A stretch of 64,000 nt of DNA from positions 1 through 64,000 of the forward strand of contig JADFCY010000007.1 of the NCBI GenBank assembly GCA_018263335.1, read 5' to 3'. A program made the translations under genes and the position numbers. Source of the stretch: Methanolinea sp. (lineage in GTDB: Archaea > Halobacteriota > Methanomicrobia > Methanomicrobiales > Methanospirillaceae). The notes under the pieces are model-generated. The model was not told where the DNA came from and ran no database searches. It was given only the letters and a program-made list of their open reading frames with translations. Below, one piece after another: positions 1 through 64,000 of this stretch. How positions within the stretch are numbered: the stretch's first letter is position 1; each line of letters starts with the position of its first letter.

Positions 1-384
<384 letters not shown>

Positions 385-471
385 TCTCGTTAAATCCAGC
401 ACACTATCGTTCGTTTACTTCGAGGAATTAGCGGTTACCAAACAAATTTCCGCATTGCCAGTACCAACGTC

Positions 472-512
472 AGAACCAATGACAGAACGGTTGTTCAGTC
501 GTGTTTGGTTCT
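472..512 (-). other. Nested hairpin in the 16S rRNA leader
   Basis: An inverted repeat of 8 bases (AGAACCAA at 472-479, TTGGTTCT at 505-512) encloses a second small hairpin (GAAC at 484-487, GTTC at 492-495). On the minus strand it would form in the leader transcript about 90 bases before the mature 16S end. Archaeal rRNA leaders often hold processing stems and antitermination-type elements. Which role applies here is unknown, because the 3' flank of 16S is not in the window. Confidence 0.45.
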
Positions 513-540
513 CCATCACAGAGGGTAACAATATAGGTGT

Positions 541-556
541 TGTTGCTATTTAACCT
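541..556 (-). promoter_or_regulatory. Candidate rRNA promoter, proximal TATA-like box
   Basis: The minus strand shows an A-rich stretch followed by GGTTAAATAG, which resembles an archaeal BRE plus TATA box. Transcription would begin near 525 and give a leader of about 140 bases before 16S. This rests on motif appearance only. Confidence 0.35.
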
Positions 557-763
557 TTTTTGATGCCGGTCCTTTGCCGGGAATCACGGTCTGCAACCAC
601 CCGCCCTGCCGGGCGGATACACCCCGGAACAGCGCAATCCCATCTCGGAGCCCGCAGGGGCATTGAGGGGATTTTCCCGTTTCCGGTCTCAATCCTCAGA
701 ACCGGATCATGCACCCGTTGTCCGGTTCCTCACTGTGATATTGAGGGAATACACGTTGCACGC

Positions 764-779
764 AGTAGTATATCAAAGT
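764..779 (-). promoter_or_regulatory. Candidate rRNA promoter, distal TATA-like box
   Basis: The minus strand shows CTTTGATATACTAC preceded by a purine-rich stretch, similar to euryarchaeal TATA boxes. It would place a start near 745. rRNA operons commonly have tandem promoters, so both this box and the one at 541-556 may be used. Confidence 0.35.
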
Positions 780-950
780 TATCCCTCATTGTCAACCACC
801 GTCTTGACAATTGAGATCCGTCTGTCCCAGTTACGCGATAAAGAGAGGTTTAAATGACAAAAAAATGGCACAAGTGATTCAATTCGGCCATCGGGAGAGA
901 GAATGCCCATGCAATTTTTGATGCCGTTGTATAGATCTCTAATTTGGGTT

Positions 951-1691
951 TTAATCCTCTGCTGTCGCAGGAATATCTTCTGCGCGCCAGACCTGGACGA
1001 ACACCTCGCCGAAGAACTCGTCCTGCCATAGCGAGAGCTTCCCCTCGAACATGAGGTAGAGGAGAGGGATATACACGTCGATAATTCGCTTGCCCATCAG
1101 CTCCGCAAGTTCTTCAAGGGTCATGATCCCGTGCTTCTCGAGACTCTCCTCGCACTGGCAGAGCACCGCCATGGCCGCCTCGCGGTATCCCTCGTCGTGC
1201 GCAATACCCACTACGTCCTCCACCTCGATGAGCCGGGGATCGAACGGGCTGATAAAACGCTGCCTGCGCCTCTGCTCCTTCTCCGCTGCCTTGAGTTCCA
1301 GGATCAGCTCAAAGAGGGTGATGGGGCGCTTCCTCAACTGCTTCCTGTCAAGGCGGCGGCGAATCTCGCGCTCCAGCCTCTCGATGGGGCCGAGCGCATT
1401 CCCGTCCTGGTCGAATTCCGCGTCAGGGCCGAATTCCTCCTCCGGGATGCCCTCATCGTCATCGAATTCTTCATCCTCACCGGCCTCTGCCTGTTCGAGG
1501 ATCTCTGACTTCATACGGAGGAGGAGCGCGGCGTAAAAAAGAGTCCTCCCCGATATCCGGAGATCGAGCTCTTTTCTCCTCTCAAGCTCCGAGAGGAACC
1601 TGTCCGTGACCTCGACGATGTCGATATTCCAGGGATCGATCTCGCCGCGCTCCGCCATCTGCACCAGGATCTCTACAGGTTCTTCAGGCAT
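951..1691 (-). CDS. scpA: Segregation and condensation protein A (kleisin)
   Basis: This 246-residue protein is the kleisin subunit that bridges the heads of an SMC dimer in chromosome condensation. The N-terminal region (about residues 1-60) has the ScpA pattern EPVEILVQMAERGEIDPWNIDIVEVTD with the following LRISGRTLFYAALLLRMKSEIL helix. The centre (about 68-95) is very acidic, as in other archaeal ScpA. The C-terminal winged-helix region (about 160-240) contacts the SMC head. Its start overlaps the end of smc by 8 bases, so the two are translationally coupled. No scpB is visible; the next gene downstream is 16S rRNA. Confidence 0.93.
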   Translation of the reverse strand: MPEEPVEILVQMAERGEIDPWNIDIVEVTDRFLSELERRKELDLRISGRTLFYAALLLRMKSEILEQAEAGEDEEFDDDEGIPEEEFGPDAEFDQDGNALGPIERLEREIRRRLDRKQLRKRPITLFELILELKAAEKEQRRRQRFISPFDPRLIEVEDVVGIAHDEGYREAAMAVLCQCEESLEKHGIMTLEELAELMGKRIIDVYIPLLYLMFEGKLSLWQDEFFGEVFVQVWRAEDIPATAED

Positions 1692-4600
1692 GCGACTTGA
1701 TCCCGGTCACATAGGAACTCTTGTCAGGGAGGAGCGTGACCCCGAGGATGCGGTCAGCCCCCTCGATCATCGGTTTTCGCAGGGATACGAGGATAAACTG
1801 GGACGTGTGCGACAGTTCTCTGATCATTGCCGCGATATGCTCAACGTTTGAGCCGTCAAGAGACATGTCCACCTCGTCGAATGCATAGAAGGGTGCAGGG
1901 ATATGCTGCTGGATCGAGAAGATGAAGGCAAGCGTGGTGAGCGACTTCTCCCCCCCTGAAAGGGCTGAGAGGTGGTGGACGGGCTTGTCCCGGGGCTTGA
2001 CGGCAAACGAGAGGCCGCCAGAGAACGGGTCCTCCTCGTTCTCGAGGATGAGGTGCCCGCTCCCGCTGGTGAGCCGGGCAAACACTTCCCTGAAATTCGC
2101 GTCGATCGCCTTGAACGCGGTCATAAACGCCTCGTACTTCATCTTCTCGAACTTCTCGATCCGTTCGAGCAGCGTGGCCCGTTCCCGGGAGAGCACCTCT
2201 TTTTTCTCTCCTCGTTCTGCGATCCTCCCCTCCACTTTTTCGTACTCCTCGATGGCGAGCATGTTCACCGCCCCGAGCTTCTTGATCTGCTGCGATGCCT
2301 CGGCCATCCCGTCCTCGATCTCACGGAGCGTAAGGTCTGTCTCGGTCCCGCCGGCTTCGCGCCGCAGCACTTCTACCTCTGCCGAGAGCGCGGTGAACCT
2401 CTCGTTCAGGGCAGAGAGCTGGATCTTATGCCGCTCTGCCGCCGCATCGAATTCGAGTATCTTCTGACCAGACTCCCTGATTGCCTCAGAGACTTCCGAG
2501 TGCCGGTTCCGGAGATCCAATAGTTCCGTCGAGAACTTCTTCTGGCGCTCCTCTATCTCGCTTATCCTGCCCTTGCTTGCCTCAATCTGCGAGAGTGCCT
2601 GGTTCACTTCGCGATCGATCTCCTCGTTCTTTGCCTGGATCCTCGTCACTTCAGCCTTCAGTTCCTCGATCCTCGTGGCAAAATGCTGCCGCTCCCGCTG
2701 CAGGTCATTGATATCCGCCTCCTTGTTCCGGAGCCGGCGCTCGGTGTCCTCGCACTCCCTCTTCTTCTTCTCGAGCTGCTCCGAGAGGACAGGGATGGAG
2801 GTGTCCTCGAGCTTCTTTTTTACCTGTTCGATCTTCTTCTGTGCCAGGGTTATCGCATCGGTGATCGAATCGAGCGCTGCCTCGAGAGCCGCAAGTTCCG
2901 CAGTCCCTGATCGCATCTCCTCTGCAAGGGCCGCCAGCACCTCGCCGATCTGCGCTTTCTCCCGAAGTGTCACCTCTTCCTGGCGGGAGAACTCCTCGTT
3001 CAGCACAGAGATGCGCGAGATCGCGGCATCGAGTTCTGCTCTCCTCGCCCTCTTTGCATCGATCTCCTCGGTGCCCCTTTTGACGAACCGCTCAATATCG
3101 GCAATCTCATTTGCGATCTCTTCCATCCGGGACCGGAGGCGCGAAATCTCGTCCTCGACTGCGGCCCCAAAACCCCTCACCGGTTTCTTGAACGAACCAC
3201 CGGTCATCGCCCCGCTCTTCTCAAGGAGCTCACCGTCAGGGGTTACCATACGGTATTTTCCAAGCATTCTCCTCCCCCGGGACAGTGAATCCACGACGAC
3301 AGTCCCCCCGAAGACCACCCGGAAGGCATCCGCGTACTGTGGCTGAAACTCAAGCATCTGCACCGCGTACCCGATCACCCCCTCCTCCTTGACTGGGGGA
3401 AGATCTGGTGGCCTCAGCCGCGAAAGGGGAAGAAACGTGACCCTTCCCATCTTCTGCTCTTTCAAGAACTCGATTGCCCGTGTGGCAACTGCATCGTCTT
3501 TTACCACCACGTAGTGCAGTTTCGACCCTGCCGCAACGTTGAGGGCTGTTGCATACTCGGGCGGGGCTTTTCCGAGTTGCGCGATTGTCCCGAACACCCC
3601 GTCCATCCCGAGCACTGCATCGAGCGTGCGGCTGCCTGCCTCTCCTCGTGCCTGCTGCTGCGCCTCCAGCCTGATGACCTCCTGCTCGTGTGACCGGTAC
3701 TCCTCCTTCACCCGCTCAAGGGTGGTCCGGCGTGCAAACACGCTGCTCTCCAGTTCCGAGAGGGCGCGGTCGAGGTCCTCCTTCTCCTTCCTGAGTGCGT
3801 CCATCTCGCGGGCACTCTCCGAAAGCCTCTGTTCCTTTCCTGCCTCATCGGCAGCGAGGGCCATCAGCCGCTCCTCCATCCGCTCCTTCTCTGAAGTCCT
3901 CATCCTGCTCTTTTCGATCAGCATGTCCTTTTGGTGGAGCAATGAGGAACGCTCGTTCTTCTTCTCCTCGACGCTCTGCATCAGGGCAAAGAGCTCGTCC
4001 CGCGCCCCCTCTGCATCCCTGCTCTGCGACTGTATCTGCTGCTCTATCTTCTCTTTCTGGGCGGTCGCGGTCGCCAGCTCCATCGCAAGGTTCGTGCGAT
4101 CGATATTCATCTCCCGGATCGCCTGGCTGCACTCTGTAACCCGGGTCTCAGCCCGTTTCTGGTCGATATACGTGCGGCTTATCCCTTCAAGACCGGTCTC
4201 CTTCTCCTTCTTTAACCTGGATATCGTCTGCTCCGCGATCCGAATCGTCCCCTTTGCCTCCTCGAGATCGGCAATCAGCCGGAGGTACTCGGCCCCGCTC
4301 TTCTGGTTGATCTGGGTGTCGATATCCGCGAGGTCTTTCTTGAGGTATTCACGTTCGTTCTCCTCCAGGCTGCGGTCAGAGACAACCCTGTCGAGCTGCA
4401 CGCGTTCGTCTTCTATCACCCTGGAGAGCGCGGCAAGGTCCTTCTCCCTTGCGTGGAGGGTGGCAGCAGCCCTGAGCCCTTCCAGGTTCTGGAGCCTCTC
4501 CTGCCAGTGCCGGAATTTCATTGCCTGCTCGCGTTCTGCCGCGAGCTCCTCAAGGCGCTGCGAGAGTTCCCTCAGCAGGAGTTCCTCGCGCTCGATTCGT

Positions 4601-5124
4601 TCCCTCACCACTTCGAGTTCGATGAGTGCCTGGCCTTTCTTCTGGTCGAATTCTGCGACCCCTGCAATCTCGTCGATGATCTTCCGGCGCTCATAGTCGC
4701 TCATCTCGATGATACGGGTAATGTCACCCTGCATGACCACGTTGTACCCGTGCGGCTTGATCCCATGCTTTGCGAGGAAATCCGTCACCTCGACCTGCTT
4801 TGAGAGACGGTTGTTCAGGTAGATGTAGCTGTAATATCCTCCCGATGTTCTCTTGATGCGCCGCCGAATCTTCGTGCCGTCCGAGAAGGTGAGGGTGACC
4901 TCCGCGGTATGGCGGCCCGAGTTCAGGTTGATCAGATCGGTCAGTTTCTCGGCCCGCAGAGTCCGGGACCCTGAAAGTGCGAGGACAAAAAGAATGCTGT
5001 CGATGATATTGCTCTTTCCTGATCCATTCGGCCCGGAGATGACGGAAAATCCTTCGTAAAACGGGATCTTTGTCTTTTTTGTGAAAGATTTGAAATTGTC
5101 GATCTCAAGCTCGGTGATGTGCAA
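1684..5124 (-). CDS. smc: Chromosome segregation protein SMC
   Basis: This 1,146-residue protein is a full-length condensin ATPase. The N-terminal Walker A is GPNGSGKS (31-38). Long coiled coils (about 170-500 and 660-1000) flank a hinge near 510-640, with the glycine-rich segment around MTGGSFKKP at its end. The C-terminal head carries the ABC signature LSGGEKSLTTLA and Walker B FYAFDEVDMSLD. Together with ScpA it should form the chromosome-organising complex. It lies 14 bases after the coiled-coil gene at 5139-5618 and overlaps scpA, so the three form one operon. The length and all motifs are normal. Confidence 0.98.
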   Translation of the reverse strand: MHITELEIDNFKSFTKKTKIPFYEGFSVISGPNGSGKSNIIDSILFVLALSGSRTLRAEKLTDLINLNSGRHTAEVTLTFSDGTKIRRRIKRTSGGYYSYIYLNNRLSKQVEVTDFLAKHGIKPHGYNVVMQGDITRIIEMSDYERRKIIDEIAGVAEFDQKKGQALIELEVVRERIEREELLLRELSQRLEELAAEREQAMKFRHWQERLQNLEGLRAAATLHAREKDLAALSRVIEDERVQLDRVVSDRSLEENEREYLKKDLADIDTQINQKSGAEYLRLIADLEEAKGTIRIAEQTISRLKKEKETGLEGISRTYIDQKRAETRVTECSQAIREMNIDRTNLAMELATATAQKEKIEQQIQSQSRDAEGARDELFALMQSVEEKKNERSSLLHQKDMLIEKSRMRTSEKERMEERLMALAADEAGKEQRLSESAREMDALRKEKEDLDRALSELESSVFARRTTLERVKEEYRSHEQEVIRLEAQQQARGEAGSRTLDAVLGMDGVFGTIAQLGKAPPEYATALNVAAGSKLHYVVVKDDAVATRAIEFLKEQKMGRVTFLPLSRLRPPDLPPVKEEGVIGYAVQMLEFQPQYADAFRVVFGGTVVVDSLSRGRRMLGKYRMVTPDGELLEKSGAMTGGSFKKPVRGFGAAVEDEISRLRSRMEEIANEIADIERFVKRGTEEIDAKRARRAELDAAISRISVLNEEFSRQEEVTLREKAQIGEVLAALAEEMRSGTAELAALEAALDSITDAITLAQKKIEQVKKKLEDTSIPVLSEQLEKKKRECEDTERRLRNKEADINDLQRERQHFATRIEELKAEVTRIQAKNEEIDREVNQALSQIEASKGRISEIEERQKKFSTELLDLRNRHSEVSEAIRESGQKILEFDAAAERHKIQLSALNERFTALSAEVEVLRREAGGTETDLTLREIEDGMAEASQQIKKLGAVNMLAIEEYEKVEGRIAERGEKKEVLSRERATLLERIEKFEKMKYEAFMTAFKAIDANFREVFARLTSGSGHLILENEEDPFSGGLSFAVKPRDKPVHHLSALSGGEKSLTTLAFIFSIQQHIPAPFYAFDEVDMSLDGSNVEHIAAMIRELSHTSQFILVSLRKPMIEGADRILGVTLLPDKSSYVTGIKSHA

Positions 5125-5138
5125 AGACCAATGCCCCG

Positions 5139-5618
5139 TTATTTCTTGTGTGCAGAATCCGTCTCCTCATCCTCGGCAACGATGAGGTCGTTCTTCTTTC
5201 CAGGGCCTGCGGCGCTCTGCTTCTTTTTGGAGAACCCTGCGGATGCAATGATATAATCGCTGTTCTTCCGCTTCTCGGGCGCAAGGGTCCCGTTCGGCTG
5301 CATGATCATGTCCATCTTCTCGGGTGCGGTCTCAACCGGGGCCGGGGCAGGTCTCTGCGGGGGAGGCGTGGCAACGGGCTTCTTCTGGAGGATGACGGGA
5401 CCACCGGGGGTCGGTACTGCCGCCTTTCCCATGCGCATCTCTGCCCTCGTGCGCTCTTCACTTGCCTTGGAGAGCTTCATTGTCACGGATTTGAGGTCCA
5501 GCAGCTCCTCGGTGAGCCCCTTGACCATGGCCTCGATCTCCCTCATCTTCTTCTCCAGCGCCGCGACCCGTTCGTCAACGGGTGCAAGGCTCCGGTCCTT
5601 GTCCTTTATGATCTCCAT
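5139..5618 (-). CDS. Uncharacterised coiled-coil protein upstream of smc
   Basis: This 159-residue protein has no function I recognise. Residues about 12-65 form a heptad-like, highly charged coiled coil (VDERVAALEKKMREIEAMVKGL). A proline-rich linker follows (about 72-105, PPPQRPAPAPVETAP). The C-terminal tail contains the motif NSDYIIASAGFSKKK and ends acidic. It has no membrane segment or signal peptide. Its position 14 bases before smc suggests it is co-expressed with the condensin and might bind it or nucleoid partners; that is inference. The start at 5618 has no competing upstream ATG in frame. Confidence 0.75.
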   Translation of the reverse strand: MEIIKDKDRSLAPVDERVAALEKKMREIEAMVKGLTEELLDLKSVTMKLSKASEERTRAEMRMGKAAVPTPGGPVILQKKPVATPPPQRPAPAPVETAPEKMDMIMQPNGTLAPEKRKNSDYIIASAGFSKKKQSAAGPGKKNDLIVAEDEETDSAHKK

Positions 5619-5938
5619 ATCTGACTCCTCGGGGCTGGTCCGCGTCTCATACCGGTGATGGGGCGGTGGGTGGCATTATAGGAGAGCCCTCATTGATAAT
5701 CATGAATTATTCCCCTATAATAATTATGCTGCCAGTTGAGGCGATTTTTCCCAAATTTTCTCTTATATCCCTCGTTATGGGGAATTGAAAGGGGCATATG
5801 ACTCACTTTGCGCACTCCTTTCCCATTTTCCCCGAACAGCGCATTTTCCAGTCCGACTGTGAGAAGCATCAATATCCTCGGGTTTTTCTGGCACAGGAGA
5901 AGAAAAGGTATTACCTGATCAAATCAACCTTTTTATAC
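5619..5938. other. Divergent spacer between the smc operon and glyA
   Basis: These 320 bases separate the minus-strand smc operon from plus-strand glyA. TATA-like sequences are CTATAATAATTATG at 5715-5728 (usable on either strand), CTTATATCCC near 5764 and CTTTTTATAC near 5929. An ATG at 5798 with a good Shine-Dalgarno (AAAGGGG) is in frame with glyA, but the 47 codons it adds do not resemble the family. I treat that stretch as leader rather than coding. Confidence 0.5.
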
Positions 5939-7177
5939 ATGTCCAATCTGGCCACCACGGATCCGGAAATTGCCGATATCGTCAGGAGAGAGATGGAGCG
6001 CCAGCGTGACGGCCTGGAGCTTATCGCATCCGAGAACCTGGTCAGTCGTGCAGTGCTCGAAGCCATGGGCTCTGTCATGACCAACAAATATGCGGAGGGA
6101 TATCCCGGGAAGCGATATTACGGGGGATGCGAGTTCCATGACATGGCTGAGAACCTCGCACGCGACCGGCTCAAAGAGCTGTTCGGGGCAGAGCATGCGA
6201 ACGTGCAGCCACACTCCGGAACCCAGGCGAACATGGCAGTGTATTTTGCCACGATGAAACTTGGGGACCTGATGCTCTCCATGAAGCTCTCCCAGGGTGG
6301 GCACCTCTCCCACGGCTCGCCGGTCAGCTTCACGGGGCAGTTCTACCGTGTCGCCCAGTACGGAGTCGACCCAAAAACCGAGACGCTGGATTACGGGGTG
6401 GTCGAGGAGATGGCCAGGAAGGAGCGTCCGGCGATGCTGGTATGCGGGGCCAGCGCATACCCGCGGATCATCGATTTCAAGGCGTTCCAGGAGATCGCGG
6501 ACGGGGTTGATGCGTACTGCATGGCCGATATCGCCCATATCGCGGGGCTGGTCGCCACCGGCCTCCACCCGACATCCGTCGGGGTGACCGATTTTACTAC
6601 CACCACCACCCATAAGACGCTTCGGGGACCTCGTGGCGGAGCGATCATGTGCGATGCGGAGCATGCACAGATAATTGACAAGGCCGTCTTTCCCGGGATG
6701 CAGGGCGGCCCCCTGATGCATACTATCACTGCCAAGGCAGTCTGTTTCAAGGAAGCACTCCGCCCGTCCTTCAAGGAATACAATCGTCAGATAATCAGGA
6801 ACGCGAAGGCGATGGCAGAGACGCTCCATGAAATGAACCTCAGGCTTGTCTCCGGGGGCACCGACAACCATCTCATACTCCTCGACTTAAGCGATCTCGG
6901 CATCACGGGTCTCGAGGCAGAGGTTGCGCTCGGGAGGGCGCACATCACCGTCAACAAGAACACCATCCCGAACGAGCAGCGCAGCCCGTTTGTCACGAGC
7001 GGCCTTCGCGTCGGCACTCCTGCGGTGACCAGCAGGGGCATGAAAGAAGAAGAGATGCACCAGATTGGGGAGTGGATCGGGACAATCCTCCATGATATCA
7101 GGAACGAGGGGGCTATAAAGCGGATCGGGGAGGAGGTCGCCTCCATGGCTGGAAAGTTCCCCCTCTACCCGGAGTGA
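5939..7177 (+). CDS. glyA: Serine hydroxymethyltransferase
   Basis: This 412-residue PLP enzyme interconverts serine and glycine while loading a one-carbon unit on a tetrahydropterin. Family motifs are [52 protein letters not shown], the PLP-lysine motif [15 protein letters not shown] and [13 protein letters not shown]. The start at 5939 gives the family N-terminus [15 protein letters not shown]. An in-frame ATG at 5798 with a Shine-Dalgarno would add 47 unusual residues. The sequence looks close to bacterial GlyA, and it is followed after one base by folD, which suggests a folate-type one-carbon supply for biosynthesis. Confidence 0.96.
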
Positions 7178-7178
7178 C

Positions 7179-8021
7179 ATGATCCTCGATGGGAAGAAAG
7201 TATCAGAAGCGCGCCTTTCACGGTTGAAGGAAGAGGTTGCGGCATCGGGCCTTACTCCCGAACTCGCAACAGTCATCGTGGGAGAGGACCCGGCATCGCA
7301 GATGTACGTCCGCATGAAGCATCGGGCGTGTGGACAGGTAGGCATAAGGTCACGGGGCGTTGCGCTTCCTGTAACTTCCCGCACGGAAGAGGTTCTCGAC
7401 CAGGTCGGCCGCCTTAACCGTGACCCGGACGTCAGCGGGATACTGGTGCAGCTGCCGCTTCCCTCCCATGTCGATACGCACCGGGTAGTGGAAGCGGTGC
7501 TGCCTGAAAAAGACGTTGACGGCTTTCACCCTTCAAACCTCGGGCGGCTCTTTTCGGGGAACCCTGTCTACAGGCCATGCACCCCGGGAGGTATCATGAC
7601 CCTTCTCCAGGAATACGGGGTCGAACCCGAAGGGATGCGTGCGGTGGTGATCGGGAGGAGCATCGAGGTCGGCAGGCCAATGGCCGCTTTGCTCCTGAAC
7701 GCAAGTGCAACGGTGACGATCTGCCACAGCAGGACCCGCGACCTCCCCTCGATCGCCCGAGAGGCCGATATCCTTGTCGCAGCGGTAGGAAAAGCCCATT
7801 TCGTGGGGCCGGAGATGGTCCGTGATGGTGCCGTGGTTATCGACGTGGGCACAAACCAGGTGGAGGGGAAACTCTGCGGGGATGTCGATTTTGACAGGGT
7901 CCGCGACGTGGCCGGGGCAATCACCCCTGTCCCGGGGGGGGTGGGGCCCATGACGATCGCGACTCTCATGGAGAACACCTTCCTCGCGGCAAGGCTGCAG
8001 TCATGTTCCGGTGCACGATAA
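7179..8021 (+). CDS. folD: Methylenetetrahydrofolate dehydrogenase/cyclohydrolase
   Basis: This 280-residue bifunctional enzyme oxidises methylene-tetrahydrofolate to methenyl and then 10-formyl derivatives, feeding purine synthesis. Visible motifs are YVRMKHRAC with the catalytic Lys (about residues 48-56), [31 protein letters not shown], the nucleotide-binding [14 protein letters not shown] and the C-terminal [19 protein letters not shown]. It starts one base after the glyA stop and its end overlaps the next gene by 19 bases. FolD is typically bacterial. In archaea it suggests a tetrahydrofolate or tetrahydrosarcinapterin biosynthetic branch beside the methanogenic one. Confidence 0.97.
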
Positions 8022-8815
8022 GCGGACTTCCCATCGGTGGCGGGGCCCCTGTCCGACTTATGGGCGTGATCAACTGCAGCCCGGAGTCATTCTACTCAGG
8101 ATCCTACACCCCTGCCGCTGAAGTCTTCTCAAAGGCATGCCAGATGGTCGAAGATGGGGCCGATATCGTCGATTTGGGCGCACGGAGCACTGCCCCCGGG
8201 GCCCCGCCCATCAGCCGGGATGAGGAGACCGCGAGGATGGTTCAGGCCCTCTCGGGGCTGGAAGGATCGGGCATCCCGGTCTCCGTCGACACTATGGACC
8301 CCGTGGTACTGGAGGCCTGCCTCGAATATGACGTCGCGGCGGTGAACGACATTTCCGGTCTCCTCAACCCCGAATACGCCGCAATAGTCTCTGAATCCGG
8401 GCTCCCCGCACTCTTGATGGCGTCACGGAGAGCAGTCGGGGACGCGCTCACGCTTGAGGAGACTCACCTGGCGCTCTCGATGGTGGAGACAAGAGCACAT
8501 GCCGCTGGTGTCACTGAGTACATCCTCGACCCGGCGATCGGGCTGTGGCAGAACAACCGCACGCTGGACCTCGACTGGGAACTCTGCAGGAATTTCCGGG
8601 ATTTCACCACTTACATGCGCCCGTTGCTGGCAGCTGTCTCCAGGAAGTCCTTTCTTGGGGGACTGGTGGGAAAGGCCCCGGCCGGAAGGCTCGCGGCGTC
8701 CCTTGCCATGGCCGCGCTCCTGGTCTGCAACGGCGCAGACATGATCCGCACCCACGATGTCGCTGACACACGGGATGCCATCCTCGTCGCCGAACGAATG
8801 AAGAGGGATCAATGA
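8003..8815 (+). CDS. folP: Dihydropteroate synthase-like pterin-binding enzyme
   Basis: This 270-residue TIM-barrel protein shows dihydropteroate synthase motifs: [14 protein letters not shown] near the N-terminus, [16 protein letters not shown] (about 50-65), [29 protein letters not shown] and [13 protein letters not shown]. The usual reaction joins a pterin diphosphate to p-aminobenzoate. In methanogens a related enzyme is thought to couple the pterin to a ribofuranosyl-aminobenzene intermediate of methanopterin, so the arylamine substrate cannot be told from sequence. It overlaps folD by 19 bases and cofE by 4, so the block glyA-folD-folP-cofE is one operon devoted to one-carbon and redox cofactors. 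Confidence 0.88.
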
Positions 8816-9612
8816 ATCAATCTTACACCACGTCCGGCATCCGGACACCCCTTATCAGGGCTGGAGACGATATCGCCGAAATACTCGCGGGGGCCATCGG
8901 GGAGACACCTGCAGGCACCCTGCAGGATGGCGATATCCTGGTGGTGGCAGAGACTGCCGTCTCGACTGCGGAGGGGAGGATCATCAGCCTCGGTTCATTG
9001 GTTCCGGGGGAGCGGGCGATAGGCCTTGCCCGACGTTACGGTATGGACCCCCCGCTCGTGCAGTGCATCCTTGACGAGAGCGATGAAGTCGTCGGAGGGA
9101 TCCCGGGTTTCCTCCTCTGCATGAAGCACGGAACGCTCCTTCCGAATGCCGGTGTTGATGCGTCCAATGCGCCGCCCGGGTGCGTCACCCCCCTCCCTGC
9201 CGATCCAGATGCCAGTGCGTCGCGCATCAGGGAGAGGGTTGAGCAGCTGACTGGGGCCCGGGTGGCGGTGATCATTGCCGACAGCCGGACACATGCCATG
9301 CGCGTGGGATGCAGCGGGGTTGCCATCGGATGCGCAGGGATACCTTCCGTCATCGATGCACGCGGCCGATCTGACCTCTTCGGCAGGCCGCTTGAGGTGA
9401 CCCGTCTCGCGCTCGCGGACAACCTCGCCTCTGCCGCAGAGGTGGTGATGGGGGAGGCCGACGAACGTACTCCTGCCGCCCTCATCAGGGGACTTGCGAT
9501 CCCCATCACGGACACCTCCGGTATCGACACCATCGATGCCAAGGACTGTCTCTTCATGGGGTTGCTGAACCAGGAGAGCCACCGGAGGCCTCCTTCATCT
9601 ACTTCCAGATGA
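8812..9612 (+). CDS. cofE: Coenzyme F420-0:L-glutamate ligase
   Basis: This 266-residue enzyme adds gamma-linked glutamates to F420-0 using GTP. Family features are GDILVVAETAVSTAEGR, DESDEVVGGIPGFLLC, the motif NAGVDASN (about residues 114-121), the conserved DPDASASRIRERV, VIIADSRTHAMRVGCSGVAIG and DLFGRPLEVTRLALADNLASAAEVVMGE. It begins inside an ATGA overlap with the pterin enzyme upstream. The last residues (HRRPPSSTSR) are poorly conserved. Two further F420 genes (cofC, cofG) sit just downstream in a separate divergent pair, so this is an F420 biosynthesis neighbourhood. Confidence 0.95.
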   Translation: MNQSYTTSGIRTPLIRAGDDIAEILAGAIGETPAGTLQDGDILVVAETAVSTAEGRIISLGSLVPGERAIGLARRYGMDPPLVQCILDESDEVVGGIPGFLLCMKHGTLLPNAGVDASNAPPGCVTPLPADPDASASRIRERVEQLTGARVAVIIADSRTHAMRVGCSGVAIGCAGIPSVIDARGRSDLFGRPLEVTRLALADNLASAAEVVMGEADERTPAALIRGLAIPITDTSGIDTIDAKDCLFMGLLNQESHRRPPSSTSR

Positions 9613-9626
9613 TTCTGAACCTGGCA

Positions 9627-9672
9627 TCCTCCGTATTCCATGGAGGAACACTTCAAGCTCCCGGTTTTCCGG
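9627..9672. terminator. Hairpins between convergent cofE and cofC
   Basis: TCCTCC (9627-9632) pairs with GGAGGA (9642-9647) across a 9-base loop. A second small hairpin CCGG-TTTT-CCGG follows at 9661-9672. They lie just after the cofE stop, in the spacer facing the end of cofC. No long T-run follows, so a terminator role is only plausible. Confidence 0.3.
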
Positions 9673-9778
9673 ATGAGTGAAAAACCAGACGATCCTCGTC
9701 GAGACACACGCATAAAAATTCAGAATCGCACAAAAGAACCCATCCACGCAAAGTATAGTTGAGTTCGTTCAGGTGATT

Positions 9779-10414
9779 TCAACCCTGGAAGCCTCTTCTC
9801 TCGACTCCCACTCTTCCCTTCTCGGTAGACAGCGTAAAGCCGAGGCTCTCGAGGTACTCCCTGCTCCTTCCCTGTCCATGGATGAGAAGTTCGACAAGGT
9901 CTTCCTTCTCGTCGACATCCGTGTGCAGGCGGAACGAGTCGATGACCTCGCAGGTGAGCCCTCGCTCGCGTGCGATAGCCTTGTGCTTCAGAAAACTTGC
10001 GCCGTAATAGTCGACACGGTAGGAAGAACCCTTTGCGAGGTAAATCGCATTGGTTCCGCCGCCCCTCCCTGGCGCGATCGCAATCTCATGCCGGGAGGAT
10101 ATGAGCTGCATCACGGCCTGCGGTGTCACGAGGGGGAGGTCTGCCATGATGATCAGAACCGGGCCCTTCTGCCCGGAAAGGAGTGCATTCAGGGTCTCGT
10201 TGAGCCCGCCGGGAATGACTTCCACCCTCGTTTCCCTGCACTCGTAGGGCTCTGTGGAGATGATCCTCGGTGAACAACCCGCACCGCTGACTGCCTCGAC
10301 CACGTCCGCAAGCATCATCCTTGCAAAAGACTCCCGCTCCTCCTTCTCCAGCACGCAGGAGAGGCGTGTCTTGGGATTGACCGGCTTGAAGGGTATGAGC
10401 GCGTTGACCGGCAT
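9779..10414 (-). CDS. cofC: 2-phospho-L-lactate guanylyltransferase
   Basis: This enzyme activates 2-phospholactate (or a related acid) with GTP in F420 assembly. The N-terminus MPVNALIPFKPVNPKTRLSC is the CofC nucleotide-binding start. Further motifs are VLIIMADLPLVTPQAV, APGRGGGTNAIYLAKGS and the Asp-rich DTDVDEKEDL-like end (HTDVDEKEDLVELL). I chose the ATG at 10414 (211 residues) because it matches the family N-terminus. An ATG at 10441 (220 residues) has a somewhat better upstream AAGAGGT and is the alternative; longer starts are unlikely. It is divergent from cofG. Confidence 0.92.
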   Translation of the reverse strand: MPVNALIPFKPVNPKTRLSCVLEKEERESFARMMLADVVEAVSGAGCSPRIISTEPYECRETRVEVIPGGLNETLNALLSGQKGPVLIIMADLPLVTPQAVMQLISSRHEIAIAPGRGGGTNAIYLAKGSSYRVDYYGASFLKHKAIARERGLTCEVIDSFRLHTDVDEKEDLVELLIHGQGRSREYLESLGFTLSTEKGRVGVERRGFQG

Positions 10415-10533
10415 GCCTGCTTCTTTCCCTTTTGTGTGCATGACCTCAAATACCTCTTGATCAGGATGTTCGTGATGACTGCCGTATATGGTCAATTCAT
10501 TAGTCATGAAACCGATTGAACATAAGAACAGAG
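10415..10533. promoter_or_regulatory. Divergent promoter region of cofC and cofG
   Basis: The only AT-rich part of this 119-base spacer is near 10480-10515. GCCGTATATGGTC at 10483-10495 is a TATA-like box for cofG. The opposite strand of the same stretch could serve cofC with a long leader. No operator symmetry is obvious. Confidence 0.3.
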
Positions 10534-11532
10534 ATGCCACGGAGGATTATCACTTACTCGCGCAATGTCTTTCTCCCCCTTACCACCGTCTGCCACAACC
10601 GGTGCGGATACTGCTCTTTCCGCACACCTGTTACAGAAGGATGCATCCTCCCTCCACCGCAGGTGGAAGATACCCTGCGCAGGGGTGCTGCGCTCGGATG
10701 CACCGAGGCACTCTTCACGTTCGGGGAACGGCCCGGTCTCGAACCGGGATTCTCAGGAGTCCTCGAAAAGATGGGATACCGGGATATCCTGGACTGCTGC
10801 TTTGACCTCTGCGAGAAGGCCATCGGATTCGGGCTCCTCCCCCATACCAATGCCGGGATCCTTACTCTCGAGGAGATGGAGCGGCTTTCTCGTGTGAATG
10901 CGAGCATGGGGCTGATGCTGGAGACGACTGCCCCTGTCCCCGCGCACAGGAACTCTCCCGGGAAAGACCCATCAGTTCGAATCGGGATGATCGAGGACGC
11001 CGGGCGGCTCCGTATCCCGTTCACCACCGGCGTTCTTCTCGGAATTGGGGAACGTATGGACGATCGGGAAGAGTCGTTCATGGTCATCCGCGACCTCCAT
11101 AAAAAATACGGCCACATCCAGGAGGTGATCATCCAGAACTTCTGCCCGAAGGACAATACACCCATGGCCGGATGTTCCCCCGTCTCCCCGGAGGAGATCT
11201 GCCTTGCGATCCGCATCGCGAGGGATATCCTTCCTGATGAAGTCGCCATCCAGATCCCTCCGAACCTCGCGGATGCCTCCATGCTCATCCCCTGCGGTGT
11301 CGATGACCTTGGCGGAGTCTCCCCCCTCACCATCGATTATGTCAACCCCGAGCATCCCTGGCCGCAGTTGCGTGAGCTTGCGCGCCTCGTCGGCGACGCA
11401 GAACTCAGGGAGCGCCTGTGCATCTACCAGAGATACATCGAGAAAGGGTGGTACCCGCCACGCCTCGCACCACTTATAAGCCATTTGAACCAAATGATAC
11501 ATCAGAGGAGCGATCGCAGTGCAGAAGGGTGA
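10534..11532 (+). CDS. cofG: FO synthase subunit CofG (radical SAM)
   Basis: This protein is one of two radical SAM subunits that build 7,8-didemethyl-8-hydroxy-5-deazariboflavin, the F420 chromophore. The [4Fe-4S]-SAM motif CHNRCGYC (C-x3-C-x2-C) lies near residue 20, preceded by ITYSRNVFLPLTTVC. Later motifs are LPHTNAG, MGLMLETTAP, the typical IPFTTGVLLGIGE and EVIIQNFCPKDNTPM. The ATG at 10534 begins MPRRIITYSRN, as in relatives; a TTG six codons upstream is possible. The partner CofH is not in the window. The 3' end overlaps purC by 14 bases. Confidence 0.96.
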   Translation: MPRRIITYSRNVFLPLTTVCHNRCGYCSFRTPVTEGCILPPPQVEDTLRRGAALGCTEALFTFGERPGLEPGFSGVLEKMGYRDILDCCFDLCEKAIGFGLLPHTNAGILTLEEMERLSRVNASMGLMLETTAPVPAHRNSPGKDPSVRIGMIEDAGRLRIPFTTGVLLGIGERMDDREESFMVIRDLHKKYGHIQEVIIQNFCPKDNTPMAGCSPVSPEEICLAIRIARDILPDEVAIQIPPNLADASMLIPCGVDDLGGVSPLTIDYVNPEHPWPQLRELARLVGDAELRERLCIYQRYIEKGWYPPRLAPLISHLNQMIHQRSDRSAEG

Positions 11533-12232
11533 CCTGCTTTACGAGGGAAAGGCGAAATCGGTATACAGGACCGAGAATGAAGGGGTGGTGCTCATGGAGT
11601 TCCGCGACGACATCACTGCATTCGACGGGGGAAAGAAGGATTCCCTGGAGACGAAAGGCTGCGTGAATGCACGTGTATCGGCCTCCCTCTTTCGTCTCCT
11701 CATGGAACATGGGATTCCCACCCACTTCATTGAGCTCCTGCAGGACCGGTTCATGCGTGTTCGGGCCCTCAATATGATCCCGCTCGAGGTGATTGTGCGG
11801 AACGTGGCAGCCGGCTCCATGAGCAGGAACTATCCCATTGCGGAAGGAACGCCCCTCAACCCGCCTGTCATCGTGATCGATTACAAGGATGACTCGCGGC
11901 ACGATCCGATGCTCAACGACGACCTTATCATCGCACTGAAGATCCTCACCCCGGAAGAGTTGACGCGGGTCAGGGATATCGCGCTACGAGTCAATTCGAT
12001 CCTGATGCAGTTCTTTTCGTCACTGGGCATCACACTCGTGGACTTCAAGTTGGAGTTCGGTAAGGCAGATGGAGAGATCATGCTCGGAGATGAGATCAGC
12101 ATGGACTCGATGCGCCTCTGGGACAAACGCACCGGGGAGTCGCTTGATAAGGACGTGTATCGTTTCTCAAAGGGAGACGTGATGGAGGTATACCGGCGTG
12201 TGGCAGAGAAGATATGCGCGGGAGAGGGATGA
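11519..12232 (+). CDS. purC: Phosphoribosylaminoimidazole-succinocarboxamide synthase (SAICAR synthetase)
   Basis: This 237-residue ATP-dependent enzyme joins aspartate to CAIR in purine synthesis. Motifs are LLYEGKAKSVYRT (about 6-18), DDITAFDGGKKD, RVRALNMIPLEVIVRNVAAGSMSR, DYKDDSRHDPMLN and the C-terminal GDEISMDSMRLWD. The start is GTG at 11519 and lies inside the end of cofG. The stop shares an ATGA with the next gene, so cofG-purC-ftrB are translationally coupled. Size and motifs are normal for the single-domain archaeal and bacterial enzyme. Confidence 0.97.
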   Translation: MQKGDLLYEGKAKSVYRTENEGVVLMEFRDDITAFDGGKKDSLETKGCVNARVSASLFRLLMEHGIPTHFIELLQDRFMRVRALNMIPLEVIVRNVAAGSMSRNYPIAEGTPLNPPVIVIDYKDDSRHDPMLNDDLIIALKILTPEELTRVRDIALRVNSILMQFFSSLGITLVDFKLEFGKADGEIMLGDEISMDSMRLWDKRTGESLDKDVYRFSKGDVMEVYRRVAEKICAGEG

Positions 12233-12507
12233 CTGTGACTGATGATGATCTTGAGCGCGAGCTGCTTGAATGGGCGAGGAAATACGCCAAGGAGCACAGG
12301 TGGATACTCAACCCGGACCAGAGAAAACTGGACATCGTGATCCGGGGACTTGCACGGAACCAGAGAAAATTCGGGGAGCGTTATTGCCCATGCCGCCTCC
12401 GGTCCGGTGACCCCGAGAAGGACCGGGACATCATCTGCCCCTGCATCTTCCACGCGGACGAGATTGCGCAGGATGGCAGTTGCCACTGCCAGCTGTACTT
12501 CCGCTGA
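12229..12507 (+). CDS. ftrB: Ferredoxin-thioredoxin reductase catalytic subunit
   Basis: This small protein (92 residues from ATG 12229) has the FTR cysteine signature: CPC, then CPC 14 residues later, then CHC near the C-terminus (CHCQLYFR). These ligate one [4Fe-4S] cluster and form the active-site disulfide that passes ferredoxin electrons to thioredoxin. Spacing between the first two CPC motifs is two residues shorter than in plant FTR. The start was chosen for the preceding GGAGAGGG and the ATGA overlap with purC. No variable (alpha) subunit is adjacent, which is usual in archaea. Confidence 0.93.
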   Translation: MTVTDDDLERELLEWARKYAKEHRWILNPDQRKLDIVIRGLARNQRKFGERYCPCRLRSGDPEKDRDIICPCIFHADEIAQDGSCHCQLYFR

Positions 12508-12543
12508 GGATGCCCGCTGGACTCCTGAAGACTTCAGCCTCGC

Positions 12544-12567
12544 GCCCTTGCCCTGCCAGGCGAGGGC
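12544..12567. terminator. Stem-loop between convergent ftrB and ubiB-like genes
   Basis: GCCCTTGCC (12544-12552) and GGCGAGGGC (12559-12567) form a 9-base-pair stem with one G-T pair and a 6-base loop. It lies in the 83-base spacer between two converging genes and could limit read-through on both strands. There is no T-run. Confidence 0.4.
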
Positions 12568-12590
12568 ACCGTCCGTACCCGGTCACGCTT

Positions 12591-14246
12591 CTAACGTTCC
12601 CTCCCCTCGACTCCGGTGGAGAGGACGCTGTAGATGGCATAGAACCCTATCCCGATCGCGGTAATGTATGCCAATATTGCCAGGTAATAGACCAGTTCAG
12701 GGAGGGGGAGGCTTGCCTCGCGCAGGATGAATGAAGAGCCCACCACCATGCCTGACACGATGAGGCCTATCAGCACCTTGTTGCTGGTCCGGTCAAGCGA
12801 GACCTGGAGACGGCGGATGTCGGTATCCACAATGTCGATCTTGATTGTTCCGGTCCCAAGCTGTTTGAGCATCTGATTGATATTCCTCGGCATGTCGAGG
12901 AGACCGTCCATCGTCTCGAGCATGGACCCCCCTGCACGGGACCGGATCTGGTCAATCAGCGATTCGCGCTTCTTAAACCGGACCATGAAGAGCTCGATCT
13001 CGTCCCTGAACCTGAACGCAGGGTCGAGTGCAATACCCACGTCGAGGACCATGATGATCACCTTCAGCATCAGCATCAGGTTTCCCGGCACCTGGATGCG
13101 GTACTCCCTCAGGATCGTGGTGAACGAATTGGTCATCGTGGTGAAGTTGAACTGGCCGATCGAGGTCCCTTCAGCCTCAAGCATCGCTGTGTAGATCTCG
13201 TCGCGGAGGGCTTCCCTCGAGTCTTCCGGGACCCGAACAGAGAGACCTTCAAGCGACTTCAACACCATCCCGGCGTCCTGGAGCACCATGGCGTTCAGGA
13301 GCTGGACGAACCAGAAACGGCGTTCAGGCCTGATGATCCCGACGATGCCGAAGTCCAGGAAGACCAGCGTCCCTTCTCGTGTGACCAGCAGGTTCCCGGG
13401 GTGGGGATCGCCATGGAAGAACCCATGCTCAAAGATCTGGGTCATATAGGCAACAAAGCCATTCCTCGCAATTCTTCTGGGATTGAGGCCGAACTCCCGG
13501 ATGGCGCTGATATTGTCGACCCGGACACCGTCGATATACTCCATCACGAGCACTCGTCGGCTGCTGTATTCCCAGAAAATCTTTGGGACCTTCACCCCGG
13601 AGAGATCCTGCATCTGCATCCGCAGCAGGTCGGCGTTCTTCCCGTCCCTCACGAAATCGAGTTCTTTTCGTATCTGTGCCGCAAAGTCCTTCACGATTCC
13701 CCGGGGATTGTAGACTCTCCATTCGGGAATGCTCCTCTCTGCACGGCGTGCAAACGATTCGAGGATCAGAATGTCGGTCTCGATGATCTGCTCGATGCCC
13801 GGCCTCTGCACCTTCAGGGCAACTGGGGTGCCGTCTTTGAGCGTGGCCCTGTGCACCTGTGCAATAGATGCAGACGCAACCGGCGTCTCTTCGATCGTTG
13901 AGAAGTGCTCTTCGTAACCCGGGCAGGACTCCCGGATCGTCTCCCTGATTACTTCAAACGGCAAGGGGTTGGTGCGGTCCTGGAGGAGTTTCAGCTCTTC
14001 TACCAGGGCGACGGGGAGCATGTCCTGCCTTGTGCTGATGATCTGGCCGAACTTCACGAACGTCGGTCCAAGTTCCTCGAGCGCCATCCTGATACGCTGG
14101 AAGTCGCCTGCGGCAGATTCCGAAGTACAGGTGCGGCAGACCCGGAACTTATGCACTCCTGGAAAGAGACGCTGGATCACGATGCCGAATCCGTACTTGA
14201 ACAGGATATCAGCTATCTGACCGTATCGGCGGAACCTTGTTATCAT
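12591..14246 (-). CDS. ABC1/UbiB-family atypical kinase, membrane anchored
   Basis: This 551-residue protein (ATG at 14246) belongs to the ADCK/UbiB/AarF family. Motifs are the KxGQ-type LGPTFVKFGQIISTRQD (about 60-76), the A-rich loop SIAQVHRATL, ALKVQRPG with the phosphate-anchoring Lys, FFHGDPHPGNLLV and metal-binding LDFGIVG. Two membrane helices close the protein (VLIGLIVSGMVVGSSFIL and LVYYLAILAYITAIGIGFYAIY). Bacterial relatives support quinone synthesis; methanogens of this type lack ubiquinone, so the archaeal role (perhaps isoprenoid lipids) is unknown. It sits beside the isoprenoid superoperon, in the same direction, 55 bases after gltX. Confidence 0.9.
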   Translation of the reverse strand: MITRFRRYGQIADILFKYGFGIVIQRLFPGVHKFRVCRTCTSESAAGDFQRIRMALEELGPTFVKFGQIISTRQDMLPVALVEELKLLQDRTNPLPFEVIRETIRESCPGYEEHFSTIEETPVASASIAQVHRATLKDGTPVALKVQRPGIEQIIETDILILESFARRAERSIPEWRVYNPRGIVKDFAAQIRKELDFVRDGKNADLLRMQMQDLSGVKVPKIFWEYSSRRVLVMEYIDGVRVDNISAIREFGLNPRRIARNGFVAYMTQIFEHGFFHGDPHPGNLLVTREGTLVFLDFGIVGIIRPERRFWFVQLLNAMVLQDAGMVLKSLEGLSVRVPEDSREALRDEIYTAMLEAEGTSIGQFNFTTMTNSFTTILREYRIQVPGNLMLMLKVIIMVLDVGIALDPAFRFRDEIELFMVRFKKRESLIDQIRSRAGGSMLETMDGLLDMPRNINQMLKQLGTGTIKIDIVDTDIRRLQVSLDRTSNKVLIGLIVSGMVVGSSFILREASLPLPELVYYLAILAYITAIGIGFYAIYSVLSTGVEGRER

Positions 14247-14301
14247 GTGATCACGCCCATGAGGGTGCGATTGTGAAAGAGGGCACTGGTCCCTCATCCC
14301 A

Positions 14302-15990
14302 TCAACGATGGGTGAAATATGCGATTATACCTTCCGGGTTCACCGCATCGATCCTGGCAAACCCCACCCTCTCGAACTGAACCACCGAACCCAACTCCTC
14401 CGCGACACCGGGTTCACACATCCCTGCGCGGTCCCCGGCGGGGGTGACAAGTGTACATGGAATCCCCGCTCCTTTCGGGAGCCACTGGATGATGGGCGCT
14501 TTCCTGGCACGCGCGTCGGCAAGTGACTCGCCGGCAAAGCATGCGGAAATATCCGCTCCCTGCCCTGAAATCTCGATATTGAAGAGGTCCTTCAACCTTA
14601 TCATCCCGCTTCCCTTCTCCAGGTCTTCGCGGGGCAGCAGTATCTGCCCAGTGAAATGGAGGTCCCGGGTTCCCCTCTCCGGGTGCGCTGGGTGGAGGAG
14701 GGCATGAGCGACGTGGTCGGGTGCACCCTGCACTTTTACAGGGACGGGATCGGGGACAAAGAAGTAACGGTTCGCCACCGGGTCTATGACCGCCTTGTTC
14801 CTCGCAAAGAGGTTCTCCCAGGAGAATGAGATGTCTGTCTCACCGATGCCGATGTCAAGGACTGCCTCCCGGACCGCTTCCGGCGCGATCCCCCGGCGAG
14901 CCATGGCCCGCAGAGTGCCGAGGCGGATATCATCCCATCCCTGGTACTCTCCCGCCGCGATGCCCGCCCGCATCTGGGAGGTTGAGAGGACCACTCCCTC
15001 GATGCCCATCCGGCCATAATGACGGTATACGGGAGGTTCCCACCCAAAATAATCGAAGATGTAGCGCTGCCTCCGGGTGTTTGCGATGTGGTCCTTCCCG
15101 CGGATCACATGCGTGATGCCGAGCAGGTGGTCATCGATTGCAACCGAGAAGTTCATCAGCGGATAGAGGCATGCGTCCATGCGGGGGTGAGGCGGGCTTT
15201 TTAGGATCCTGAACGCCGGGTAATCCCTCATCGCGGGATCGGGATGCTCAAGGTCAGTCCTTACCCGGAGCGTGGCTTCCCCTTCGCTGTACTCCCCCTC
15301 GCGCATCTTCTCGAACATTTCAAGGTCCTCTTCGATACTCCGCCCGCGGCACGGGCATTCCTTCCTCGCAAGCTTCATGGCCCTGAACCGCTCGCTGTCG
15401 CAGGTGCAGACGTAGGCGCCGCCCCTCTCAATCAGGTCCCGGCCGTACTGGTAATACAGGTCAAAACGATCGCTCTGGTATACCACGTCGTGTATCGCGA
15501 GCCCGAGCCATTCGATGTCCTCCCTTACCATGTCGTATGCCTGCGGGTCCACCCGCTTTGGGTCGGTGTCCTCGATGCGAAGCACGTATCTTCCGCCGTA
15601 GCGCCGGACATAGGCATCGTTCAGGACCGCTGCCCGGGCATGCCCGAGGTGGAGCGGGCCGCTTGGGTTGGGGGCAAACCTCATGACGACCCCTTTTTCG
15701 GCCTTCTCAAGAGCGGGCAGGACCCGGATCTGCTCACGGGGGCGCGACATCTCCTCCACGAGTTCAGGGGCCATCGATTCGAGGCGGTGGGCACGCTCAA
15801 CGGGAGAGAGTAAGGAGACTTCTTCGATGACCTCCTTCACGAGGGCCGTCGCCTCCTTTGCACGCGGCTTCATTTCGGGGTATTTCCCCATCACCATCCC
15901 GATCACGGTCCCTGCTTTCGGGATGCTCTGGTGCTTCACCGCGTTCTGGAGGGCAAACACGAGGAGCGCCCGCCTCAACGGGTCTTCCAT
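14302..15990 (-). CDS. gltX: Glutamyl-tRNA synthetase (archaeal type)
   Basis: This 562-residue class I synthetase charges tRNA-Glu and, in archaea that make Gln-tRNA by transamidation, only tRNA-Glu. The ATP motif is MRFAPNPSGPLHLGHARAA (HIGH form HLGH), followed by LRIEDTDPKR. A cysteine-containing insert CTCDSERFRAMKLARKECPC is present. The KMSKS region reads VVLSTSQM, a degenerate form. An anticodon-binding beta-barrel fills the C-terminus. The start at 15990 has GGAG nine bases upstream and sits one base after the idsA stop. It is the last gene of the isoprenoid/ribosomal superoperon. Confidence 0.96.
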   Translation of the reverse strand: MEDPLRRALLVFALQNAVKHQSIPKAGTVIGMVMGKYPEMKPRAKEATALVKEVIEEVSLLSPVERAHRLESMAPELVEEMSRPREQIRVLPALEKAEKGVVMRFAPNPSGPLHLGHARAAVLNDAYVRRYGGRYVLRIEDTDPKRVDPQAYDMVREDIEWLGLAIHDVVYQSDRFDLYYQYGRDLIERGGAYVCTCDSERFRAMKLARKECPCRGRSIEEDLEMFEKMREGEYSEGEATLRVRTDLEHPDPAMRDYPAFRILKSPPHPRMDACLYPLMNFSVAIDDHLLGITHVIRGKDHIANTRRQRYIFDYFGWEPPVYRHYGRMGIEGVVLSTSQMRAGIAAGEYQGWDDIRLGTLRAMARRGIAPEAVREAVLDIGIGETDISFSWENLFARNKAVIDPVANRYFFVPDPVPVKVQGAPDHVAHALLHPAHPERGTRDLHFTGQILLPREDLEKGSGMIRLKDLFNIEISGQGADISACFAGESLADARARKAPIIQWLPKGAGIPCTLVTPAGDRAGMCEPGVAEELGSVVQFERVGFARIDAVNPEGIIAYFTHR

Positions 15991-15991
15991 C

Positions 15992-16954
15992 TCAGGAACT
16001 CCGGCTGATGAAATGGTCACCCATCTGGATGAGGAGATCTTTCTCCTCGCTCGGAGGGAGAATCGATATCCGCCGGATACCGGTCACAACGAGGTTGCGG
16101 GCAGTCTCCTGCACCTCGGATATCACGCCAATCTCGCGGAGGTGTGTGATGATCTCCTCGATCTCTGCGGAAGAGAGCCTCCTCTTGAACTGAGAGAGGT
16201 CAAAACCCTTCTCTTTTGCCTTGATGTGGATGAGAGTCTTTTTCCCCTCCCGGATATCGGATGCCTGGTCCTTTCCGCTCAACTCCGGGGGGGAAAGAAG
16301 GTCGATGAGGTCGTCCTGGATCTGGAACGCCATTCCGATACCCTGCCCGAAATGGTAGAGGGCATCCGTGTAGGACGGGTTTCCCCCGGCAAGGATGCTC
16401 CCAATCCCCGCTGCCGCAGCGTAAAGCGCCCCGGTCTTCTTCTCCACCATCTTCATGTATTCGCCCTCGCCCACGTCGTCCCGCACCTCAAAGGACATGT
16501 CCATGTGCTGCCCCTCGCAGATCTCAACGCACGTCCGTGCGAGCATGGAGGTGGCCCTCACCTTGGCGCTGTCCGGGGCGTCGGCAAGGCTCAGAAACTC
16601 AAATGCACTGGCAAAGAGCACGTCGCCTGCAAGTATCGCGGTAGGCTCATCCCACTTGGTGTGGACAGTGGGCACCCCCCTCCTCACCAGGTCGCCATCC
16701 ATGATGTCGTCGTGGATGAGGGTGAAACTGTGGGTAAGTTCAAGGGAGAGGGCAGCAGGAACCACGTCAATGGCACTCCCCTTGTTCACCGCATCCGCGG
16801 AGAGCAGCAGGAGAGCAGGGCGAAGCCGCTTGCCCCCTGCGAGCAGCAGGTGTGCGCTTGCCCTGCCCAGGTCATCGCAAGACGATCCGAAATACCGGTG
16901 AATCAGGGAGTCGACCTGATTGGCGGTCTGTTCCAGGTAGCTGTTCAGTTCCAT
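15992..16954 (-). CDS. idsA: Short-chain polyprenyl diphosphate synthase (farnesyl/geranylgeranyl)
   Basis: This 320-residue prenyltransferase condenses IPP with allylic diphosphates to make the C15/C20 chains of archaeal ether lipids. The first aspartate-rich motif is LIHDDIMDGDLVRRGVPT (about 85-102) and the second is GMAFQIQDDLIDLL. GGKRLRPALLLL near residue 40 binds IPP. Product length is not certain from sequence, but this is the usual bifunctional GGPP synthase of methanogens. It sits 26 bases after the RNase J gene and 1 base before gltX. Confidence 0.95.
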   Translation of the reverse strand: MELNSYLEQTANQVDSLIHRYFGSSCDDLGRASAHLLLAGGKRLRPALLLLSADAVNKGSAIDVVPAALSLELTHSFTLIHDDIMDGDLVRRGVPTVHTKWDEPTAILAGDVLFASAFEFLSLADAPDSAKVRATSMLARTCVEICEGQHMDMSFEVRDDVGEGEYMKMVEKKTGALYAAAAGIGSILAGGNPSYTDALYHFGQGIGMAFQIQDDLIDLLSPPELSGKDQASDIREGKKTLIHIKAKEKGFDLSQFKRRLSSAEIEEIITHLREIGVISEVQETARNLVVTGIRRISILPPSEEKDLLIQMGDHFISRSS

Positions 16955-16980
16955 CTCGTCCTCCTCCTCATTTTCAGGAA

Positions 16981-18318
16981 TTATGTCATCTTTACCCGCT
17001 GTCCGTTCGAGAGGATATGCACGTCGTTGTGGAGCGTATACCCTATCGCCTCGGTGAACTCCGCATACCCCGATGTCATCCGGATATGCCCGTGCGCAGG
17101 GATGACATGCTGTGGGTTCAGCATGTGGATGAACTCATAGTGATCCTCTCGGTAGGCATGACCTGTCACGTGGAGGTCAGGGAAGATGCGGGCACCCGCC
17201 ATGTTCAGGTGAGCCTCGACCATGTAGCGCTGCCCGATATTCATCGGGTTTGGGATCACCTTTGCGGAAAAGATCACTTTGTCCCCCTTCTCAACCTTGT
17301 ACGGAGTATCTCCAAGGGCAACCCTTGTAAGGATCGACCCCGGTTCACCCTGGTGGCCGGTGATGATGGGGACAAACTTCTCCTTTCCTGCCTTCATCAT
17401 CCTGCGCAGGGTGCGGTCTACGGTCCTCCTGTTCCCGAACATACTCATCGTGTCCGGGTAACTGACGATCTTCATCTGCTCAGCGGTGGATGAGTATTTC
17501 TCCATCGACCTGCCGAGAAGAACAGGTTTCCTCCCGATCTCGTGGGCGCATTCGGCAATCGTCTTCACCCTCGCGATGTGAGAGGAGAAGGTGGAGACTA
17601 TGATTGCGGACTTGTCGTCCTCGTAACTCGTGATGGTGTCCCGGACGAGGTCACGGGCGACCCGCTCGCTCGGGGCACGGCCCCTGTTGTCGATGTAGGT
17701 CGCTTCCACGATAAGGGCAAGCACCCCTTCCTTTCCGATCTGGCGGAGGCGCGCAAAGTCCGGGGGGTCCCCTATCACAGGGGTCCGGTCCAGCTTGTAG
17801 TCGCAGGCATAGACTATCGCACCCTTGGGAGTATGAAGTACCGCAGTGACTGTATCGATGATACTGTGCTGCATGCGCACGAACTCGAGCGTGAGATTCT
17901 GGGAGAGGGTATACTTCTGGCCTGCTTTCAATGCGAACAACTTGTTGTTCACACCGAACTTCTGTTCCCCTGCAATCTGCTGGCGAATCAGTTCCGTGGT
18001 ATAGGGAGTGCTGATGATCGGGGCGTTGTACCGGTGGGCGAGCTTGGGAATTGCACCGATATGGTCAAGGTGCCCGTGCGAACAGACAATTGCCTTCACA
18101 CTCCCTTCCACCGTGTTCATCATGGTGTCGTCCGGGATCGCCTTCATCTGGATGAGATCCAGGGAGTGCATGTTCTCGACTTCTGCCTCCTCGTGGATCA
18201 TCACCTGGTCCAGGCGAAGCCCCATGTCAAAAATCACAATGTCCTTTCCGCAGCGGACGGCGGTCATATTCCTCCCGACCTCGTCGTACCCGCCCACCGC
18301 GATTATTTCAATATCCAT
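16981..18318 (-). CDS. rnj: Archaeal ribonuclease J (metallo-beta-lactamase/beta-CASP)
   Basis: This 445-residue protein has the metallo-beta-lactamase zinc motif SHGHLDHIGAIP (about 79-90), an early GGYDEVGRNM motif, ACDYKLDRTP, and beta-CASP features (VSTFSSHIARVKTI; ITGHQGEPGSILTR; VTGHAYREDHYEFI; PAHGHIRM). Archaeal RNase J homologues are 5'-3' exoribonucleases. Length matches the archaeal form without the bacterial C-terminal extension. It sits between idsA and fni, with a one-base overlap with fni. The pairing of an RNase with isoprenoid genes is conserved in many euryarchaea as far as I recall. Confidence 0.93.
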   Translation of the reverse strand: MDIEIIAVGGYDEVGRNMTAVRCGKDIVIFDMGLRLDQVMIHEEAEVENMHSLDLIQMKAIPDDTMMNTVEGSVKAIVCSHGHLDHIGAIPKLAHRYNAPIISTPYTTELIRQQIAGEQKFGVNNKLFALKAGQKYTLSQNLTLEFVRMQHSIIDTVTAVLHTPKGAIVYACDYKLDRTPVIGDPPDFARLRQIGKEGVLALIVEATYIDNRGRAPSERVARDLVRDTITSYEDDKSAIIVSTFSSHIARVKTIAECAHEIGRKPVLLGRSMEKYSSTAEQMKIVSYPDTMSMFGNRRTVDRTLRRMMKAGKEKFVPIITGHQGEPGSILTRVALGDTPYKVEKGDKVIFSAKVIPNPMNIGQRYMVEAHLNMAGARIFPDLHVTGHAYREDHYEFIHMLNPQHVIPAHGHIRMTSGYAEFTEAIGYTLHNDVHILSNGQRVKMT

Positions 18319-19397
18319 TATTTTCCTCCGTGTATGTGTTCCAGCATCTGCCGGGTCTTCCCGGTGATGTACGCCCGGGCGCGTTTCTGGTCCGCTACCT
18401 TTGCAGACCCCGTGAGGAACATTGCAGTCCTCAATTCCCTGTGAAAAGTCTCGATTCGTAAGAAGAGCGCTTCTTCGCTCTCCATCGCCGGCCTGAGCAG
18501 GGGCAGCGCAATGCCGCAGAGGTCAGCGCCGAGCGCCATGGCTCGGGCCATGTCAAGCCCGCTCCTGATACCCCCCGTGGCGATGATCGGCCCTCCGGTG
18601 CCTGCCACCTCGCACAGGCTCACCGCTGTGGGAATTCCCCAGTCCTCGAAGAGGGCGCCGAGGGATACAAGCCCTGAGCCCGCAGGTGCAGCTGATTGCT
18701 CTGCCCTGACCCCTTCAACGGCAGCCCAGGACGTCCCTCCCCAGCCGCCTATGTCAATTGCCCGGACTCCTGCCCCCCAGCAGGAACGCGCAGTCTCGGC
18801 CGACATTCCGCTTCCGGTCTCCTTGACTATCACCGGCACGTTACTCTCTCTGCAGAGGGCCGCGAGGGCTTCGTAGCAGCCGGTGGCATCATGGTCCCCT
18901 TCGGGCTGGATGGCCTCCTGAAGAAAGTTCAGGTGGACTGCGATGGCATCGGCGTCGATCATCGATACCGCGTTTTCTGCCCATTCCAGCCCGTGATCAC
19001 GAAGCTGTACAACTCCCAGGTTTGCCGAGATGAAGGCATGCGGGGCTTCCTCCCGCACCACCCGGAAGCTCTCTTCAAGGCGGGGGTCTTCAAGTGCCGC
19101 ACGCTGTGACCCGACGCACATGCCAAGGCCGTATCGTTCGGCTGCCCTGGCGAGTCGGCAATTCACTTCCGTGGTACCGGGATGACCCCCCGTCATTGCT
19201 GCGATGAAGAGGGGAGAGGATACCCTGTGCCCGAGGAACCTCGTTGAAAGGTCAATAGAGGAGAGATCGCACTCCGGAAGTGCAGAGTGGACAAGGCGGA
19301 TATCGCCGAATCCGGAAAAACCTCGCTCGATATCCTCTTCTGCGCAGATGCGAAGGTGATCAAGCTTCCTGCCTGATGTAAAGAGGTTCTTATCCAT
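18318..19397 (-). CDS. fni: Type 2 isopentenyl-diphosphate delta-isomerase
   Basis: This 359-residue FMN- and NADPH-dependent enzyme converts IPP to DMAPP. The N-terminal RKLDHLRIC motif, LFIAAMTGGHPGTTEVN, GMCVGSQRAALEDP, AIAVHLNFLQEAIQPEGD, VIVKETGSGMS and the FMN-phosphate motif DIGGWGGTSWAAVE identify it. It follows ipk with an 8-base overlap and precedes RNase J with a 1-base overlap. With mvk, ipk and idsA it forms the late part of archaeal isoprenoid synthesis. Confidence 0.96.
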   Translation of the reverse strand: MDKNLFTSGRKLDHLRICAEEDIERGFSGFGDIRLVHSALPECDLSSIDLSTRFLGHRVSSPLFIAAMTGGHPGTTEVNCRLARAAERYGLGMCVGSQRAALEDPRLEESFRVVREEAPHAFISANLGVVQLRDHGLEWAENAVSMIDADAIAVHLNFLQEAIQPEGDHDATGCYEALAALCRESNVPVIVKETGSGMSAETARSCWGAGVRAIDIGGWGGTSWAAVEGVRAEQSAAPAGSGLVSLGALFEDWGIPTAVSLCEVAGTGGPIIATGGIRSGLDMARAMALGADLCGIALPLLRPAMESEEALFLRIETFHRELRTAMFLTGSAKVADQKRARAYITGKTRQMLEHIHGGK

Positions 19398-20160
19398 AGT
19401 TCATTCTACCCACAACCCTTGTCCCGCCGTGCGGCCGTCCGTGCAGGAAGTCCGAAATTCTTGAGAGGTGGAAGATATCTGACGGCAACCCGAGGGACGC
19501 GAGTTGCTGGAGTTCCCTGACCTTTCCGGCCATCCCGCCCGTCACATCGGTGTTCCTTGAGCCTCCTGCAAACACTTCGGGGGAAATATCGGCAGGGATC
19601 TCCTCGATCACCTCTCCTCCCGCGGAGAGTACCCCGGGGACGTCGGTGGCAAGGCCGACCCTTGTGAACGCAAGACGCTCCCCCAGGAAGCTGACGATCT
19701 GGTCGCCGGACACGATACAGGCCCCCTGGACCTCATCCATCACCACATCGCCATGGAGCACCGGAATAATTCCCATGTCCATCAGGTGCTGCAGTGGCCT
19801 GGTCTCAAGACTGACCAGGCGCCCTGCCCTGGCCCACGAGCAGCCCAGGGGATGGATGCCAACTGCATCAGCCCCGGCCCCCCGCAAGGCCTCCACCATC
19901 ATCTGGTTCAACCGGCAGACCGCTTCATGGGTGAGCGCGATCCCCTCCCGGTTGGTCCTGTCCGCACCTGCGGCAAGGCCGTACCGTTTGGCCTCGGGAT
20001 GCCCGAATGATCCCGCGCCGTGCACCAGGCAGAGGGACCCCCCGGAATATGCCGCGATCTCCGACGCGATCGCCGCGATAGCGCCGGGACTTGCAACCCC
20101 CTGCATGCCCTTCTCCGTCACCACGCTGCCCCCGACTTTGAGCAGAAGCCGTTCAGACAT
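19390..20160 (-). CDS. ipk: Isopentenyl phosphate kinase
   Basis: This 256-residue amino-acid-kinase-fold enzyme phosphorylates isopentenyl phosphate to IPP, the hallmark step of the archaeal modified mevalonate route. Motifs are LLLKVGGSVVTEKG at the N-terminus, LVHGAGSFGHPEAKRYG with the substrate-binding His, LHGDVVMD, IVSGDQIVSFLGE and TDVTGGMAGKVRELQQLA. I chose ATG 20160, which overlaps the mvk stop; an upstream in-frame start at 20217 would add 19 basic residues lying wholly inside mvk. Confidence 0.95.
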   Translation of the reverse strand: MSERLLLKVGGSVVTEKGMQGVASPGAIAAIASEIAAYSGGSLCLVHGAGSFGHPEAKRYGLAAGADRTNREGIALTHEAVCRLNQMMVEALRGAGADAVGIHPLGCSWARAGRLVSLETRPLQHLMDMGIIPVLHGDVVMDEVQGACIVSGDQIVSFLGERLAFTRVGLATDVPGVLSAGGEVIEEIPADISPEVFAGGSRNTDVTGGMAGKVRELQQLASLGLPSDIFHLSRISDFLHGRPHGGTRVVGRMNYG

Positions 20161-21022
20161 CCTTCTCCTTCCTTGCCCCTTCCGTGTCAAGGTTTGTGAT
20201 GAATGCCTTGGCATCACACGCCTCGACTGCCCCCATTACCCTGCTCTTCAGGTGCTTGGGACAGATGGCAACCATGCAACCGCCTCCCCCGGCGCCCGTC
20301 AGCTTTGCACCGTACGCGCCGGCCGCCCTTGCCGCAAGGACCAGGCGGGAGAGGGAGGGGTGCCCTGCGCCGAGGGCTTCGAGGAGGGCATGGTTCATGT
20401 TCATCAGCGTCCCGAGCATGTGGGGATCAGAGAAGTGGCGAATTCCGCAGAGCGAGACTGCGCCTATGGCATCAAGAATCGGGTCACAGATCTCCGGGTT
20501 CTTCCTCTTGAGATCCCCAACCTTCTCAACCATCTTCGAGGTGCTGTGGGACACGAGAGTGTTTCCCACCACCAGGGGCAGGTTCTGGGGAGGGAGCCGC
20601 CGACGCTGGGTGCCGGTGATCAGGACAATGCCCCCAAACGTAGATACACTGGTATCTGTAGGGCTTGCCCTCCCCTTCTGGACTTTCTTCTCGATTGCAA
20701 ATGCCATGTTGGCGATCTCTTCCATGGTGAGCTTTTTCCCGAATTCATCGTTGATGGCAGAGAGAGTTGCGACGGTCACCGCTGCCGAGGACCCGAGGCC
20801 GGATGAGGACGGAAGCTGGGAGTTCACGTAGACGCTTCCTTTCACCCCCATCTCGTCAAAGCAGCTGTCGATGTAGGGCGACCGCGCATGATGTGCGGAT
20901 TTGCTCTTCCTCACGGTCACAAAGACCCTTGGCCGGATGGCCATTGCCACGCCGGGCTTGCCGTATACCACCGCGTGCTCCCCGAACAGGAAGACCTTGC
21001 CTGGGGCACTCCAGGTCGCCAC
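20153..21022 (-). CDS. mvk: Mevalonate kinase
   Basis: This 289-residue GHMP kinase phosphorylates mevalonate at the head of the isoprenoid branch. GHMP motif 1 is SAPGKVFLFGEHAVVYGKPG (about 4-23), motif 2 is QLPSSSGLGSSAAVTVA (about 69-85) and motif 3 is KLTGAGGGGCMVAI near the C-terminus. It starts one base after the MEMO-family gene stop and overlaps ipk. The phosphomevalonate-processing enzymes expected between Mvk and Ipk are not in this window. Confidence 0.97.
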   Translation of the reverse strand: MATWSAPGKVFLFGEHAVVYGKPGVAMAIRPRVFVTVRKSKSAHHARSPYIDSCFDEMGVKGSVYVNSQLPSSSGLGSSAAVTVATLSAINDEFGKKLTMEEIANMAFAIEKKVQKGRASPTDTSVSTFGGIVLITGTQRRRLPPQNLPLVVGNTLVSHSTSKMVEKVGDLKRKNPEICDPILDAIGAVSLCGIRHFSDPHMLGTLMNMNHALLEALGAGHPSLSRLVLAARAAGAYGAKLTGAGGGGCMVAICPKHLKSRVMGAVEACDAKAFITNLDTEGARKEKDV

Positions 21023-21023
21023 C

Positions 21024-21815
21024 CTACATCACCGCAATGGCCGCATACCCTACCACTTCGGGATCCCCAGTCACGTCACCGCTGGTGGAATACCGCAACA
21101 GCCGGCCGGTGGTCGCTCCAAGTTCCCTGCATACCAGGCACATGGCAGCAACCGGGCCGTACCCGCATGCGCTCACCCTCCGGGAGCGGATGCGGCGGTA
21201 GAACTCACCCACGTCGAGGTGCTCGAGGGCGGCAATCGCGTAGAGATCGTTCTCCCTTGCCACCTTTTCCGGGACGTAGTGGGAGAAGTCGCTCGATGCC
21301 ACGATCCTGATGTCAGTACGCCCGCTCACCCTGATCCCCTGGATCAGTATACGCGAGAGCTCGCGGGCACCCCCGATGTCCTGATCTCCCATCAGGATGG
21401 GGACGATCCGTGCCCGCGGGAACCGGTACTTGATGAAAGGAACCTGCACTTCAAGTGAGTTCTCCTGTTCCTGGTGCGACACTTCGTCTTCATCAAGGTC
21501 AAGCGAGGACCCAAACGACACATCGGTGTCCACGATGCCAAGGGGAGTCTCCCATGGGATGAGCGACATACAGGTGCGGTACCCCCTGTGGCTTGGCCCT
21601 ATCACCACGAATGTTCCCGCAAAGGACGCAGGGATTGCAGTGTATGCAAGGGCCGATATCTCCCCTGAGTAGGGATATCCTGCATGGGGAGAGACAATCC
21701 CCATCGCGTCAACCCCCGCCTCCTTGAGTGAGAATAACTTTTCCAGCAACTGCTCCAGATGGTGAGGGTCCCTGGGGTAGAACATGCCGGCAACCCCGCA
21801 TCTCCGAGTCTTCAT
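21024..21815 (-). CDS. MEMO1 family protein (AmmeMemoRadiSam system protein B)
   Basis: This 263-residue protein has the MEMO fold signatures AGMFYPRDPHHLEQLL (N-terminus), VSPHAGYPYSGEISALAY, VVIGPSHRGY, EHSLEVQ-like (ENSLEVQVPFIKYRF) and SDFSHYVP. MEMO proteins are related to LigB-type dioxygenases and bind metal through conserved His residues, but the archaeal reaction is unknown. The start at 21815 has a GAGGGT Shine-Dalgarno. It lies between rps2 and mvk in the superoperon, and this placement beside mevalonate genes is a hint to its pathway. Confidence 0.92.
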   Translation of the reverse strand: MKTRRCGVAGMFYPRDPHHLEQLLEKLFSLKEAGVDAMGIVSPHAGYPYSGEISALAYTAIPASFAGTFVVIGPSHRGYRTCMSLIPWETPLGIVDTDVSFGSSLDLDEDEVSHQEQENSLEVQVPFIKYRFPRARIVPILMGDQDIGGARELSRILIQGIRVSGRTDIRIVASSDFSHYVPEKVARENDLYAIAALEHLDVGEFYRRIRSRRVSACGYGPVAAMCLVCRELGATTGRLLRYSTSGDVTGDPEVVGYAAIAVM

Positions 21816-21844
21816 CGGATCTACCCTCTCGCATCTCACCTATA

Positions 21845-22453
21845 TTAGAGTTCGGTCTCGAAATCTTCCGGGGTGAGCGAGGTGCTGATCCCACGCAGGC
21901 GGAGCATCTCCCGGGTGAGCAGGTAGTAGATCATCGAGAGAGCCTTTCGCCCCTTGTTGTTTGTGGGGATCACGAGGTCCACGAGGCTTGTCATGTTGTT
22001 GGTATCGCAGAGCGCAAGGATTGGGATCCCGCTCTGGACTGCCTCCTTCACTGCCTGTGCATCGCCTATCGGATCGGTGACCACCAGGACCTGGGGCTCG
22101 ATGTAATTGTCAAGGTTCTGGTTGGTAAGCATGCCGGGGATGAACCGGCCCGTCACCGCCATGCCCCCGATGGTCTCGGCAAACTTCCTTGCAGGATACT
22201 GCCCGTACTGGCGGGAAGTGACCACAAGGATGCTTGTGGGATCAAACTGGGAGAGGAACTTTGCAGATGTCTTTATCCGCTCGTCAGTCTCCCTTATGTC
22301 CAGGATATACAGTCCATCTCCCCTCACCCGGTAGATGAACTTCATCATGTCCTTGCTCTTCTGCTGGGTGCCGATGTGCACTCCCGCGGCAAGGTACTCT
22401 TCCACGGGAACCAGCGGTTCTTTCAGTTCAATTTCCATCTCTGTCTCTGTCAT
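21845..22453 (-). CDS. rps2: Small ribosomal subunit protein uS2
   Basis: This 202-residue protein has the archaeal S2 pattern [25 protein letters not shown], the helix-loop [29 protein letters not shown] and the ending ADFETEL-like tail. ATG 22453 forms an ATGA with the eno stop and gives an acidic N-terminus ([13 protein letters not shown]). Longer in-frame starts lie inside eno. Confidence 0.97.
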
Positions 22454-23646
22454 GCTATCTGTTCCTCGATTCGTATCAGTTCGTTCAGTTTTGCGATTCG
22501 CTCCCCGCCAACGGTCCCGGTCTTTAAGAATACGCAACCGAACGCCGTTGCCAGGTGCGCAATGGTGGTGTCGGTTGTCTCACCGGAGCGGTGGCTCATG
22601 ACTGTGTCCATGCCATGAATGTGGGAAAGGTGGATTGCCTCGAAGGTATCGGTGAGTGTCCCGACCTGGTTTGGCTTGATAAGGACGCAATTTGCGGATC
22701 CCGTCTCGATCCCCTCGGCGATCCGGGATGCATTGGTGACGAAGAGATCGTCCCCGCACACCAGGCACCGGTCCCCGACCTGTTCCGTGAAATCTGCAAA
22801 TCCGGAAAAATCCTCTTCGTAGAGCGGATCTTCCACGTAGACCAGGCCATAGCGGTCCACGATCTCGGCCAGTGAGGCGATGTGGTCTTCAGTGGTGTGA
22901 CGCCCGTTCCTGTCAACGTAGCACCTCGAATCCTCGTCCCACATCTGGCTTGCGGCAACATCTATCCCCATCGAGAGGGAGACAGAGAGCTCGTCTGCGA
23001 CCTCCCCCACGGCCTGGTGGATGATCTCGAATGCCTCACTGTCGCTGATCTGCGGAGCCCATGCCCCTTCGTCGCCCTTACCGCAGGCGTTCCCGGATGC
23101 CTCCAGGATCTCTTTTACCTTTTTATGGACCCGGGCGTTGGCAAAGACCGCCTCCGCGGGACCTCCTGCACCGGTTGCCACCACCAGGAACTCCTGGATA
23201 TCGGTCGCGCCTTTCGCGTGCACACCCCCCCCGATGATGTTGCCAAGCGGAAGCGGCATCTCGGGAACGAACACTCCCCCGATATAGGAATACAGTTCCA
23301 TCCCGAGGGAGGATGCCGCGGCTTTCGCATTCGCGAGGGAGAGTGCGACAGCGATATTTGCCCCGATGTTCGAGAGATCCGAGGTCCCATCCTCCTCACG
23401 CAGAATGGAATCGAACAGCACCTGGTCCCGCGAGTCGATCCCGGTCAGTTCAGGGATAAGATTTGCAATCGCAAACGGGACCGCGTCTTTCGGGTCCTTC
23501 ACTTTTGCCTCGTGAAGGCCTGTGCTGGCTCCGCTCGGGGCCGCCGATCTCCCAAAGCCTGACTCAGTGAAGATATCCGCCTCCACCGTGGGGTTACCCC
23601 TGCTGTCCAGTATCGTACGCAGTTGAATACTGCGGATGACCGTCAT
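22450..23646 (-). CDS. eno: Enolase
   Basis: This 398-residue enzyme interconverts 2-phosphoglycerate and phosphoenolpyruvate. Motifs are [12 protein letters not shown] (about 11-22), [45 protein letters not shown] and the catalytic [13 protein letters not shown] and [16 protein letters not shown]. It is shorter than bacterial enolase at the C-terminus but normal for archaea. It lies 6 bases after rpoK and shares ATGA with rps2. Confidence 0.98.
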
Positions 23647-23652
23647 GGCTGA

Positions 23653-23823
23653 CTACTTCCTCTTCACCGTGATAGGTATGACGTTTTGCTGGAACTCTTC
23701 AAGAGCAATCTCCAGCGGATCGATCTTGCTGGTCCTGATCAGCAGAGGGGCACCCATCGATATCTGGAGTGCCCTGGCTCCGATGATCCTGGCCCGCTCA
23801 TACCGAGTATAAGTCTCCTTCAT
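23653..23823 (-). CDS. rpoK: DNA-directed RNA polymerase subunit K (Rpb6 homologue)
   Basis: This 56-residue protein reads [20 protein letters not shown] at its start, then [21 protein letters not shown] and ends PITVKRK, the complete archaeal RpoK/omega-like fold. It clamps the largest polymerase subunit. It lies between tRNA-Pro and eno, 6 bases before eno. The small size makes it easy to miss in automatic calls. Confidence 0.97.
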
Positions 23824-23854
23824 ATACCCTCAAAATGTATCCACGTGTGATAAA

Positions 23855-23929
23855 TGGGGTCGCTGAGATTCGAACTCAGGTCACAGCATCCCGAACGCCA
23901 TAGGATGGTCCAGGCTACCCCACGACCCC
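23855..23929 (-). tRNA. tRNA-Pro (anticodon CGG)
   Basis: The 75-base minus-strand sequence folds with acceptor GGGGTCG/CGACCCC and discriminator A. The anticodon loop is TTCGGGA, and the T arm is CTGAG-TTCGAAT-CTCAG. The anticodon stem includes wobble pairs. CCA is not encoded and there is no intron. Its first base directly follows the last base of the rpoN stop codon, so it is embedded in the superoperon between rpoN and rpoK. Confidence 0.95.
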
Positions 23930-24118
23930 TCATTGGTACGGATTGAGATCATCGATTATCTCTTTGTGGGCAAGGAACATCCTGCGGCAGCAGTAGCGCT
24001 CCATGCCGAGGTCATCGAGGATCTTTTTGGGATCCTCGCCGGCCTCTTTGCGGCGCTTATACTCATCATATGCAGGGGAGATGACTTTCCCACAGGTGAA
24101 ACATCGTACGGGTATCAT
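23930..24118 (-). CDS. rpoN: DNA-directed RNA polymerase subunit N (Rpb10 homologue)
   Basis: This 62-residue zinc protein has [20 protein letters not shown] with the first two zinc cysteines (C-x2-C) and the adjacent pair in [12 protein letters not shown]. It sits in the Rpb3/Rpb11 platform of RNA polymerase. The TGA stop abuts the 5' base of tRNA-Pro with no spacer. Confidence 0.98.
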
Positions 24119-24150
24119 GCCGGTATGATCTCCCAGTTAATTTCCATATC

Positions 24151-24552
24151 TCAACGATAAGACTTTTGGAACTTCTTTCTCGCACCCCTGCCATGGGGTT
24201 TCTTCGATTCTTTCTGACGGGAATCGTTGACGAGCAGCGTCCTGTCGTACGAGAGGAAGACGTCCTTTATCTGGGGGTCGTTTGACCACCGGTAGATTCC
24301 CCTGGCAAGCGCGGTGCGGACCGCTTCAGCCTGCCCCATCATGCCCCCGCCCTTGACATCGATGGAGATGTCAATTCCCTCGACGGCTTTTGGCGCAAGC
24401 AGGATGGGTTCTGCAATCTTCAGCCGCACCATCTCGTTTGGATAGAACTCGAGGGGAACCGAGTTGATCCGGACCCTTCCCTTTCCTGCCCGTACTGTCG
24501 CTCTTGCGATCGCGGTCTTCCTCTTTCCGCTGGTATTGATTATCTTAGCCAT
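24151..24552 (-). CDS. rps9: Small ribosomal subunit protein uS9
   Basis: This 133-residue protein begins [20 protein letters not shown], contains [15 protein letters not shown]-like ([25 protein letters not shown]) and ends with the basic [12 protein letters not shown] tail that reaches the P-site tRNA. The start at 24552 fits the family; an ATG four codons upstream is less likely. Confidence 0.97.
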
Positions 24553-24566
24553 TCCTCTGATCACTC

Positions 24567-24989
24567 CTAATACCTTGCTCCGAGGAAAGTGCTCACCGCG
24601 CCGACCGTAACGGTCTTGGGACTGTTCAGCCGGTTCACATGCGCATCCTCGAGGACTTCCATCTCCTTTCCTGCGAGATCCAGGGGAACCCCCACATAGA
24701 CTTTCACCCTCTTGAACGCTTCCATTCCGGGTGCCCTCTTGTAGGGAAGCATCCCCCTGATCGTCCTCCTGACGATGTGATCAGGTCTCCGGGGGAAGAA
24801 CGGTCCTCCCTCGCGCGACCCCCTGCTCCTCTTCTTGCCGTAGAGTGAGAGCACTCTTGCCCTGCTCCCGGATATGATGGCCTTCTCGGCATTGACAATC
24901 GCAATAGTCTCCCCATTGAGGGCGCGCTTTGCCACGATACTGGCCATCCTCCCGAGGAGAAGGTCTTCACCATTGATAATTGTAGTCAT
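24567..24989 (-). CDS. rpl13: Large ribosomal subunit protein uL13
   Basis: This 140-residue protein has the archaeal L13 features [50 protein letters not shown] and the C-terminal [13 protein letters not shown]. It lies 14 bases before rps9 and 6 bases after rpl18e. Confidence 0.97.
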
Positions 24990-24995
24990 CCCGCC

Positions 24996-25364
24996 TCACC
25001 TGAGAATCCTTATCCTGCTCCCCTTTGGATTGTCTTTCAAGAGCTCCTCGATCGTCAGGCACTGGCCATTCGCTTCAAGGATCTTCGTCGCCGCGGACGC
25101 AGAGAACGTCAGCGCCGCAATCTTGACTGAGGTCTCCAGCATCCCGCTCCCGAGGACCTTGCCGGGGACCACAATGATCTCTCCATCGGTCGCGTAGCGG
25201 TTGATCTTGCTCAGGTTGACCTCCGCATAATTTCGCGCCGGGGCCTCAAGCCTCGTTGCTACGTCCCGCCACACGTTCACCTCGTTCTGCCGGGAAGTAT
25301 CCTTCAGCAGGGAAATAAGGTTTACCAGGCGTGGATTGGTCTTCTTATTCGTTCTCCTCTTCAT
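24996..25364 (-). CDS. rpl18e: Large ribosomal subunit protein eL18
   Basis: This 122-residue archaeal/eukaryotic-type protein shows KTNPRLVNLISLLKDTSR, VNLSKINRYATDGEIIVVPGKVLGSG and ALTFSASAATKI, typical of eL18. The start overlaps the end of rpoD by 20 bases, indicating coupling. Confidence 0.97.
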   Translation of the reverse strand: MKRRTNKKTNPRLVNLISLLKDTSRQNEVNVWRDVATRLEAPARNYAEVNLSKINRYATDGEIIVVPGKVLGSGMLETSVKIAALTFSASAATKILEANGQCLTIEELLKDNPKGSRIRILR

Positions 25365-26190
25365 CTCCGGTCACTCCCGATACTTCACCTATCTTTTCGC
25401 ACAACTCGTCAGACTGGCTCTTCAGGTAGAGAAGCGCCCTCTGTACTATCTCTCTTACGGGGAGGGAGCCGTCTCCCTCCACGACGAATATGAACCTGGA
25501 ATCATCTGACCTGACCCGTATTGCAGGCTCCTCTCCGATCCCGGTATTCAGGCAGGCCCGCTCGCAGAGACGGCAGAGCGAGCATTCCTCGAGCCGGCCC
25601 TCTACCACCGTGACTCTTCCTCCCTTCACCACGAGGATCCCGCGCGGGCATTCCTCGACGCACTGTCCGCATGCATCGCACCTGTCGCTGATCTCCACGA
25701 TGGGATAATTCTTGAACCCGCAGGTGGTGGTAGGTTGCCACTTGGCATGCACCCTGCCACTGTTGAGGACCGCCCTTGCTTCGAGGACTACCTTCTGGTC
25801 CTTCGTCAGCTTCACGATGGGTATTCCGTCCACGGCAGGAGCTGCACGGGGGTCCTGGGGGATAAGATCCCTTGAATACACCATCGCAGGACCCTCGACC
25901 GAGAGGGTGAACATGACGCTGCACCTGTCACATCCGGCCCCCTCACAGCTGCACTTCTCCTGGGGTATGTAGCAATCCAGGTCTGTCCTGATGGGGATCA
26001 ACCCGAGGCGATGCCCGAGCATCTCATCGAAGAGTGCACTGGTGTTGTCGTAGATACGCACGTCCTCGATCGCGAGCGTGGGCACCTCTCCTATCATTGC
26101 CCGCCGCAGTGCATTGGCAAACGGCTGGCTGGTTCCCGTAATACTGAACCTGGCCGCAGAGTCGTTGATGCTCGAGAATACTATCTCCAT
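25345..26190 (-). CDS. rpoD: DNA-directed RNA polymerase subunit D with two ferredoxin-type Fe-S motifs
   Basis: This 281-residue protein is the Rpb3/alpha-like assembly subunit. The N-terminal dimerisation region has FANALRRAMIGEVPTLAIEDV. The middle has a small cysteine cluster (CSCEGAGCDRC, about 79-89). A ferredoxin-like insert (about 170-215) holds two complete motifs: CDACGQCVEECP and CSLCRLCERAC. Methanogen RpoD proteins are known to bind one or two [4Fe-4S] clusters that affect polymerase assembly. It starts at an ATGA shared with rps11. Upstream in-frame codons lie inside rps11 and are not used. Confidence 0.97.
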   Translation of the reverse strand: MEIVFSSINDSAARFSITGTSQPFANALRRAMIGEVPTLAIEDVRIYDNTSALFDEMLGHRLGLIPIRTDLDCYIPQEKCSCEGAGCDRCSVMFTLSVEGPAMVYSRDLIPQDPRAAPAVDGIPIVKLTKDQKVVLEARAVLNSGRVHAKWQPTTTCGFKNYPIVEISDRCDACGQCVEECPRGILVVKGGRVTVVEGRLEECSLCRLCERACLNTGIGEEPAIRVRSDDSRFIFVVEGDGSLPVREIVQRALLYLKSQSDELCEKIGEVSGVTGDEEENE

Positions 26191-26585
26191 CAGACTCTCC
26201 TTCCCCTCCGGCCACCCTTCTGGCGGATTGAGTCGTGTGGCACGGGGGTGACATCCTCGATGCGCCCGATGCGCATCCCGGCACGGGCCAGTGCCCGGAT
26301 TGCGGCCTGGGCTCCCGGACCCGGGCTGCGCTGCTTCCCCCTCCCTGGGGCCCGGACCTTCACGTGCACACCGACGATGCCCTTCTCCATTGCGGTCTGG
26401 GCAACGTTCGACGCCATCTGCATGGCAGCATACGGTGAACTCTCGTTCCTGTCCTGCTTGACCACCATGCCGCCGCTGCTCTTGCACACCGTCTCTGCTC
26501 CGGAGAGATCAGTCACGGTGATGATGGTGTTGTTGAATGACGCGAATATGTGCGCGATTCCCCATTTTTCTTTCTCGCCTGCCAT
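26190..26585 (-). CDS. rps11: Small ribosomal subunit protein uS11
   Basis: This 131-residue protein shows [66 protein letters not shown] and the C-terminal [23 protein letters not shown]. It is complete and lies 3 bases after rps4. Confidence 0.98.
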
Positions 26586-26588
26586 TGC

Positions 26589-27134
26589 TTACCTCCCTGT
26601 CCTGGTAATGCGGGCCCGCTCTGCATGATCAGCGTTCGCCACCGGCGACCGGCTGTAATACGAGATCGCCGTCTCTTCGGCCCTCGATACGCGGTATCCT
26701 GGGATGCTGACGCGCTTGCCGTTGACAGCGATGTGGCCGTGGGTGATCATCTGGCGGGCCTGCTTCGGGGACCGTGCGAGACCCTGGCGGTATACTAGGG
26801 TCTGCAGGCGCCTCTCCAGCTGGCTCTGTACCTTGAGCGAGAGGATGTTGTCGATGTCTGCGTCGGGGCCGAGGAGCCCGGCGCGCTGGAGGTGCCCGAT
26901 CAGCTCGGCCTTCTTCGCCTCGAACAGCGCCGTGTCAGTCCCCGTGGACATCAGGGCCAGGAGCTCGCGGGCTGCCTTCCGGTAGCGGCGAAGGTGGCTT
27001 GCCGCCTTCCAGACCTCCCTCTTATTCCGCAGGCCATACTCGATCATAAGGCGGTTCTCCTCCTCTATGCGGGTCTTCTCGAAGGGCCGCTTGGGAGTCT
27101 GGTACTGCTTGTGGTTCTTACCCGGGTATCCCAT
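26589..27134 (-). CDS. rps4: Small ribosomal subunit protein uS4
   Basis: This 181-residue archaeal S4 starts [20 protein letters not shown]. Its S4 RNA-binding domain (about 102-165) contains [42 protein letters not shown]. It lies 17 bases after rps13 and 3 bases before rps11, the standard S13-S4-S11 order. Confidence 0.98.
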
Positions 27135-27151
27135 GAAGACTCACCTGTTGA

Positions 27152-27604
27152 TTACTCCTTCTTCCTCTTCACGCCGACAGTGGCGCCGGTGCGTCCGGTG
27201 GACTTGGTCCTCTGACCCCGCACCTTCTGGCCGGTCTCATGGCGGATACCCCGGTAACTGCGAATCTTTCGCATGATGTTGATATCCTCGTCGAGGGTAG
27301 TCGAGACCTCTGTCCCGAGGAGGTGCCGTGCTTCGCCAGTGTATACGTCCTTGGGGCGGTTGACCATCCACCCCGGGACTTTCTGGGCATACCCTTCAAC
27401 CGCTGCGCGGAGCTTCTCCACGTCCTCTTCCTTGAGCCTGCCCATCAGTTCTCTTCCGTTGACCTTGGCCATTGCAGCAATGACTGATGCCGTGTGCCTT
27501 CCCACGCCCCTGATCCCTGTCAGTGCGGTGAGCACCGGCTTGGTGCCGTCGAGGTCGGTGTTGCTGATCCGTACGAAATATCGTATCTCTTCTTCCTGAG
27601 CCAT
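27152..27604 (-). CDS. rps13: Small ribosomal subunit protein uS13
   Basis: This 150-residue protein begins [20 protein letters not shown] and contains [48 protein letters not shown]. The start at 27604 has GAGGT with a five-base spacer. After 3' processing of the tRNA-Ser just upstream, the mRNA leader would be about 34 bases. Confidence 0.97.
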
Positions 27605-27638
27605 CCAATACCTCTCTTTTGTGAGATTTCTTCTGGAG

Positions 27639-27723
27639 CGCTGAGGGAGGGATTTGAACCCTCGAGTCCCAGGGGGACACAGGTTTAGCAAACCTGCGCC
27701 ATACCAGGCTTGGCTACCTCAAC
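27639..27723 (-). tRNA. tRNA-Ser (anticodon GCT)
   Basis: The 85-base minus-strand sequence has acceptor GTTGAGG/CCTCAGC, discriminator G, anticodon stem-loop CAGGT-TTGCTAA-ACCTG, a long variable arm (GTCCCCCTGGGAC) typical of tRNA-Ser, and T arm GAGGG-TTCAAAT-CCCTC. CCA is not encoded and there is no intron. It is the first gene after the superoperon promoter. Confidence 0.96.
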
Positions 27724-27749
27724 AGAGAATCTCGCATCTTTCGATACTC

Positions 27750-27770
27750 GCAGCATCCATCGGGTGCTGC
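27750..27770 (-). other. Hairpin in the leader before tRNA-Ser
   Basis: GCAGCA (27750-27755) and TGCTGC (27765-27770) form a perfect 6-base-pair stem with a 9-base loop. It sits between the likely transcription start (near 27783) and the tRNA 5' end (27723). It may aid leader stability or processing; no family is recognised. Confidence 0.35.
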
Positions 27771-27800
27771 TCCATGAATGGTGCGTTATTATTAGGTGTG

Positions 27801-27815
27801 CCAGTTATAAAAACC
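27801..27815 (-). promoter_or_regulatory. Promoter of the ribosomal/isoprenoid superoperon
   Basis: The minus strand reads GGTTTTTATAACTGG, a good archaeal TATA box preceded by an A/G-rich BRE-like stretch (GAAAGG). The predicted start is near 27783, about 60 bases before tRNA-Ser. No equally good box is visible between here and eno. Confidence 0.55.
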
Positions 27816-27858
27816 CTTTCTCATGGGATATGGATAGGTATATGCTCCCTACAATAGC

Positions 27859-27890
27859 ACGGCATGATACTTTATTCCTTAAAATGCCGT
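27859..27890. terminator. Inverted repeat downstream of the deoxyhypusine synthase gene
   Basis: ACGGCAT (27859-27865) and ATGCCGT (27884-27890) are perfect inverted repeats separated by 18 AT-rich bases. On the minus strand they lie about 46 bases after the dys stop. A terminator or insulator between dys and the superoperon promoter is plausible. Confidence 0.35.
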
Positions 27891-27935
27891 AATATACTGC
27901 GCCGGCACGAACATAACAGGGCAGAAAAGTCTTAT

Positions 27936-29027
27936 TCAATCAACTCCCTGCCGGAATACCCTGCTCCTCCTTGCGAAATTCCTTCCAGGCCTCTTCGCAC
28001 CGCTCCCGATGAGCGCCGAGGTTACGATGGGCAGCGCGATCGTCGCATCCACGTGAACCTGGACATGCCTCGTTGCCGTGGACTCCTTTCCCCAGCTGAT
28101 GGCCTCCTCGAAGGTGCAACCGGAGAGCCCTCCCCAGTGCGGAGAGTCTGCCGTGAACTGGATTGCATAATCATGTCCCCCGAGGTCTTTCTCGTGGATG
28201 GACCCGATCACCTGGGTCTGCTGGATGAAGTTCTTTGGGACGCCACCCCCCACGTAGACAACCCCGGTCTTTTTTGCCTCCTCGACAATGGAGGTGACCT
28301 CGTCGGTATCTGCGATCTGGTCGATGTCGATCTCCACACCTCTCCTCCTCGCAATCAGTGCACCGATACCAATCGAGGAGTCGCAGAGGGCGGGAACGAA
28401 GACGGGTATCTTCTCCCGCACGCACGTCGCGAGGAAAGAGTCCCTGCCAGGAGCTTCCCTGATGAGCCATTCGCCGAAACGCTGTAAAAATTCCCGTGAT
28501 GAGCCCCGGAACGGAGCTATCTTCTCGGCAAAATTGGCAAATCCCCTGTCCACCCAGCGGAACTCCTCTTCGAATGCAAAAACATCGTAAATCCGATCAA
28601 TTCCCTTTTCGTAGAGATCCGCGTCACTGACATGGTGGTGGCCAAGGTAATGGCAGACCCCGAGGTGCTCGCAGACATCGTGGAAGATGTTTGCCCCCGT
28701 GGAGACCACCACGTCGATATAGTGGCGCCTGGCAAGCTCGATCAGGACCTTCTGCATGCCCGCCGGGACCATGGCCCCGGAGAGGCCAAAGAATATGGTC
28801 ACCTCGGGATCGCGCAGCATCTCCTTCCATACTTCCACCGATTCACCGAGTTTTCGCCCCTGGAACCCGGTCCTTGCCATACCTGCCAGGAGCTGTGCGA
28901 CGTCTGCGGAGGGGACGACCGGCTGGGTAGTCCGCATACCGTGCCGGTCGCCTCCCTTCAGGGGACCTCCCATTATGGTCTCGATCCCCCCCGGTTGCCC
29001 TGAGCGCTCTTCTTCTTTCCCTGCCAT
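27936..29027 (-). CDS. dys: Deoxyhypusine synthase family protein
   Basis: This 363-residue protein (from ATG 29027) belongs to the deoxyhypusine synthase family, which transfers the aminobutyl group of spermidine to a lysine of aIF5A. Motifs are FFGLSGAMVPAGM, VVVSTGANIFHDV, VPALCDSSIG, the catalytic-lysine loop YVGGGVPKNFIQQ and SPHWGGLSGCTFEEAISWGK. The active-site Lys is kept. Starts at 28973 and 28937 are alternatives; a GTG at 29084 is possible but lies upstream of the TATA-like CATATTTCTTATC near 29050-29062. Archaea may carry two members of this family and the second may act on another substrate, so the exact substrate is not certain. Confidence 0.9.
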   Translation of the reverse strand: MAGKEEERSGQPGGIETIMGGPLKGGDRHGMRTTQPVVPSADVAQLLAGMARTGFQGRKLGESVEVWKEMLRDPEVTIFFGLSGAMVPAGMQKVLIELARRHYIDVVVSTGANIFHDVCEHLGVCHYLGHHHVSDADLYEKGIDRIYDVFAFEEEFRWVDRGFANFAEKIAPFRGSSREFLQRFGEWLIREAPGRDSFLATCVREKIPVFVPALCDSSIGIGALIARRRGVEIDIDQIADTDEVTSIVEEAKKTGVVYVGGGVPKNFIQQTQVIGSIHEKDLGGHDYAIQFTADSPHWGGLSGCTFEEAISWGKESTATRHVQVHVDATIALPIVTSALIGSGAKRPGRNFARRSRVFRQGVD

Positions 29028-29146
29028 TGCAGATAGGTGGATGGGCAATTGATAAGAAATATGCGCTATCCCTGCTCCCCTCACTTCAATGGGGAATGGG
29101 GCTGTGTGCGATGCCTGACTTTTGGGATCCGCGGCAGAAAAGAGAG

Positions 29147-29923
29147 TTAGAGGGCTTTTATCAGTGACGCCCTGGTGACGATCCCGGCGATCTTCCCCCC
29201 GCTGGTCACGGGAACAGAGCTGATACCCTTTGAGAGCATGAGGTCCACCACCTCGTCTATGCCTGCGCCCACATCGACAGTCAGCACCGGGCTTGTCATG
29301 ATATCCTTTACGAGCAGGTTCCGGATTCGGTGGTCCTGGTGCCGGTCCTCGACCATCTCGCGGAATCGCCGCATCGCGACTGCAACGTCCGTTTCAGTCA
29401 CGATCCCCACCACGCGGTCGTTCTCAGTGACCACGCAGCGATGGAGATTGTCGTCTATCATCCGCCTCCTCCAGTGTACGACCCGCTCGTCGACGTCAAT
29501 GGTGCATGCCGGCTCCATCACGTCAGAAAGGCTGCCCTGCGGCCGTACGACGCGAAGGATATCCCCTGCGGAGACCTGGCCGACCAGTCGGTGATCCTCG
29601 TCATAGACCACCACCAGCTTGTAGGCCTGGAGCAGGGGGATGACGACGTCGAGGTCCTGGTCGGGGTACACGGTGGTGAAGTCCTCCTCAACGGTGTTTG
29701 CCACATGTATGGAGGTGGGGGAGATGGAGGAGTTCCTCTTTGTCCCGAGTTTGTCTGCCACGCTCTGCCGCGACACGGTGCCTACCACCGCGTTGTGGTT
29801 CACCACGATAAGGGGATCGATGCCCTCGTCCAGCATCTTATCAAGGGCATCGGTGATGAGTGCGGACTTGGAGATGGTGACTGGCCTGGACATGATGTCC
29901 TTTACCAGAATATCGTCGTTCAT
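29147..29923 (-). CDS. Four-CBS-domain protein 1
   Basis: This 258-residue soluble protein consists of four CBS repeats and nothing else. Repeat starts are visible as VKDIMSRPVTISKSALITDAL (about 7), a second around TVYPDQDLDVVIPLLQ, a third around SDVMEPACTIDVDERV and a fourth at VKDIMTSPVLTVDVGAGIDEV. CBS pairs bind adenine nucleotides or SAM and regulate partners. It is the last gene of the five-gene CBS cluster and overlaps the previous gene by 4 bases. Its partner enzyme or channel is not evident. Confidence 0.9.
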   Translation of the reverse strand: MNDDILVKDIMSRPVTISKSALITDALDKMLDEGIDPLIVVNHNAVVGTVSRQSVADKLGTKRNSSISPTSIHVANTVEEDFTTVYPDQDLDVVIPLLQAYKLVVVYDEDHRLVGQVSAGDILRVVRPQGSLSDVMEPACTIDVDERVVHWRRRMIDDNLHRCVVTENDRVVGIVTETDVAVAMRRFREMVEDRHQDHRIRNLLVKDIMTSPVLTVDVGAGIDEVVDLMLSKGISSVPVTSGGKIAGIVTRASLIKAL

Positions 29924-30768
29924 TTAGCCACTTCCCGTATAATATCGTCTCTTTTTAAAATTCCTTTGATCTCGTTGCCTTCCACTGCGACCACGCTGTT
30001 GATATGATTCGCCTGCATAATCTCGATGGCTTCTTTCAGCTTCGCGTCCACCTCGACGGTGATGACCGGGCGGGACATCAGGTCTTCGGCAACGGCAGCC
30101 ATCTCAATCACGTGCCGGTACTGCTTCCTTCCGCCTGATTCCCCACGGCGCAGCATTGTCACGTCTTTTCGCGGGAGTTCCCTCTTTTCTGTCTCATAGA
30201 GGTAGAATGCAAGGTTGCTCTCCGTGATGATCCCTGCCAGCGTGCCATCATTATTGACCACGATAACCTTATCATTCCTTTCTTTCATGATGTCAACGAC
30301 ATGATCGAGCGAATGGTATCTGCTGACAGTGATTGCGTCTTCCATGACATCCGCCACGCTCTGCGAGAGCGCATTGATCGTCGCAGACTTCATGAAATCA
30401 GACTTGGTCACGATTCCCGCGATCTCACCCGCGTCTACTACCGGCAACCCGCTGATGTCCCACTGGATCATCAGGGCTGCAATTTCACGTATCGTCGTGG
30501 ATGGGGAGATGGTCAGCGGTTCGCGCGTCATCAGTATGCTCACCGGGATCTTGTCGATCGGGCGCCGCCTCCAGATCGGTTCGCTTTGCTGGAGGCGATA
30601 TCCTATGTCCTTCTTGGTGAGGATGCCCACAAGAGTCCCTGCATCCATCACCGGAATTCTGGAGATCTTGTGCTTCAGCATCAGGTTGCGCGCATACGCC
30701 ACGTGTTCCCCTGGTCCGACGACGTAGACCGGGGATGTCATGATGTCTTGTGCCAGCATTCGGTTCAC
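29920..30768 (-). CDS. Four-CBS-domain protein 2
   Basis: This 282-residue protein has four CBS repeats: AQDIMTSPVYVVGPGEHV, ILMTREPLTISPSTTIREIA, VADVMEDAITVSRYHSLDHV and AEDLMSRPVITVEVDAKLKEA. An arginine-rich linker (PRKDVTMLRRGESGGRKQYRH) precedes the last repeat. ATGA overlaps join it to both neighbours, so three CBS genes are made from one coupled mRNA. The specific ligand is unknown. Confidence 0.9.
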   Translation of the reverse strand: MNRMLAQDIMTSPVYVVGPGEHVAYARNLMLKHKISRIPVMDAGTLVGILTKKDIGYRLQQSEPIWRRRPIDKIPVSILMTREPLTISPSTTIREIAALMIQWDISGLPVVDAGEIAGIVTKSDFMKSATINALSQSVADVMEDAITVSRYHSLDHVVDIMKERNDKVIVVNNDGTLAGIITESNLAFYLYETEKRELPRKDVTMLRRGESGGRKQYRHVIEMAAVAEDLMSRPVITVEVDAKLKEAIEIMQANHINSVVAVEGNEIKGILKRDDIIREVAK

Positions 30769-31709
30769 CCCATGGAGAGGGCTTTGACCAGGTCAAACTC
30801 GGTTACGAGCCCAATCAGCCTCGCATCCTCGATCACCGGGAGCGCGCCCGCATTCCTTCGCACCATCTCTGCTGCGGCCTGGTTGACGCTCTTCTCAGGG
30901 GCGATAGTGTAAAGGTTCCCTGAAACAAGCGTCCTCACCGGAAGCGCCATCACCTCTGCAATATCTCCTGTCTCCAGCTGGTCGAACACCCGCTTGCTTC
31001 CAAGGTATTTCATGATATCAGTCGTGGTGATGATCCCATAGAGCACGTCGTCGCTCACCACCGGCAGCCTCCTGAACCGGTACCTGGTCATCTCCTTCGT
31101 GACTTTTCCAATGGGGCAGTCCGGATCGGTGACCCGGAGTGACCTGCTCATGATCTCTTCGACGGTACAGGTCACCCTCTCGTTCGCAAGTACCGTCATG
31201 ACATCCCGTTCCGTGACAATTCCGGTGAGAGCCCCATTCTCATCAAGGATCGGGATCCCGCCTATCATCTTGCCCTTGATGATATCGATTGCATCCTGGA
31301 GCGACGCGGAGTCGGGAAGCGATGTCACCTGACTTGTCATGATGCTTCGGATGCTCTCGTTTACTGCCGACAGCAGGTTGCCATCGTGCTTCACCTGTAC
31401 CAGGTTGAACTTGTCCCCGCCACCAAGGAAGTTGATCACGTCACCCGAAGTGACAATTCCGCGCATTTTCCTTGAGCCCGCGTCCACCACCGGCAGCCTG
31501 CGGAACCCGCACCGGGTCATGGTCTCCACCGCACCAATGATGCTCATCGTCTGCGGCACCGAGACCACGTCCAGGGTTGCGATCGCCATGATCTCGCCCT
31601 CCTGCTCTACAACCCTTGACTTGAATTCGATTGGGCCCCGATCGAGTTTTCCGGGCATTTTCAGAAGTTTATCACTCTGTTTGTAATTCTTGTCACTGTG
31701 GTGCACCAT
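30765..31709 (-). CDS. Four-CBS-domain protein 3
   Basis: This 314-residue protein has an N-terminal extension (about 1-40) and then four CBS repeats, the first being IATLDVVSVPQTMSIIGAVE, then IRSIMTSQVTSLPDSASLQDA, VEEIMSRSLRVTDPDCP and VMALPVRTLVSGNLYTIAPE. The ATG at 31709 has GGGGGCAGG just upstream. An alternative ATG at 31658 (MPGKLDRGPIEFKSR) lacks a Shine-Dalgarno but matches the style of relatives. It lies 73 bases after the next CBS gene upstream. Confidence 0.88.
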   Translation of the reverse strand: MVHHSDKNYKQSDKLLKMPGKLDRGPIEFKSRVVEQEGEIMAIATLDVVSVPQTMSIIGAVETMTRCGFRRLPVVDAGSRKMRGIVTSGDVINFLGGGDKFNLVQVKHDGNLLSAVNESIRSIMTSQVTSLPDSASLQDAIDIIKGKMIGGIPILDENGALTGIVTERDVMTVLANERVTCTVEEIMSRSLRVTDPDCPIGKVTKEMTRYRFRRLPVVSDDVLYGIITTTDIMKYLGSKRVFDQLETGDIAEVMALPVRTLVSGNLYTIAPEKSVNQAAAEMVRRNAGALPVIEDARLIGLVTEFDLVKALSMG

Positions 31710-31782
31710 ACCTGCCCCCGATATTTCCTGTCGTTACATCCCGGTGCAGATTGACCGCCGGGATTGATCTTCCTTCCACAAA

Positions 31783-32535
31783 TCAGTCGATTATCGCATT
31801 CAGCACATCGTGCCGGTCGATGATTCCTACCAGGTCATCCCCGGAGATCACAGGGAGGCGGCTGATATCATGCCTGACCAGCATCTCGGCTGCCTTCTGC
31901 ACGCTCTCGCCGGGAGATACAGTAATAACCGGTGTGGTCATCACTCCCGCAACAGGAGTGCTCGATGCACTCTCCACGGAAGTCCTCCACCGCCCATCCC
32001 TCAGGAGGTCGCGGCGGGAGACGATCCCCACCAGCCGCTTCTTCTTTACCACCGGAAATGCGGAGAAGCCGCTCTCCGTGATGAGAGTGTGAATGCGGTG
32101 GACCGGCTCGTCGGCCTGGCATTCCACGACCTTCCTGGACATGTATCTCTCTACCAGGCCTCCGATCCTGTGCCGTGTGATGATCACTGGAAACACGTCA
32201 GAGAGAAGCACACCTCCGAGGACCTGCCCCTCTTCATCCACAACCGGCACGCTGTCTGTCCCATTTTCCCGGATGACCTTTATGACTTCATCTACAGATG
32301 AATTGGGGCTGACGGGACGGATTTCCCTGATGAACCCCTCGATAGTCACGTTTGAACGCGTTGCCGTGACATTGAGAATCCCGGATATGTCGACGCATCC
32401 CATGAGCCGGCGCTTCCCGTCGTGAACAAAAAGTTCGCGGTACACATCGTCACGGAGCACCTGCCTTGCCCGGGTTGCTTTCTCATCATATTTAAGGAGT
32501 GGAACTCCCACCATGAAGTCCCGGGCAATTTTCAT
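31783..32535 (-). CDS. Four-CBS-domain protein 4
   Basis: This 250-residue protein is built of four CBS repeats, including ARDFMVGVPLLKYDEKATRARQVL at the start and VAGVMTTPVITVSPGESVQKAAEML at the end. The central part (VSPNSSVDEVIKVIRENGTDSVPVVDEEG; MSRKVVECQADEPVHRI) completes two pairs. It overlaps the zinc-ribbon CBS gene by 4 bases. No other domain is present. Confidence 0.9.
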   Translation of the reverse strand: MKIARDFMVGVPLLKYDEKATRARQVLRDDVYRELFVHDGKRRLMGCVDISGILNVTATRSNVTIEGFIREIRPVSPNSSVDEVIKVIRENGTDSVPVVDEEGQVLGGVLLSDVFPVIITRHRIGGLVERYMSRKVVECQADEPVHRIHTLITESGFSAFPVVKKKRLVGIVSRRDLLRDGRWRTSVESASSTPVAGVMTTPVITVSPGESVQKAAEMLVRHDISRLPVISGDDLVGIIDRHDVLNAIID

Positions 32536-33101
32536 TGTAACAGTTCCTCCTCACGGCATGACGGACAGAGCATGAGGTTGTCTATCCGCCGAAGATCGTC
32601 AGACATCTGGCTGCACCTGCTGCAGAGACCCACCTCTACCTCATCAAGGCGGTTGATCTCTACCAGGTCGTTCATCAGCTCATTGATCTCTGTGGATACC
32701 GTGAGAATGTCACGAACTGTTACAATGCCAATCACCTTGTTCTCGTCGTCAACCACAGGGAGCCGCCGGACGCGGTGCTTAATCATCATGTGTGCTGCAT
32801 CCTTCGCATACTTGTCTGCGCTGATAGTGATGAGAGGAGTGCTCATGATCTCGCTGACCTGGACGGTGCTCGGCTTCAGATCCTTGGCCACCACCTTGCA
32901 GTTGATATCCTCCTCTGTCACGATCCCGACGGGGAGATTATCCCTGCCGAGCACGATGCAGCTTCCCACCTCATCCCGGCACATAAGCATGGCCGCACGG
33001 GCAACCGTTCCATCGTATCCTGTGGTGGTGGGGTTGCGCCGCATGACCTCCCTTACTGGCACCCGGGTATCGAAGCGGATGGTATCGGATGATTTCTTCA
33101 A
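32532..33101 (-). CDS. Two-CBS-domain protein with C-terminal zinc ribbon
   Basis: This 189-residue protein has two CBS repeats (VREVMRRNPTTTGYDGTV, about 14; VSEIMSTPLITISADKYAKDA, about 80) and a C-terminal treble-clef-like zinc site: CSRCSQM near residue 158 and CPSC near 179. CBS plus zinc ribbon proteins are known in archaea without a firm function. It is the first gene of the CBS cluster, divergent from the GTPase cluster. A likely promoter lies at 33166-33177. Confidence 0.88.
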   Translation of the reverse strand: MKKSSDTIRFDTRVPVREVMRRNPTTTGYDGTVARAAMLMCRDEVGSCIVLGRDNLPVGIVTEEDINCKVVAKDLKPSTVQVSEIMSTPLITISADKYAKDAAHMMIKHRVRRLPVVDDENKVIGIVTVRDILTVSTEINELMNDLVEINRLDEVEVGLCSRCSQMSDDLRRIDNLMLCPSCREEELLQ

Positions 33102-33144
33102 TCGATCACCTCCATGTTGTTGAGAGAAGTTGGGTGTATTGCAG

Positions 33145-33159
33145 TTACCAATACGGTAA
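33145..33159. promoter_or_regulatory. Inverted repeat near the CBS-cluster start point
   Basis: TTACC-AATAC-GGTAA is a perfect 5+5 dyad. It coincides with the transcription start expected from the minus-strand TATA box at 33166-33177, where a repressor could act. No regulator is known. Confidence 0.35.
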
Positions 33160-33165
33160 GTGGAG

Positions 33166-33177
33166 TCTATATACTTT
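33166..33177 (-). promoter_or_regulatory. Promoter of the CBS-domain cluster
   Basis: The minus strand reads AAAGTATATAGAC, a clear TATA box with an A-rich BRE. The expected start is near 33145, leaving a leader of about 45 bases before the first CBS gene. Confidence 0.5.
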
Positions 33178-33203
33178 CTGCAGTTCGCAAAAACACGGCA
33201 AAC

Positions 33204-33214
33204 GGTATATAATA
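33204..33214 (+). promoter_or_regulatory. Promoter of the GTPase/vesiculation-type cluster
   Basis: GGTATATAATA on the plus strand is a strong TATA box. The predicted start near 33235 gives a leader of about 74 bases, with a Shine-Dalgarno GGAGGTG before the ATG at 33309. Confidence 0.55.
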
Positions 33215-33308
33215 AACCTAATTACCACCTTCCCCTAAGAAGGATAATAACGGATCCGCGTGATGCCGGGGGATTCGGCGCTTCTCCCTGTTCACGTGGA
33301 GGTGTACC

Positions 33309-33950
33309 ATGAATATCCTGGTCCAGACCAAAAGACGTCTCTCGAAGTTCCTGATGGCCTTCTTCAAGAAGAAAAAGGCCAGGATCGGAATATACGGCCC
33401 ACCAAATGCAGGCAAGACCACACTCGCCAACCGTATTGCAAAGGACTGGACTGGGGAGGATGTGGGCCTGGTGAGCGAGATCCCCCACGAGACGAGGAGG
33501 GCGGTACGAAAGACCGACATCAGCATCTCGGGTTCGAACGGCAGCAACATCACCATCGACATCGTCGATACTCCCGGTGTCACCACCAAGATCGACTACA
33601 AGGACTTCCTTGAATACGGGATGGACAAGGAGACCGCGGTGATCCGCGCAAGGGAGGCCACTGAGGGTGTTGCAGAGGCCATGCACTGGCTTCGTGAGGA
33701 TATCAACGGCGTCATGTACATGCTAGACGCCACCGAAGACCCCTTCATGCAGGTCAACATCATGATGATCGGGATCATTGAGAGCCGGAAGCTGCCGGTA
33801 ATCATCGTTGCAAACAAGATTGACCTCCCCGATGCATCCCCGCAGCGCATCCGGAGCGCCTTTCCCCAGCACCCTGTGGTTCCTATCTCCTGCCTTGAGG
33901 GGAAGAACATCGAAGACCTGTACGAGAAGATGGTGGAGCATTTTGGATAG
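33309..33950 (+). CDS. arvA: Era-like small GTPase, ArvA-type
   Basis: This 213-residue GTPase has G1 GPPNAGKTT (about 30-38), a switch I region with HETRRAV, G3 DTPG, G4 NKID and G5 SCLEGK. The N-terminus (residues 1-26) is very basic and amphipathic (KRRLSKFLMAFFKKKK), suiting membrane contact. It lacks the KH domain of true Era. In haloarchaea a homologous GTPase gene, followed by DUF2073 and zinc-ribbon genes, was reported to drive extracellular vesicle formation (ArvABC). The same three-gene order here supports that name; activity in methanogens is inference. Confidence 0.85.
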   Translation: MNILVQTKRRLSKFLMAFFKKKKARIGIYGPPNAGKTTLANRIAKDWTGEDVGLVSEIPHETRRAVRKTDISISGSNGSNITIDIVDTPGVTTKIDYKDFLEYGMDKETAVIRAREATEGVAEAMHWLREDINGVMYMLDATEDPFMQVNIMMIGIIESRKLPVIIVANKIDLPDASPQRIRSAFPQHPVVPISCLEGKNIEDLYEKMVEHFG

Positions 33951-33959
33951 GAGTGGAGC

Positions 33960-34322
33960 ATGCAGGGAATACAGATAGACCTGATATCATCCGAGAAACT
34001 TGCATCGCTCACTTCGATGGAGAAGATCCATCTCATCCTCGACCACGTGCGCAAGGGATCAATCATCATCCTCGAGAGGGGCCTCTCTCCGGATGAGCAG
34101 AGCACCCTGATTGAGATGACCATGCGCGAGATCCTCCCTGACGGATTCAACGGCATCGAGATAGAGACGTATCCATCAAAGGACCAGAGTCCCGGCTTTC
34201 TCCAGAAACTGCTGGGGAGAACGGCGATTGAGTCGCGCCTGACCGTAATTGGTCCGGCAAACCAGTTGCGGATGATCAAGAAAGAGAAGGATATCATCAG
34301 CGCCTGGGTCTCGACGAGGTGA
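33960..34322 (+). CDS. arvB: DUF2073-like protein (ArvB/OapB type)
   Basis: This 120-residue soluble protein begins MQGIQIDLISSEKLASL and contains the conserved run IHLILDHVRKGSIIILERGL (about 27-46) and the end LTVIGPANQLRMIKKEKDIISAWV. I recognise it as the DUF2073 family, found beside the Era-like GTPase in euryarchaea. It has a strong GGAGTGGAG Shine-Dalgarno and lies 9 bases after the GTPase. Molecular function is unknown; a GTPase partner role is plausible. Confidence 0.82.
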   Translation: MQGIQIDLISSEKLASLTSMEKIHLILDHVRKGSIIILERGLSPDEQSTLIEMTMREILPDGFNGIEIETYPSKDQSPGFLQKLLGRTAIESRLTVIGPANQLRMIKKEKDIISAWVSTR

Positions 34323-34328
34323 GCACCC

Positions 34329-34706
34329 ATGCCACACCGTTGCGTCAACTGCGGACGGGAATACCGCACCAACGAGTGCGAGATCCTCAAGGGCTGCAGG
34401 GAATGCGGCGGAAAGAAGTTCATCTTCGTGCCCCTTGTCGAGCGGTCGAGGGAGGAAGAACCTGTCCCAACAGAAGGAACCGGGGAGAAGGTGCAGAGTG
34501 TGGTGGAGACGCAGGAAACAAAACTCCCTCCTGGCCACGAACCACTGGAGAGCATCCGGATCGTCTCCCCCGGCACGTACGAGCTCAACATCGAGAAGCT
34601 GGCAAATTCCGACGAGCGTGTAGTCGGGGTGGGGAAAGGGGAGGGCAGCTACCTGGTGGACCTCCTCTCAATGGTCAGGCCAAAAAAGAAAAAGAACAGG
34701 AAATAG
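34329..34706 (+). CDS. arvC: Zinc-ribbon protein (ArvC/OapC type, DUF2072-like)
   Basis: This 125-residue protein has a four-cysteine zinc ribbon at the N-terminus (HRCVNCGREY and GCRECGGKKFIF, about 4-33), an acidic linker, then the conserved IRIVSPGTYELNIEKL and GVGKGEGSYLVDLLSM, and a lysine-rich tail. It is the third member of the GTPase cluster, 6 bases after DUF2073, with GAGGTGA before the ATG. The family is archaeal; its role in the vesicle-forming system is not defined. Confidence 0.83.
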   Translation: MPHRCVNCGREYRTNECEILKGCRECGGKKFIFVPLVERSREEEPVPTEGTGEKVQSVVETQETKLPPGHEPLESIRIVSPGTYELNIEKLANSDERVVGVGKGEGSYLVDLLSMVRPKKKKNRK

Positions 34707-34722
34707 GGTATGTTATCTCATT

Positions 34723-35028
34723 TCAGTTGATATTGTCAACGCTGTATCCCTTGTGCACCAGCAGGTCCTTGACCCTCTCCTTGTGATTGCCCTGCAGTTC
34801 GATGGAGGTACCCTTCACCGTGCCACCGCAGGCGAGTCTCCCTTTCATGTACTTTGAGAGGTCTTCCAGGTCGATGTCCGTCGGGTTCAGGCCTTCGATC
34901 ACGGTGACTTCTTTGCCATAACGCCTCCTGTCGACCTTCACGCTGATACGCTGCTGTTCTTTTGCGACTTCTTCACAGATGCATAACTCTTTTGGCAGTC
35001 CACACGTCGGACATATCCCACCGTTCAT
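34723..35028 (-). CDS. Translation initiation factor aIF1 (SUI1)
   Basis: This 101-residue factor monitors start-codon selection on the small subunit. An N-terminal zinc site ([13 protein letters not shown], about 6-18) precedes the SUI1 domain with [26 protein letters not shown]-like ([20 protein letters not shown]) and the end [13 protein letters not shown]. The TATA box at 35051-35060 puts transcription start at about 35028, so this ATG would be leaderless. A TTG five codons upstream falls before the start point. It converges with the zinc-ribbon gene. Confidence 0.95.
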
Positions 35029-35050
35029 TACAAGTACCTTCAAGTTCTGC

Positions 35051-35060
35051 TTATATATTT
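35051..35060 (-). promoter_or_regulatory. Promoter of aIF1
   Basis: The minus strand reads AAATATATAA. The box centre lies 27 bases from the ATG at 35028, the spacing expected for a leaderless transcript. Confidence 0.55.
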
Positions 35061-35124
35061 GTTGGCATCACCAGAACCCTTCGTTATTGGAAAAATGGAG
35101 GGAATCCGGTTATTTCTGCGTGGC

Positions 35125-36777
35125 TCATGGGAGAAGGGAGTCCACCCTGCAGGTATCACACCCTCTCGAGAGGACCTGGTCCTTGCGGCTGCGGTAGCGG
35201 TACACGGTCACGCCTTTGCAGCCCAGTTCCCGGGCAAGCGCGAATATCCGGGAGATATCCGCGGGCGTGGCATCTTCGGGAAGGTTCACGGTCTTTGATA
35301 CCGCGTTGTCCACGTGTTTCTGGAAGGCGGCCTGCATCCTCACGTGGTGGGCAGGGTCTATCTCCGCGGCGTTCCGGAAGACCTCGCGGATCTCTTCTGG
35401 CACCCGGAGGCCCTGGACGCTCCCTGTCCTCTCCACTTCCAAAAGAAGGTCCCTGCCATGGGGAAGTCCTTTGAGTATTCCTTCAAGTGCAGGGTGCAGG
35501 ATCCGGAAGGCCTTTCCCTCGATCAATCTCTCGCCGGCCCATGCAAATATCGGCTCGATCCCGCTGCTCGTCCCGGCGATCAGGTGCAGCGACCCTGTGG
35601 GCGCAATGGTGGTCACGGTGGCGTTTCTCATCGGATTTTTGTATATGCTCTCGTCAATGGCCGGAAAAGATCCCTTCTCTTCCCCAAGCATTCGTGACGC
35701 GTCATGAGACTCTTCCTGGACAACGCGCATGATTCGTTCGCCGACCCGGAGCGCCTCTTCTGACTGGTAGGGAATTTCCATCCGGATCAGCGCGTCAGCA
35801 AACCCCATCACACCGAGCCCTATCTTCCGTGTCAGGAGTGTGTGCTCGCGGATCGCGGGAACCGGGAACCGGTTCACATCGATCACGGCGTCAAGGAATT
35901 CAACCGCCAGCCATACGGTCGCAGAGAGGGTATCCCAGTCAATCTCCCCACCTTTCATACAGCGTGAGAGGTTGATGCTTCCAAGGTTGCAGCTCTCCCA
36001 TGGGAGAAGCGGCTGCTCACCGCAGGGGTTCGTTGCCTCAATCTCCCCAAGACCCGGCACCGTGTTCGTCTCGTTTATCCTGTCAAGGAAGAGAACCCCT
36101 GGATCACCGCATTTCCATGCCGATTGCGCCAGTGCACCCCAGAGGGAGGCGGGGTCGACCTCCTCCCAGACCGCTCCGTCACGTGGGTTTACCAGCGGAT
36201 ATCTCCTTTCCGCCTCGAGGCATGTGAAGAATTCCGCGTCAAACCCGACGGAAAGGTTGAAGTTCTGCAGGCCGCCTCCCTCCTTTGCCCGGATGAACTC
36301 CATGATGTCAGGGTGGCTGCTTGCAAGCACGCCCATGTTGGCGCCCCGGCGTTTTCCTCCCTGCCGGAGTGCATTCGTGGCCTCGTCGTAGACACGGATA
36401 AAGGAGAGAGGTCCGCTTGCCACTCCCGCCGTTCCGGCGACCTCGTCGCCGCGGGGCCGTACCCGGGAGAACGAGAACCCCGTGCCACCTCCACTCTTAT
36501 GGATGAGCGCCATGTGGCCAAGCACCGCGAAGATCTGGCGGATAGAATCCTTCACAGGGAGAACAAAGCATGCGGAGAGCTGGCCGGAAGAAGTGCCGGC
36601 ATTCATCAGCGTGGGGGAATTTGGAAGGAACAGTAAATCCTCGATAATACTGGCGAACCGGGCTGTCTTCTGCCCTCCGACCACCCGGGCTACCCTCATG
36701 CACATCTCTCTCGGGGTCTCGCCCGGGAGCAGGTAACGGCTTGCCAGCAATACCTTCGCCGGTTCAGAGAGTTCCAT
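35125..36777 (-). CDS. nrdJ: Class II (adenosylcobalamin-dependent) ribonucleotide reductase
   Basis: This 550-residue enzyme reduces ribonucleotides using coenzyme B12. Motifs are [12 protein letters not shown] and SACFVLPV (redox cysteine, about 70), [16 protein letters not shown], the radical-cysteine loop [44 protein letters not shown] and [15 protein letters not shown] pair near the C-terminus re-reduces the active site. It is short for the family and lacks an N-terminal ATP cone, so overall allosteric control may be missing. Start ATG 36777 sits 26-27 bases from the TATA box. The divergent neighbour makes the B12 precursor. Confidence 0.94.
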
Positions 36778-36798
36778 CACGAGAGAGAGGAATGCTCT

Positions 36799-36809
36799 TT
36801 ATTTAAATT
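36799..36809. promoter_or_regulatory. Bidirectional TATA box of nrdJ and cbiP
   Basis: The palindromic core ATTTAAAT (36801-36808) lies about 27 bases from the nrdJ ATG (36777) and about 25 bases from the cbiP ATG (36829). It can serve both strands, giving leaderless transcripts in both directions. Two copies of ATGCA-(T/C)AT (36811-36818 and 36823-36830) lie just inside cbiP. Confidence 0.55.
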
Positions 36810-36828
36810 CATGCATATTTCTATGCAC

Positions 36829-38265
36829 ATGTCCCTTATGGTGCTGGGCACCTCATCCCATGCCGGCAAGAGCACGGTGGTGGCGGCACTCTGCAGGGTG
36901 CTCGCCAACAGGGGGACCAGTGTGGCACCGTTCAAATCTCAGAACATGAGCCTGAACTCCTATGTCACGCGTGATGGGTGCGAGATTGGGATTGCTCAGG
37001 CCATGCAGGCATTTGCCGCAAGGCTCGAGCCGATGCCCGAGATGAATCCCATCCTCCTCAAGCCAAAAGGGGACGCCATATCCCAGGTCGTGCTGATGGG
37101 CCATCCTTACAGGGATGTCCCTGCGAGGGAATATTACCTTGAGACGGAATTCCTGCTCGAAAAGGCAGTGTCTGCCGCCCGTGCCCTGGAAGAACGGTTT
37201 GGGCACCTCGTGGTGGAAGGGGCGGGCGGTGCGGCAGAGGTCAACCTGTACCCGCGGGACATCGCAAATGTTCTCCTCGCCAGGGCGTTGCAGTACCCTG
37301 TCATCCTCGTGGCCGACATCGAGAGGGGGGGCGTGTTTGCGCAGGTATACGGGACCATCACGCTCCTCCCTGACGATATCAGGCCGCTCGTGAAGGGGGT
37401 CATCATCAACAAGTTCCGCGGAGACCCGGAGATCTTTTCCCAGGGGATCAAGATCATCGAGGAGATCTGCGGTGTCCCTGTACTTGGAGTGCTTCCCTTT
37501 ATCAGCATGGACCTCCCGAGCGAAGACTCGCTCTCGATCGGAGAGAAGCAGTCAATGGATCACCCGGTACGGATCGCCGTCATCAGGCTTCCCAGGATCT
37601 CCAATTTTTGTGATTTCGAGAAGCTGGAGAGGGACGCGAGAGTTGACTACGTTCCGCTCGGGGCACCTCTGGCAGACTACGACTGCATCATCGTGCCGGG
37701 GACCAAGAATACTGTCGATGACCTTGCACAGGTCTGGAAGTCGGGGACGGCTGATGAGATACGGCAGGCCTGGGGACGAGGCATCCCGATTATTGGCATC
37801 TGCGGTGGCTACCAGATGCTGGGCCTCGAGGTGATCGATTCGGGGGTGGAGTCATGCGAGGGATCCCATCCCGGGATCGGGATACTTGAGGTGGTGACCC
37901 GCTTTGACCGCTACGAGAAGAAGACCAAGCAGGTCACCCTTGAAGCACGGCCAATCGGACCGGTGCTCTCTTCTATGGGCAAGGTATCGGGGTACGAGAT
38001 CCACATGGGCAAGACTGAACGTGTAGGCGCAGTCGAGGCATTTGTGGGGGAAGGTGCCGCTACACGCGATGGGCTTGTCTTTGGCACATATCTTCACGGC
38101 CTCTTTTCAAACCCTCGGGCGGCCGATGCCCTGCTCTCCTTCCTCTATTCTTTAAAAGGCCTCTGCTACAGGCCCTCCCTTCAGGAGAGCGATCCATACG
38201 AGGACCTGGCAGCGAACTTCGAGCGTCACGTGCGGATGGATCTGATCCTTCCATTTTTTGAATGA
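36829..38265 (+). CDS. cbiP: Cobyric acid synthase
   Basis: This 478-residue glutamine amidotransferase (ATG 36829) amidates four side chains of adenosylcobyrinic acid diamide. The N-terminal ATP domain has [21 protein letters not shown] and [12 protein letters not shown]. Next come [27 protein letters not shown] and INKFRGD. The C-terminal class I glutaminase-like domain has PGTKNT, the nucleophile loop [11 protein letters not shown] and TYLHGLF. An ATG at 36811 is upstream of the expected start. It is divergent from the B12-dependent nrdJ, which fits shared need for cobamide. Confidence 0.96.
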
Positions 38266-38394
38266 GACCACGCGGGAAGAGGGGCCTCTGCAAAAAAATG
38301 CTTCCTTTGGTATCGGCCCTGGAAATAGACAGGGAGATATTTGAGGATTGAGACACAAACCCACATAAAGAGAAGGTTGGAATGAGGAACTACC

Positions 38395-38733
38395 ATGCCA
38401 ATGAGGGTTTCAATCACCATTGACCCGGACACCATGGACCTTGTCGATAAATTCGGCAAGGAACACGGTCTTGACAGGAACCGGGCCATACTCGAATGTA
38501 TAGAAGCAGGCTATGCACGGCTCACCGACGGGACCCCGGTCAGCTTCACCCAGACGAGGGCATTTGAAGAATACAATGACCTCAAGCAGGCGATATCGGA
38601 CATGAAGACATCTCTTGAGAACCTTGCAGAGGAGATCAGGCTGATGCACCACACCATCGAGGTAGAATGGACAAAGGAGATACGTGGGGTTCCATACCAG
38701 AGCAGACGGTGGTACGAGTTCTGGAAAAGTTGA
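38395..38733 (+). CDS. Ribbon-helix-helix DNA-binding protein
   Basis: This 112-residue protein begins with a CopG/Arc-type RHH motif: the strand MRVSITIDPDTMDLVDKF, then a helix pair containing GLDRNRAILECIEAGYARL (about 3-45). The rest (about 55-95) is a coiled-coil-like helix (LKQAISDMKTSLENLAEEIRLM), likely for oligomerisation. Its end is aromatic (RRWYEFWKS). Upstream are CACATAAAG (TATA-like, 38362-38370) and a GAGG Shine-Dalgarno. Targets are unknown; no toxin partner is adjacent, so a plain transcription regulator is likelier than an antitoxin. Confidence 0.8.
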   Translation: MPMRVSITIDPDTMDLVDKFGKEHGLDRNRAILECIEAGYARLTDGTPVSFTQTRAFEEYNDLKQAISDMKTSLENLAEEIRLMHHTIEVEWTKEIRGVPYQSRRWYEFWKS

Positions 38734-38761
38734 CCTCCGCCGGACGGAATGGTCCCCCTCT

Positions 38762-39028
38762 TCAACCGATGATGCTCATCATGCTCCGGTAGCCCTCTCC
38801 TCTCCTGTCACCGCATTTTACGGCTTCAACTGCGGCGAGGTCAACCTCGTTCGCATCACGGTGCCGGAGGCAGTAGGCAAGGGCTGGTGACTTCACGTAT
38901 TCTCCTCTCACCCGGAAATACCTGGAATGAACGCAGAACCTGCAATGCTCGATCGTCTCCTCCTTCCCCGGGAGGCAGGGGACCTTCCCTTTGTGCACCT
39001 CGAGGACCCGGTATTCATCTTCCGGCAT
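38762..39028 (-). CDS. Small cysteine-rich protein of unknown function
   Basis: This 88-residue protein has no family I recognise. Five cysteines lie at VPCLPG, HCRFCVHSRYF, AYCLRHRD and VKCGDRR, which could bind zinc or a metal cluster. It has a perfect Shine-Dalgarno (GGAGGG, seven bases before ATG) and a TATA-like GTAGATATAG near 39060, both supporting a real gene. It converges with the RHH gene. Confidence 0.65.
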   Translation of the reverse strand: MPEDEYRVLEVHKGKVPCLPGKEETIEHCRFCVHSRYFRVRGEYVKSPALAYCLRHRDANEVDLAAVEAVKCGDRRGEGYRSMMSIIG

Positions 39029-39304
39029 CAGTATTCTCCCTCCATGTGTTCACTTTCGATCTATATCTACCCTCCAGTCCCGGATAATCTCGTGTGGAAA
39101 AGGGTCTCCCAGCCATTCGCATTGTAATGCAAACCAATGGCCTGAGCGCCCTTTCCTTCCCCGAGAGAGTCTTCACTGCACTAAAAAAAATTCTTCAGGC
39201 GGTCCGCACCAGGCACAAATGGTCGGGCATTCCCGGCAATTTTCCCAGAATAAGTGCGATTTTATCCCGACGAGATGCCCTGCTGCATATAAAAAAGAAG
39301 CGGT
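39029..39304. other. Spacer upstream of the small cysteine-rich gene
   Basis: These 276 bases hold the promoter-like AT stretch near 39055-39070 for the minus-strand small gene and the 3' flank of the coiled-coil gene. A run of nine A's lies at 39182-39190. I see no gene or RNA here. Confidence 0.45.
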
Positions 39305-40585
39305 TCAGTCCCTGGGGATATGCCAGTTGCCGCCGAGGAGGGAAGAGAGGTGCGCTTCCAACTGGAGGGAAAGCCGCGGGTATTCAGCCCGCATCTCCTT
39401 TTCCCTTCCAATGAGTTCCTCCAGATGCCGCTCCTTCTCCCTGAGTTCTGACAGGATCGATCTCAACTCTTCTTCTGCCTTCCCGCGCTGGATTCTGTTG
39501 GGATCGCTTGCCAGTCGTGCTTCTGCCATCGTGGCAGTCTCCCTGGCGCGTTCATTCTCCCGTATCATCTTCGAGAGGACCCCGGGGATCTTCTCAGGGG
39601 AAGAGAAGAGGTCCTTCTCTTCCTGGTTCTTCAACTGGACTTCCCCCGATGCAATCATGCGTGAAACCGCCGGCAGGATGGCCCCTGCCTCCCGTTCGAT
39701 ATCCTCGGCGGCGGGGACTTCTCTTGAGGAGAGTAACCCGATCACCCTCCTTATGTCCCGGGCAAGACTCTCTGTCTCTGACCGCTGGGTGATCTTCTCG
39801 GCTTTTCGCAGCACGTGGACCAGCGTGGAGGACGTCCCCTGGAATTTCCGCAGGATCCCGGACATCTCCTTCTTCGAATGTTCCACCTGGGCAGCTGCTT
39901 CCTTGAATGCAGGGTCATTCTCCATACGGCGGTCACAGGATTCAATCGTAGCCTGGCTCTCGTCGCGCCTTCTCGTGAGGGCCACAATCTCTTCTTTAAT
40001 GCCTGGGATCTCTTTTGAGAGCCTGTCAAGTGTGGCATCCATCTCGCGGGCACGCGAATGTGCTTCAAGGACGAGGCGGACCTTCTCGCGCCTTGCCCTT
40101 GACTGCGCAATAACAGGTGTGAGGAGATTGACCTCTTTTCCGAACTCGTCGATAATCACGCGGATTTCCTTCATCTCTTCGGGAAAGACATTCCGGAGGT
40201 ACCTTCCCGGTCCGGCAAGCCCCTTTACGCACCCTTTCAGGGATTCCGTGCAGGCCTGGTAGAACTCATCGGCATCCTCCGGCAACGGGCGGCCCAGAGC
40301 AAAGAGGACTGCTTTCTCGAACTGGGGGAGGGAATTCTGCACAATTTTTTCGAGTTTCGGGTGGAACGCGGCATCCCTCTTGCTCTCGGAAAGCCGACGG
40401 ACTGCGGCCTCAAGACTGTCCCGTATTGAGAGTACCTTCTCCCTTGAGACGGATGCCGCCTGCAATAACTCCGCATCCCACTCCTTTTCATGGTCTGATA
40501 TGAGGGCCGGGATGTCGGCGAACCCGATCTCCTCCACCAGAGGCGATTCCTTCTTGCCAAAGAGGTCCTTTACCTTTCGGAACAT
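39305..40585 (-). CDS. Large coiled-coil protein of unknown function
   Basis: This 426-residue soluble protein starts MFRKVKDLFGKKESPLVEEIGF and then is almost wholly alpha-helical with charged heptads (about 55-70, 150-260 and 340-410). No catalytic motif is visible. The overall look resembles DNA-repair or cytoskeleton coiled coils, but I do not recognise a family. It lies 6 bases after nadM and should be co-transcribed with larB-nadM. The N-terminal LFGKKES peptide resembles the N-terminus of the pilus-type ATPase at 48664-50919 (LFGKKKED), possibly by chance. Confidence 0.75.
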   Translation of the reverse strand: MFRKVKDLFGKKESPLVEEIGFADIPALISDHEKEWDAELLQAASVSREKVLSIRDSLEAAVRRLSESKRDAAFHPKLEKIVQNSLPQFEKAVLFALGRPLPEDADEFYQACTESLKGCVKGLAGPGRYLRNVFPEEMKEIRVIIDEFGKEVNLLTPVIAQSRARREKVRLVLEAHSRAREMDATLDRLSKEIPGIKEEIVALTRRRDESQATIESCDRRMENDPAFKEAAAQVEHSKKEMSGILRKFQGTSSTLVHVLRKAEKITQRSETESLARDIRRVIGLLSSREVPAAEDIEREAGAILPAVSRMIASGEVQLKNQEEKDLFSSPEKIPGVLSKMIRENERARETATMAEARLASDPNRIQRGKAEEELRSILSELREKERHLEELIGREKEMRAEYPRLSLQLEAHLSSLLGGNWHIPRD

Positions 40586-40591
40586 GCCAGA

Positions 40592-41892
<1,301 letters not shown>

Positions 41893-41941
41893 GCTGTGAT
41901 AATTAAGATATGGGCCTGGGTATAATAAGTGATGCAACTGC

Positions 41942-42283
41942 ATGAGTTACCTGATTTACGTTGCCGCGTTCGGGACGCTGGCAGTATTTTTCCTGTGGCT
42001 CCGTGACGTGAGGATATTCCTGCGCACCGGGCTTGCAGGATACCGGAATGCCTCGTACCGCGGGGTGCTGCATGGGGCACTGGCAATCCTCGGATGTGCG
42101 TTTACGTTCTCCTCCACGGAACGGTTCCCGACGGAACTGATCGGCCTTGGGATCATACTTGCGGCCCTTTACTTCCAGGGGAAGGTCAAAAGGGAACGCG
42201 TTTTTTCAAATGAAGGCGCATTGGACCGCATTTCAGGGAGAGCCCAGATCAAAAAGAAGGCAGCAGAGGGACGAAAGGGGTGA
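41942..42283 (+). CDS. Small membrane protein upstream of hisS, function unknown
   Basis: This 113-residue protein has three hydrophobic segments: about 2-20 (YLIYVAAFGTLAVFFLWL), about 42-56 (GVLHGALAILGCAFTF) and about 64-78 (TELIGLGIILAALYF). A basic tail follows. I recognise no family. Its stop is only 11 bases before the hisS ATG, and a GTG start of hisS would overlap it. It is divergent from larB across 49 bases of AT-rich DNA. Confidence 0.75.
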   Translation: MSYLIYVAAFGTLAVFFLWLRDVRIFLRTGLAGYRNASYRGVLHGALAILGCAFTFSSTERFPTELIGLGIILAALYFQGKVKRERVFSNEGALDRISGRAQIKKKAAEGRKG

Positions 42284-42294
42284 GTTCTTTTTCC

Positions 42295-43527
42295 ATGCTT
42301 CAGAAACCACGGGGGACAAGGGATTTTCTCCCAGAAGAGATGGAATCGCGGCGCGAAGTCGAACGCGGGATGCGGGAAGTTGCCCGCACCTGGGGGTACA
42401 GGGAGATCTGCACCCCGGAGTTCGAGGAGCTCGAGCTCTTCACCATCCGCTCGGGAGAAGGGATAATCCAGGAGATGTACGTGTTCGAGGACAAGGGGGG
42501 GAGGCAGCTTGCGCTCCGCCCCGAACTGACCGCTCCCGTCCTCCGCATGTACGTAAACGAGGGACGGACACTCCCAAAACCCCTCCGGTGGTTTTACTTC
42601 GCTGACTGTTTCCGGTACGAGCGGCCCCAGAAGGGCCGCTACCGACAGTTCTGGCAGTTCGGTGTGGAATTGATAGGGGCCGACTCCGCGCTCGCAGACG
42701 CGGAGGTCATCATGCTCGCAAACGAGATCCTCTCAGCCTCCGGCATCACGTTCTCCCTCCATGTCGGCCACCTCTCGTTCATGCGGACTCTACTCGGGGA
42801 GCTCGAACCCGGAGACCAGAAGAAAGCCCGGATGTTCCTTGACAAGAAGGACAGGCGAGGCCTCGAGGATTACCTCTCTTCGCGTGGGCATGGCGGGCTT
42901 TCTGAAAGGCTCGTCGCCCTTGCAGATTGTCGCGACCTCGATGACGTGTTTGCGATCACCGGCGCGAGCCCCGACATGGAGAGGATCGCGGATCTCTTCC
43001 GTATCCTCGACCAGTCGGATGTCCGGTACACCCTGAACCCCGGGATTGCCCGCGGCCTCGACTATTACACGGGGATGGTGTTTGAGGCATTTGCAGAGGG
43101 ACTCGGAGCCGAGAACCAGGTGCTCGGAGGGGGGGCTTACCGGCTTGCCCACCTCTTTGGCGGGGAGGACACCCCGTCCTGCGGGTTTGCTGTCGGGTTT
43201 GACAGGGTCATGGTTGCGCGTGGAGAACGCGATCTGCCCCGGGGAGTCGCGGTCGGGGTGGCCTTCACACCTGAAGGGCGGGAATGGGCCCTGGCGGTGG
43301 CAAAGGAGTTCAGGAACGCGGGGATACTCACGATGCTCGACCTCTCAGGAAAGTCCCTCGGGCAGCAGATCTCGCACATCTCCCGGACCGCTGACTATGC
43401 CCTGATCATTGGGTCAAGGGAGCGGGATGAGCGGTGTGTCACGTTGAAAGACCTCCGGGCCGGGACACAGAGGGAACTTTCACTCCCTGACGCAGTAAGC
43501 GAGGTGAGCGGTGGTGACCCTCGCTGA
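42295..43527 (+). CDS. hisS: Histidyl-tRNA synthetase
   Basis: This 410-residue class II synthetase begins MLQKPRGTRDFLPEEM. Motif 2 is FYFADCFRYERPQKGRYRQFWQFGVELIG, the histidine-specific segment is ARGLDYYTGMVFE, and motif 3 is CGFAVGFDRVMVA. The C-terminal anticodon domain has AKEFRNAGILTMLDL. ATG 42295 gives the standard N-terminus with GGGGTGA upstream; a GTG at 42280 overlapping the previous stop is the alternative. It overlaps top6B by 17 bases. Confidence 0.97.
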   Translation: MLQKPRGTRDFLPEEMESRREVERGMREVARTWGYREICTPEFEELELFTIRSGEGIIQEMYVFEDKGGRQLALRPELTAPVLRMYVNEGRTLPKPLRWFYFADCFRYERPQKGRYRQFWQFGVELIGADSALADAEVIMLANEILSASGITFSLHVGHLSFMRTLLGELEPGDQKKARMFLDKKDRRGLEDYLSSRGHGGLSERLVALADCRDLDDVFAITGASPDMERIADLFRILDQSDVRYTLNPGIARGLDYYTGMVFEAFAEGLGAENQVLGGGAYRLAHLFGGEDTPSCGFAVGFDRVMVARGERDLPRGVAVGVAFTPEGREWALAVAKEFRNAGILTMLDLSGKSLGQQISHISRTADYALIIGSRERDERCVTLKDLRAGTQRELSLPDAVSEVSGGDPR

Positions 43528-45319
43528 TGAACTTGCCCGGCAGCAGCGCAGTATCAGTGTCGCAGAGTTCTTCGAGAAGAACAAGCACCTGCTCGGGTTC
43601 GACTCCCCCACACGGGGGATCATCACCACCATCAAGGAAGCGGTAGACAACGCACTGGATGCGTGCGAGGAGGCAATGGTCCTCCCCGATGTATTCGTGG
43701 GGATCAAGAGGACCGAAAGCGACGTCTTCAGGATTACGGTCGAGGACAACGGCCCCGGGATCATCCCGGCACAGGTCCCGTTCGTATTTGGAAAGCTCCT
43801 GTATGGGTCCCGGTTTCACCAGATACGCCAGAGCCGGGGGCAGCAGGGGATTGGGATCAGTGCCGCGGTGCTCTATGCGCAGCTCACCACCGGGCTTCCT
43901 ACCCTTGTGATATCAAGGACCGGGCCCGATTACCCGGCCTCCCGCTTTCTCCTCCAGATCAATATCAAAACAAACGAGCCTGAGGTCGTGGAACAGACAG
44001 AGGTTGAATGGGACAGGACGCATGGTACCCGGGTGCAGATCGAGTTCAAGAGCAGCATGGCCGCAAAGAAGCGGCTGCTCGAATACCTCAAGTACACCTC
44101 TGTCGTGAACCCCCATGCCCGCATTCGCGTGGAACTCGATGACGAGACATATCTCTTCGAACGGGTGAGCGACGAGGTGATCGCGTGCCCCCAGGCAATC
44201 AAGCCCCACCCTCACGGAATCGAGATCGGCCAGCTGATGCGGATGCTCGGGACGGCAGGGGGCACCTGCGGAGAGTTCCTGGTCGAGAACTTCACGAGGG
44301 TCGGGAAGAAGACCGCTGAAGAGATCTGCAGGAACGCTGGCATCTCTCCCGCCATCCCGGCCGTCTCCCTCTCACCTGCCGAACAGAAGAAGCTCCTTGG
44401 CGCGATGCAGGGGGCAAAGGTCCCTGCACCACCAACACAGACATGCCTCTCCCCCATAGGAGAGGAACTCATCGCGAGGGGTCTTGAGAAGGAGTTCCAG
44501 ATGGATTTTGTGCGCTCACGCACGAGGCCAAGTTCTGTGTATTCCGGTCACCCTTTCCTCGTGGAAGCCGCAATCGGCTACGGGGGAAAACTCCCCCCGG
44601 ACGGGAACGCCCAGATCCTGCGGTTTGCAAACAGGGTCCCCCTCCTCTACCAGCAGGGAGCATGTGCCATCACGGGATGCGTGGCGGGGGTCTCATGGAA
44701 GAACTACAATGTATCCCAGGCGGGCCTTCCCACCGGTCCACTCCTCATCCTGGTACATGTCGCCTCAACGCACGTTCCCTTCACAAGCGAGAGCAAGGAT
44801 GCAATCGCTGCGATCCCGGAGATCGAGAGAGAGGTGACCCTTGTGCTCCAGGAACTCGGGCGGGAGCTCAAGACTTACCTCTCCCGGCGCGACAAAAACA
44901 GGCTTCAGGAGGACAGGGCGAGGGCGGTGTGCTCAATCATCCCTGAGATTGCGGTAAAAGTCGCCGAGATCGTCGATCTCCCGGTGCCCGACACCTCCGC
45001 AATCGAGGGGAGGATCATGAGGAAAGTGGTAGTAAAGAAGATGTCGCGGGACGGGCGTGTCAGGCTCGAGGTGAAGAATTACACCTCGCAGCCTGGCGCG
45101 CTCACCATCTACGACATCTCTCGCGACTCCGGGGAGGGTGCAGATCCAAAGCCGGCCATCGTAACCGAACTTGACGGGGAGCATACGAAGGTCTGGCAGG
45201 TAGAGATCGATCCCGGCGGTTCATGGAGTGCGGAATACCGCGGTGCAGGGGGAGGGAGTCTTGAGGTAAGGGGGATGCCCCCCGAGCACGTGGTGGTGGT
45301 GGATCTCGATGCCCAGTGA
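43511..45319 (+). CDS. top6B: DNA topoisomerase VI subunit B
   Basis: This 602-residue GHKL ATPase subunit clamps DNA in topoisomerase VI. ATP motifs are [14 protein letters not shown] (N box, about 37-50), VEDNGPGI (G1) and [11 protein letters not shown]-like ([23 protein letters not shown]2). An H2TH-like region follows ([16 protein letters not shown]) and the transducer contains the switch lysine loop near [16 protein letters not shown]-terminal beta domain is present. The start is GTG, inside the end of hisS. It overlaps top6A by 11 bases. Confidence 0.97.
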
Positions 45320-46400
45320 TGAGATGGACCAAAAGACGCAGGAACGCCTGGTTTCCATCGCGATGCGATGGTATGACCAGATAAGGGAGAACACGATCCC
45401 TTCCATCTCCCTGCCGACCAGGACCAAGCAGAACATCGAGTTTGACGATGACTCCGAGGTGTGGAAGTACGGAGACCGGGAGAGTGTCCGGTCGGCCCAT
45501 ACCGCAAAGAGCGCGTTGCACCTCCTGAAGATGTCGTACGTCATCTCGTTTTTGAAGACGCAGCTTCGCGAGAAGCGCTCCTCGACATTGAGAGAGCTGT
45601 ATTACATATCGGAGGGCTGGAAACGTGCGAAGTTCTCTGCCCAGGACGAGAGCAACCTGCTGATAGAAGACCTCGAGATCCTCACCGATCTCCAGCGGGA
45701 GGCATTCCACCTCAGGCCCGAGGAGGACGGCGCCACGATCTTCGGCCCGCTCAGGCTCAAGGAGATGACACGGAGAGGGGAGCGGGTGATCCACTGCCAG
45801 GAGGACGTGGGGGAGGCAGGGTACCAGATCCCAAGCAACGTCGAGAACATCGATCTCCTCGAGCACGATGCCCGATTTGTCATCGCCATCGAGACAGGCG
45901 GCATGTACGCCCGGCTGATAGAGAACGGCTTTGACCAGGACTACCAGGCGATCCTTGTCCACCTGAAAGGGCAGCCGGCCCGCTCCACACGCAGGATGCT
46001 GCACCGGATCAACGAGGAGTTCGGGCTCCCCGTGCTGGTATTCACTGACGGCGACCCCTGGTCCTACCGGATATACGCCAGCGTTGCGTACGGAGCCATC
46101 AAGAGCGCCCACATGTCGGAACTCCTGGCCACGCCAAAGGCGCAGTTCATCGGGGTGCAGCCAAGCGACATCCGCGATTACAACCTCCCCTCTGACACTC
46201 TCACAGAGAAGGACATTGCCGCACTGCAGAGCGAGATCTCCGACCCGAGGTTTGCATCTGAGTACTGGAGGACACAGATACAGCTGCAGCTCAAACTCAA
46301 CCTCAAGTCAGAACAGCAGGCCTTCGCGGCCCGAGGCCTCGATTTCGTGACAAGGGAATACCTTCCCCGCAGGCTGACTGAGATGGGAATCCTCTCGTAG
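45309..46400 (+). CDS. top6A: DNA topoisomerase VI subunit A
   Basis: This 363-residue Spo11-like subunit cleaves DNA. The catalytic tyrosine lies in [11 protein letters not shown] (about 96-106). The Toprim domain has [13 protein letters not shown] with the conserved Glu and [18 protein letters not shown] with the metal-binding Asp residues. It starts inside top6B at 45309; an ATG at 45324 is possible. Together the two make the type IIB topoisomerase that relaxes and decatenates DNA. Confidence 0.97.
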
Positions 46401-46403
46401 AAT

Positions 46404-46433
46404 GCCTGGATGTCTTGCATGGCCGGGCCAGGC
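46404..46433. terminator. Stem-loop after top6A
   Basis: GCCTGG (46404-46409) and CCAGGC (46428-46433) pair with an 18-base loop containing a smaller GGCC-GGGCC repeat. It lies just after the top6A stop in the 151-base convergent spacer. There is no strong T-run. Confidence 0.3.
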
Positions 46434-46551
46434 AGGGTGGGGGCGCCTGATTCCGGTAATTCTTCAGAAAATCAAAAGATCACGAGAGAGGACGCGGGTC
46501 ACCCGGGGGATTTCCCTTTATCCCACGGCAAACCCGTCCGCTCATCCCTCA

Positions 46552-47742
46552 TCAGACCATGAACCTGAACACCAGCCACGCGATGGTGAGCATGATTGCC
46601 GAGTATTTCAGCCCGGCGACCACCCGCCCCTCCCCCATCTGCCCGGCGACCAGCCCGGAGAATATCCCCTGGATCATGGCGGCATGGGAAAAGAGCCTCG
46701 TGTAGAAGAAGAGGTCAACGTTCCCGATGAATGATGCCGCGCCCGCACCTGCGGCGGATGCCGCTGAACCCGCGGTTGCCATTGTCGAGAGGAAGGTGCT
46801 CACCAGGATCAGTATCACGAAGACAAAGACCAGGAACGAGATCAGGACGATGATCACGTAGATCAGCATGTTGTTCTTCCGCTCTGACCTGAGGGCCAGC
46901 ACCTCGTAGGTGTCACGGGCTGCCGCGCGGAGCACCTCGCTCACGTCACCGCCCGCCTTGCTCGCCTTGGCGATGAGGTCGATGCTCCGGTCTGACAGGG
47001 GAGTTCCCAGGCGGGTGCGGAACCGCTGGATCGACTCGATGAATGTAGTATTCCACGACATCTCGTTGTCAAGGCGCCTGATGAACGGGGTGAGGGTGCT
47101 GTACTCGCCCTGGGCAACGAGGTGGATGGCGTTCGGGAGTGTCATTCCGCTATCGTTCATTCCCGCGAGGTCGCGGAAGAAATTCGGGAGGGCCTCCTCG
47201 AGGTTCTTCATACGCCTGCTCTCCCGGAAGTCCATGATTGCAACGGGTACGATCGCAACGAGGATGGAGATGATGACGATATCGTCGACGAGGGTGGTGG
47301 TGAAGAGCACGCTCATCCCGTAGTCCCTGATGACGATGGCTGTTCCTATCAGGAAAAAGATGACTGCCAGCGGAAGGGTCAGGATGAGGATATTGAGCGG
47401 TTTCTCAAGGAGTACTTTGACAGGGTGCTTGAGCACCCTTCGCCAGCCCGAACGCTGGCTTCGGTGCCGCTCCAGCTTTTTGCTTATCTCGACCTGCTCC
47501 CGGGCAAACTTTCCGATCTCTCCCGGACTGAGATCCACGGAGTATGGCTTCTCTCCCTTTAGTACTCCCCATAATCCTGGTCTCTTCGGGGGAGTGCCTC
47601 CCACTGGAAGGGACGTTTTGGGGGGGGAGGAGGTGGATCCCGCCCGTGCGACTGGAGGCGATTCAGTCTTCTTTTCACTTTCAATGCCTTTGCCCTGGTC
47701 CTTTTTTGGCAGCATCCCCTTGAAAGAGTCCCTGATGCCCAT
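46552..47742 (-). CDS. T2SF-type membrane platform protein (TadC/ArlJ-like), second
   Basis: This 396-residue protein is a type II secretion F-domain membrane protein of a type IV filament machine. The first 110 residues are cytosolic, rich in Pro, Ser and Lys, and end in a basic helix (KLERHRSQRSGWRRVLKHP). Membrane segments appear near 118-138, 150-170, 290-325 and 370-396. The T2SF core (about 180-290) has ALPNFFRDLAGMNDSGMTLPNAI and ASKAGGDVSEVLRAAARDTYE. It follows the other T2SF gene after one base and ends the operon. Such proteins anchor the assembly ATPase. Confidence 0.87.
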   Translation of the reverse strand: MGIRDSFKGMLPKKDQGKGIESEKKTESPPVARAGSTSSPPKTSLPVGGTPPKRPGLWGVLKGEKPYSVDLSPGEIGKFAREQVEISKKLERHRSQRSGWRRVLKHPVKVLLEKPLNILILTLPLAVIFFLIGTAIVIRDYGMSVLFTTTLVDDIVIISILVAIVPVAIMDFRESRRMKNLEEALPNFFRDLAGMNDSGMTLPNAIHLVAQGEYSTLTPFIRRLDNEMSWNTTFIESIQRFRTRLGTPLSDRSIDLIAKASKAGGDVSEVLRAAARDTYEVLALRSERKNNMLIYVIIVLISFLVFVFVILILVSTFLSTMATAGSAASAAGAGAASFIGNVDLFFYTRLFSHAAMIQGIFSGLVAGQMGEGRVVAGLKYSAIMLTIAWLVFRFMV

Positions 47743-47743
47743 C

Positions 47744-48667
47744 TCATCCCTCCGGCGTCATCGAGCTGATCAGGATCACGAACATGATGCTCCCGAAGGG
47801 GATCATCAGGTAGATGATCAGGTAGAGGAATATCGGCTGTGAAGACTGACTGAGTATGGCCATGATGGACTGGAGGATGATGAGAAAGAGGGGGCCGGCA
47901 ACCATCGCGGTCACATACGATTCCGAGATCAGCCCCAGGGTGTCAAGGAAGAGTTTCTGGCTCTGGCGGTTCTCAAGGGAGTACTGCTCTGCCTTGGTCC
48001 GGAAATACTCGGTCAGGCTGCTCCCGGCAGATATACACCCCATCGCCCCCTGGAGGAACTCCTTCATGCGCATGCTCGGGGTTGTTGCGGAGATGAGCCG
48101 GAGTGCATCGATCAGGTCCCGCCCGAAGAGATCGATCTCCATGGTGATGAAACGGGCCTCGACCGCGCTCTCCCCGTACATCGTGCTGCTCCCCAGTTGC
48201 CGGAAGATCTCTGCCGGGGGAATTCCCGCCGTCGACATGGCGGTGATATAATTGATCGCGTAGGGGAGCGTTGCGTCGATGTTCCTGGAGCGGTTTCCTG
48301 CCATCACGCTGGGATAGACGAGGAAGATGAGAAACGTGATGCCCCCGATCACGGCAAACGAGATGACTGCGGCGAGGATAGTCCCGATGATCAGGCTGTA
48401 CTCGTTGATGGTAAGCATGAACTCAGGGACTGCCCCCTGGTACTTGATCATCCCTGGGATGTTCAGGAGGTAGGTGACCAGCCCGAGAAGGATCGATGCC
48501 ACAATCGCTGCAATGACCGAACTCATGTATGCAGTCGAGAGATAGACCTCGAACGGGACCTTCATGCGTGCGGTGACAAGGTCGTTCCTGAGCGCGGAAT
48601 ACGAATCTCTCTTCTTCTCCGCGTACCTCCCCATCAGCCTGAAGGCGAGACGTTCATACCCGTTCAT
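47744..48667 (-). CDS. T2SF-type membrane platform protein (TadC/ArlJ-like), first
   Basis: This 307-residue protein has membrane segments near 48-70, 95-125, 255-275 and 282-303 around a cytosolic T2SF core containing LPYAINYITAMSTAGIPPAEIFRQLG and MKEFLQGAMGCISAGSSLTEYF. It overlaps the ATPase gene by 4 bases. Paired T2SF proteins with one ATPase are the archaeal type IV pilus/archaellum pattern. Which filament is built is unknown because no pilin gene is in view. Confidence 0.87.
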   Translation of the reverse strand: MNGYERLAFRLMGRYAEKKRDSYSALRNDLVTARMKVPFEVYLSTAYMSSVIAAIVASILLGLVTYLLNIPGMIKYQGAVPEFMLTINEYSLIIGTILAAVISFAVIGGITFLIFLVYPSVMAGNRSRNIDATLPYAINYITAMSTAGIPPAEIFRQLGSSTMYGESAVEARFITMEIDLFGRDLIDALRLISATTPSMRMKEFLQGAMGCISAGSSLTEYFRTKAEQYSLENRQSQKLFLDTLGLISESYVTAMVAGPLFLIILQSIMAILSQSSQPIFLYLIIYLMIPFGSIMFVILISSMTPEG

Positions 48668-50919
48668 GCTTCTCCATACAGCTCGGCCCTTATCTTCTCC
48701 ATGGTCCCTGCAGGGTCACGGTAATACTGTACAAGGATGTTTCCTACGTCCCTGAAATTGCGTATCTTCTTTATACGCATCCACTCCAGGACCTCCTGGC
48801 GCATCTTGAGCTCTTCTCTCATCCTCTCCTCGTCCCATCCCCTTGACTCCATGATCTCCTCGAGGACATAGGACTTCCCCGAGTAGGTGATCTCATCGGT
48901 TGCCGGGTGCCACCTGAAGACCTCGTTTGTGATCAGTTCGTTTGTCCGGGGATCGATATCGAGTATCTCGATGATCTGCTTGTTCCTCCTGATGCGCTGG
49001 CCTCCGATGCGGGCCTGGACCTGGACCGATACGAGGTCAAGCGCGGAGAGCATGTTCCTTGGGACATTCAGTGGCGGGTTCTCCAGGCGGTGGACGATGC
49101 TTGCCACGGAGTCGGCGTGGATAGTCGAGTAGGTCACGTGGCCCGTGCTCATCGCCTGGAAGAGGGTAAGGGCTTCCTTTCCTCGGACTTCTCCGACAAG
49201 GATATACTCCGGGCGCTGCCTCAGTGCAGCACGGAGGAGCTCGTACATGTCGATCTCCCCTTTTCCACTCGTATCAAACGAGGTCCGGGTGATGCTCGGG
49301 ATCCAGTTCGGGTGGGGGAGCTTGAGTTCACGCGTATCCTCGAGGGTGACGATCTTTGCCAGCGGAGGCATGAAGAGCGAGATCGCGTTGAGAGAGGTCG
49401 TCTTTCCTGAAGCGGTCCCTCCTGCGAATATACATGACTTCCCGCTCTCTACTGCCATCCAGAAGAACGCGATCGAGAGGGGAGAGAAGGTGCGCCACTC
49501 GATGAGATCCGTAGGGGTGATAGGCTCGTCCTTGAATTTCCTGATGGTGTAGGTGGAGCCATGTGCGGTCACTTCTGTCCCGAGCGTCATCTGGATACGG
49601 GACCCGTCGCTCATGGTGGCGTCGAGCATGGGTTCGGCGATAGAGATGTATTTCCCGGCCCTCTGGGCAAGCTTGGTCACGAACGAGTCGAGCTCGTCAG
49701 AGTTCTTGTAGATGAGGTTCGTCCGCATCGACTCGTAACGGTTGTGGTAGACAAAGAGGTTCGCATTCACGCCATCGCACGAGATGTCCTCGATGTAACG
49801 GTCGTGCATGAGCGGGTCTATCATCCCGTTTCCGAGGAATTCCTTATACATGGCATAGAGGATCTTCTCCCTCTGTACCGGAGTGAGCGAGATCCCGTAA
49901 TCGTGGATGATATCGTCGGTGACATCACGGAGCGTCTTCTTCGCAACCTCATCGAGCACGTTCTGGGTGTTGATATCGAGACGCTCGAATATCCTCTCCT
50001 TGATATCACGGAAGAGGTCGACCTCGGCAGGAGTCATTTTTGGCTCCAGGACCTCGTACAGGTATTCGTGGGTGGCATTGTCATACGTGATGCGGACATA
50101 TGCATAGGGCTCGTTTACCGGGTAGACTTCCGTCTGTTCCACGCCGGGCCTTGGACGGAATGTGAGGTCCACGAGAGGGCCGTGGGTCCTCGGATTGTAT
50201 TCAAGGGGGACTTTCCTGATGACGTTTATGGGGTTCAGCCTTGCAAGGAGTCCCCCTTTTCCTGATTCCTCCTCGACTTCGGCGGCGGCTTCGGACACCT
50301 TTTTGATGCCCGAATCCAGCAGGTCGGCCTTCTGGAGGTCTTTTCCTGCAACTGCACCTCCCTCTCTCTTGAATGAAAAGATGTTGCTGCGGTCCTGGAT
50401 CTTGATCTCGTCAATCTGGAACGTGGCGCCTTTTGGAAGGATCAGCCCTGACAGGTCGTTGATCTGGTCAACGGATATCACTGTCTCTTCGAGGACTGGT
50501 TTCTTCTCGCTCCACACGGTCTTTTTTGCAGGCTCAAAACGTGGAGGCCTGTGATCAGGGGCCGGCTCCAATTCCGCACCGTGTGGACTTTGGGGGGGAG
50601 TGCGAATGGGGGGAGCTTCTTTTCCGGCACCCGCATCCGGGATGGTCGCACTCACCGCATCCCCGGCGGGTTGCCCCTCGTCCGGTTGCCGGGCAGATAC
50701 TTCCTTCCTGCCTGTGTCTGGTTGGGGTCCTTTCTTGTTCTCTAGCGAAAGGCCGATTCTCTTCATGAACCCGTCGAGATCCTCGCCTTCCACAGGAGGG
50801 ATCGATGCCCCTTTCTCCTCTGGGGGGCGTTGCTTGCCAGTCTTTGCAGGGGAGCCATCTTCTTTCTTCTTTCCAAAGAGGTTCCTGATCGAGAGGCCCT
50901 TTTTGTCGTCTGAAGTCAT
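48664..50919 (-). CDS. Type IV filament assembly ATPase (TadA/GspE2/ArlI-like)
   Basis: This 751-residue ATPase powers pilus or archaellum-like assembly. Residues 1-180 are disordered and rich in Pro/Lys/Glu. The secretion ATPase follows: Walker A GGTASGKTTSLNA (about 498), Asp box VTLEDTRELKLP, Walker B ILVGEVRGKEALTLFQAMSTGH (about 575) and the His box STIHADS. The N-terminal pair domain (about 300-480) includes DGVNANLFVYHNRYESMRTN. It is much longer than ArlI because of the N-terminal tail. It lies 60 bases after a roadblock-domain gene and overlaps the first T2SF gene, so regulators and motor share an operon. Confidence 0.92.
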   Translation of the reverse strand: MTSDDKKGLSIRNLFGKKKEDGSPAKTGKQRPPEEKGASIPPVEGEDLDGFMKRIGLSLENKKGPQPDTGRKEVSARQPDEGQPAGDAVSATIPDAGAGKEAPPIRTPPQSPHGAELEPAPDHRPPRFEPAKKTVWSEKKPVLEETVISVDQINDLSGLILPKGATFQIDEIKIQDRSNIFSFKREGGAVAGKDLQKADLLDSGIKKVSEAAAEVEEESGKGGLLARLNPINVIRKVPLEYNPRTHGPLVDLTFRPRPGVEQTEVYPVNEPYAYVRITYDNATHEYLYEVLEPKMTPAEVDLFRDIKERIFERLDINTQNVLDEVAKKTLRDVTDDIIHDYGISLTPVQREKILYAMYKEFLGNGMIDPLMHDRYIEDISCDGVNANLFVYHNRYESMRTNLIYKNSDELDSFVTKLAQRAGKYISIAEPMLDATMSDGSRIQMTLGTEVTAHGSTYTIRKFKDEPITPTDLIEWRTFSPLSIAFFWMAVESGKSCIFAGGTASGKTTSLNAISLFMPPLAKIVTLEDTRELKLPHPNWIPSITRTSFDTSGKGEIDMYELLRAALRQRPEYILVGEVRGKEALTLFQAMSTGHVTYSTIHADSVASIVHRLENPPLNVPRNMLSALDLVSVQVQARIGGQRIRRNKQIIEILDIDPRTNELITNEVFRWHPATDEITYSGKSYVLEEIMESRGWDEERMREELKMRQEVLEWMRIKKIRNFRDVGNILVQYYRDPAGTMEKIRAELYGEA

Positions 50920-50979
50920 CGCTCTATACCCCCATTCGTGAGTTCGTCCCTTCCGTGAATCTGCCGCACTGGCATTCCC

Positions 50980-51678
50980 CTACCCCTTCTCATTCATCTC
51001 TCTTTGAATACTTCTCATGGCCAGCCTTATAAGGCCGAGGTTCGCATCAGGGTCGGTCAGGAGGCAGAGCGAGAGGTCCCCGTAGGGTGCGATGATGCAT
51101 TTTTTCTGGTCACTCTCAAGAGTTATCTGGTCAAGTGCCCCCATCCGGAGATTCTCTGCCACCTTCCTGCCGGCCCGTAGAATGTCCTCTGCCATTGCCG
51201 CCACCTGTTCAAAATCGCCGTCACCGGCTGACTGGACTGGGAAGCCTTCGAAGAAGACGGAGACTGCACGTACTCCGGGTTGCCCGGACAACCGCTTCAG
51301 GAGTGTGTCATCGGTTCCGGACGCCGCAGGCTCCCTCGCACTCCTGTCCTCTCCGTTGAGGAACAGTCCCTCCCCACGGCAGATCTCAATCGCATCCCTG
51401 AGTTCGTCATGAGAATAGCGATACTGGGCATACCGCACAGGAAGATCTATCTCCCGCGAGCGATTGAGCAGGTATGTGATCGCATCCCTCCCCCTGTGAT
51501 CGCCTTCCCTGTCCCCGTAACAGGCTGCAGTGACCTGGCCATTCACCACGACCAGGAACCCCTTGCCCTCGTCCGTGCGCACCTCAACCTTTCCGGTGAA
51601 AGGACGAGCCCCGTCCGGGTGGTCCTCCCTGAGGGGATCCGCCGAAACACCTGCATACGTGCCTTCGGGGAGACTCAT
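50980..51678 (-). CDS. Two-domain protein: PATAN/DUF4388-like N-terminus and roadblock/LC7-like C-terminus
   Basis: This 232-residue soluble protein has an N-terminal domain (about 1-100) starting LPEGTYAG, then FTGKVEVRTDEGKGFLVVVNGQVTAACYG, a pattern like PATAN/DUF4388 (a glycine-led small domain with an effector-like beta core). The C-terminal half (about 120-230) has PGVRAVSVFFEGFPVQSAGDGDFEQVAAMAEDILRAG and ends in a helix, matching roadblock/LC7. It lies 3 bases after a pure roadblock gene and 60 bases before the pilus-type ATPase. A similar N-terminus occurs in the plus-strand gene at 52197. Domain names are by eye. Confidence 0.72.
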   Translation of the reverse strand: MSLPEGTYAGVSADPLREDHPDGARPFTGKVEVRTDEGKGFLVVVNGQVTAACYGDREGDHRGRDAITYLLNRSREIDLPVRYAQYRYSHDELRDAIEICRGEGLFLNGEDRSAREPAASGTDDTLLKRLSGQPGVRAVSVFFEGFPVQSAGDGDFEQVAAMAEDILRAGRKVAENLRMGALDQITLESDQKKCIIAPYGDLSLCLLTDPDANLGLIRLAMRSIQREMNEKG

Positions 51679-51681
51679 GCA

Positions 51682-52029
51682 CTATAATGCTGCAACAAGG
51701 CGTTCTTTGTTTTTCTTCAATTCGTAGCGGATGCGACCTATATTTGCCTCGTTTCCGGCTACCACCGCGATAAGCTCGTCACCGGAGAGGGGAGACATGA
51801 TGATGGGTCCGTGGTCAAGCTCGACAAGCATCTGGTGCAGCTCTCCCTTGCCAAGCTCCTTTCCCATCGCTTCTGAAGTCCCCATGCCGGTCGATGCCAT
51901 TGCTCCAAGGGCATCGATATCCATCTTTCCCGAGACAGCACTCTCGATCACAAACCCGTCACGCCCCACCACGACTGCCGCAGTGACCCCATCTATCTTC
52001 AAAAACTCTCCAAGAATTTGCTTGAGCAT
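51682..52029 (-). CDS. Roadblock/LC7 (MglB-like) protein
   Basis: This 115-residue single-domain protein is a roadblock: KIDGVTAAVVVGRDGFVIES (about 12-31), the central helix with ALGAMASTGMGTSEAMGKELG, the strands ELDHGPIIMSPLSGDELIAVVAGNEAN and a last helix (IGRIRYELKKNKERLVAAL). Bacterial MglB of this fold is a GTPase-activating protein that sets pole identity and pilus position. Here it heads the operon of the pilus-type ATPase. No MglA-type GTPase is next to it. Confidence 0.9.
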   Translation of the reverse strand: MLKQILGEFLKIDGVTAAVVVGRDGFVIESAVSGKMDIDALGAMASTGMGTSEAMGKELGKGELHQMLVELDHGPIIMSPLSGDELIAVVAGNEANIGRIRYELKKNKERLVAAL

Positions 52030-52035
52030 TCATGC

Positions 52036-52072
52036 CACCTACTTATATAAAGCATCTGTGTGGATATATAAA
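52036..52072 (-). promoter_or_regulatory. Promoter of the roadblock/ATPase operon
   Basis: The minus strand shows TTTTTATATATCC (52061-52073), giving a start near 52042 and a short leader with AGGTGG before the ATG at 52029. A second TATA-like TTTATATAAG (52042-52051) overlaps that leader. Confidence 0.5.
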
Positions 52073-52196
52073 AATAAAAATGTTTGCTATACCGGCTGTA
52101 CAGGCGGCCGGAAGATTTTTGCAGTTTTATTCTTCCCCATTTTTACCAATCCCTGCACCAATAACCTTATGAATGGACGAGTAATGATCTGTACTG

Positions 52197-52874
52197 ATGC
52201 AACTTCCCCGTGGTACCTTCCATTCCATGAAAAAAGGGCTGGAACTGGGCACTATACTGGAAGATCTCAAGAAAGAACATTTTTCGGGAACCTGTTCCCT
52301 TGTCTGCGGCAACGAGTCCTTCGGTCTTGTCTATCAGGACGGACTGATCATGCTTGCAAGCGGTGAGTCTGCCTGCGGGGATGCAGCGATGGAATTCATC
52401 GAAACGCAGAGGGATCTGATTGCGGATGCATTGCTTTCAACCCTTACGCCTGCCCAGCTGAAACTCACGCTCGAGTTCAACGCAGAATGCAGGGTGCAGC
52501 GAAGGAGTCCATCTGCTAAAATAACCCCTCCCCCCTCCCCTGGAGGCCAGGTGAGTCACCGGGCCAGAGAGCCCCCTCTTACTCCCCCCAAACCGGAGAA
52601 TATTCAGGATAACGTGAAAAAAACTCCTGAAATTCGCGTTTCCCCACCGGAGACACCTGCAGCCCCGACACCCCCTGCACCTGCGAAGAAACATGACGCA
52701 AGATCCCTTGACATATTCGCACCCGATGGTGACGAGTCCACGATGGTGGACAGGGACCTGCAGGCCCTGGATGCCATGGACCTTGACACCATGAGCCAGA
52801 AAATCCGCATGAATTGCAAGCAGATGATAGAGAAACTCCACCTTGAACACCTCATCGATGACCAGGGGAGCTGA
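52197..52874 (+). CDS. PATAN/DUF4388-like protein with proline-rich linker
   Basis: This 225-residue protein has a N-terminal domain (about 1-95) like that of the minus-strand gene at 50980: LPRGTFHSMKKGLELGTILEDL, then FSGTCSLVCGNESFGLVYQDGLIMLASGESACG. A long Pro/Ser/Thr-rich linker follows (about 100-165), then a conserved-looking C-terminal helix region (DRDLQALDAMDLDTMSQKIRMNCKQMIEKLHLEHL). A TATA-like AATAACCTTATG lies about 30 bases before the ATG. It starts the plus-strand set that includes the roadblock-TM and MinD genes. Function unknown. Confidence 0.7.
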   Translation: MQLPRGTFHSMKKGLELGTILEDLKKEHFSGTCSLVCGNESFGLVYQDGLIMLASGESACGDAAMEFIETQRDLIADALLSTLTPAQLKLTLEFNAECRVQRRSPSAKITPPPSPGGQVSHRAREPPLTPPKPENIQDNVKKTPEIRVSPPETPAAPTPPAPAKKHDARSLDIFAPDGDESTMVDRDLQALDAMDLDTMSQKIRMNCKQMIEKLHLEHLIDDQGS

Positions 52875-52886
52875 AGGGAGAGAGGC

Positions 52887-53462
52887 ATGGATTCCGTCAG
52901 TATTGATACCTTTCTCCTCCTCGTGCTGCTCATCCTCGTAGGGATAGTCCTGTTCCTCTCGCTCGTGATTGCGCTCTACGTCATCAGGCTGTCCCGGGAT
53001 ATCGCCGGGAGGCAACTCCTGGAAGTGGAGCGTGGCAGGCCGACCCCGGAAAAAACCAGGGTGAAGGAGGAGATTCCCGGGGAGGCCGCACCTGTTGTGG
53101 TCCCTGGCCCCCCGGAGCCAGTACAGGAGATCGCATTTGATCCGTCGAGGGATGCGCCGGACATCCCGACAGGAATGAAGAACCTCTGCGGAAGGTATGG
53201 CCTTTCCTCCCTGACGGTCTCTTCGGCCGATGGACTGGTAATTGCATCTTCAGGTCATCCAGATGCCGTCACCGATGCCGCACAGTACAGCTATTCCTTC
53301 ATGACAGGAACACCCGTCAAGGAGAGCGGGGTCCAGGTATTCCCAGTCGATTTCGGCGGTACACCCCTGGTGGGAATCCTCCGAAGCACCGGGAATGCCC
53401 CAGGTGCCTCGCTTGATGCCCTCCAGAAAGATTTGGTGAAATTGCTCGAGCGATGGATTTGA
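52887..53462 (+). CDS. Membrane-anchored roadblock/LC7-like protein
   Basis: This 191-residue protein has one N-terminal membrane helix (about 7-33, TFLLLVLLILVGIVLFLSLVIALYV), a Pro/Glu-rich linker (about 45-90) and a C-terminal domain resembling roadblock/LC7 (LCGRYGLSSLTVSSADGLVIASSG, about 98-121; then FPVDFGGTPLVGILRSTGN and a final helix). The domain would face the cytoplasm. It lies 12 bases after the PATAN-like gene. It may dock the soluble roadblock proteins at the membrane; that is inference. Confidence 0.72.
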   Translation: MDSVSIDTFLLLVLLILVGIVLFLSLVIALYVIRLSRDIAGRQLLEVERGRPTPEKTRVKEEIPGEAAPVVVPGPPEPVQEIAFDPSRDAPDIPTGMKNLCGRYGLSSLTVSSADGLVIASSGHPDAVTDAAQYSYSFMTGTPVKESGVQVFPVDFGGTPLVGILRSTGNAPGASLDALQKDLVKLLERWI

Positions 53463-53493
53463 GAGAAGCCCTCATTCGGTGCGGCTCATTAAC

Positions 53494-53504
53494 CTTATAT
53501 AAAC
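53494..53504 (+). promoter_or_regulatory. Promoter of minD-like gene
   Basis: CTTATATAAAC is a good TATA box. The predicted start is near 53527, and GGAGGG lies four bases before the ATG at 53537. Confidence 0.5.
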
Positions 53505-53536
53505 ACACGGTGACATTTTACTTAATGGAGGGTTGA

Positions 53537-54322
53537 ATGGTCCGAGTCTTTACGATTGCGTCAGGGAAGGGGGGGACGGGAAAAACCACGGTAACTGTCA
53601 ATCTTGGGACAAGCCTCGCCCAATTTGGGAAAAATACCATCATCATGGATGCCGATATCGGTATGGCAAACATGGGTCTCGCCCTTGGACTCGAGGATGT
53701 CCCGGTCACGCTCCACGAAGTCCTCGCGGGGAAAGCCAACGTCCATGATGCCATGTATGACGGGCCCGGAGGTATGAAAGTGGTCCCAAGCGGCATCTCC
53801 CTCCAGGGCTTTCAGCAGGCCAATCCCGAGCGGCTCAAGGATGTCCTGAAAGAACTTGTCGAGGTCTGTGATTTCCTCCTCATTGATGCCCCCGCAGGAA
53901 TCAGCCGCGACGGCGTAATCCCCCTTGCAATTGCTGACGATGTAATTCTCGTCGTCAACCCCGAGCTCTCCTCTATCGTCGACGCCCTCAAGACGAAGAT
54001 CCTCACCGAGGTGGTGGGGGGACACGTGCTCGGAGTTATCATCAACCGTGCAGGTATCGAGAAGACCGAGGTCGTCAAGCAGAAGATGGAGAAAGTTCTC
54101 GGCGTGAAGGTGATAGGGACCATCCCTGAAGACCCAAACGTCCGGAAGGCCGCCTCGTTCAAGACCCCGGTCGTGATTAAATACCCCCTCTCCCCCTCAT
54201 CGGTTGCGATCAAGAACTTGGCCGCTGAACTTGCAGGGATCCCCATCGAGCACCGCGGTATGGAGAGCCAGGAACGTTTCATCGAGCGATTCGCAAAAGT
54301 GCTCTTCAGGGGGAGAAAATGA
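53537..54322 (+). CDS. minD: MinD/ParA-family positioning ATPase
   Basis: This 261-residue ATPase has the deviant Walker A ASGKGGTGKTTVTVNL (about 8-23) with the signature Lys, MDADIGMANMGLALGL (switch I) and LLIDAPAGISRDGV (Walker B/switch II). The last residues SQERFIERFAKVLFRGRK form an amphipathic helix like the membrane-targeting sequence of MinD. Euryarchaea without MinCE use MinD homologues to place archaella, chemosensory arrays and pili. Its neighbours here are roadblock proteins and a pilus-type machine. It overlaps the next gene by 4 bases. Confidence 0.9.
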   Translation: MVRVFTIASGKGGTGKTTVTVNLGTSLAQFGKNTIIMDADIGMANMGLALGLEDVPVTLHEVLAGKANVHDAMYDGPGGMKVVPSGISLQGFQQANPERLKDVLKELVEVCDFLLIDAPAGISRDGVIPLAIADDVILVVNPELSSIVDALKTKILTEVVGGHVLGVIINRAGIEKTEVVKQKMEKVLGVKVIGTIPEDPNVRKAASFKTPVVIKYPLSPSSVAIKNLAAELAGIPIEHRGMESQERFIERFAKVLFRGRK

Positions 54323-54516
54323 CCCCTGAGATGATCCTTTTGATCATCAGCAGCGTGGTGATCCTCTTCCTGCTGATCCTTGTGATATTCATGTATATCA
54401 GGATAAAACAGCTCATCCGTGACTTCGAGCTGCTGGAGTCGCAGATAATGGTCACAGACTCAGAATTCGATGCGCTGATGCAGAACGTGGATGAGATAGG
54501 ACACCTGAAAATTTAA
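54319..54516 (+). CDS. 65-residue single-pass membrane protein coupled to MinD
   Basis: This protein starts in the ATGA of the minD stop. A membrane helix (about 5-28, ILLIISSVVILFLLILVIFMYI) is followed by a basic turn (RIKQLIRD) and an acidic helix (FELLESQIMVTDSEFDALMQNV). It lacks a prepilin cleavage motif. Translational coupling suggests a MinD partner or membrane receptor. No family is recognised. Confidence 0.75.
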   Translation: MTPEMILLIISSVVILFLLILVIFMYIRIKQLIRDFELLESQIMVTDSEFDALMQNVDEIGHLKI

Positions 54517-54518
54517 CA

Positions 54519-54538
54519 GGGAACGTTCCCGAATTTTT
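54519..54538 (+). terminator. Palindrome plus T-run after the minD-type operon
   Basis: GGGAACGTTCCC (54519-54530) is a perfect 12-base palindrome, followed at once by GAATTTTTT. It starts two bases after the stop codon of the small membrane protein. The T-run is typical of archaeal termination, while the palindrome could also be a protein site. Confidence 0.5.
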
Positions 54539-54715
54539 TCCATTTTGGGGAACCCGGGGCGACGGCAATCGTAAAAAGAATATTTTCCCCCCCGTATTCC
54601 CTCTTTCTCCACCCCCCGGGCCCTGGGCCAGAGAAAATCTCTGTATCCATGGCATCCCGGTCACCGGCCGGACACCGGGTCAGCCGACATGGCGGTAGCA
54701 CCAAGGCGGGACTGT

Positions 54716-55825
54716 TCAGGCGTCTCCTCCCCGGTTCTTGATCTGGAATACGCAGTGGGTGTCACCCTTTGACCGGCAGCTGACCTCCTTTCCCTGGACC
54801 TTAATGCCAAAGGCGCCCTCCACGATTCCGGCAAGGAGGCCGGCCGTGCAGAAACAGACGTTCTTCCCGGTATTTCCTATCGACTCTGATTCAACGGTAT
54901 GTTCCAGGGTGATGGTCTTTGTCTTCTCGGCCTCGTTCCATTCCGTCTTGATGATCCTGAACCACCCCATCTGGGAATAGAATGCAAAGGCCATGTCGGC
55001 GAGGGTGTTCGGGTTGGTGATGCCCATCTTCTTGTAATGCTCGACGTTCTCCTTTCCCATGTCCATGTATGCGCGGTAATTGACACCGCTCGCAGGAGCT
55101 TCGCCCATCGTTTTCTTGAGTGACTGTGTCATCGAGGTGAATATGAACCGTGGCATCATCACGACCGGCTCGTCGATCAGCTGGATCTTCCCCTCAAGGG
55201 GCTTATGCTCGATGAACTCGGTGATGGCGGACTCGCCCTTCACTACCGCCTCTGCCTTGAACTTCCAGCTCGGCTCGACCTGGTCTGCCACAAACTCGCA
55301 GTAAGGGTCGCCGTTTGCATGGCAGCTCTTCTCGAGGCAGAACCAGGTCTTTCCTGTCACCGCCTTGAGGACTCCCTCGATCCAGCCCTGGTGGATACCG
55401 CAGACGGGCATCTTCCAGTCCTTGAGCACCTCGGACTCGAACGTCTTCTTGCACCGGACCACAATCCTCTTCTCGCCCGCTTCCACAAGCTCGAGCGGTG
55501 CTCCCCACCCCTGCTGGTGCTGGAGCGTGAAGACGAGCATGAGGAACTCTTCAGGCTTCAGGTTCATCCCAAGCTTCTTCAAGAGCTTGTCCAGGCCGAC
55601 CGAACCCTGCCCGACCGAACGGAAGAGCTTCCGCATCGCTTTGTTGGCAAGCTTCCGGTCGAGATTTGCCTCGTACATCTCATAGAGGGCCCTTACCAGG
55701 TAATTCGGGTTGCTTGCCGTCCTGACCCCAAAGCATGTGGTGACCCCCTCAAGCGGGTTCATCTGCATGAAAGAAGTGATGTCCTTGCTCTTGTTGATGA
55801 TAGCCTCAAAATCCTGTTTATCCAT
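54716..55825 (-). CDS. Protein with two V4R-like domains
   Basis: This 369-residue soluble protein appears to have two V4R-type ligand-sensing domains. The first ends with LEKSCHANGDPYCEFVADQ (about 168-186) and the second with EVSCRSKGDTHCVFQIKN (about 346-363), the Cys-GD-x-Cys-x-F motif of V4R. Each repeat has a GTGKTWFCLE- or GKNVCFCTAG-like helix start (TGKTWFCLEKSC; IGNTGKNVCFCTAGLLAGIVEGAFG). V4R domains bind small hydrophobic molecules or metals and regulate; the ligand here is unknown. A TATA box is at 55865-55877 and GGAGTAGGAT precedes the ATG. It lies in the roadblock/MinD region. Confidence 0.78.
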   Translation of the reverse strand: MDKQDFEAIINKSKDITSFMQMNPLEGVTTCFGVRTASNPNYLVRALYEMYEANLDRKLANKAMRKLFRSVGQGSVGLDKLLKKLGMNLKPEEFLMLVFTLQHQQGWGAPLELVEAGEKRIVVRCKKTFESEVLKDWKMPVCGIHQGWIEGVLKAVTGKTWFCLEKSCHANGDPYCEFVADQVEPSWKFKAEAVVKGESAITEFIEHKPLEGKIQLIDEPVVMMPRFIFTSMTQSLKKTMGEAPASGVNYRAYMDMGKENVEHYKKMGITNPNTLADMAFAFYSQMGWFRIIKTEWNEAEKTKTITLEHTVESESIGNTGKNVCFCTAGLLAGIVEGAFGIKVQGKEVSCRSKGDTHCVFQIKNRGGDA

Positions 55826-55864
55826 CGGATCCTACTCCGCAATCCTGTTATCAGCTGTGCATTC

Positions 55865-55877
55865 ACTATAAATTTGT
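55865..55877 (-). promoter_or_regulatory. Promoter of the double-V4R gene
   Basis: The minus strand reads CAAATTTATAGTG. The start is expected near 55845, giving a 20-base leader with a Shine-Dalgarno. Confidence 0.45.
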
Positions 55878-55931
55878 GGCCTGCCGCACCTTTTTTTGAA
55901 AAATTCCTGCAGGAGTAATATCCAAACACTG

Positions 55932-56555
55932 TCACGTGATGTCGAGGACTACTACCTGGCCGATAAGATCGGGATTGAATTCAAATTCATAGACCTTGGT
56001 GGAGAGATCGCGGAGGTGCACCACGCATTCGTAGCGGCCAAAAAGGAGGCGGAAACTTACCTTTCCCTCCCTGCTGGTGAAATCATTCCCCACGACCTGG
56101 CCCCCTTTCCTGATGGAGACCCTCTGGCCGTGAAGGGGAACATCCCCTTTCATGACCTTCATGGAGAATACTCCGGCCCCTCCTTCTTTTGCGGGTGCCA
56201 CCTGGGGGATGTCGCTTGGAAGCATGCGGTTGAGGATATTCCTGTCATAGATGCGGCACCCGAGAATCAGCCTCTCGACAACCGGTCTGTCTGATGGGTA
56301 AAAAATGAACTGTTCCGTTCCTTTGAGGAGATACACGGCGGTATTGCCAAACAGCATCCCCTTGCTCTCATTGAGCACTGCGCCCTCAGGCTCCCCGGCC
56401 AAAAAGAGGATGTACCACCTTGGGTCCTTCTGAACAGAACGGGCAATGCCGCACAACCCCCTTGCGCGGGCTGTCTGGAGGAGATCCTGCACGGATGAGG
56501 GGCCCTCTCCTGCCGATGCAGCGATAAGGGATTCAATGATCTCAACATTTGTCAT
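55932..56555 (-). CDS. Unknown protein with effector-like N-terminus and beta-sandwich-like C-terminus
   Basis: This 207-residue protein has an N-terminal domain (about 15-115) with WYILFLAGEPEGAVLNESKGMLFGNTAVYLL, somewhat like the PATAN-type domains at 50980 and 52197. The C-terminal part (about 128-207) has alternating strands with DVPLHGQRVSIRKGGQVVGNDFTSREGKVSFRLLFGRYECVV, as in carboxypeptidase-regulatory/Ig-like folds. There is no signal peptide or membrane helix. It is divergent from the prepilin peptidase. No family is assigned with confidence. Confidence 0.68.
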   Translation of the reverse strand: MTNVEIIESLIAASAGEGPSSVQDLLQTARARGLCGIARSVQKDPRWYILFLAGEPEGAVLNESKGMLFGNTAVYLLKGTEQFIFYPSDRPVVERLILGCRIYDRNILNRMLPSDIPQVAPAKEGGAGVFSMKVMKGDVPLHGQRVSIRKGGQVVGNDFTSREGKVSFRLLFGRYECVVHLRDLSTKVYEFEFNPDLIGQVVVLDIT

Positions 56556-56716
56556 CGCTGATCAGATCCACCTGGTATCTGGTTCATCATGCTTCAGGCG
56601 CCATTGGCCAAAGGGAGGCACGTTCCGCGTCCCTCTCTTTGGGGGGGGTCGTGCCGCAGGCACCTCCCGCCGGGGCCAGGCATAAGAACCTGCACGACTC
56701 AGTTGTACCTGTATCC

Positions 56717-57508
56717 ATGATAATTCCTCTGGCAATCAGTGCGGCTGCAGTGACATGTACCTTTTTATATGCATCTTGCAGGGATTTGAAGGAACGGAGG
56801 GTTCCTTTCCGGACATGGTATCCAATGCTGGCGGTCACCATCCCTATGGCCGCATGGTTTTATCTCATGATGATCGGGGGAGGCCAGTGGACGGTCCTTG
56901 CCTATTTTCTCGCGATGACGGGGGTATTTTCTCTCGTGTTCTACATGTTCGCCTGGCTGAACCTTTTCGGCGGGGCGGATGCATGGGCCCTGATCTTCCT
57001 CTCGGTGAGTGTCCCTGCATTTCCCATAGAGCCGCTCTCCGGATATCCCCCGACAGGGTTCTTTCCTTTCTCCGTGCTCGTCAACGCCCTCCTCCTGAAC
57101 CTGCTCACCCCCTTAATCCTGGGCCTTCAGAACCTGGTGCACCGAAGGAGGGCTCCATTTCCCTACATGTTTCTTGGGTTTCCAGTGCGTGCAGACGACC
57201 TGCCAGGGGCATTTGGATTTATCATGGAGGAGATCGAAGAAGACGAGGACGGTGCTCTCATGAGGCGCTTTGTCAGGCCCGCGGAGGCGATACAAAGGAT
57301 GGTATCCGGGAAGAAGAGGATCTATACCAGGGATCTCAGGCTGCATCCCGGCGATTACACACGGGAGATGGCACTCTTCCAGAAGGCGGGGACGGTCTGG
57401 ATCTCTTACGGGATACCGTTTATCGTCCCTCTCACCGCGGGATTGCTGACCGCGCTCTTCTTTGGGGATATCCTGTACTTCCTGATGAAATGGATAATCG
57501 GTGGATAA
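56717..57508 (+). CDS. A24 prepilin/archaellin peptidase (FlaK/EppA-like)
   Basis: This 263-residue membrane protease cleaves class III signal peptides of pilins or archaellins. The first catalytic Asp lies in [14 protein letters not shown] (about 19-32) after the first membrane helix, and the second in [12 protein letters not shown] (about 87-98, archaeal GxxD form). Helices are visible near 1-17, 33-52, 58-80, 95-112 and 235-258. A cytosolic loop (about 160-225) is longer than usual. ATG 56717 begins directly with the first helix; an earlier in-frame ATG at 56549 would add 56 non-homologous residues. It should serve the nearby type IV machine. Confidence 0.9.
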
Positions 57509-57509
57509 T

Positions 57510-57878
57510 ATGCTCACGTTGAAATATGCAGACGGACTCATCCCGGTGGTGGTGCAGGATGCAGAGACGCGGGATGTACTGATGGTGGCTTGGGCCAATG
57601 CAGAGGCAGTCGATCTCACCAGGCGAACGGGATATGCGCATTACTTCTCCCGCAGCAGGAAGAAACTGTGGAAAAAGGGAGAGGAGAGCGGCCACTTTCA
57701 GAGGGTGCTTCGCATTCTCGTGGACTGCGATGAAGACTGCCTCCTCTACGAGGTCGAACAGGCAGGGGCGGCATGCCACATGGGATACCGGTCCTGCTTT
57801 TTCAGAACGATTGAAGGAAATATCGTGGCAGAGAGAATTTTCGACCCGGAGACCGTATACACGAGAAAGAGCGAGTAA
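57510..57878 (+). CDS. hisI: Phosphoribosyl-AMP cyclohydrolase
   Basis: This 122-residue zinc enzyme opens the adenine ring of PR-AMP in histidine synthesis. Motifs are [46 protein letters not shown] and [14 protein letters not shown], with the zinc-binding cysteines. It is the single-domain archaeal form without the HisE part. ATG 57510 has GGTGGA just upstream; a GTG at 57501 inside the peptidase end is the alternative. It follows the peptidase by one base, with no obvious functional link. Confidence 0.96.
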
Positions 57879-58260
57879 AGACCACACACGGGGATTGAAA
57901 AACTCTGTGCCCCGGGACTTTTACGGCTCCATTGAGGGCATAGGGCATTTTCCCTGACCACAGGCATGCCACACTGCCGGAAGAGTGGAGATCCTGCCCT
58001 TGCCCACCCAATCCCTGGCAGCTGTCCGCTCACCGGGGCACGGGAAAATTGGATGAACAGGCATCCTCCGGTTTTTTCATGCAATGCCTTCCCCTCCAGG
58101 TGACAGAACTTTCATGTATTTCCGGGGGAAATGATGATCGTGGACCTTATAATGAAGGCCCGGGGGCACGATACACTGCTGATCATAGATACCTCCAGTG
58201 ACCAAAATACGCCTAAAATGTGCCTTAATCCACAATATAAAACAAAAAAGGGTGAAAATT
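57879..58260. other. Gene-free region before the PIN-ATPase gene
   Basis: These 382 bases contain no convincing protein gene. A frame from 58131 overlaps the next gene and has no family look. An inverted repeat ATCGTG (58137-58142)/CACGAT (58167-58172) encloses CCTTATAATG, which resembles a TATA box. A second AT-rich box, CACAATATAAAAC (58231-58243), lies just before the Shine-Dalgarno GGGTGA (58250-58255). A structured leader or small RNA cannot be excluded. Confidence 0.4.
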
Positions 58261-60141
58261 TTGAAATTAGTACCGGATACCAGCGTAGTCATAGACGGTC
58301 GAATCACCTCCATGATACAAACCGGAGAATATAAGGGTGCATCAATAATCATACCGGAAGCGGTCGTCGCCGAGCTCGAGGCCCAGGCAAACCAGGGACG
58401 GGAGATTGGGTTTTCAGGGCTTACCGAACTCCAGGCATTGTGCAGGCTTGCGGAAGAGGGCACCATTGAACTCAGGTTTGTGGGAGTGCGGCCCAGTCTC
58501 GAACAGGTAAAACTGGCGAGCGGCGGAGAGATAGACGCACTGATCCGTCACGCGGCAATCGAGAACAACGCCAAGTTCATCACAAGCGATGTCGTGCAGG
58601 CAGAGGTGGCCAAGGCCAAGGGACTGGACGTGATTTACCTTCGTCCCCAGGTAGAGGGGTTCACCCCTCTTGGCATAGACCAGTTCTTTGACGAGCACAC
58701 CATTGCGGTCTATCTCAAGGAGAGAGTCCCGCCAATGGCCAAGAAGGGCACCGTGAAAGAGATGCGGCTGATGAAGATCAGGGATCAGTTCTGCACGGAC
58801 TACGAACTGCGGGGCCTTGCACAGGAGATACTCGAGAGGGCGAAGCGGGACCCCGACGGGTTCATCGAGCTTGAGAAGCGTGGGGTGACCGTGGTACAGA
58901 TCGGTTCCATGCGGATTGCCATCACCAGGAGACCGTTCTCCGACGGGATGGAGATCACCGCGGTCCGTCCCATCGCTGATGTCAGCCTTGAACAGTTCAA
59001 CAAGGCCAGCATCATCAAGAACCGGATCGTCGGCGACAAGCGGGGCCTCCTGATTGCTGGCTCGCCTGGCGGCGGGAAAACGACACTCGCCCAGAGCATT
59101 GCCACGTACCTCGCAGAGCACGGGTACGTTGTCAAGACCATGGAAGCCCCCCGCGAGCTGCAGGTCCCAGATCATATCACCCAGTACACTTCCCTTGACG
59201 GGAGCATGGAGAACACCGCGGATGTGCTCCTGCTGGTGCGCCCGGACTTCGTAATATTTGACGAGTTGCGCAAGAACGAGGACTTCCGCGTCTTCGCCGA
59301 CATGCGCCTGGCAGGAATCGGGATGATCGGGGTCATCCATGCGATCGGGGCCCACGATGCCCTCCAGCGTTTCTCAGACCGTGTCGATTTCGGCGTGCTT
59401 CCCCAGATCATCAACACGATCATATTCGTGGACAAAGGTGAGATCACCAATATCTACGATGTCGGGTTCACGATCAAGGTGCCCGAGGGAATGTCATCGG
59501 AGATCAACCTTCGGCCTGTGACCACTGTTTCAGACCACGAGACAGGGGACCTGGTCTTTGAGATCTTCAAGTATGACGGCGAGACGATTGTCATGCCGGT
59601 GATGAATATGGGGACGGCCCCCGCACCACTGAAGGCCCCTTCCGTCCCAAAGGAGGAGGAGAACACCCAGTGGAAGATTCTCGAGAAGGAGATCCAGAGG
59701 GAGATCGGGCGCTACACGGAGGGGTACGTGGACGTGCACATGCTCTCTGACTCAAAAGCCGTGGTATATATAGAGGACAAGGATGTCCCCGCCGCCATCG
59801 GAAAGGGAGGAAAGAACATCGCCGCGATCGTCAACAAAGTGGGCATCGGGATCGATATTAGGCCCAGGACCGAGCTTGAGAAGGTTCCCGCCGCACCCAC
59901 CCAGGAGGAGGAACTCCAGCTGGGAGGCGGGGTGAAGATAAGGATCGACAAGAAGCAACTGGCCATAATCTGCCCCGAGCAGAGCGGAAAGATCGTCGAT
60001 GTGTTCTCCGGGAAGGAATACCTCTTCACTGCAACGGTGAACGACTCCGGCGAGATACACCTTGCCAAGAACTCTACCATCGCCCAGGAGCTCATCAAGC
60101 GGTACAACGAGGGCGACAGCATTAAATTGAGGCCAGTATAG
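58261..60141 (+). CDS. PIN domain-ATPase-KH protein (PINc/VapC-family ATPase)
   Basis: This 626-residue protein starts at TTG 58261, chosen because GGGTGA lies six bases upstream and the family N-terminus LVPDTSVVIDGR follows at once. Residues 1-130 are a PIN nuclease domain (acidic residues in PDTSV, EAVVAELE, DALIRHAA and ITSD). An AAA/T2SE-like ATPase follows with Walker A AGSPGGGKTTLAQS (about 260-273) and VIFDELRKNEDF. A KH domain (DVPAAIGKGGKNIAAIVNKV, about 505-525) and a C-terminal beta part end it. It probably binds and cleaves RNA in an ATP-dependent way; substrates are unknown. Confidence 0.9.
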   Translation: MKLVPDTSVVIDGRITSMIQTGEYKGASIIIPEAVVAELEAQANQGREIGFSGLTELQALCRLAEEGTIELRFVGVRPSLEQVKLASGGEIDALIRHAAIENNAKFITSDVVQAEVAKAKGLDVIYLRPQVEGFTPLGIDQFFDEHTIAVYLKERVPPMAKKGTVKEMRLMKIRDQFCTDYELRGLAQEILERAKRDPDGFIELEKRGVTVVQIGSMRIAITRRPFSDGMEITAVRPIADVSLEQFNKASIIKNRIVGDKRGLLIAGSPGGGKTTLAQSIATYLAEHGYVVKTMEAPRELQVPDHITQYTSLDGSMENTADVLLLVRPDFVIFDELRKNEDFRVFADMRLAGIGMIGVIHAIGAHDALQRFSDRVDFGVLPQIINTIIFVDKGEITNIYDVGFTIKVPEGMSSEINLRPVTTVSDHETGDLVFEIFKYDGETIVMPVMNMGTAPAPLKAPSVPKEEENTQWKILEKEIQREIGRYTEGYVDVHMLSDSKAVVYIEDKDVPAAIGKGGKNIAAIVNKVGIGIDIRPRTELEKVPAAPTQEEELQLGGGVKIRIDKKQLAIICPEQSGKIVDVFSGKEYLFTATVNDSGEIHLAKNSTIAQELIKRYNEGDSIKLRPV

Positions 60142-60181
60142 ACATTTTTCTTTATTTTGCACGGGAGAAAGGTGACAGGAC

Positions 60182-62962
60182 GTGAGCCTACCTGATATGA
60201 GGCAGCTGGAGGAGGCTGCCCTTCATGCATGGGAGCATGCATTTGAACCGGACCCTGCGTCCAGAGAGAAGTTCTACCTGACAGTCGCGTATCCCTACCC
60301 CAGCGGCGCGATGCACGTGGGGCACGGGAGGACCTATATCGTCCCGGATGTGATCGCACGGTTCTGGAGGATGAGGGGGAGGCAGGTCCTGTATCCGATG
60401 GCATTCCACGTGACCGGCGCCCCGGTTATCGGTATCTCAAAAAGGATTGCGAGAGGCGACGAGAAGGCCATCCGCCTGTATCGTGATCTTTACAGGGTCC
60501 CTGCGGAGACGCTGGAGAGATTCACTGATCCCCTGGAGATCGTGCGCCACTTCTCCGAGGAGTACCGGAGAGTGATGACCGCATGCGGCCTCTCGATCGA
60601 CTGGAGGCGTCGCTTCACGACTGTCGATCCGCAATACAGCAAGTTCATCGAATGGCAGTGGCTGCACCTGCACGAGGGCAGGCACGTGAACAAGGGAGCA
60701 CACCCTGTGCGGTTCTGCCCGCAGTGCGACAACCCTGTGGGGGACCATGACCTTCTCGAGGGGGACAAGGCCGAGATCCTGAAGTTCACCCTGGTCATGT
60801 TCGAGTGGGGTGACTCGCTCATCCCGACTGCCACACTCCGGCCCGAGACCATATATGGGGTGACGAACCTGTGGGTGAACCCGAATGTCACCTATGTGAA
60901 GGCCCGCGTGGACGGGGTTTCCTGGGTTGTCAGCAGGGAGGCCGCGGAGAAGCTCGCACTCCAGGATCACGAAGTGACCGTCATTGCCGAGATTCCCGGC
61001 GCCTCCCTCATCGACCAGGTGGTGAGCCACCCCCTGTGCGGCGCGGTGCCAATACTCCCCGCCGAGTTCGTGGATCCTGCCATGGCGAGCGGAGTGGTGA
61101 TGAGCGTCCCCGCACACGCACCATTCGATTACATCGCGCTCAGGGACCTCCAGGCAGAGGGACGGTACACGGCGATCTCGCCCGTTGCGCTCATCAAAGT
61201 CCCGGGATACGGTGATTTCCCGGCGAAGGACGCCGTTGAGCGTGCAGGGATCCGCCACCAGACTGACCCTGCCATGGAAGCCCTCACCCAGGAAGTCTAC
61301 AGCGCCGAGTTCTCCTCAGGAATCCTCTTCGAGCAATACGGCGGGGAACCTGTCAGGCAGGCCAGGGAGAGCGTTGCCGCGCTGATGTGCGAGAAATATC
61401 GCTCCACCGTGATGTACGAGTTCGATACGAGGCCTGTTGTGTGCAGGTGCGGCGGGCAGGTGTTCGTCAAGATCCTCCATGACCAGTGGTTCCTGCTGTA
61501 CAGCGACCCTGCATGGAAATCACAGGTTTCCGAACACCTGGCCCAAATGACCCTCGTCCCTCCCGAGGTCCGCACCGAGTTCGAGCGGACAATTGGCTGG
61601 CTGAAGGACTGGGCCTGCACCCGCAGGGTGGGCCTTGGAACCCGGCTTCCCTGGGACCCCGACTGGCTCATCGAGCCGCTCAGCGACTCTACCATCTACA
61701 TGGCATACTATACCATCTCCCACCACCTGAAGGAGTACAGGCCTGAAGAGCTCACCCCCGAGGTCTTCGATTACCTGTTCCTCAATAAGGGCTCGCCCGC
61801 ACACCCCGAGAAGGAGCGCCTGGATGCGATGCGGCGTGAGTTCGAATACTGGTATCCCTACGATTTCCGGTTCTCCGCGAAGGACCTGATCTCAAACCAC
61901 CTGACATTCCAGCTCTTCCACCACGCTGCCATCTTCCCGGCCAGGAGCATGCCGCAAGGAATGGTGGTGTTCGGCATGGGTCTCCTGAACGGGGCGAAGA
62001 TGTCCTCTTCCAAGGGCAACGTGTTCCTCCTCGAGGACGCGATCAACGAGTTCGGGGCGGATACCGTTCGGATGTTCCTCGTCGGGAGCGCCGAGCCCTG
62101 GCAGGACTTTGACTGGCGAAACGATCTCGTTCATTCGACGAAAAAGCAGATCGAGCGGTTCTGGAACATGGTGCAGGAGAGCCTTTCTGCGGGAGGAGAG
62201 ACCACCGACGCAGACCGCTGGCTCCTCTCCCGGCTCCAGGCACATATCGTGAAGACCACGGAGGCGCTGGAGCGCTTCCAGACCCGCCAGGCACTTCAGG
62301 AAGCCTTCTATGCCATCGATTCCGACCTCAAATGGTACAGGAGGCGCCTGCCGCCTGGGATGCAGGGGGGCAGCGCATACCGGGCGCTTGGCCAGATATG
62401 GACGAGGCTCCTGGCGCCTGTGATACCCTTCACGTGCGAGAGGCTCTGGACGGATACTGGGGGAGAGGGGCTTGTCTCTTTTGCACCCTGGCCCGTTGCT
62501 GACCCAAACAAGGCAGATGCCGACCTTGAAATGGCCGAAGAGCTCCTTCTCCGGACGCTTGAGGATATCGATTCGATCAGGCGGGTCCTCCAGATCACCC
62601 CTTCCTCGATCACGCTCTGCGTGGCCCCTTCATGGAAGAGGGCTATCTTCTCGGCCGTCGCTACCGCGGCGGACAGGAACACGGTTATACGCGAGATCAT
62701 GAAGGACGAGCAGATGAGAAAGCGTGGCAAAGAAGCCACAGAGACAACGAAGCAGTGCATCACACTGATTCATCGCCTGCCACCGGCATTCATCGAGCAG
62801 TATCTCAAAGGTGGGATCAACGAGCTGGAGATATTCCAGAATGCCAGGGATTTCCTGGAGAGGGAATGCGCGATCCCGGTCAGGGTGGTGGATGCGGAGG
62901 AGAGCAGACACCCGAGGGCCGCAGTTGCGCTTCCCCTCAAACCCGCTATCGTGATAGAGTGA
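60182..62962 (+). CDS. leuS: Leucyl-tRNA synthetase
   Basis: This 926-residue class I synthetase is the archaeal/eukaryotic type. Motifs are [18 protein letters not shown] (HIGH as HVGH, about 39-50), [16 protein letters not shown] of the CP1 editing domain, [31 protein letters not shown] and the KMSKS loop [11 protein letters not shown]. The anticodon-binding helical domain and the archaeal C-terminal extension follow. The start is GTG at 60182, 40 bases after the PIN-ATPase stop, with GAAAGGTGA upstream, so it is probably co-transcribed. Confidence 0.98.
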
Positions 62963-62965
62963 AGC

Positions 62966-63283
62966 CTACTCGGGCTCCACGCTTTTTGCCTTCTTCACAC
63001 GCTCCTTTGTGGAATACCCTGTGACCTCGTCCAGGTATCTCCGGAAGCGCCTGTTGGTGTCCAGGATGACCTCGTCGGATACGCTGCTGTCAGACCGGGT
63101 ATCTACCACCAGCGTCTTTTTATCCTTCCCTGTTGAGACGTCAAGGACTTTCAAAGCGCCATACGTGATCTGGAGGTGCCCGCCAACCTTCTTTGGCTCC
63201 ACTCCAAAGCATTCCACGAGCTTTGATTCCATCCTTGCAATGAGATCCTTCGTATACCCCCTTTTCACCGGATATTCTTGCAT
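62966..63283 (-). CDS. DUF5611-like methanogen protein
   Basis: This 105-residue protein starts MQEYPVKRGYTKDLIARMESKL and contains HLQITYGALKVLDVSTGKDKKTLVVDT and EVILDTNRRFRRYLDEVTGYSTKERVKKAKSVEPE. I recognise it as the DUF5611 family seen in methanogens; function is unknown. A TATA-like TTTAACATATTCC (63304-63316, minus) lies about 26 bases from the ATG, so the mRNA is probably leaderless. It converges with leuS across 3 bases. Confidence 0.85.
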   Translation of the reverse strand: MQEYPVKRGYTKDLIARMESKLVECFGVEPKKVGGHLQITYGALKVLDVSTGKDKKTLVVDTRSDSSVSDEVILDTNRRFRRYLDEVTGYSTKERVKKAKSVEPE

Positions 63284-63316
63284 AATACTTTTTTAGGTAG
63301 ATGGAATATGTTAAAC
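63281..63316. promoter_or_regulatory. Interleaved divergent promoters of DUF5611 and PAC2 genes
   Basis: The plus-strand box GCATAATAC (63280-63288) overlaps the first codons of the minus-strand gene. The minus-strand box TTTAACATATTCC (63304-63316) lies just before the plus-strand ATG at 63319. Each box is about 26-32 bases from its own start codon, so the two promoters are interlocked. Confidence 0.4.
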
Positions 63317-63318
63317 TA

Positions 63319-64000
63319 ATGTCGCCTGAACCGAACACCGATATCAAGATATTCTCCCGGCCCATCTCCAGGCCTGGATCCTCTGTTCTCATGGGATTCC
63401 CGGGAAGCGGCCTCGTGGGGAGCATTGCGCTCCAGTACATGGTCGACCAGATGGAGTTCGAACAGATCGGGAGCATCAACAGCAAATACTTCCCTCCCCT
63501 GGCCATGATGAACAAGGGAGTCATCAATGTCCCGGTGCGCATCTACGAAAAGGGAGATCTCTCCGCGATTGTCGCAGATATCCCAATTCACCCCATGATC
63601 TGCTACGAGGTGGCAAACGGGATCATGGACTGGCTGGAGCCCTTCTCCGTAAAAGAGGTCGTCACGATCGCGGGAATCATCACCAATGAGCCTGAAAAGA
63701 GGGTCTTTGGAGTGGCAAGCAACGAGCAGGCCCTCTCGCGGATACAGGACTCCACCATCATCCTCCCCGTAGGGAGCATCTCCGGGATCGCAAGCAGCGT
63801 CCTTACCGAGTGCAAGATCCGGAACATCCCTGCATACGGGCTCCTAGGAGAGACCATCAATGCACCGGATCCAAGGGCGTCAGCGGCTGCGATAGAGGTC
63901 CTGAACAAGATGTACGAGATACAACTCGACGTCCAGCCCCTGATCGAACAGGCTGAAGAGATCGAGTCGACAATGCAGAAGCTCGCTGAGCAGGTGAAGA
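63319..64000 (+). CDS. PAC2-family (proteasome assembly chaperone-like) protein, 3' end missing
   Basis: The frame stays open to the window edge, giving 227 residues of an incomplete gene. Motifs are SRPGSSVLMGFPGSGLVGSIALQYMVDQM (about 17-45), IVADIPIHPMICYEVANGIMDWLEPFSVKEVVTIAGIITNEPEKRVFGVAS and IPAYGLLGETINAPDPRASAAAIEVLNKMYEIQLD, as in archaeal PAC2 proteins. The C-terminal coiled helix (LIEQAEEIESTMQKLAEQVK) is cut. ATG 63319 fits relatives; an ATG at 63301 (six codons earlier) has AGGT three bases upstream and is the alternative. Archaeal function is uncertain; proteasome assembly is the eukaryotic role. Confidence 0.85.
   Translation, partial: MSPEPNTDIKIFSRPISRPGSSVLMGFPGSGLVGSIALQYMVDQMEFEQIGSINSKYFPPLAMMNKGVINVPVRIYEKGDLSAIVADIPIHPMICYEVANGIMDWLEPFSVKEVVTIAGIITNEPEKRVFGVASNEQALSRIQDSTIILPVGSISGIASSVLTECKIRNIPAYGLLGETINAPDPRASAAAIEVLNKMYEIQLDVQPLIEQAEEIESTMQKLAEQVK

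Follow-up and report, generated by a model that had tools for sequence, protein, structure and literature searches.

A complete arvABC (oapABC) cluster in Methanolinea is set back-to-back with a conserved array of putative ribosome hibernation genes

The window under study, a 64,000 nucleotide stretch of a Methanolinea sp. contig, contains three consecutive genes that are transcribed in the same direction:

33309..33950, + strand: arvA (oapA), a single-domain GTPase of 213 aa.
33960..34322, + strand: arvB (oapB, PF09846, formerly DUF2073), 120 aa, Pfam OapB score of 148.4 bits.
34329..34706, + strand: arvC (oapC, PF09845, DUF2072 zinc ribbon), 125 aa, Pfam OapC score of 98.8 bits.

The genes are separated by gaps of 9 bases (arvA-arvB) and 6 bases (arvB-arvC), and a ribosome site that can be read directly from the sequence precedes each of them: GGAGGTG for arvA, GGAGTGGAG for arvB, and GAGGTGA for arvC. 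ArvA matches the Pfam family MMR_HSR1 with 51.4 bits, all three Pfam matches of the operon being above cut-off, and the four zinc ribbon cysteines of ArvC (C5, C8, C23, C26) are invariant. The arvA-arvB-arvC order is kept in nearly all of the relatives compared, the nearest named ones being Methanolinea and other Methanoregulaceae, and is well beyond chance. A preliminary description of this DNA reported a GTPase, a DUF2073-like protein and a zinc ribbon in this order, with 6-9 base gaps and strong ribosome sites; the open reading frames, Pfam matches and sites agree. Its identification of a complete ArvABC cluster is borne out as well by the OapB (148 bits) and OapC (99 bits) matches and by the placement of ArvA in the haloarchaeal ArvA clade. 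Judged by its sequence, the locus is a complete ArvABC (OapABC) cluster and its family membership is firm.

The structure model of ArvB had a pLDDT of 79.8, and a fold search with it returned no match below E 0.001. The ArvC model was of low confidence (pLDDT = 64.5, pTM = 0.28). A search of the locus for structured RNA gave no Rfam match, and a defence function was rejected as there was no PADLOC match. A SUI1/YciH-like translation factor gene (34723-35043, - strand) is convergent with arvC and is kept only in Methanolinea-type and Methanospirillum-type loci.

The relationship of ArvA to its haloarchaeal counterparts was examined with a tree of 54 ArvA proteins, to which five non-ArvA small GTPase domains of the phylum were added. 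Twelve haloarchaeal sequences, recognised by a pI of 4.6-4.8 and a GC content of 58-70% and not by name, formed one clade with 28 Methanomicrobiales ArvA proteins (support 100/100), and the other GTPases of the phylum (SRPRB-like) were placed outside of ArvA, also with 100/100 support. The GTPase therefore groups as the preliminary description had anticipated, with haloarchaeal ArvA and not with an unrelated family. The novelty that the same description attached to finding the cluster in a methanogen did not hold. OapB is present in 235 of the 247 genomes sampled from the phylum, and Mills et al. (2024), who renamed the DUF families of OapB and OapC as ArvB and ArvC, identified 1,666 ArvA homologs across 14 archaeal phyla, Halobacteriota and Methanobacteriota included, 95% of them accompanied by ArvB and 91% by ArvC (PMC10927574). 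The presence of ArvABC in methanogens is already known.

One genus of family f7 includes six genomes (G001, G011, G021, G031, G040, G047; 70-90% complete) that have none of arvA, arvB and arvC and a seventh with the same genus code (G054) that has all three, a possible whole-module loss or classification issue. In three Methanosarcinaceae-type loci of family f8 (L148, L154, L159), arvC is not directly 3' of arvB, and a same-strand PhoU/AbrB-like or other open reading frame lies upstream of arvA.

The G motifs of ArvA are G1 GPPNAGKT (30-37), G2 HETR (60-63), G3 DTPG (87-90), G4 NKID (169-172) and G5 S194-L196. Among 133 ArvA sequences, GPPNAGKT, HETR, DTPG, NKxD and the G5 serine are near-invariant, and at least 132 have V, L or M, not the catalytic glutamine, as the next residue after DTPG. 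A P-loop asparagine and a T-R pair in switch I mark the potassium-stimulated Era/Der/MnmE group. The best curated-family scores of ArvA were for small_GTP, Der and Era and exceeded that for Arf, and the closest solved structures are those of Der, MnmE and Era. With the Era/Der/MnmE (TEES) GTPases, ArvA shares the P-loop asparagine, the T-R in G2, and DTPG followed by a hydrophobic residue in place of glutamine; however, it has neither a tandem G domain nor the C-terminal KH domain of Era, since it stops at the G domain, and it has an extra basic N-terminal segment. Its Era equivalog score is 54.7 bits compared to the 237 required. With the Arf/Sar1 small GTPases, ArvA shares a helix N-terminal to the G domain for which a membrane role has been proposed. 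Membership of the Arf family was nonetheless rejected given a Pfam Arf score of 28 bits versus 51 for MMR_HSR1 and the lack of a catalytic glutamine after G3 (DxGGQ). By its motifs, the signature of ArvA is of the Era/Der type (P-loop asparagine, HETR, no catalytic glutamine) and not of the Arf type; no earlier report of this assignment was found in the literature. The signature predicts that GTP hydrolysis by ArvA would be stimulated by potassium, activated by dimerisation, and in need of no classical GAP.

Elsewhere in the same genome, a gene at 1480-2673 (- strand) of locus L002 encodes a fusion protein in which the N-terminal half is RecA/KaiC-like and is joined to a small GTPase domain resembling SRPRB/Arf. 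The gene adjoins a diphthine-synthase-like gene, an arrangement that is also found in the relatives L120, L121 and L122.

The reference for function is the ArvABC/OapABC system of Haloferax volcanii (HVO_3014-3013-3012), which has in common with the present cluster its gene content and order, PF09846 and PF09845, the ArvA clade, and a helix before the G domain. In H. volcanii, vesicle function has been demonstrated; for the cluster described here, it is putative. Loss of ArvA or ArvB reduces vesicles about 3-fold, overexpression of ArvA increases them 3.5-fold, and loss of ArvC increases them 1.65-fold (PMC10927574). We infer by analogy that this organism may bud vesicles by the ArvABC route; no vesicle observation for it or its close relatives was found in the literature. 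Methanobrevibacter smithii vesiculates without any ArvA (PMC12134362), so methanogen vesiculation in general does not depend on ArvA and the preliminary description, in speaking of methanogens, was too broad.

The N-terminal segment of ArvA, described earlier as basic and amphipathic, is indeed basic (residues 1-25), the net charge of the N-terminus being +9; its amphipathicity is weak in this sequence (moment 0.54, shuffle p 0.19), with medians over relatives of p 0.02-0.11. The corresponding haloarchaeal helix has a net charge of about 0 and is therefore neutral where the present one is strongly basic. The two systems also differ in their surroundings: the divergent partner here is an array of CBS-domain genes, whereas the haloarchaeal setting is origin-associated.

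The role of ArvB may be considered in light of a sister lineage from which it has disappeared. The window's family was represented by 108 genomes. ArvA was found in 99 of them (58 of the 59 of high quality) and OapB in 54. In two genera, Methanoregula and kin (47 genomes), arvB occurs nowhere in the genome and arvA still adjoins arvC: OapB is missing from 8/8 genomes of genus g2, with a strong ArvA match in 8, and from 39/39 of genus g3, with a strong ArvA match in 35. One fragmented locus aside, arvC directly follows arvA in Methanoregula-type loci; the two matches lie 8-31 bases apart and OapB is missing between them. Relocation of arvB is excluded because several of these genomes are single contigs. 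Their ArvA proteins form one clade (100/99, in a tree distorted by one DRG-like outgroup row), thus a single loss of arvB took place. In the arvB-less group, the median dN/dS was 0.052 for ArvA and 0.098 for ArvC, compared to 0.103 and 0.116 for the relatives that have arvB; these are pairwise estimates with dS near 1 and hence approximate. Both proteins are under strong purifying selection in the arvB-less group. The only systematic ArvA changes were R67K and Y103F, and an attempt to map an ArvB interface from ArvA residues freed by the loss identified no interface from these two sites.

Since arvB is gone and the adjacent arvA and arvC remain under selection, ArvB is dispensable in that lineage, where it is unlikely to be a strictly required exchange factor. 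Normal vesicle numbers in H. volcanii depend on ArvB, which leaves two readings: that vesiculation proceeds differently in Methanoregula, or that ArvB modulates the process without being an obligatory activator. The loss warns against a wholesale transfer of the haloarchaeal mechanism. No earlier report of it was found in the literature, the main text of PMC10927574 being the part covered. With ArvA and ArvC retained across many genomes, this clean removal makes the question of what ArvB does directly testable.

The same lineage bears on a different view of the module, in which ArvABC would serve the envelope or cell shape in general (curvature, or upkeep of the division site or S-layer), with the yield of vesicles as one read-out. 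The H. volcanii oapA mutant makes fewer rods and ArvB has been likened to SepF (PMC10927574), a fold that is among the weak matches found here; moreover, the module is near-universal in the phylum. Yet overexpression of ArvA specifically raises vesicle number (PMC10927574), the SepF similarity is not significant with IF3-C and Alba folds ranking equally, and a search of the arvB-less genomes for an extra SepF found the usual single SepF only. A general envelope role is considered quite unlikely. On the same grounds, with SepF being one of many equally weak fold matches, the identity of ArvB as a SepF was rejected.

Head-to-head with arvA are five CBS-domain genes (29147-33101, - strand), numbered from the arvA side:

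32532..33101, - strand: array type 1, two CBS domains and a C-terminal CxxC...CxxC (zinc-ribbon-like).
31783..32535, - strand: array type 2, a four-CBS protein, best match chain 9znf_4 (1e-36); CM-5 by order and loss pattern.
30765..31661, - strand: array type 3, best match 9znf_5 (1.6e-68), also MJ1225; CM-4 by order.
29920..30768, - strand: array type 4, best match 9zni_6 (1.5e-59); CM-1 by order and loss pattern.
29147..29923, - strand: array type 5, best match 9zni_7/9zng_7 (7e-44); CM-2 by order.

Types 2-5 each find their best match (1e-36 to 1.6e-68) in a different CBS chain of PDB entries 9znf, 9zng and 9zni. These entries also hold a Methanosarcina-type ribosomal protein uL2 and are therefore ribosome structures. 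Hibernation of archaeal ribosomes was the subject of a 2026 study that described a CM-5/4/1/2 gene cluster, noted that CM-1 and CM-5 are absent from gut methanogens such as Methanomicrobium, and called the role of CM-2 unresolved (PMC13324472). In our comparison, the Methanomicrobium mobile locus has kept only types 1, 3 and 5, which together with the reported absences identifies type 2 as CM-5 and type 4 as CM-1, in agreement with gene order. Types 2-5 thus correspond to the CM-5/4/1/2 hibernation cluster, in that order; both comprise four adjacent four-CBS genes, two of them lost in Methanomicrobium, and the present locus differs by the attachment of a fifth gene (two-CBS plus zinc ribbon) and of arvABC. 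From homology to chains in the Methanosarcina ribosome entries, the type 2-5 proteins are predicted to bind and inactivate ribosomes. The type 5 (CM-2) gene is among those matching such chains (9zni_7, 9zng_7). The type 1 gene, which is outside the named CM families, adjoins arvA in nearly all array-bearing loci and is a candidate local regulator.

The proximity of such proteins raises the strongest rival to a vesicle role, namely that ArvA acts chiefly on ribosomes and only secondarily on vesicles. It would be an Era/Der-like GTPase linked to ribosomes or translation and would partner the neighbouring hibernation proteins, for example in ribosome parking or recycling at the membrane, and the haloarchaeal vesicle changes and tRNA/rRNA cargo would be secondary. 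Der, Era and MnmE are the closest families by sequence, the P-loop asparagine and HETR signature fits, arvA is kept opposite ribosome-bound CBS proteins, and a section heading in PMC10927574 describes H. volcanii vesicles as enriched in rRNA and tRNA. Against these stand the enrichment of ArvA in vesicles and the response to its overexpression (PMC10927574), the lack of a KH or second G domain, the 17 of 31 sampled families that lack the arrangement, and a literature in which no report of ArvA itself on ribosomes was found. This rival is regarded as unlikely.

The two gene sets share a single upstream region:

33102..33308, no strand: divergent intergenic region, 207 bp between start codons.
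About 33208-33219: promoter-like AATAAACCTAAT, facing arvA.
About 33168-33173: TATATA, facing the CBS genes.
33142-33160: inverted repeat TTACC-N5-GGTAA, conserved in Methanolinea-type relatives.

In an alignment of 19 Methanoregulaceae loci, one of which has no alignable CBS-side sequence, most share AATAAACCTAAT, TATATA and the repeat core. These elements are consistent with local control. No second copy of the repeat occurs in the genome within two mismatches, and a regulon was rejected on account of the single copy.

Of 58 long Methanomicrobiales loci, exactly these five CBS types are present in 46, a sixth gene is added in 2 more, and the rest have three or four. In distant families, all five types likewise face arvA in this order, at 29-45% protein identity, and none of the other window neighbours is retained there. 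Among the 31 sampled families of the phylum with enough flank, the CBS-arv arrangement is present in 14 and absent in 17, the latter including all sampled haloarchaeal families, the Methanosarcinaceae-type f8, and f9. Linkage occurs in each of the two main ArvA clades, and this points to an arrangement that is ancestral and was lost later in some families; seven changes were counted with the linked families on the ArvA clades, a number that is approximate as three Methanosarcinaceae rows were mis-extracted (5.6 branch). Could the adjacency, as distinct from the identity of the operon, be a chance feature of inherited gene order, the two sets sharing neither regulation nor function? The genes are divergent and do not form one operon, and the linkage has been lost in many families. 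The persistence of five types in one order where other neighbours have gone, the occurrence of linkage in both clades, and the conserved intergenic elements all argue otherwise, leaving an accident possible though rather doubtful. The back-to-back setting of arvABC and hibernation genes was not found to have been reported before: in the main texts, "CBS" does not occur in PMC10927574 nor OapA/arvA in PMC13324472. As a member of a known system, the present arvABC is complete and ordinary; its setting is conserved and was unreported.

On balance, the probable explanation is a vertically inherited and functional ArvABC operon with a membrane or vesicle role and an expression tied to ribosome hibernation. 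It is favoured because of the Pfam matches and gene order, the 100/100 clade, the H. volcanii genetics, the near-invariant G motifs and an arvA omega of 0.05-0.10, and, for its second part, the CBS order kept opposite arvA in distant families, the ribosome-entry matches, and the conserved intergenic elements. The GTPase ArvA would form dimers and, when GTP-bound, insert its N-terminal helix into the inner membrane face, leading to outward curvature and vesicle release. ArvC would damp this cycle and ArvB would promote it without being indispensable. Through the shared divergent control region, the module may be expressed in response to slow growth or energy stress, conditions under which the CBS proteins would park ribosomes. 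Against this explanation are the absence of CBS linkage from 17/31 families, including the haloarchaea where function was demonstrated, the weak amphipathicity of the window helix and its charge unlike that of haloarchaeal ArvA, the fact that divergent genes need not be co-regulated, and vesiculation by M. smithii without ArvA.

That vesiculation and ribosome hibernation have regulation or function in common may be inferred from the gene arrangement and can be tested. A bolder and improbable version is that arvABC and the CM array form one ancestral dormancy divergon, in which the signal for ribosome parking would also turn on GTPase-driven budding and resting cells would use vesicles to export or share RNA derived from ribosomes. 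The conserved pairing with hibernation genes predicts that vesiculation would be induced in starvation or dormancy, and the question of its timing thereby becomes testable.
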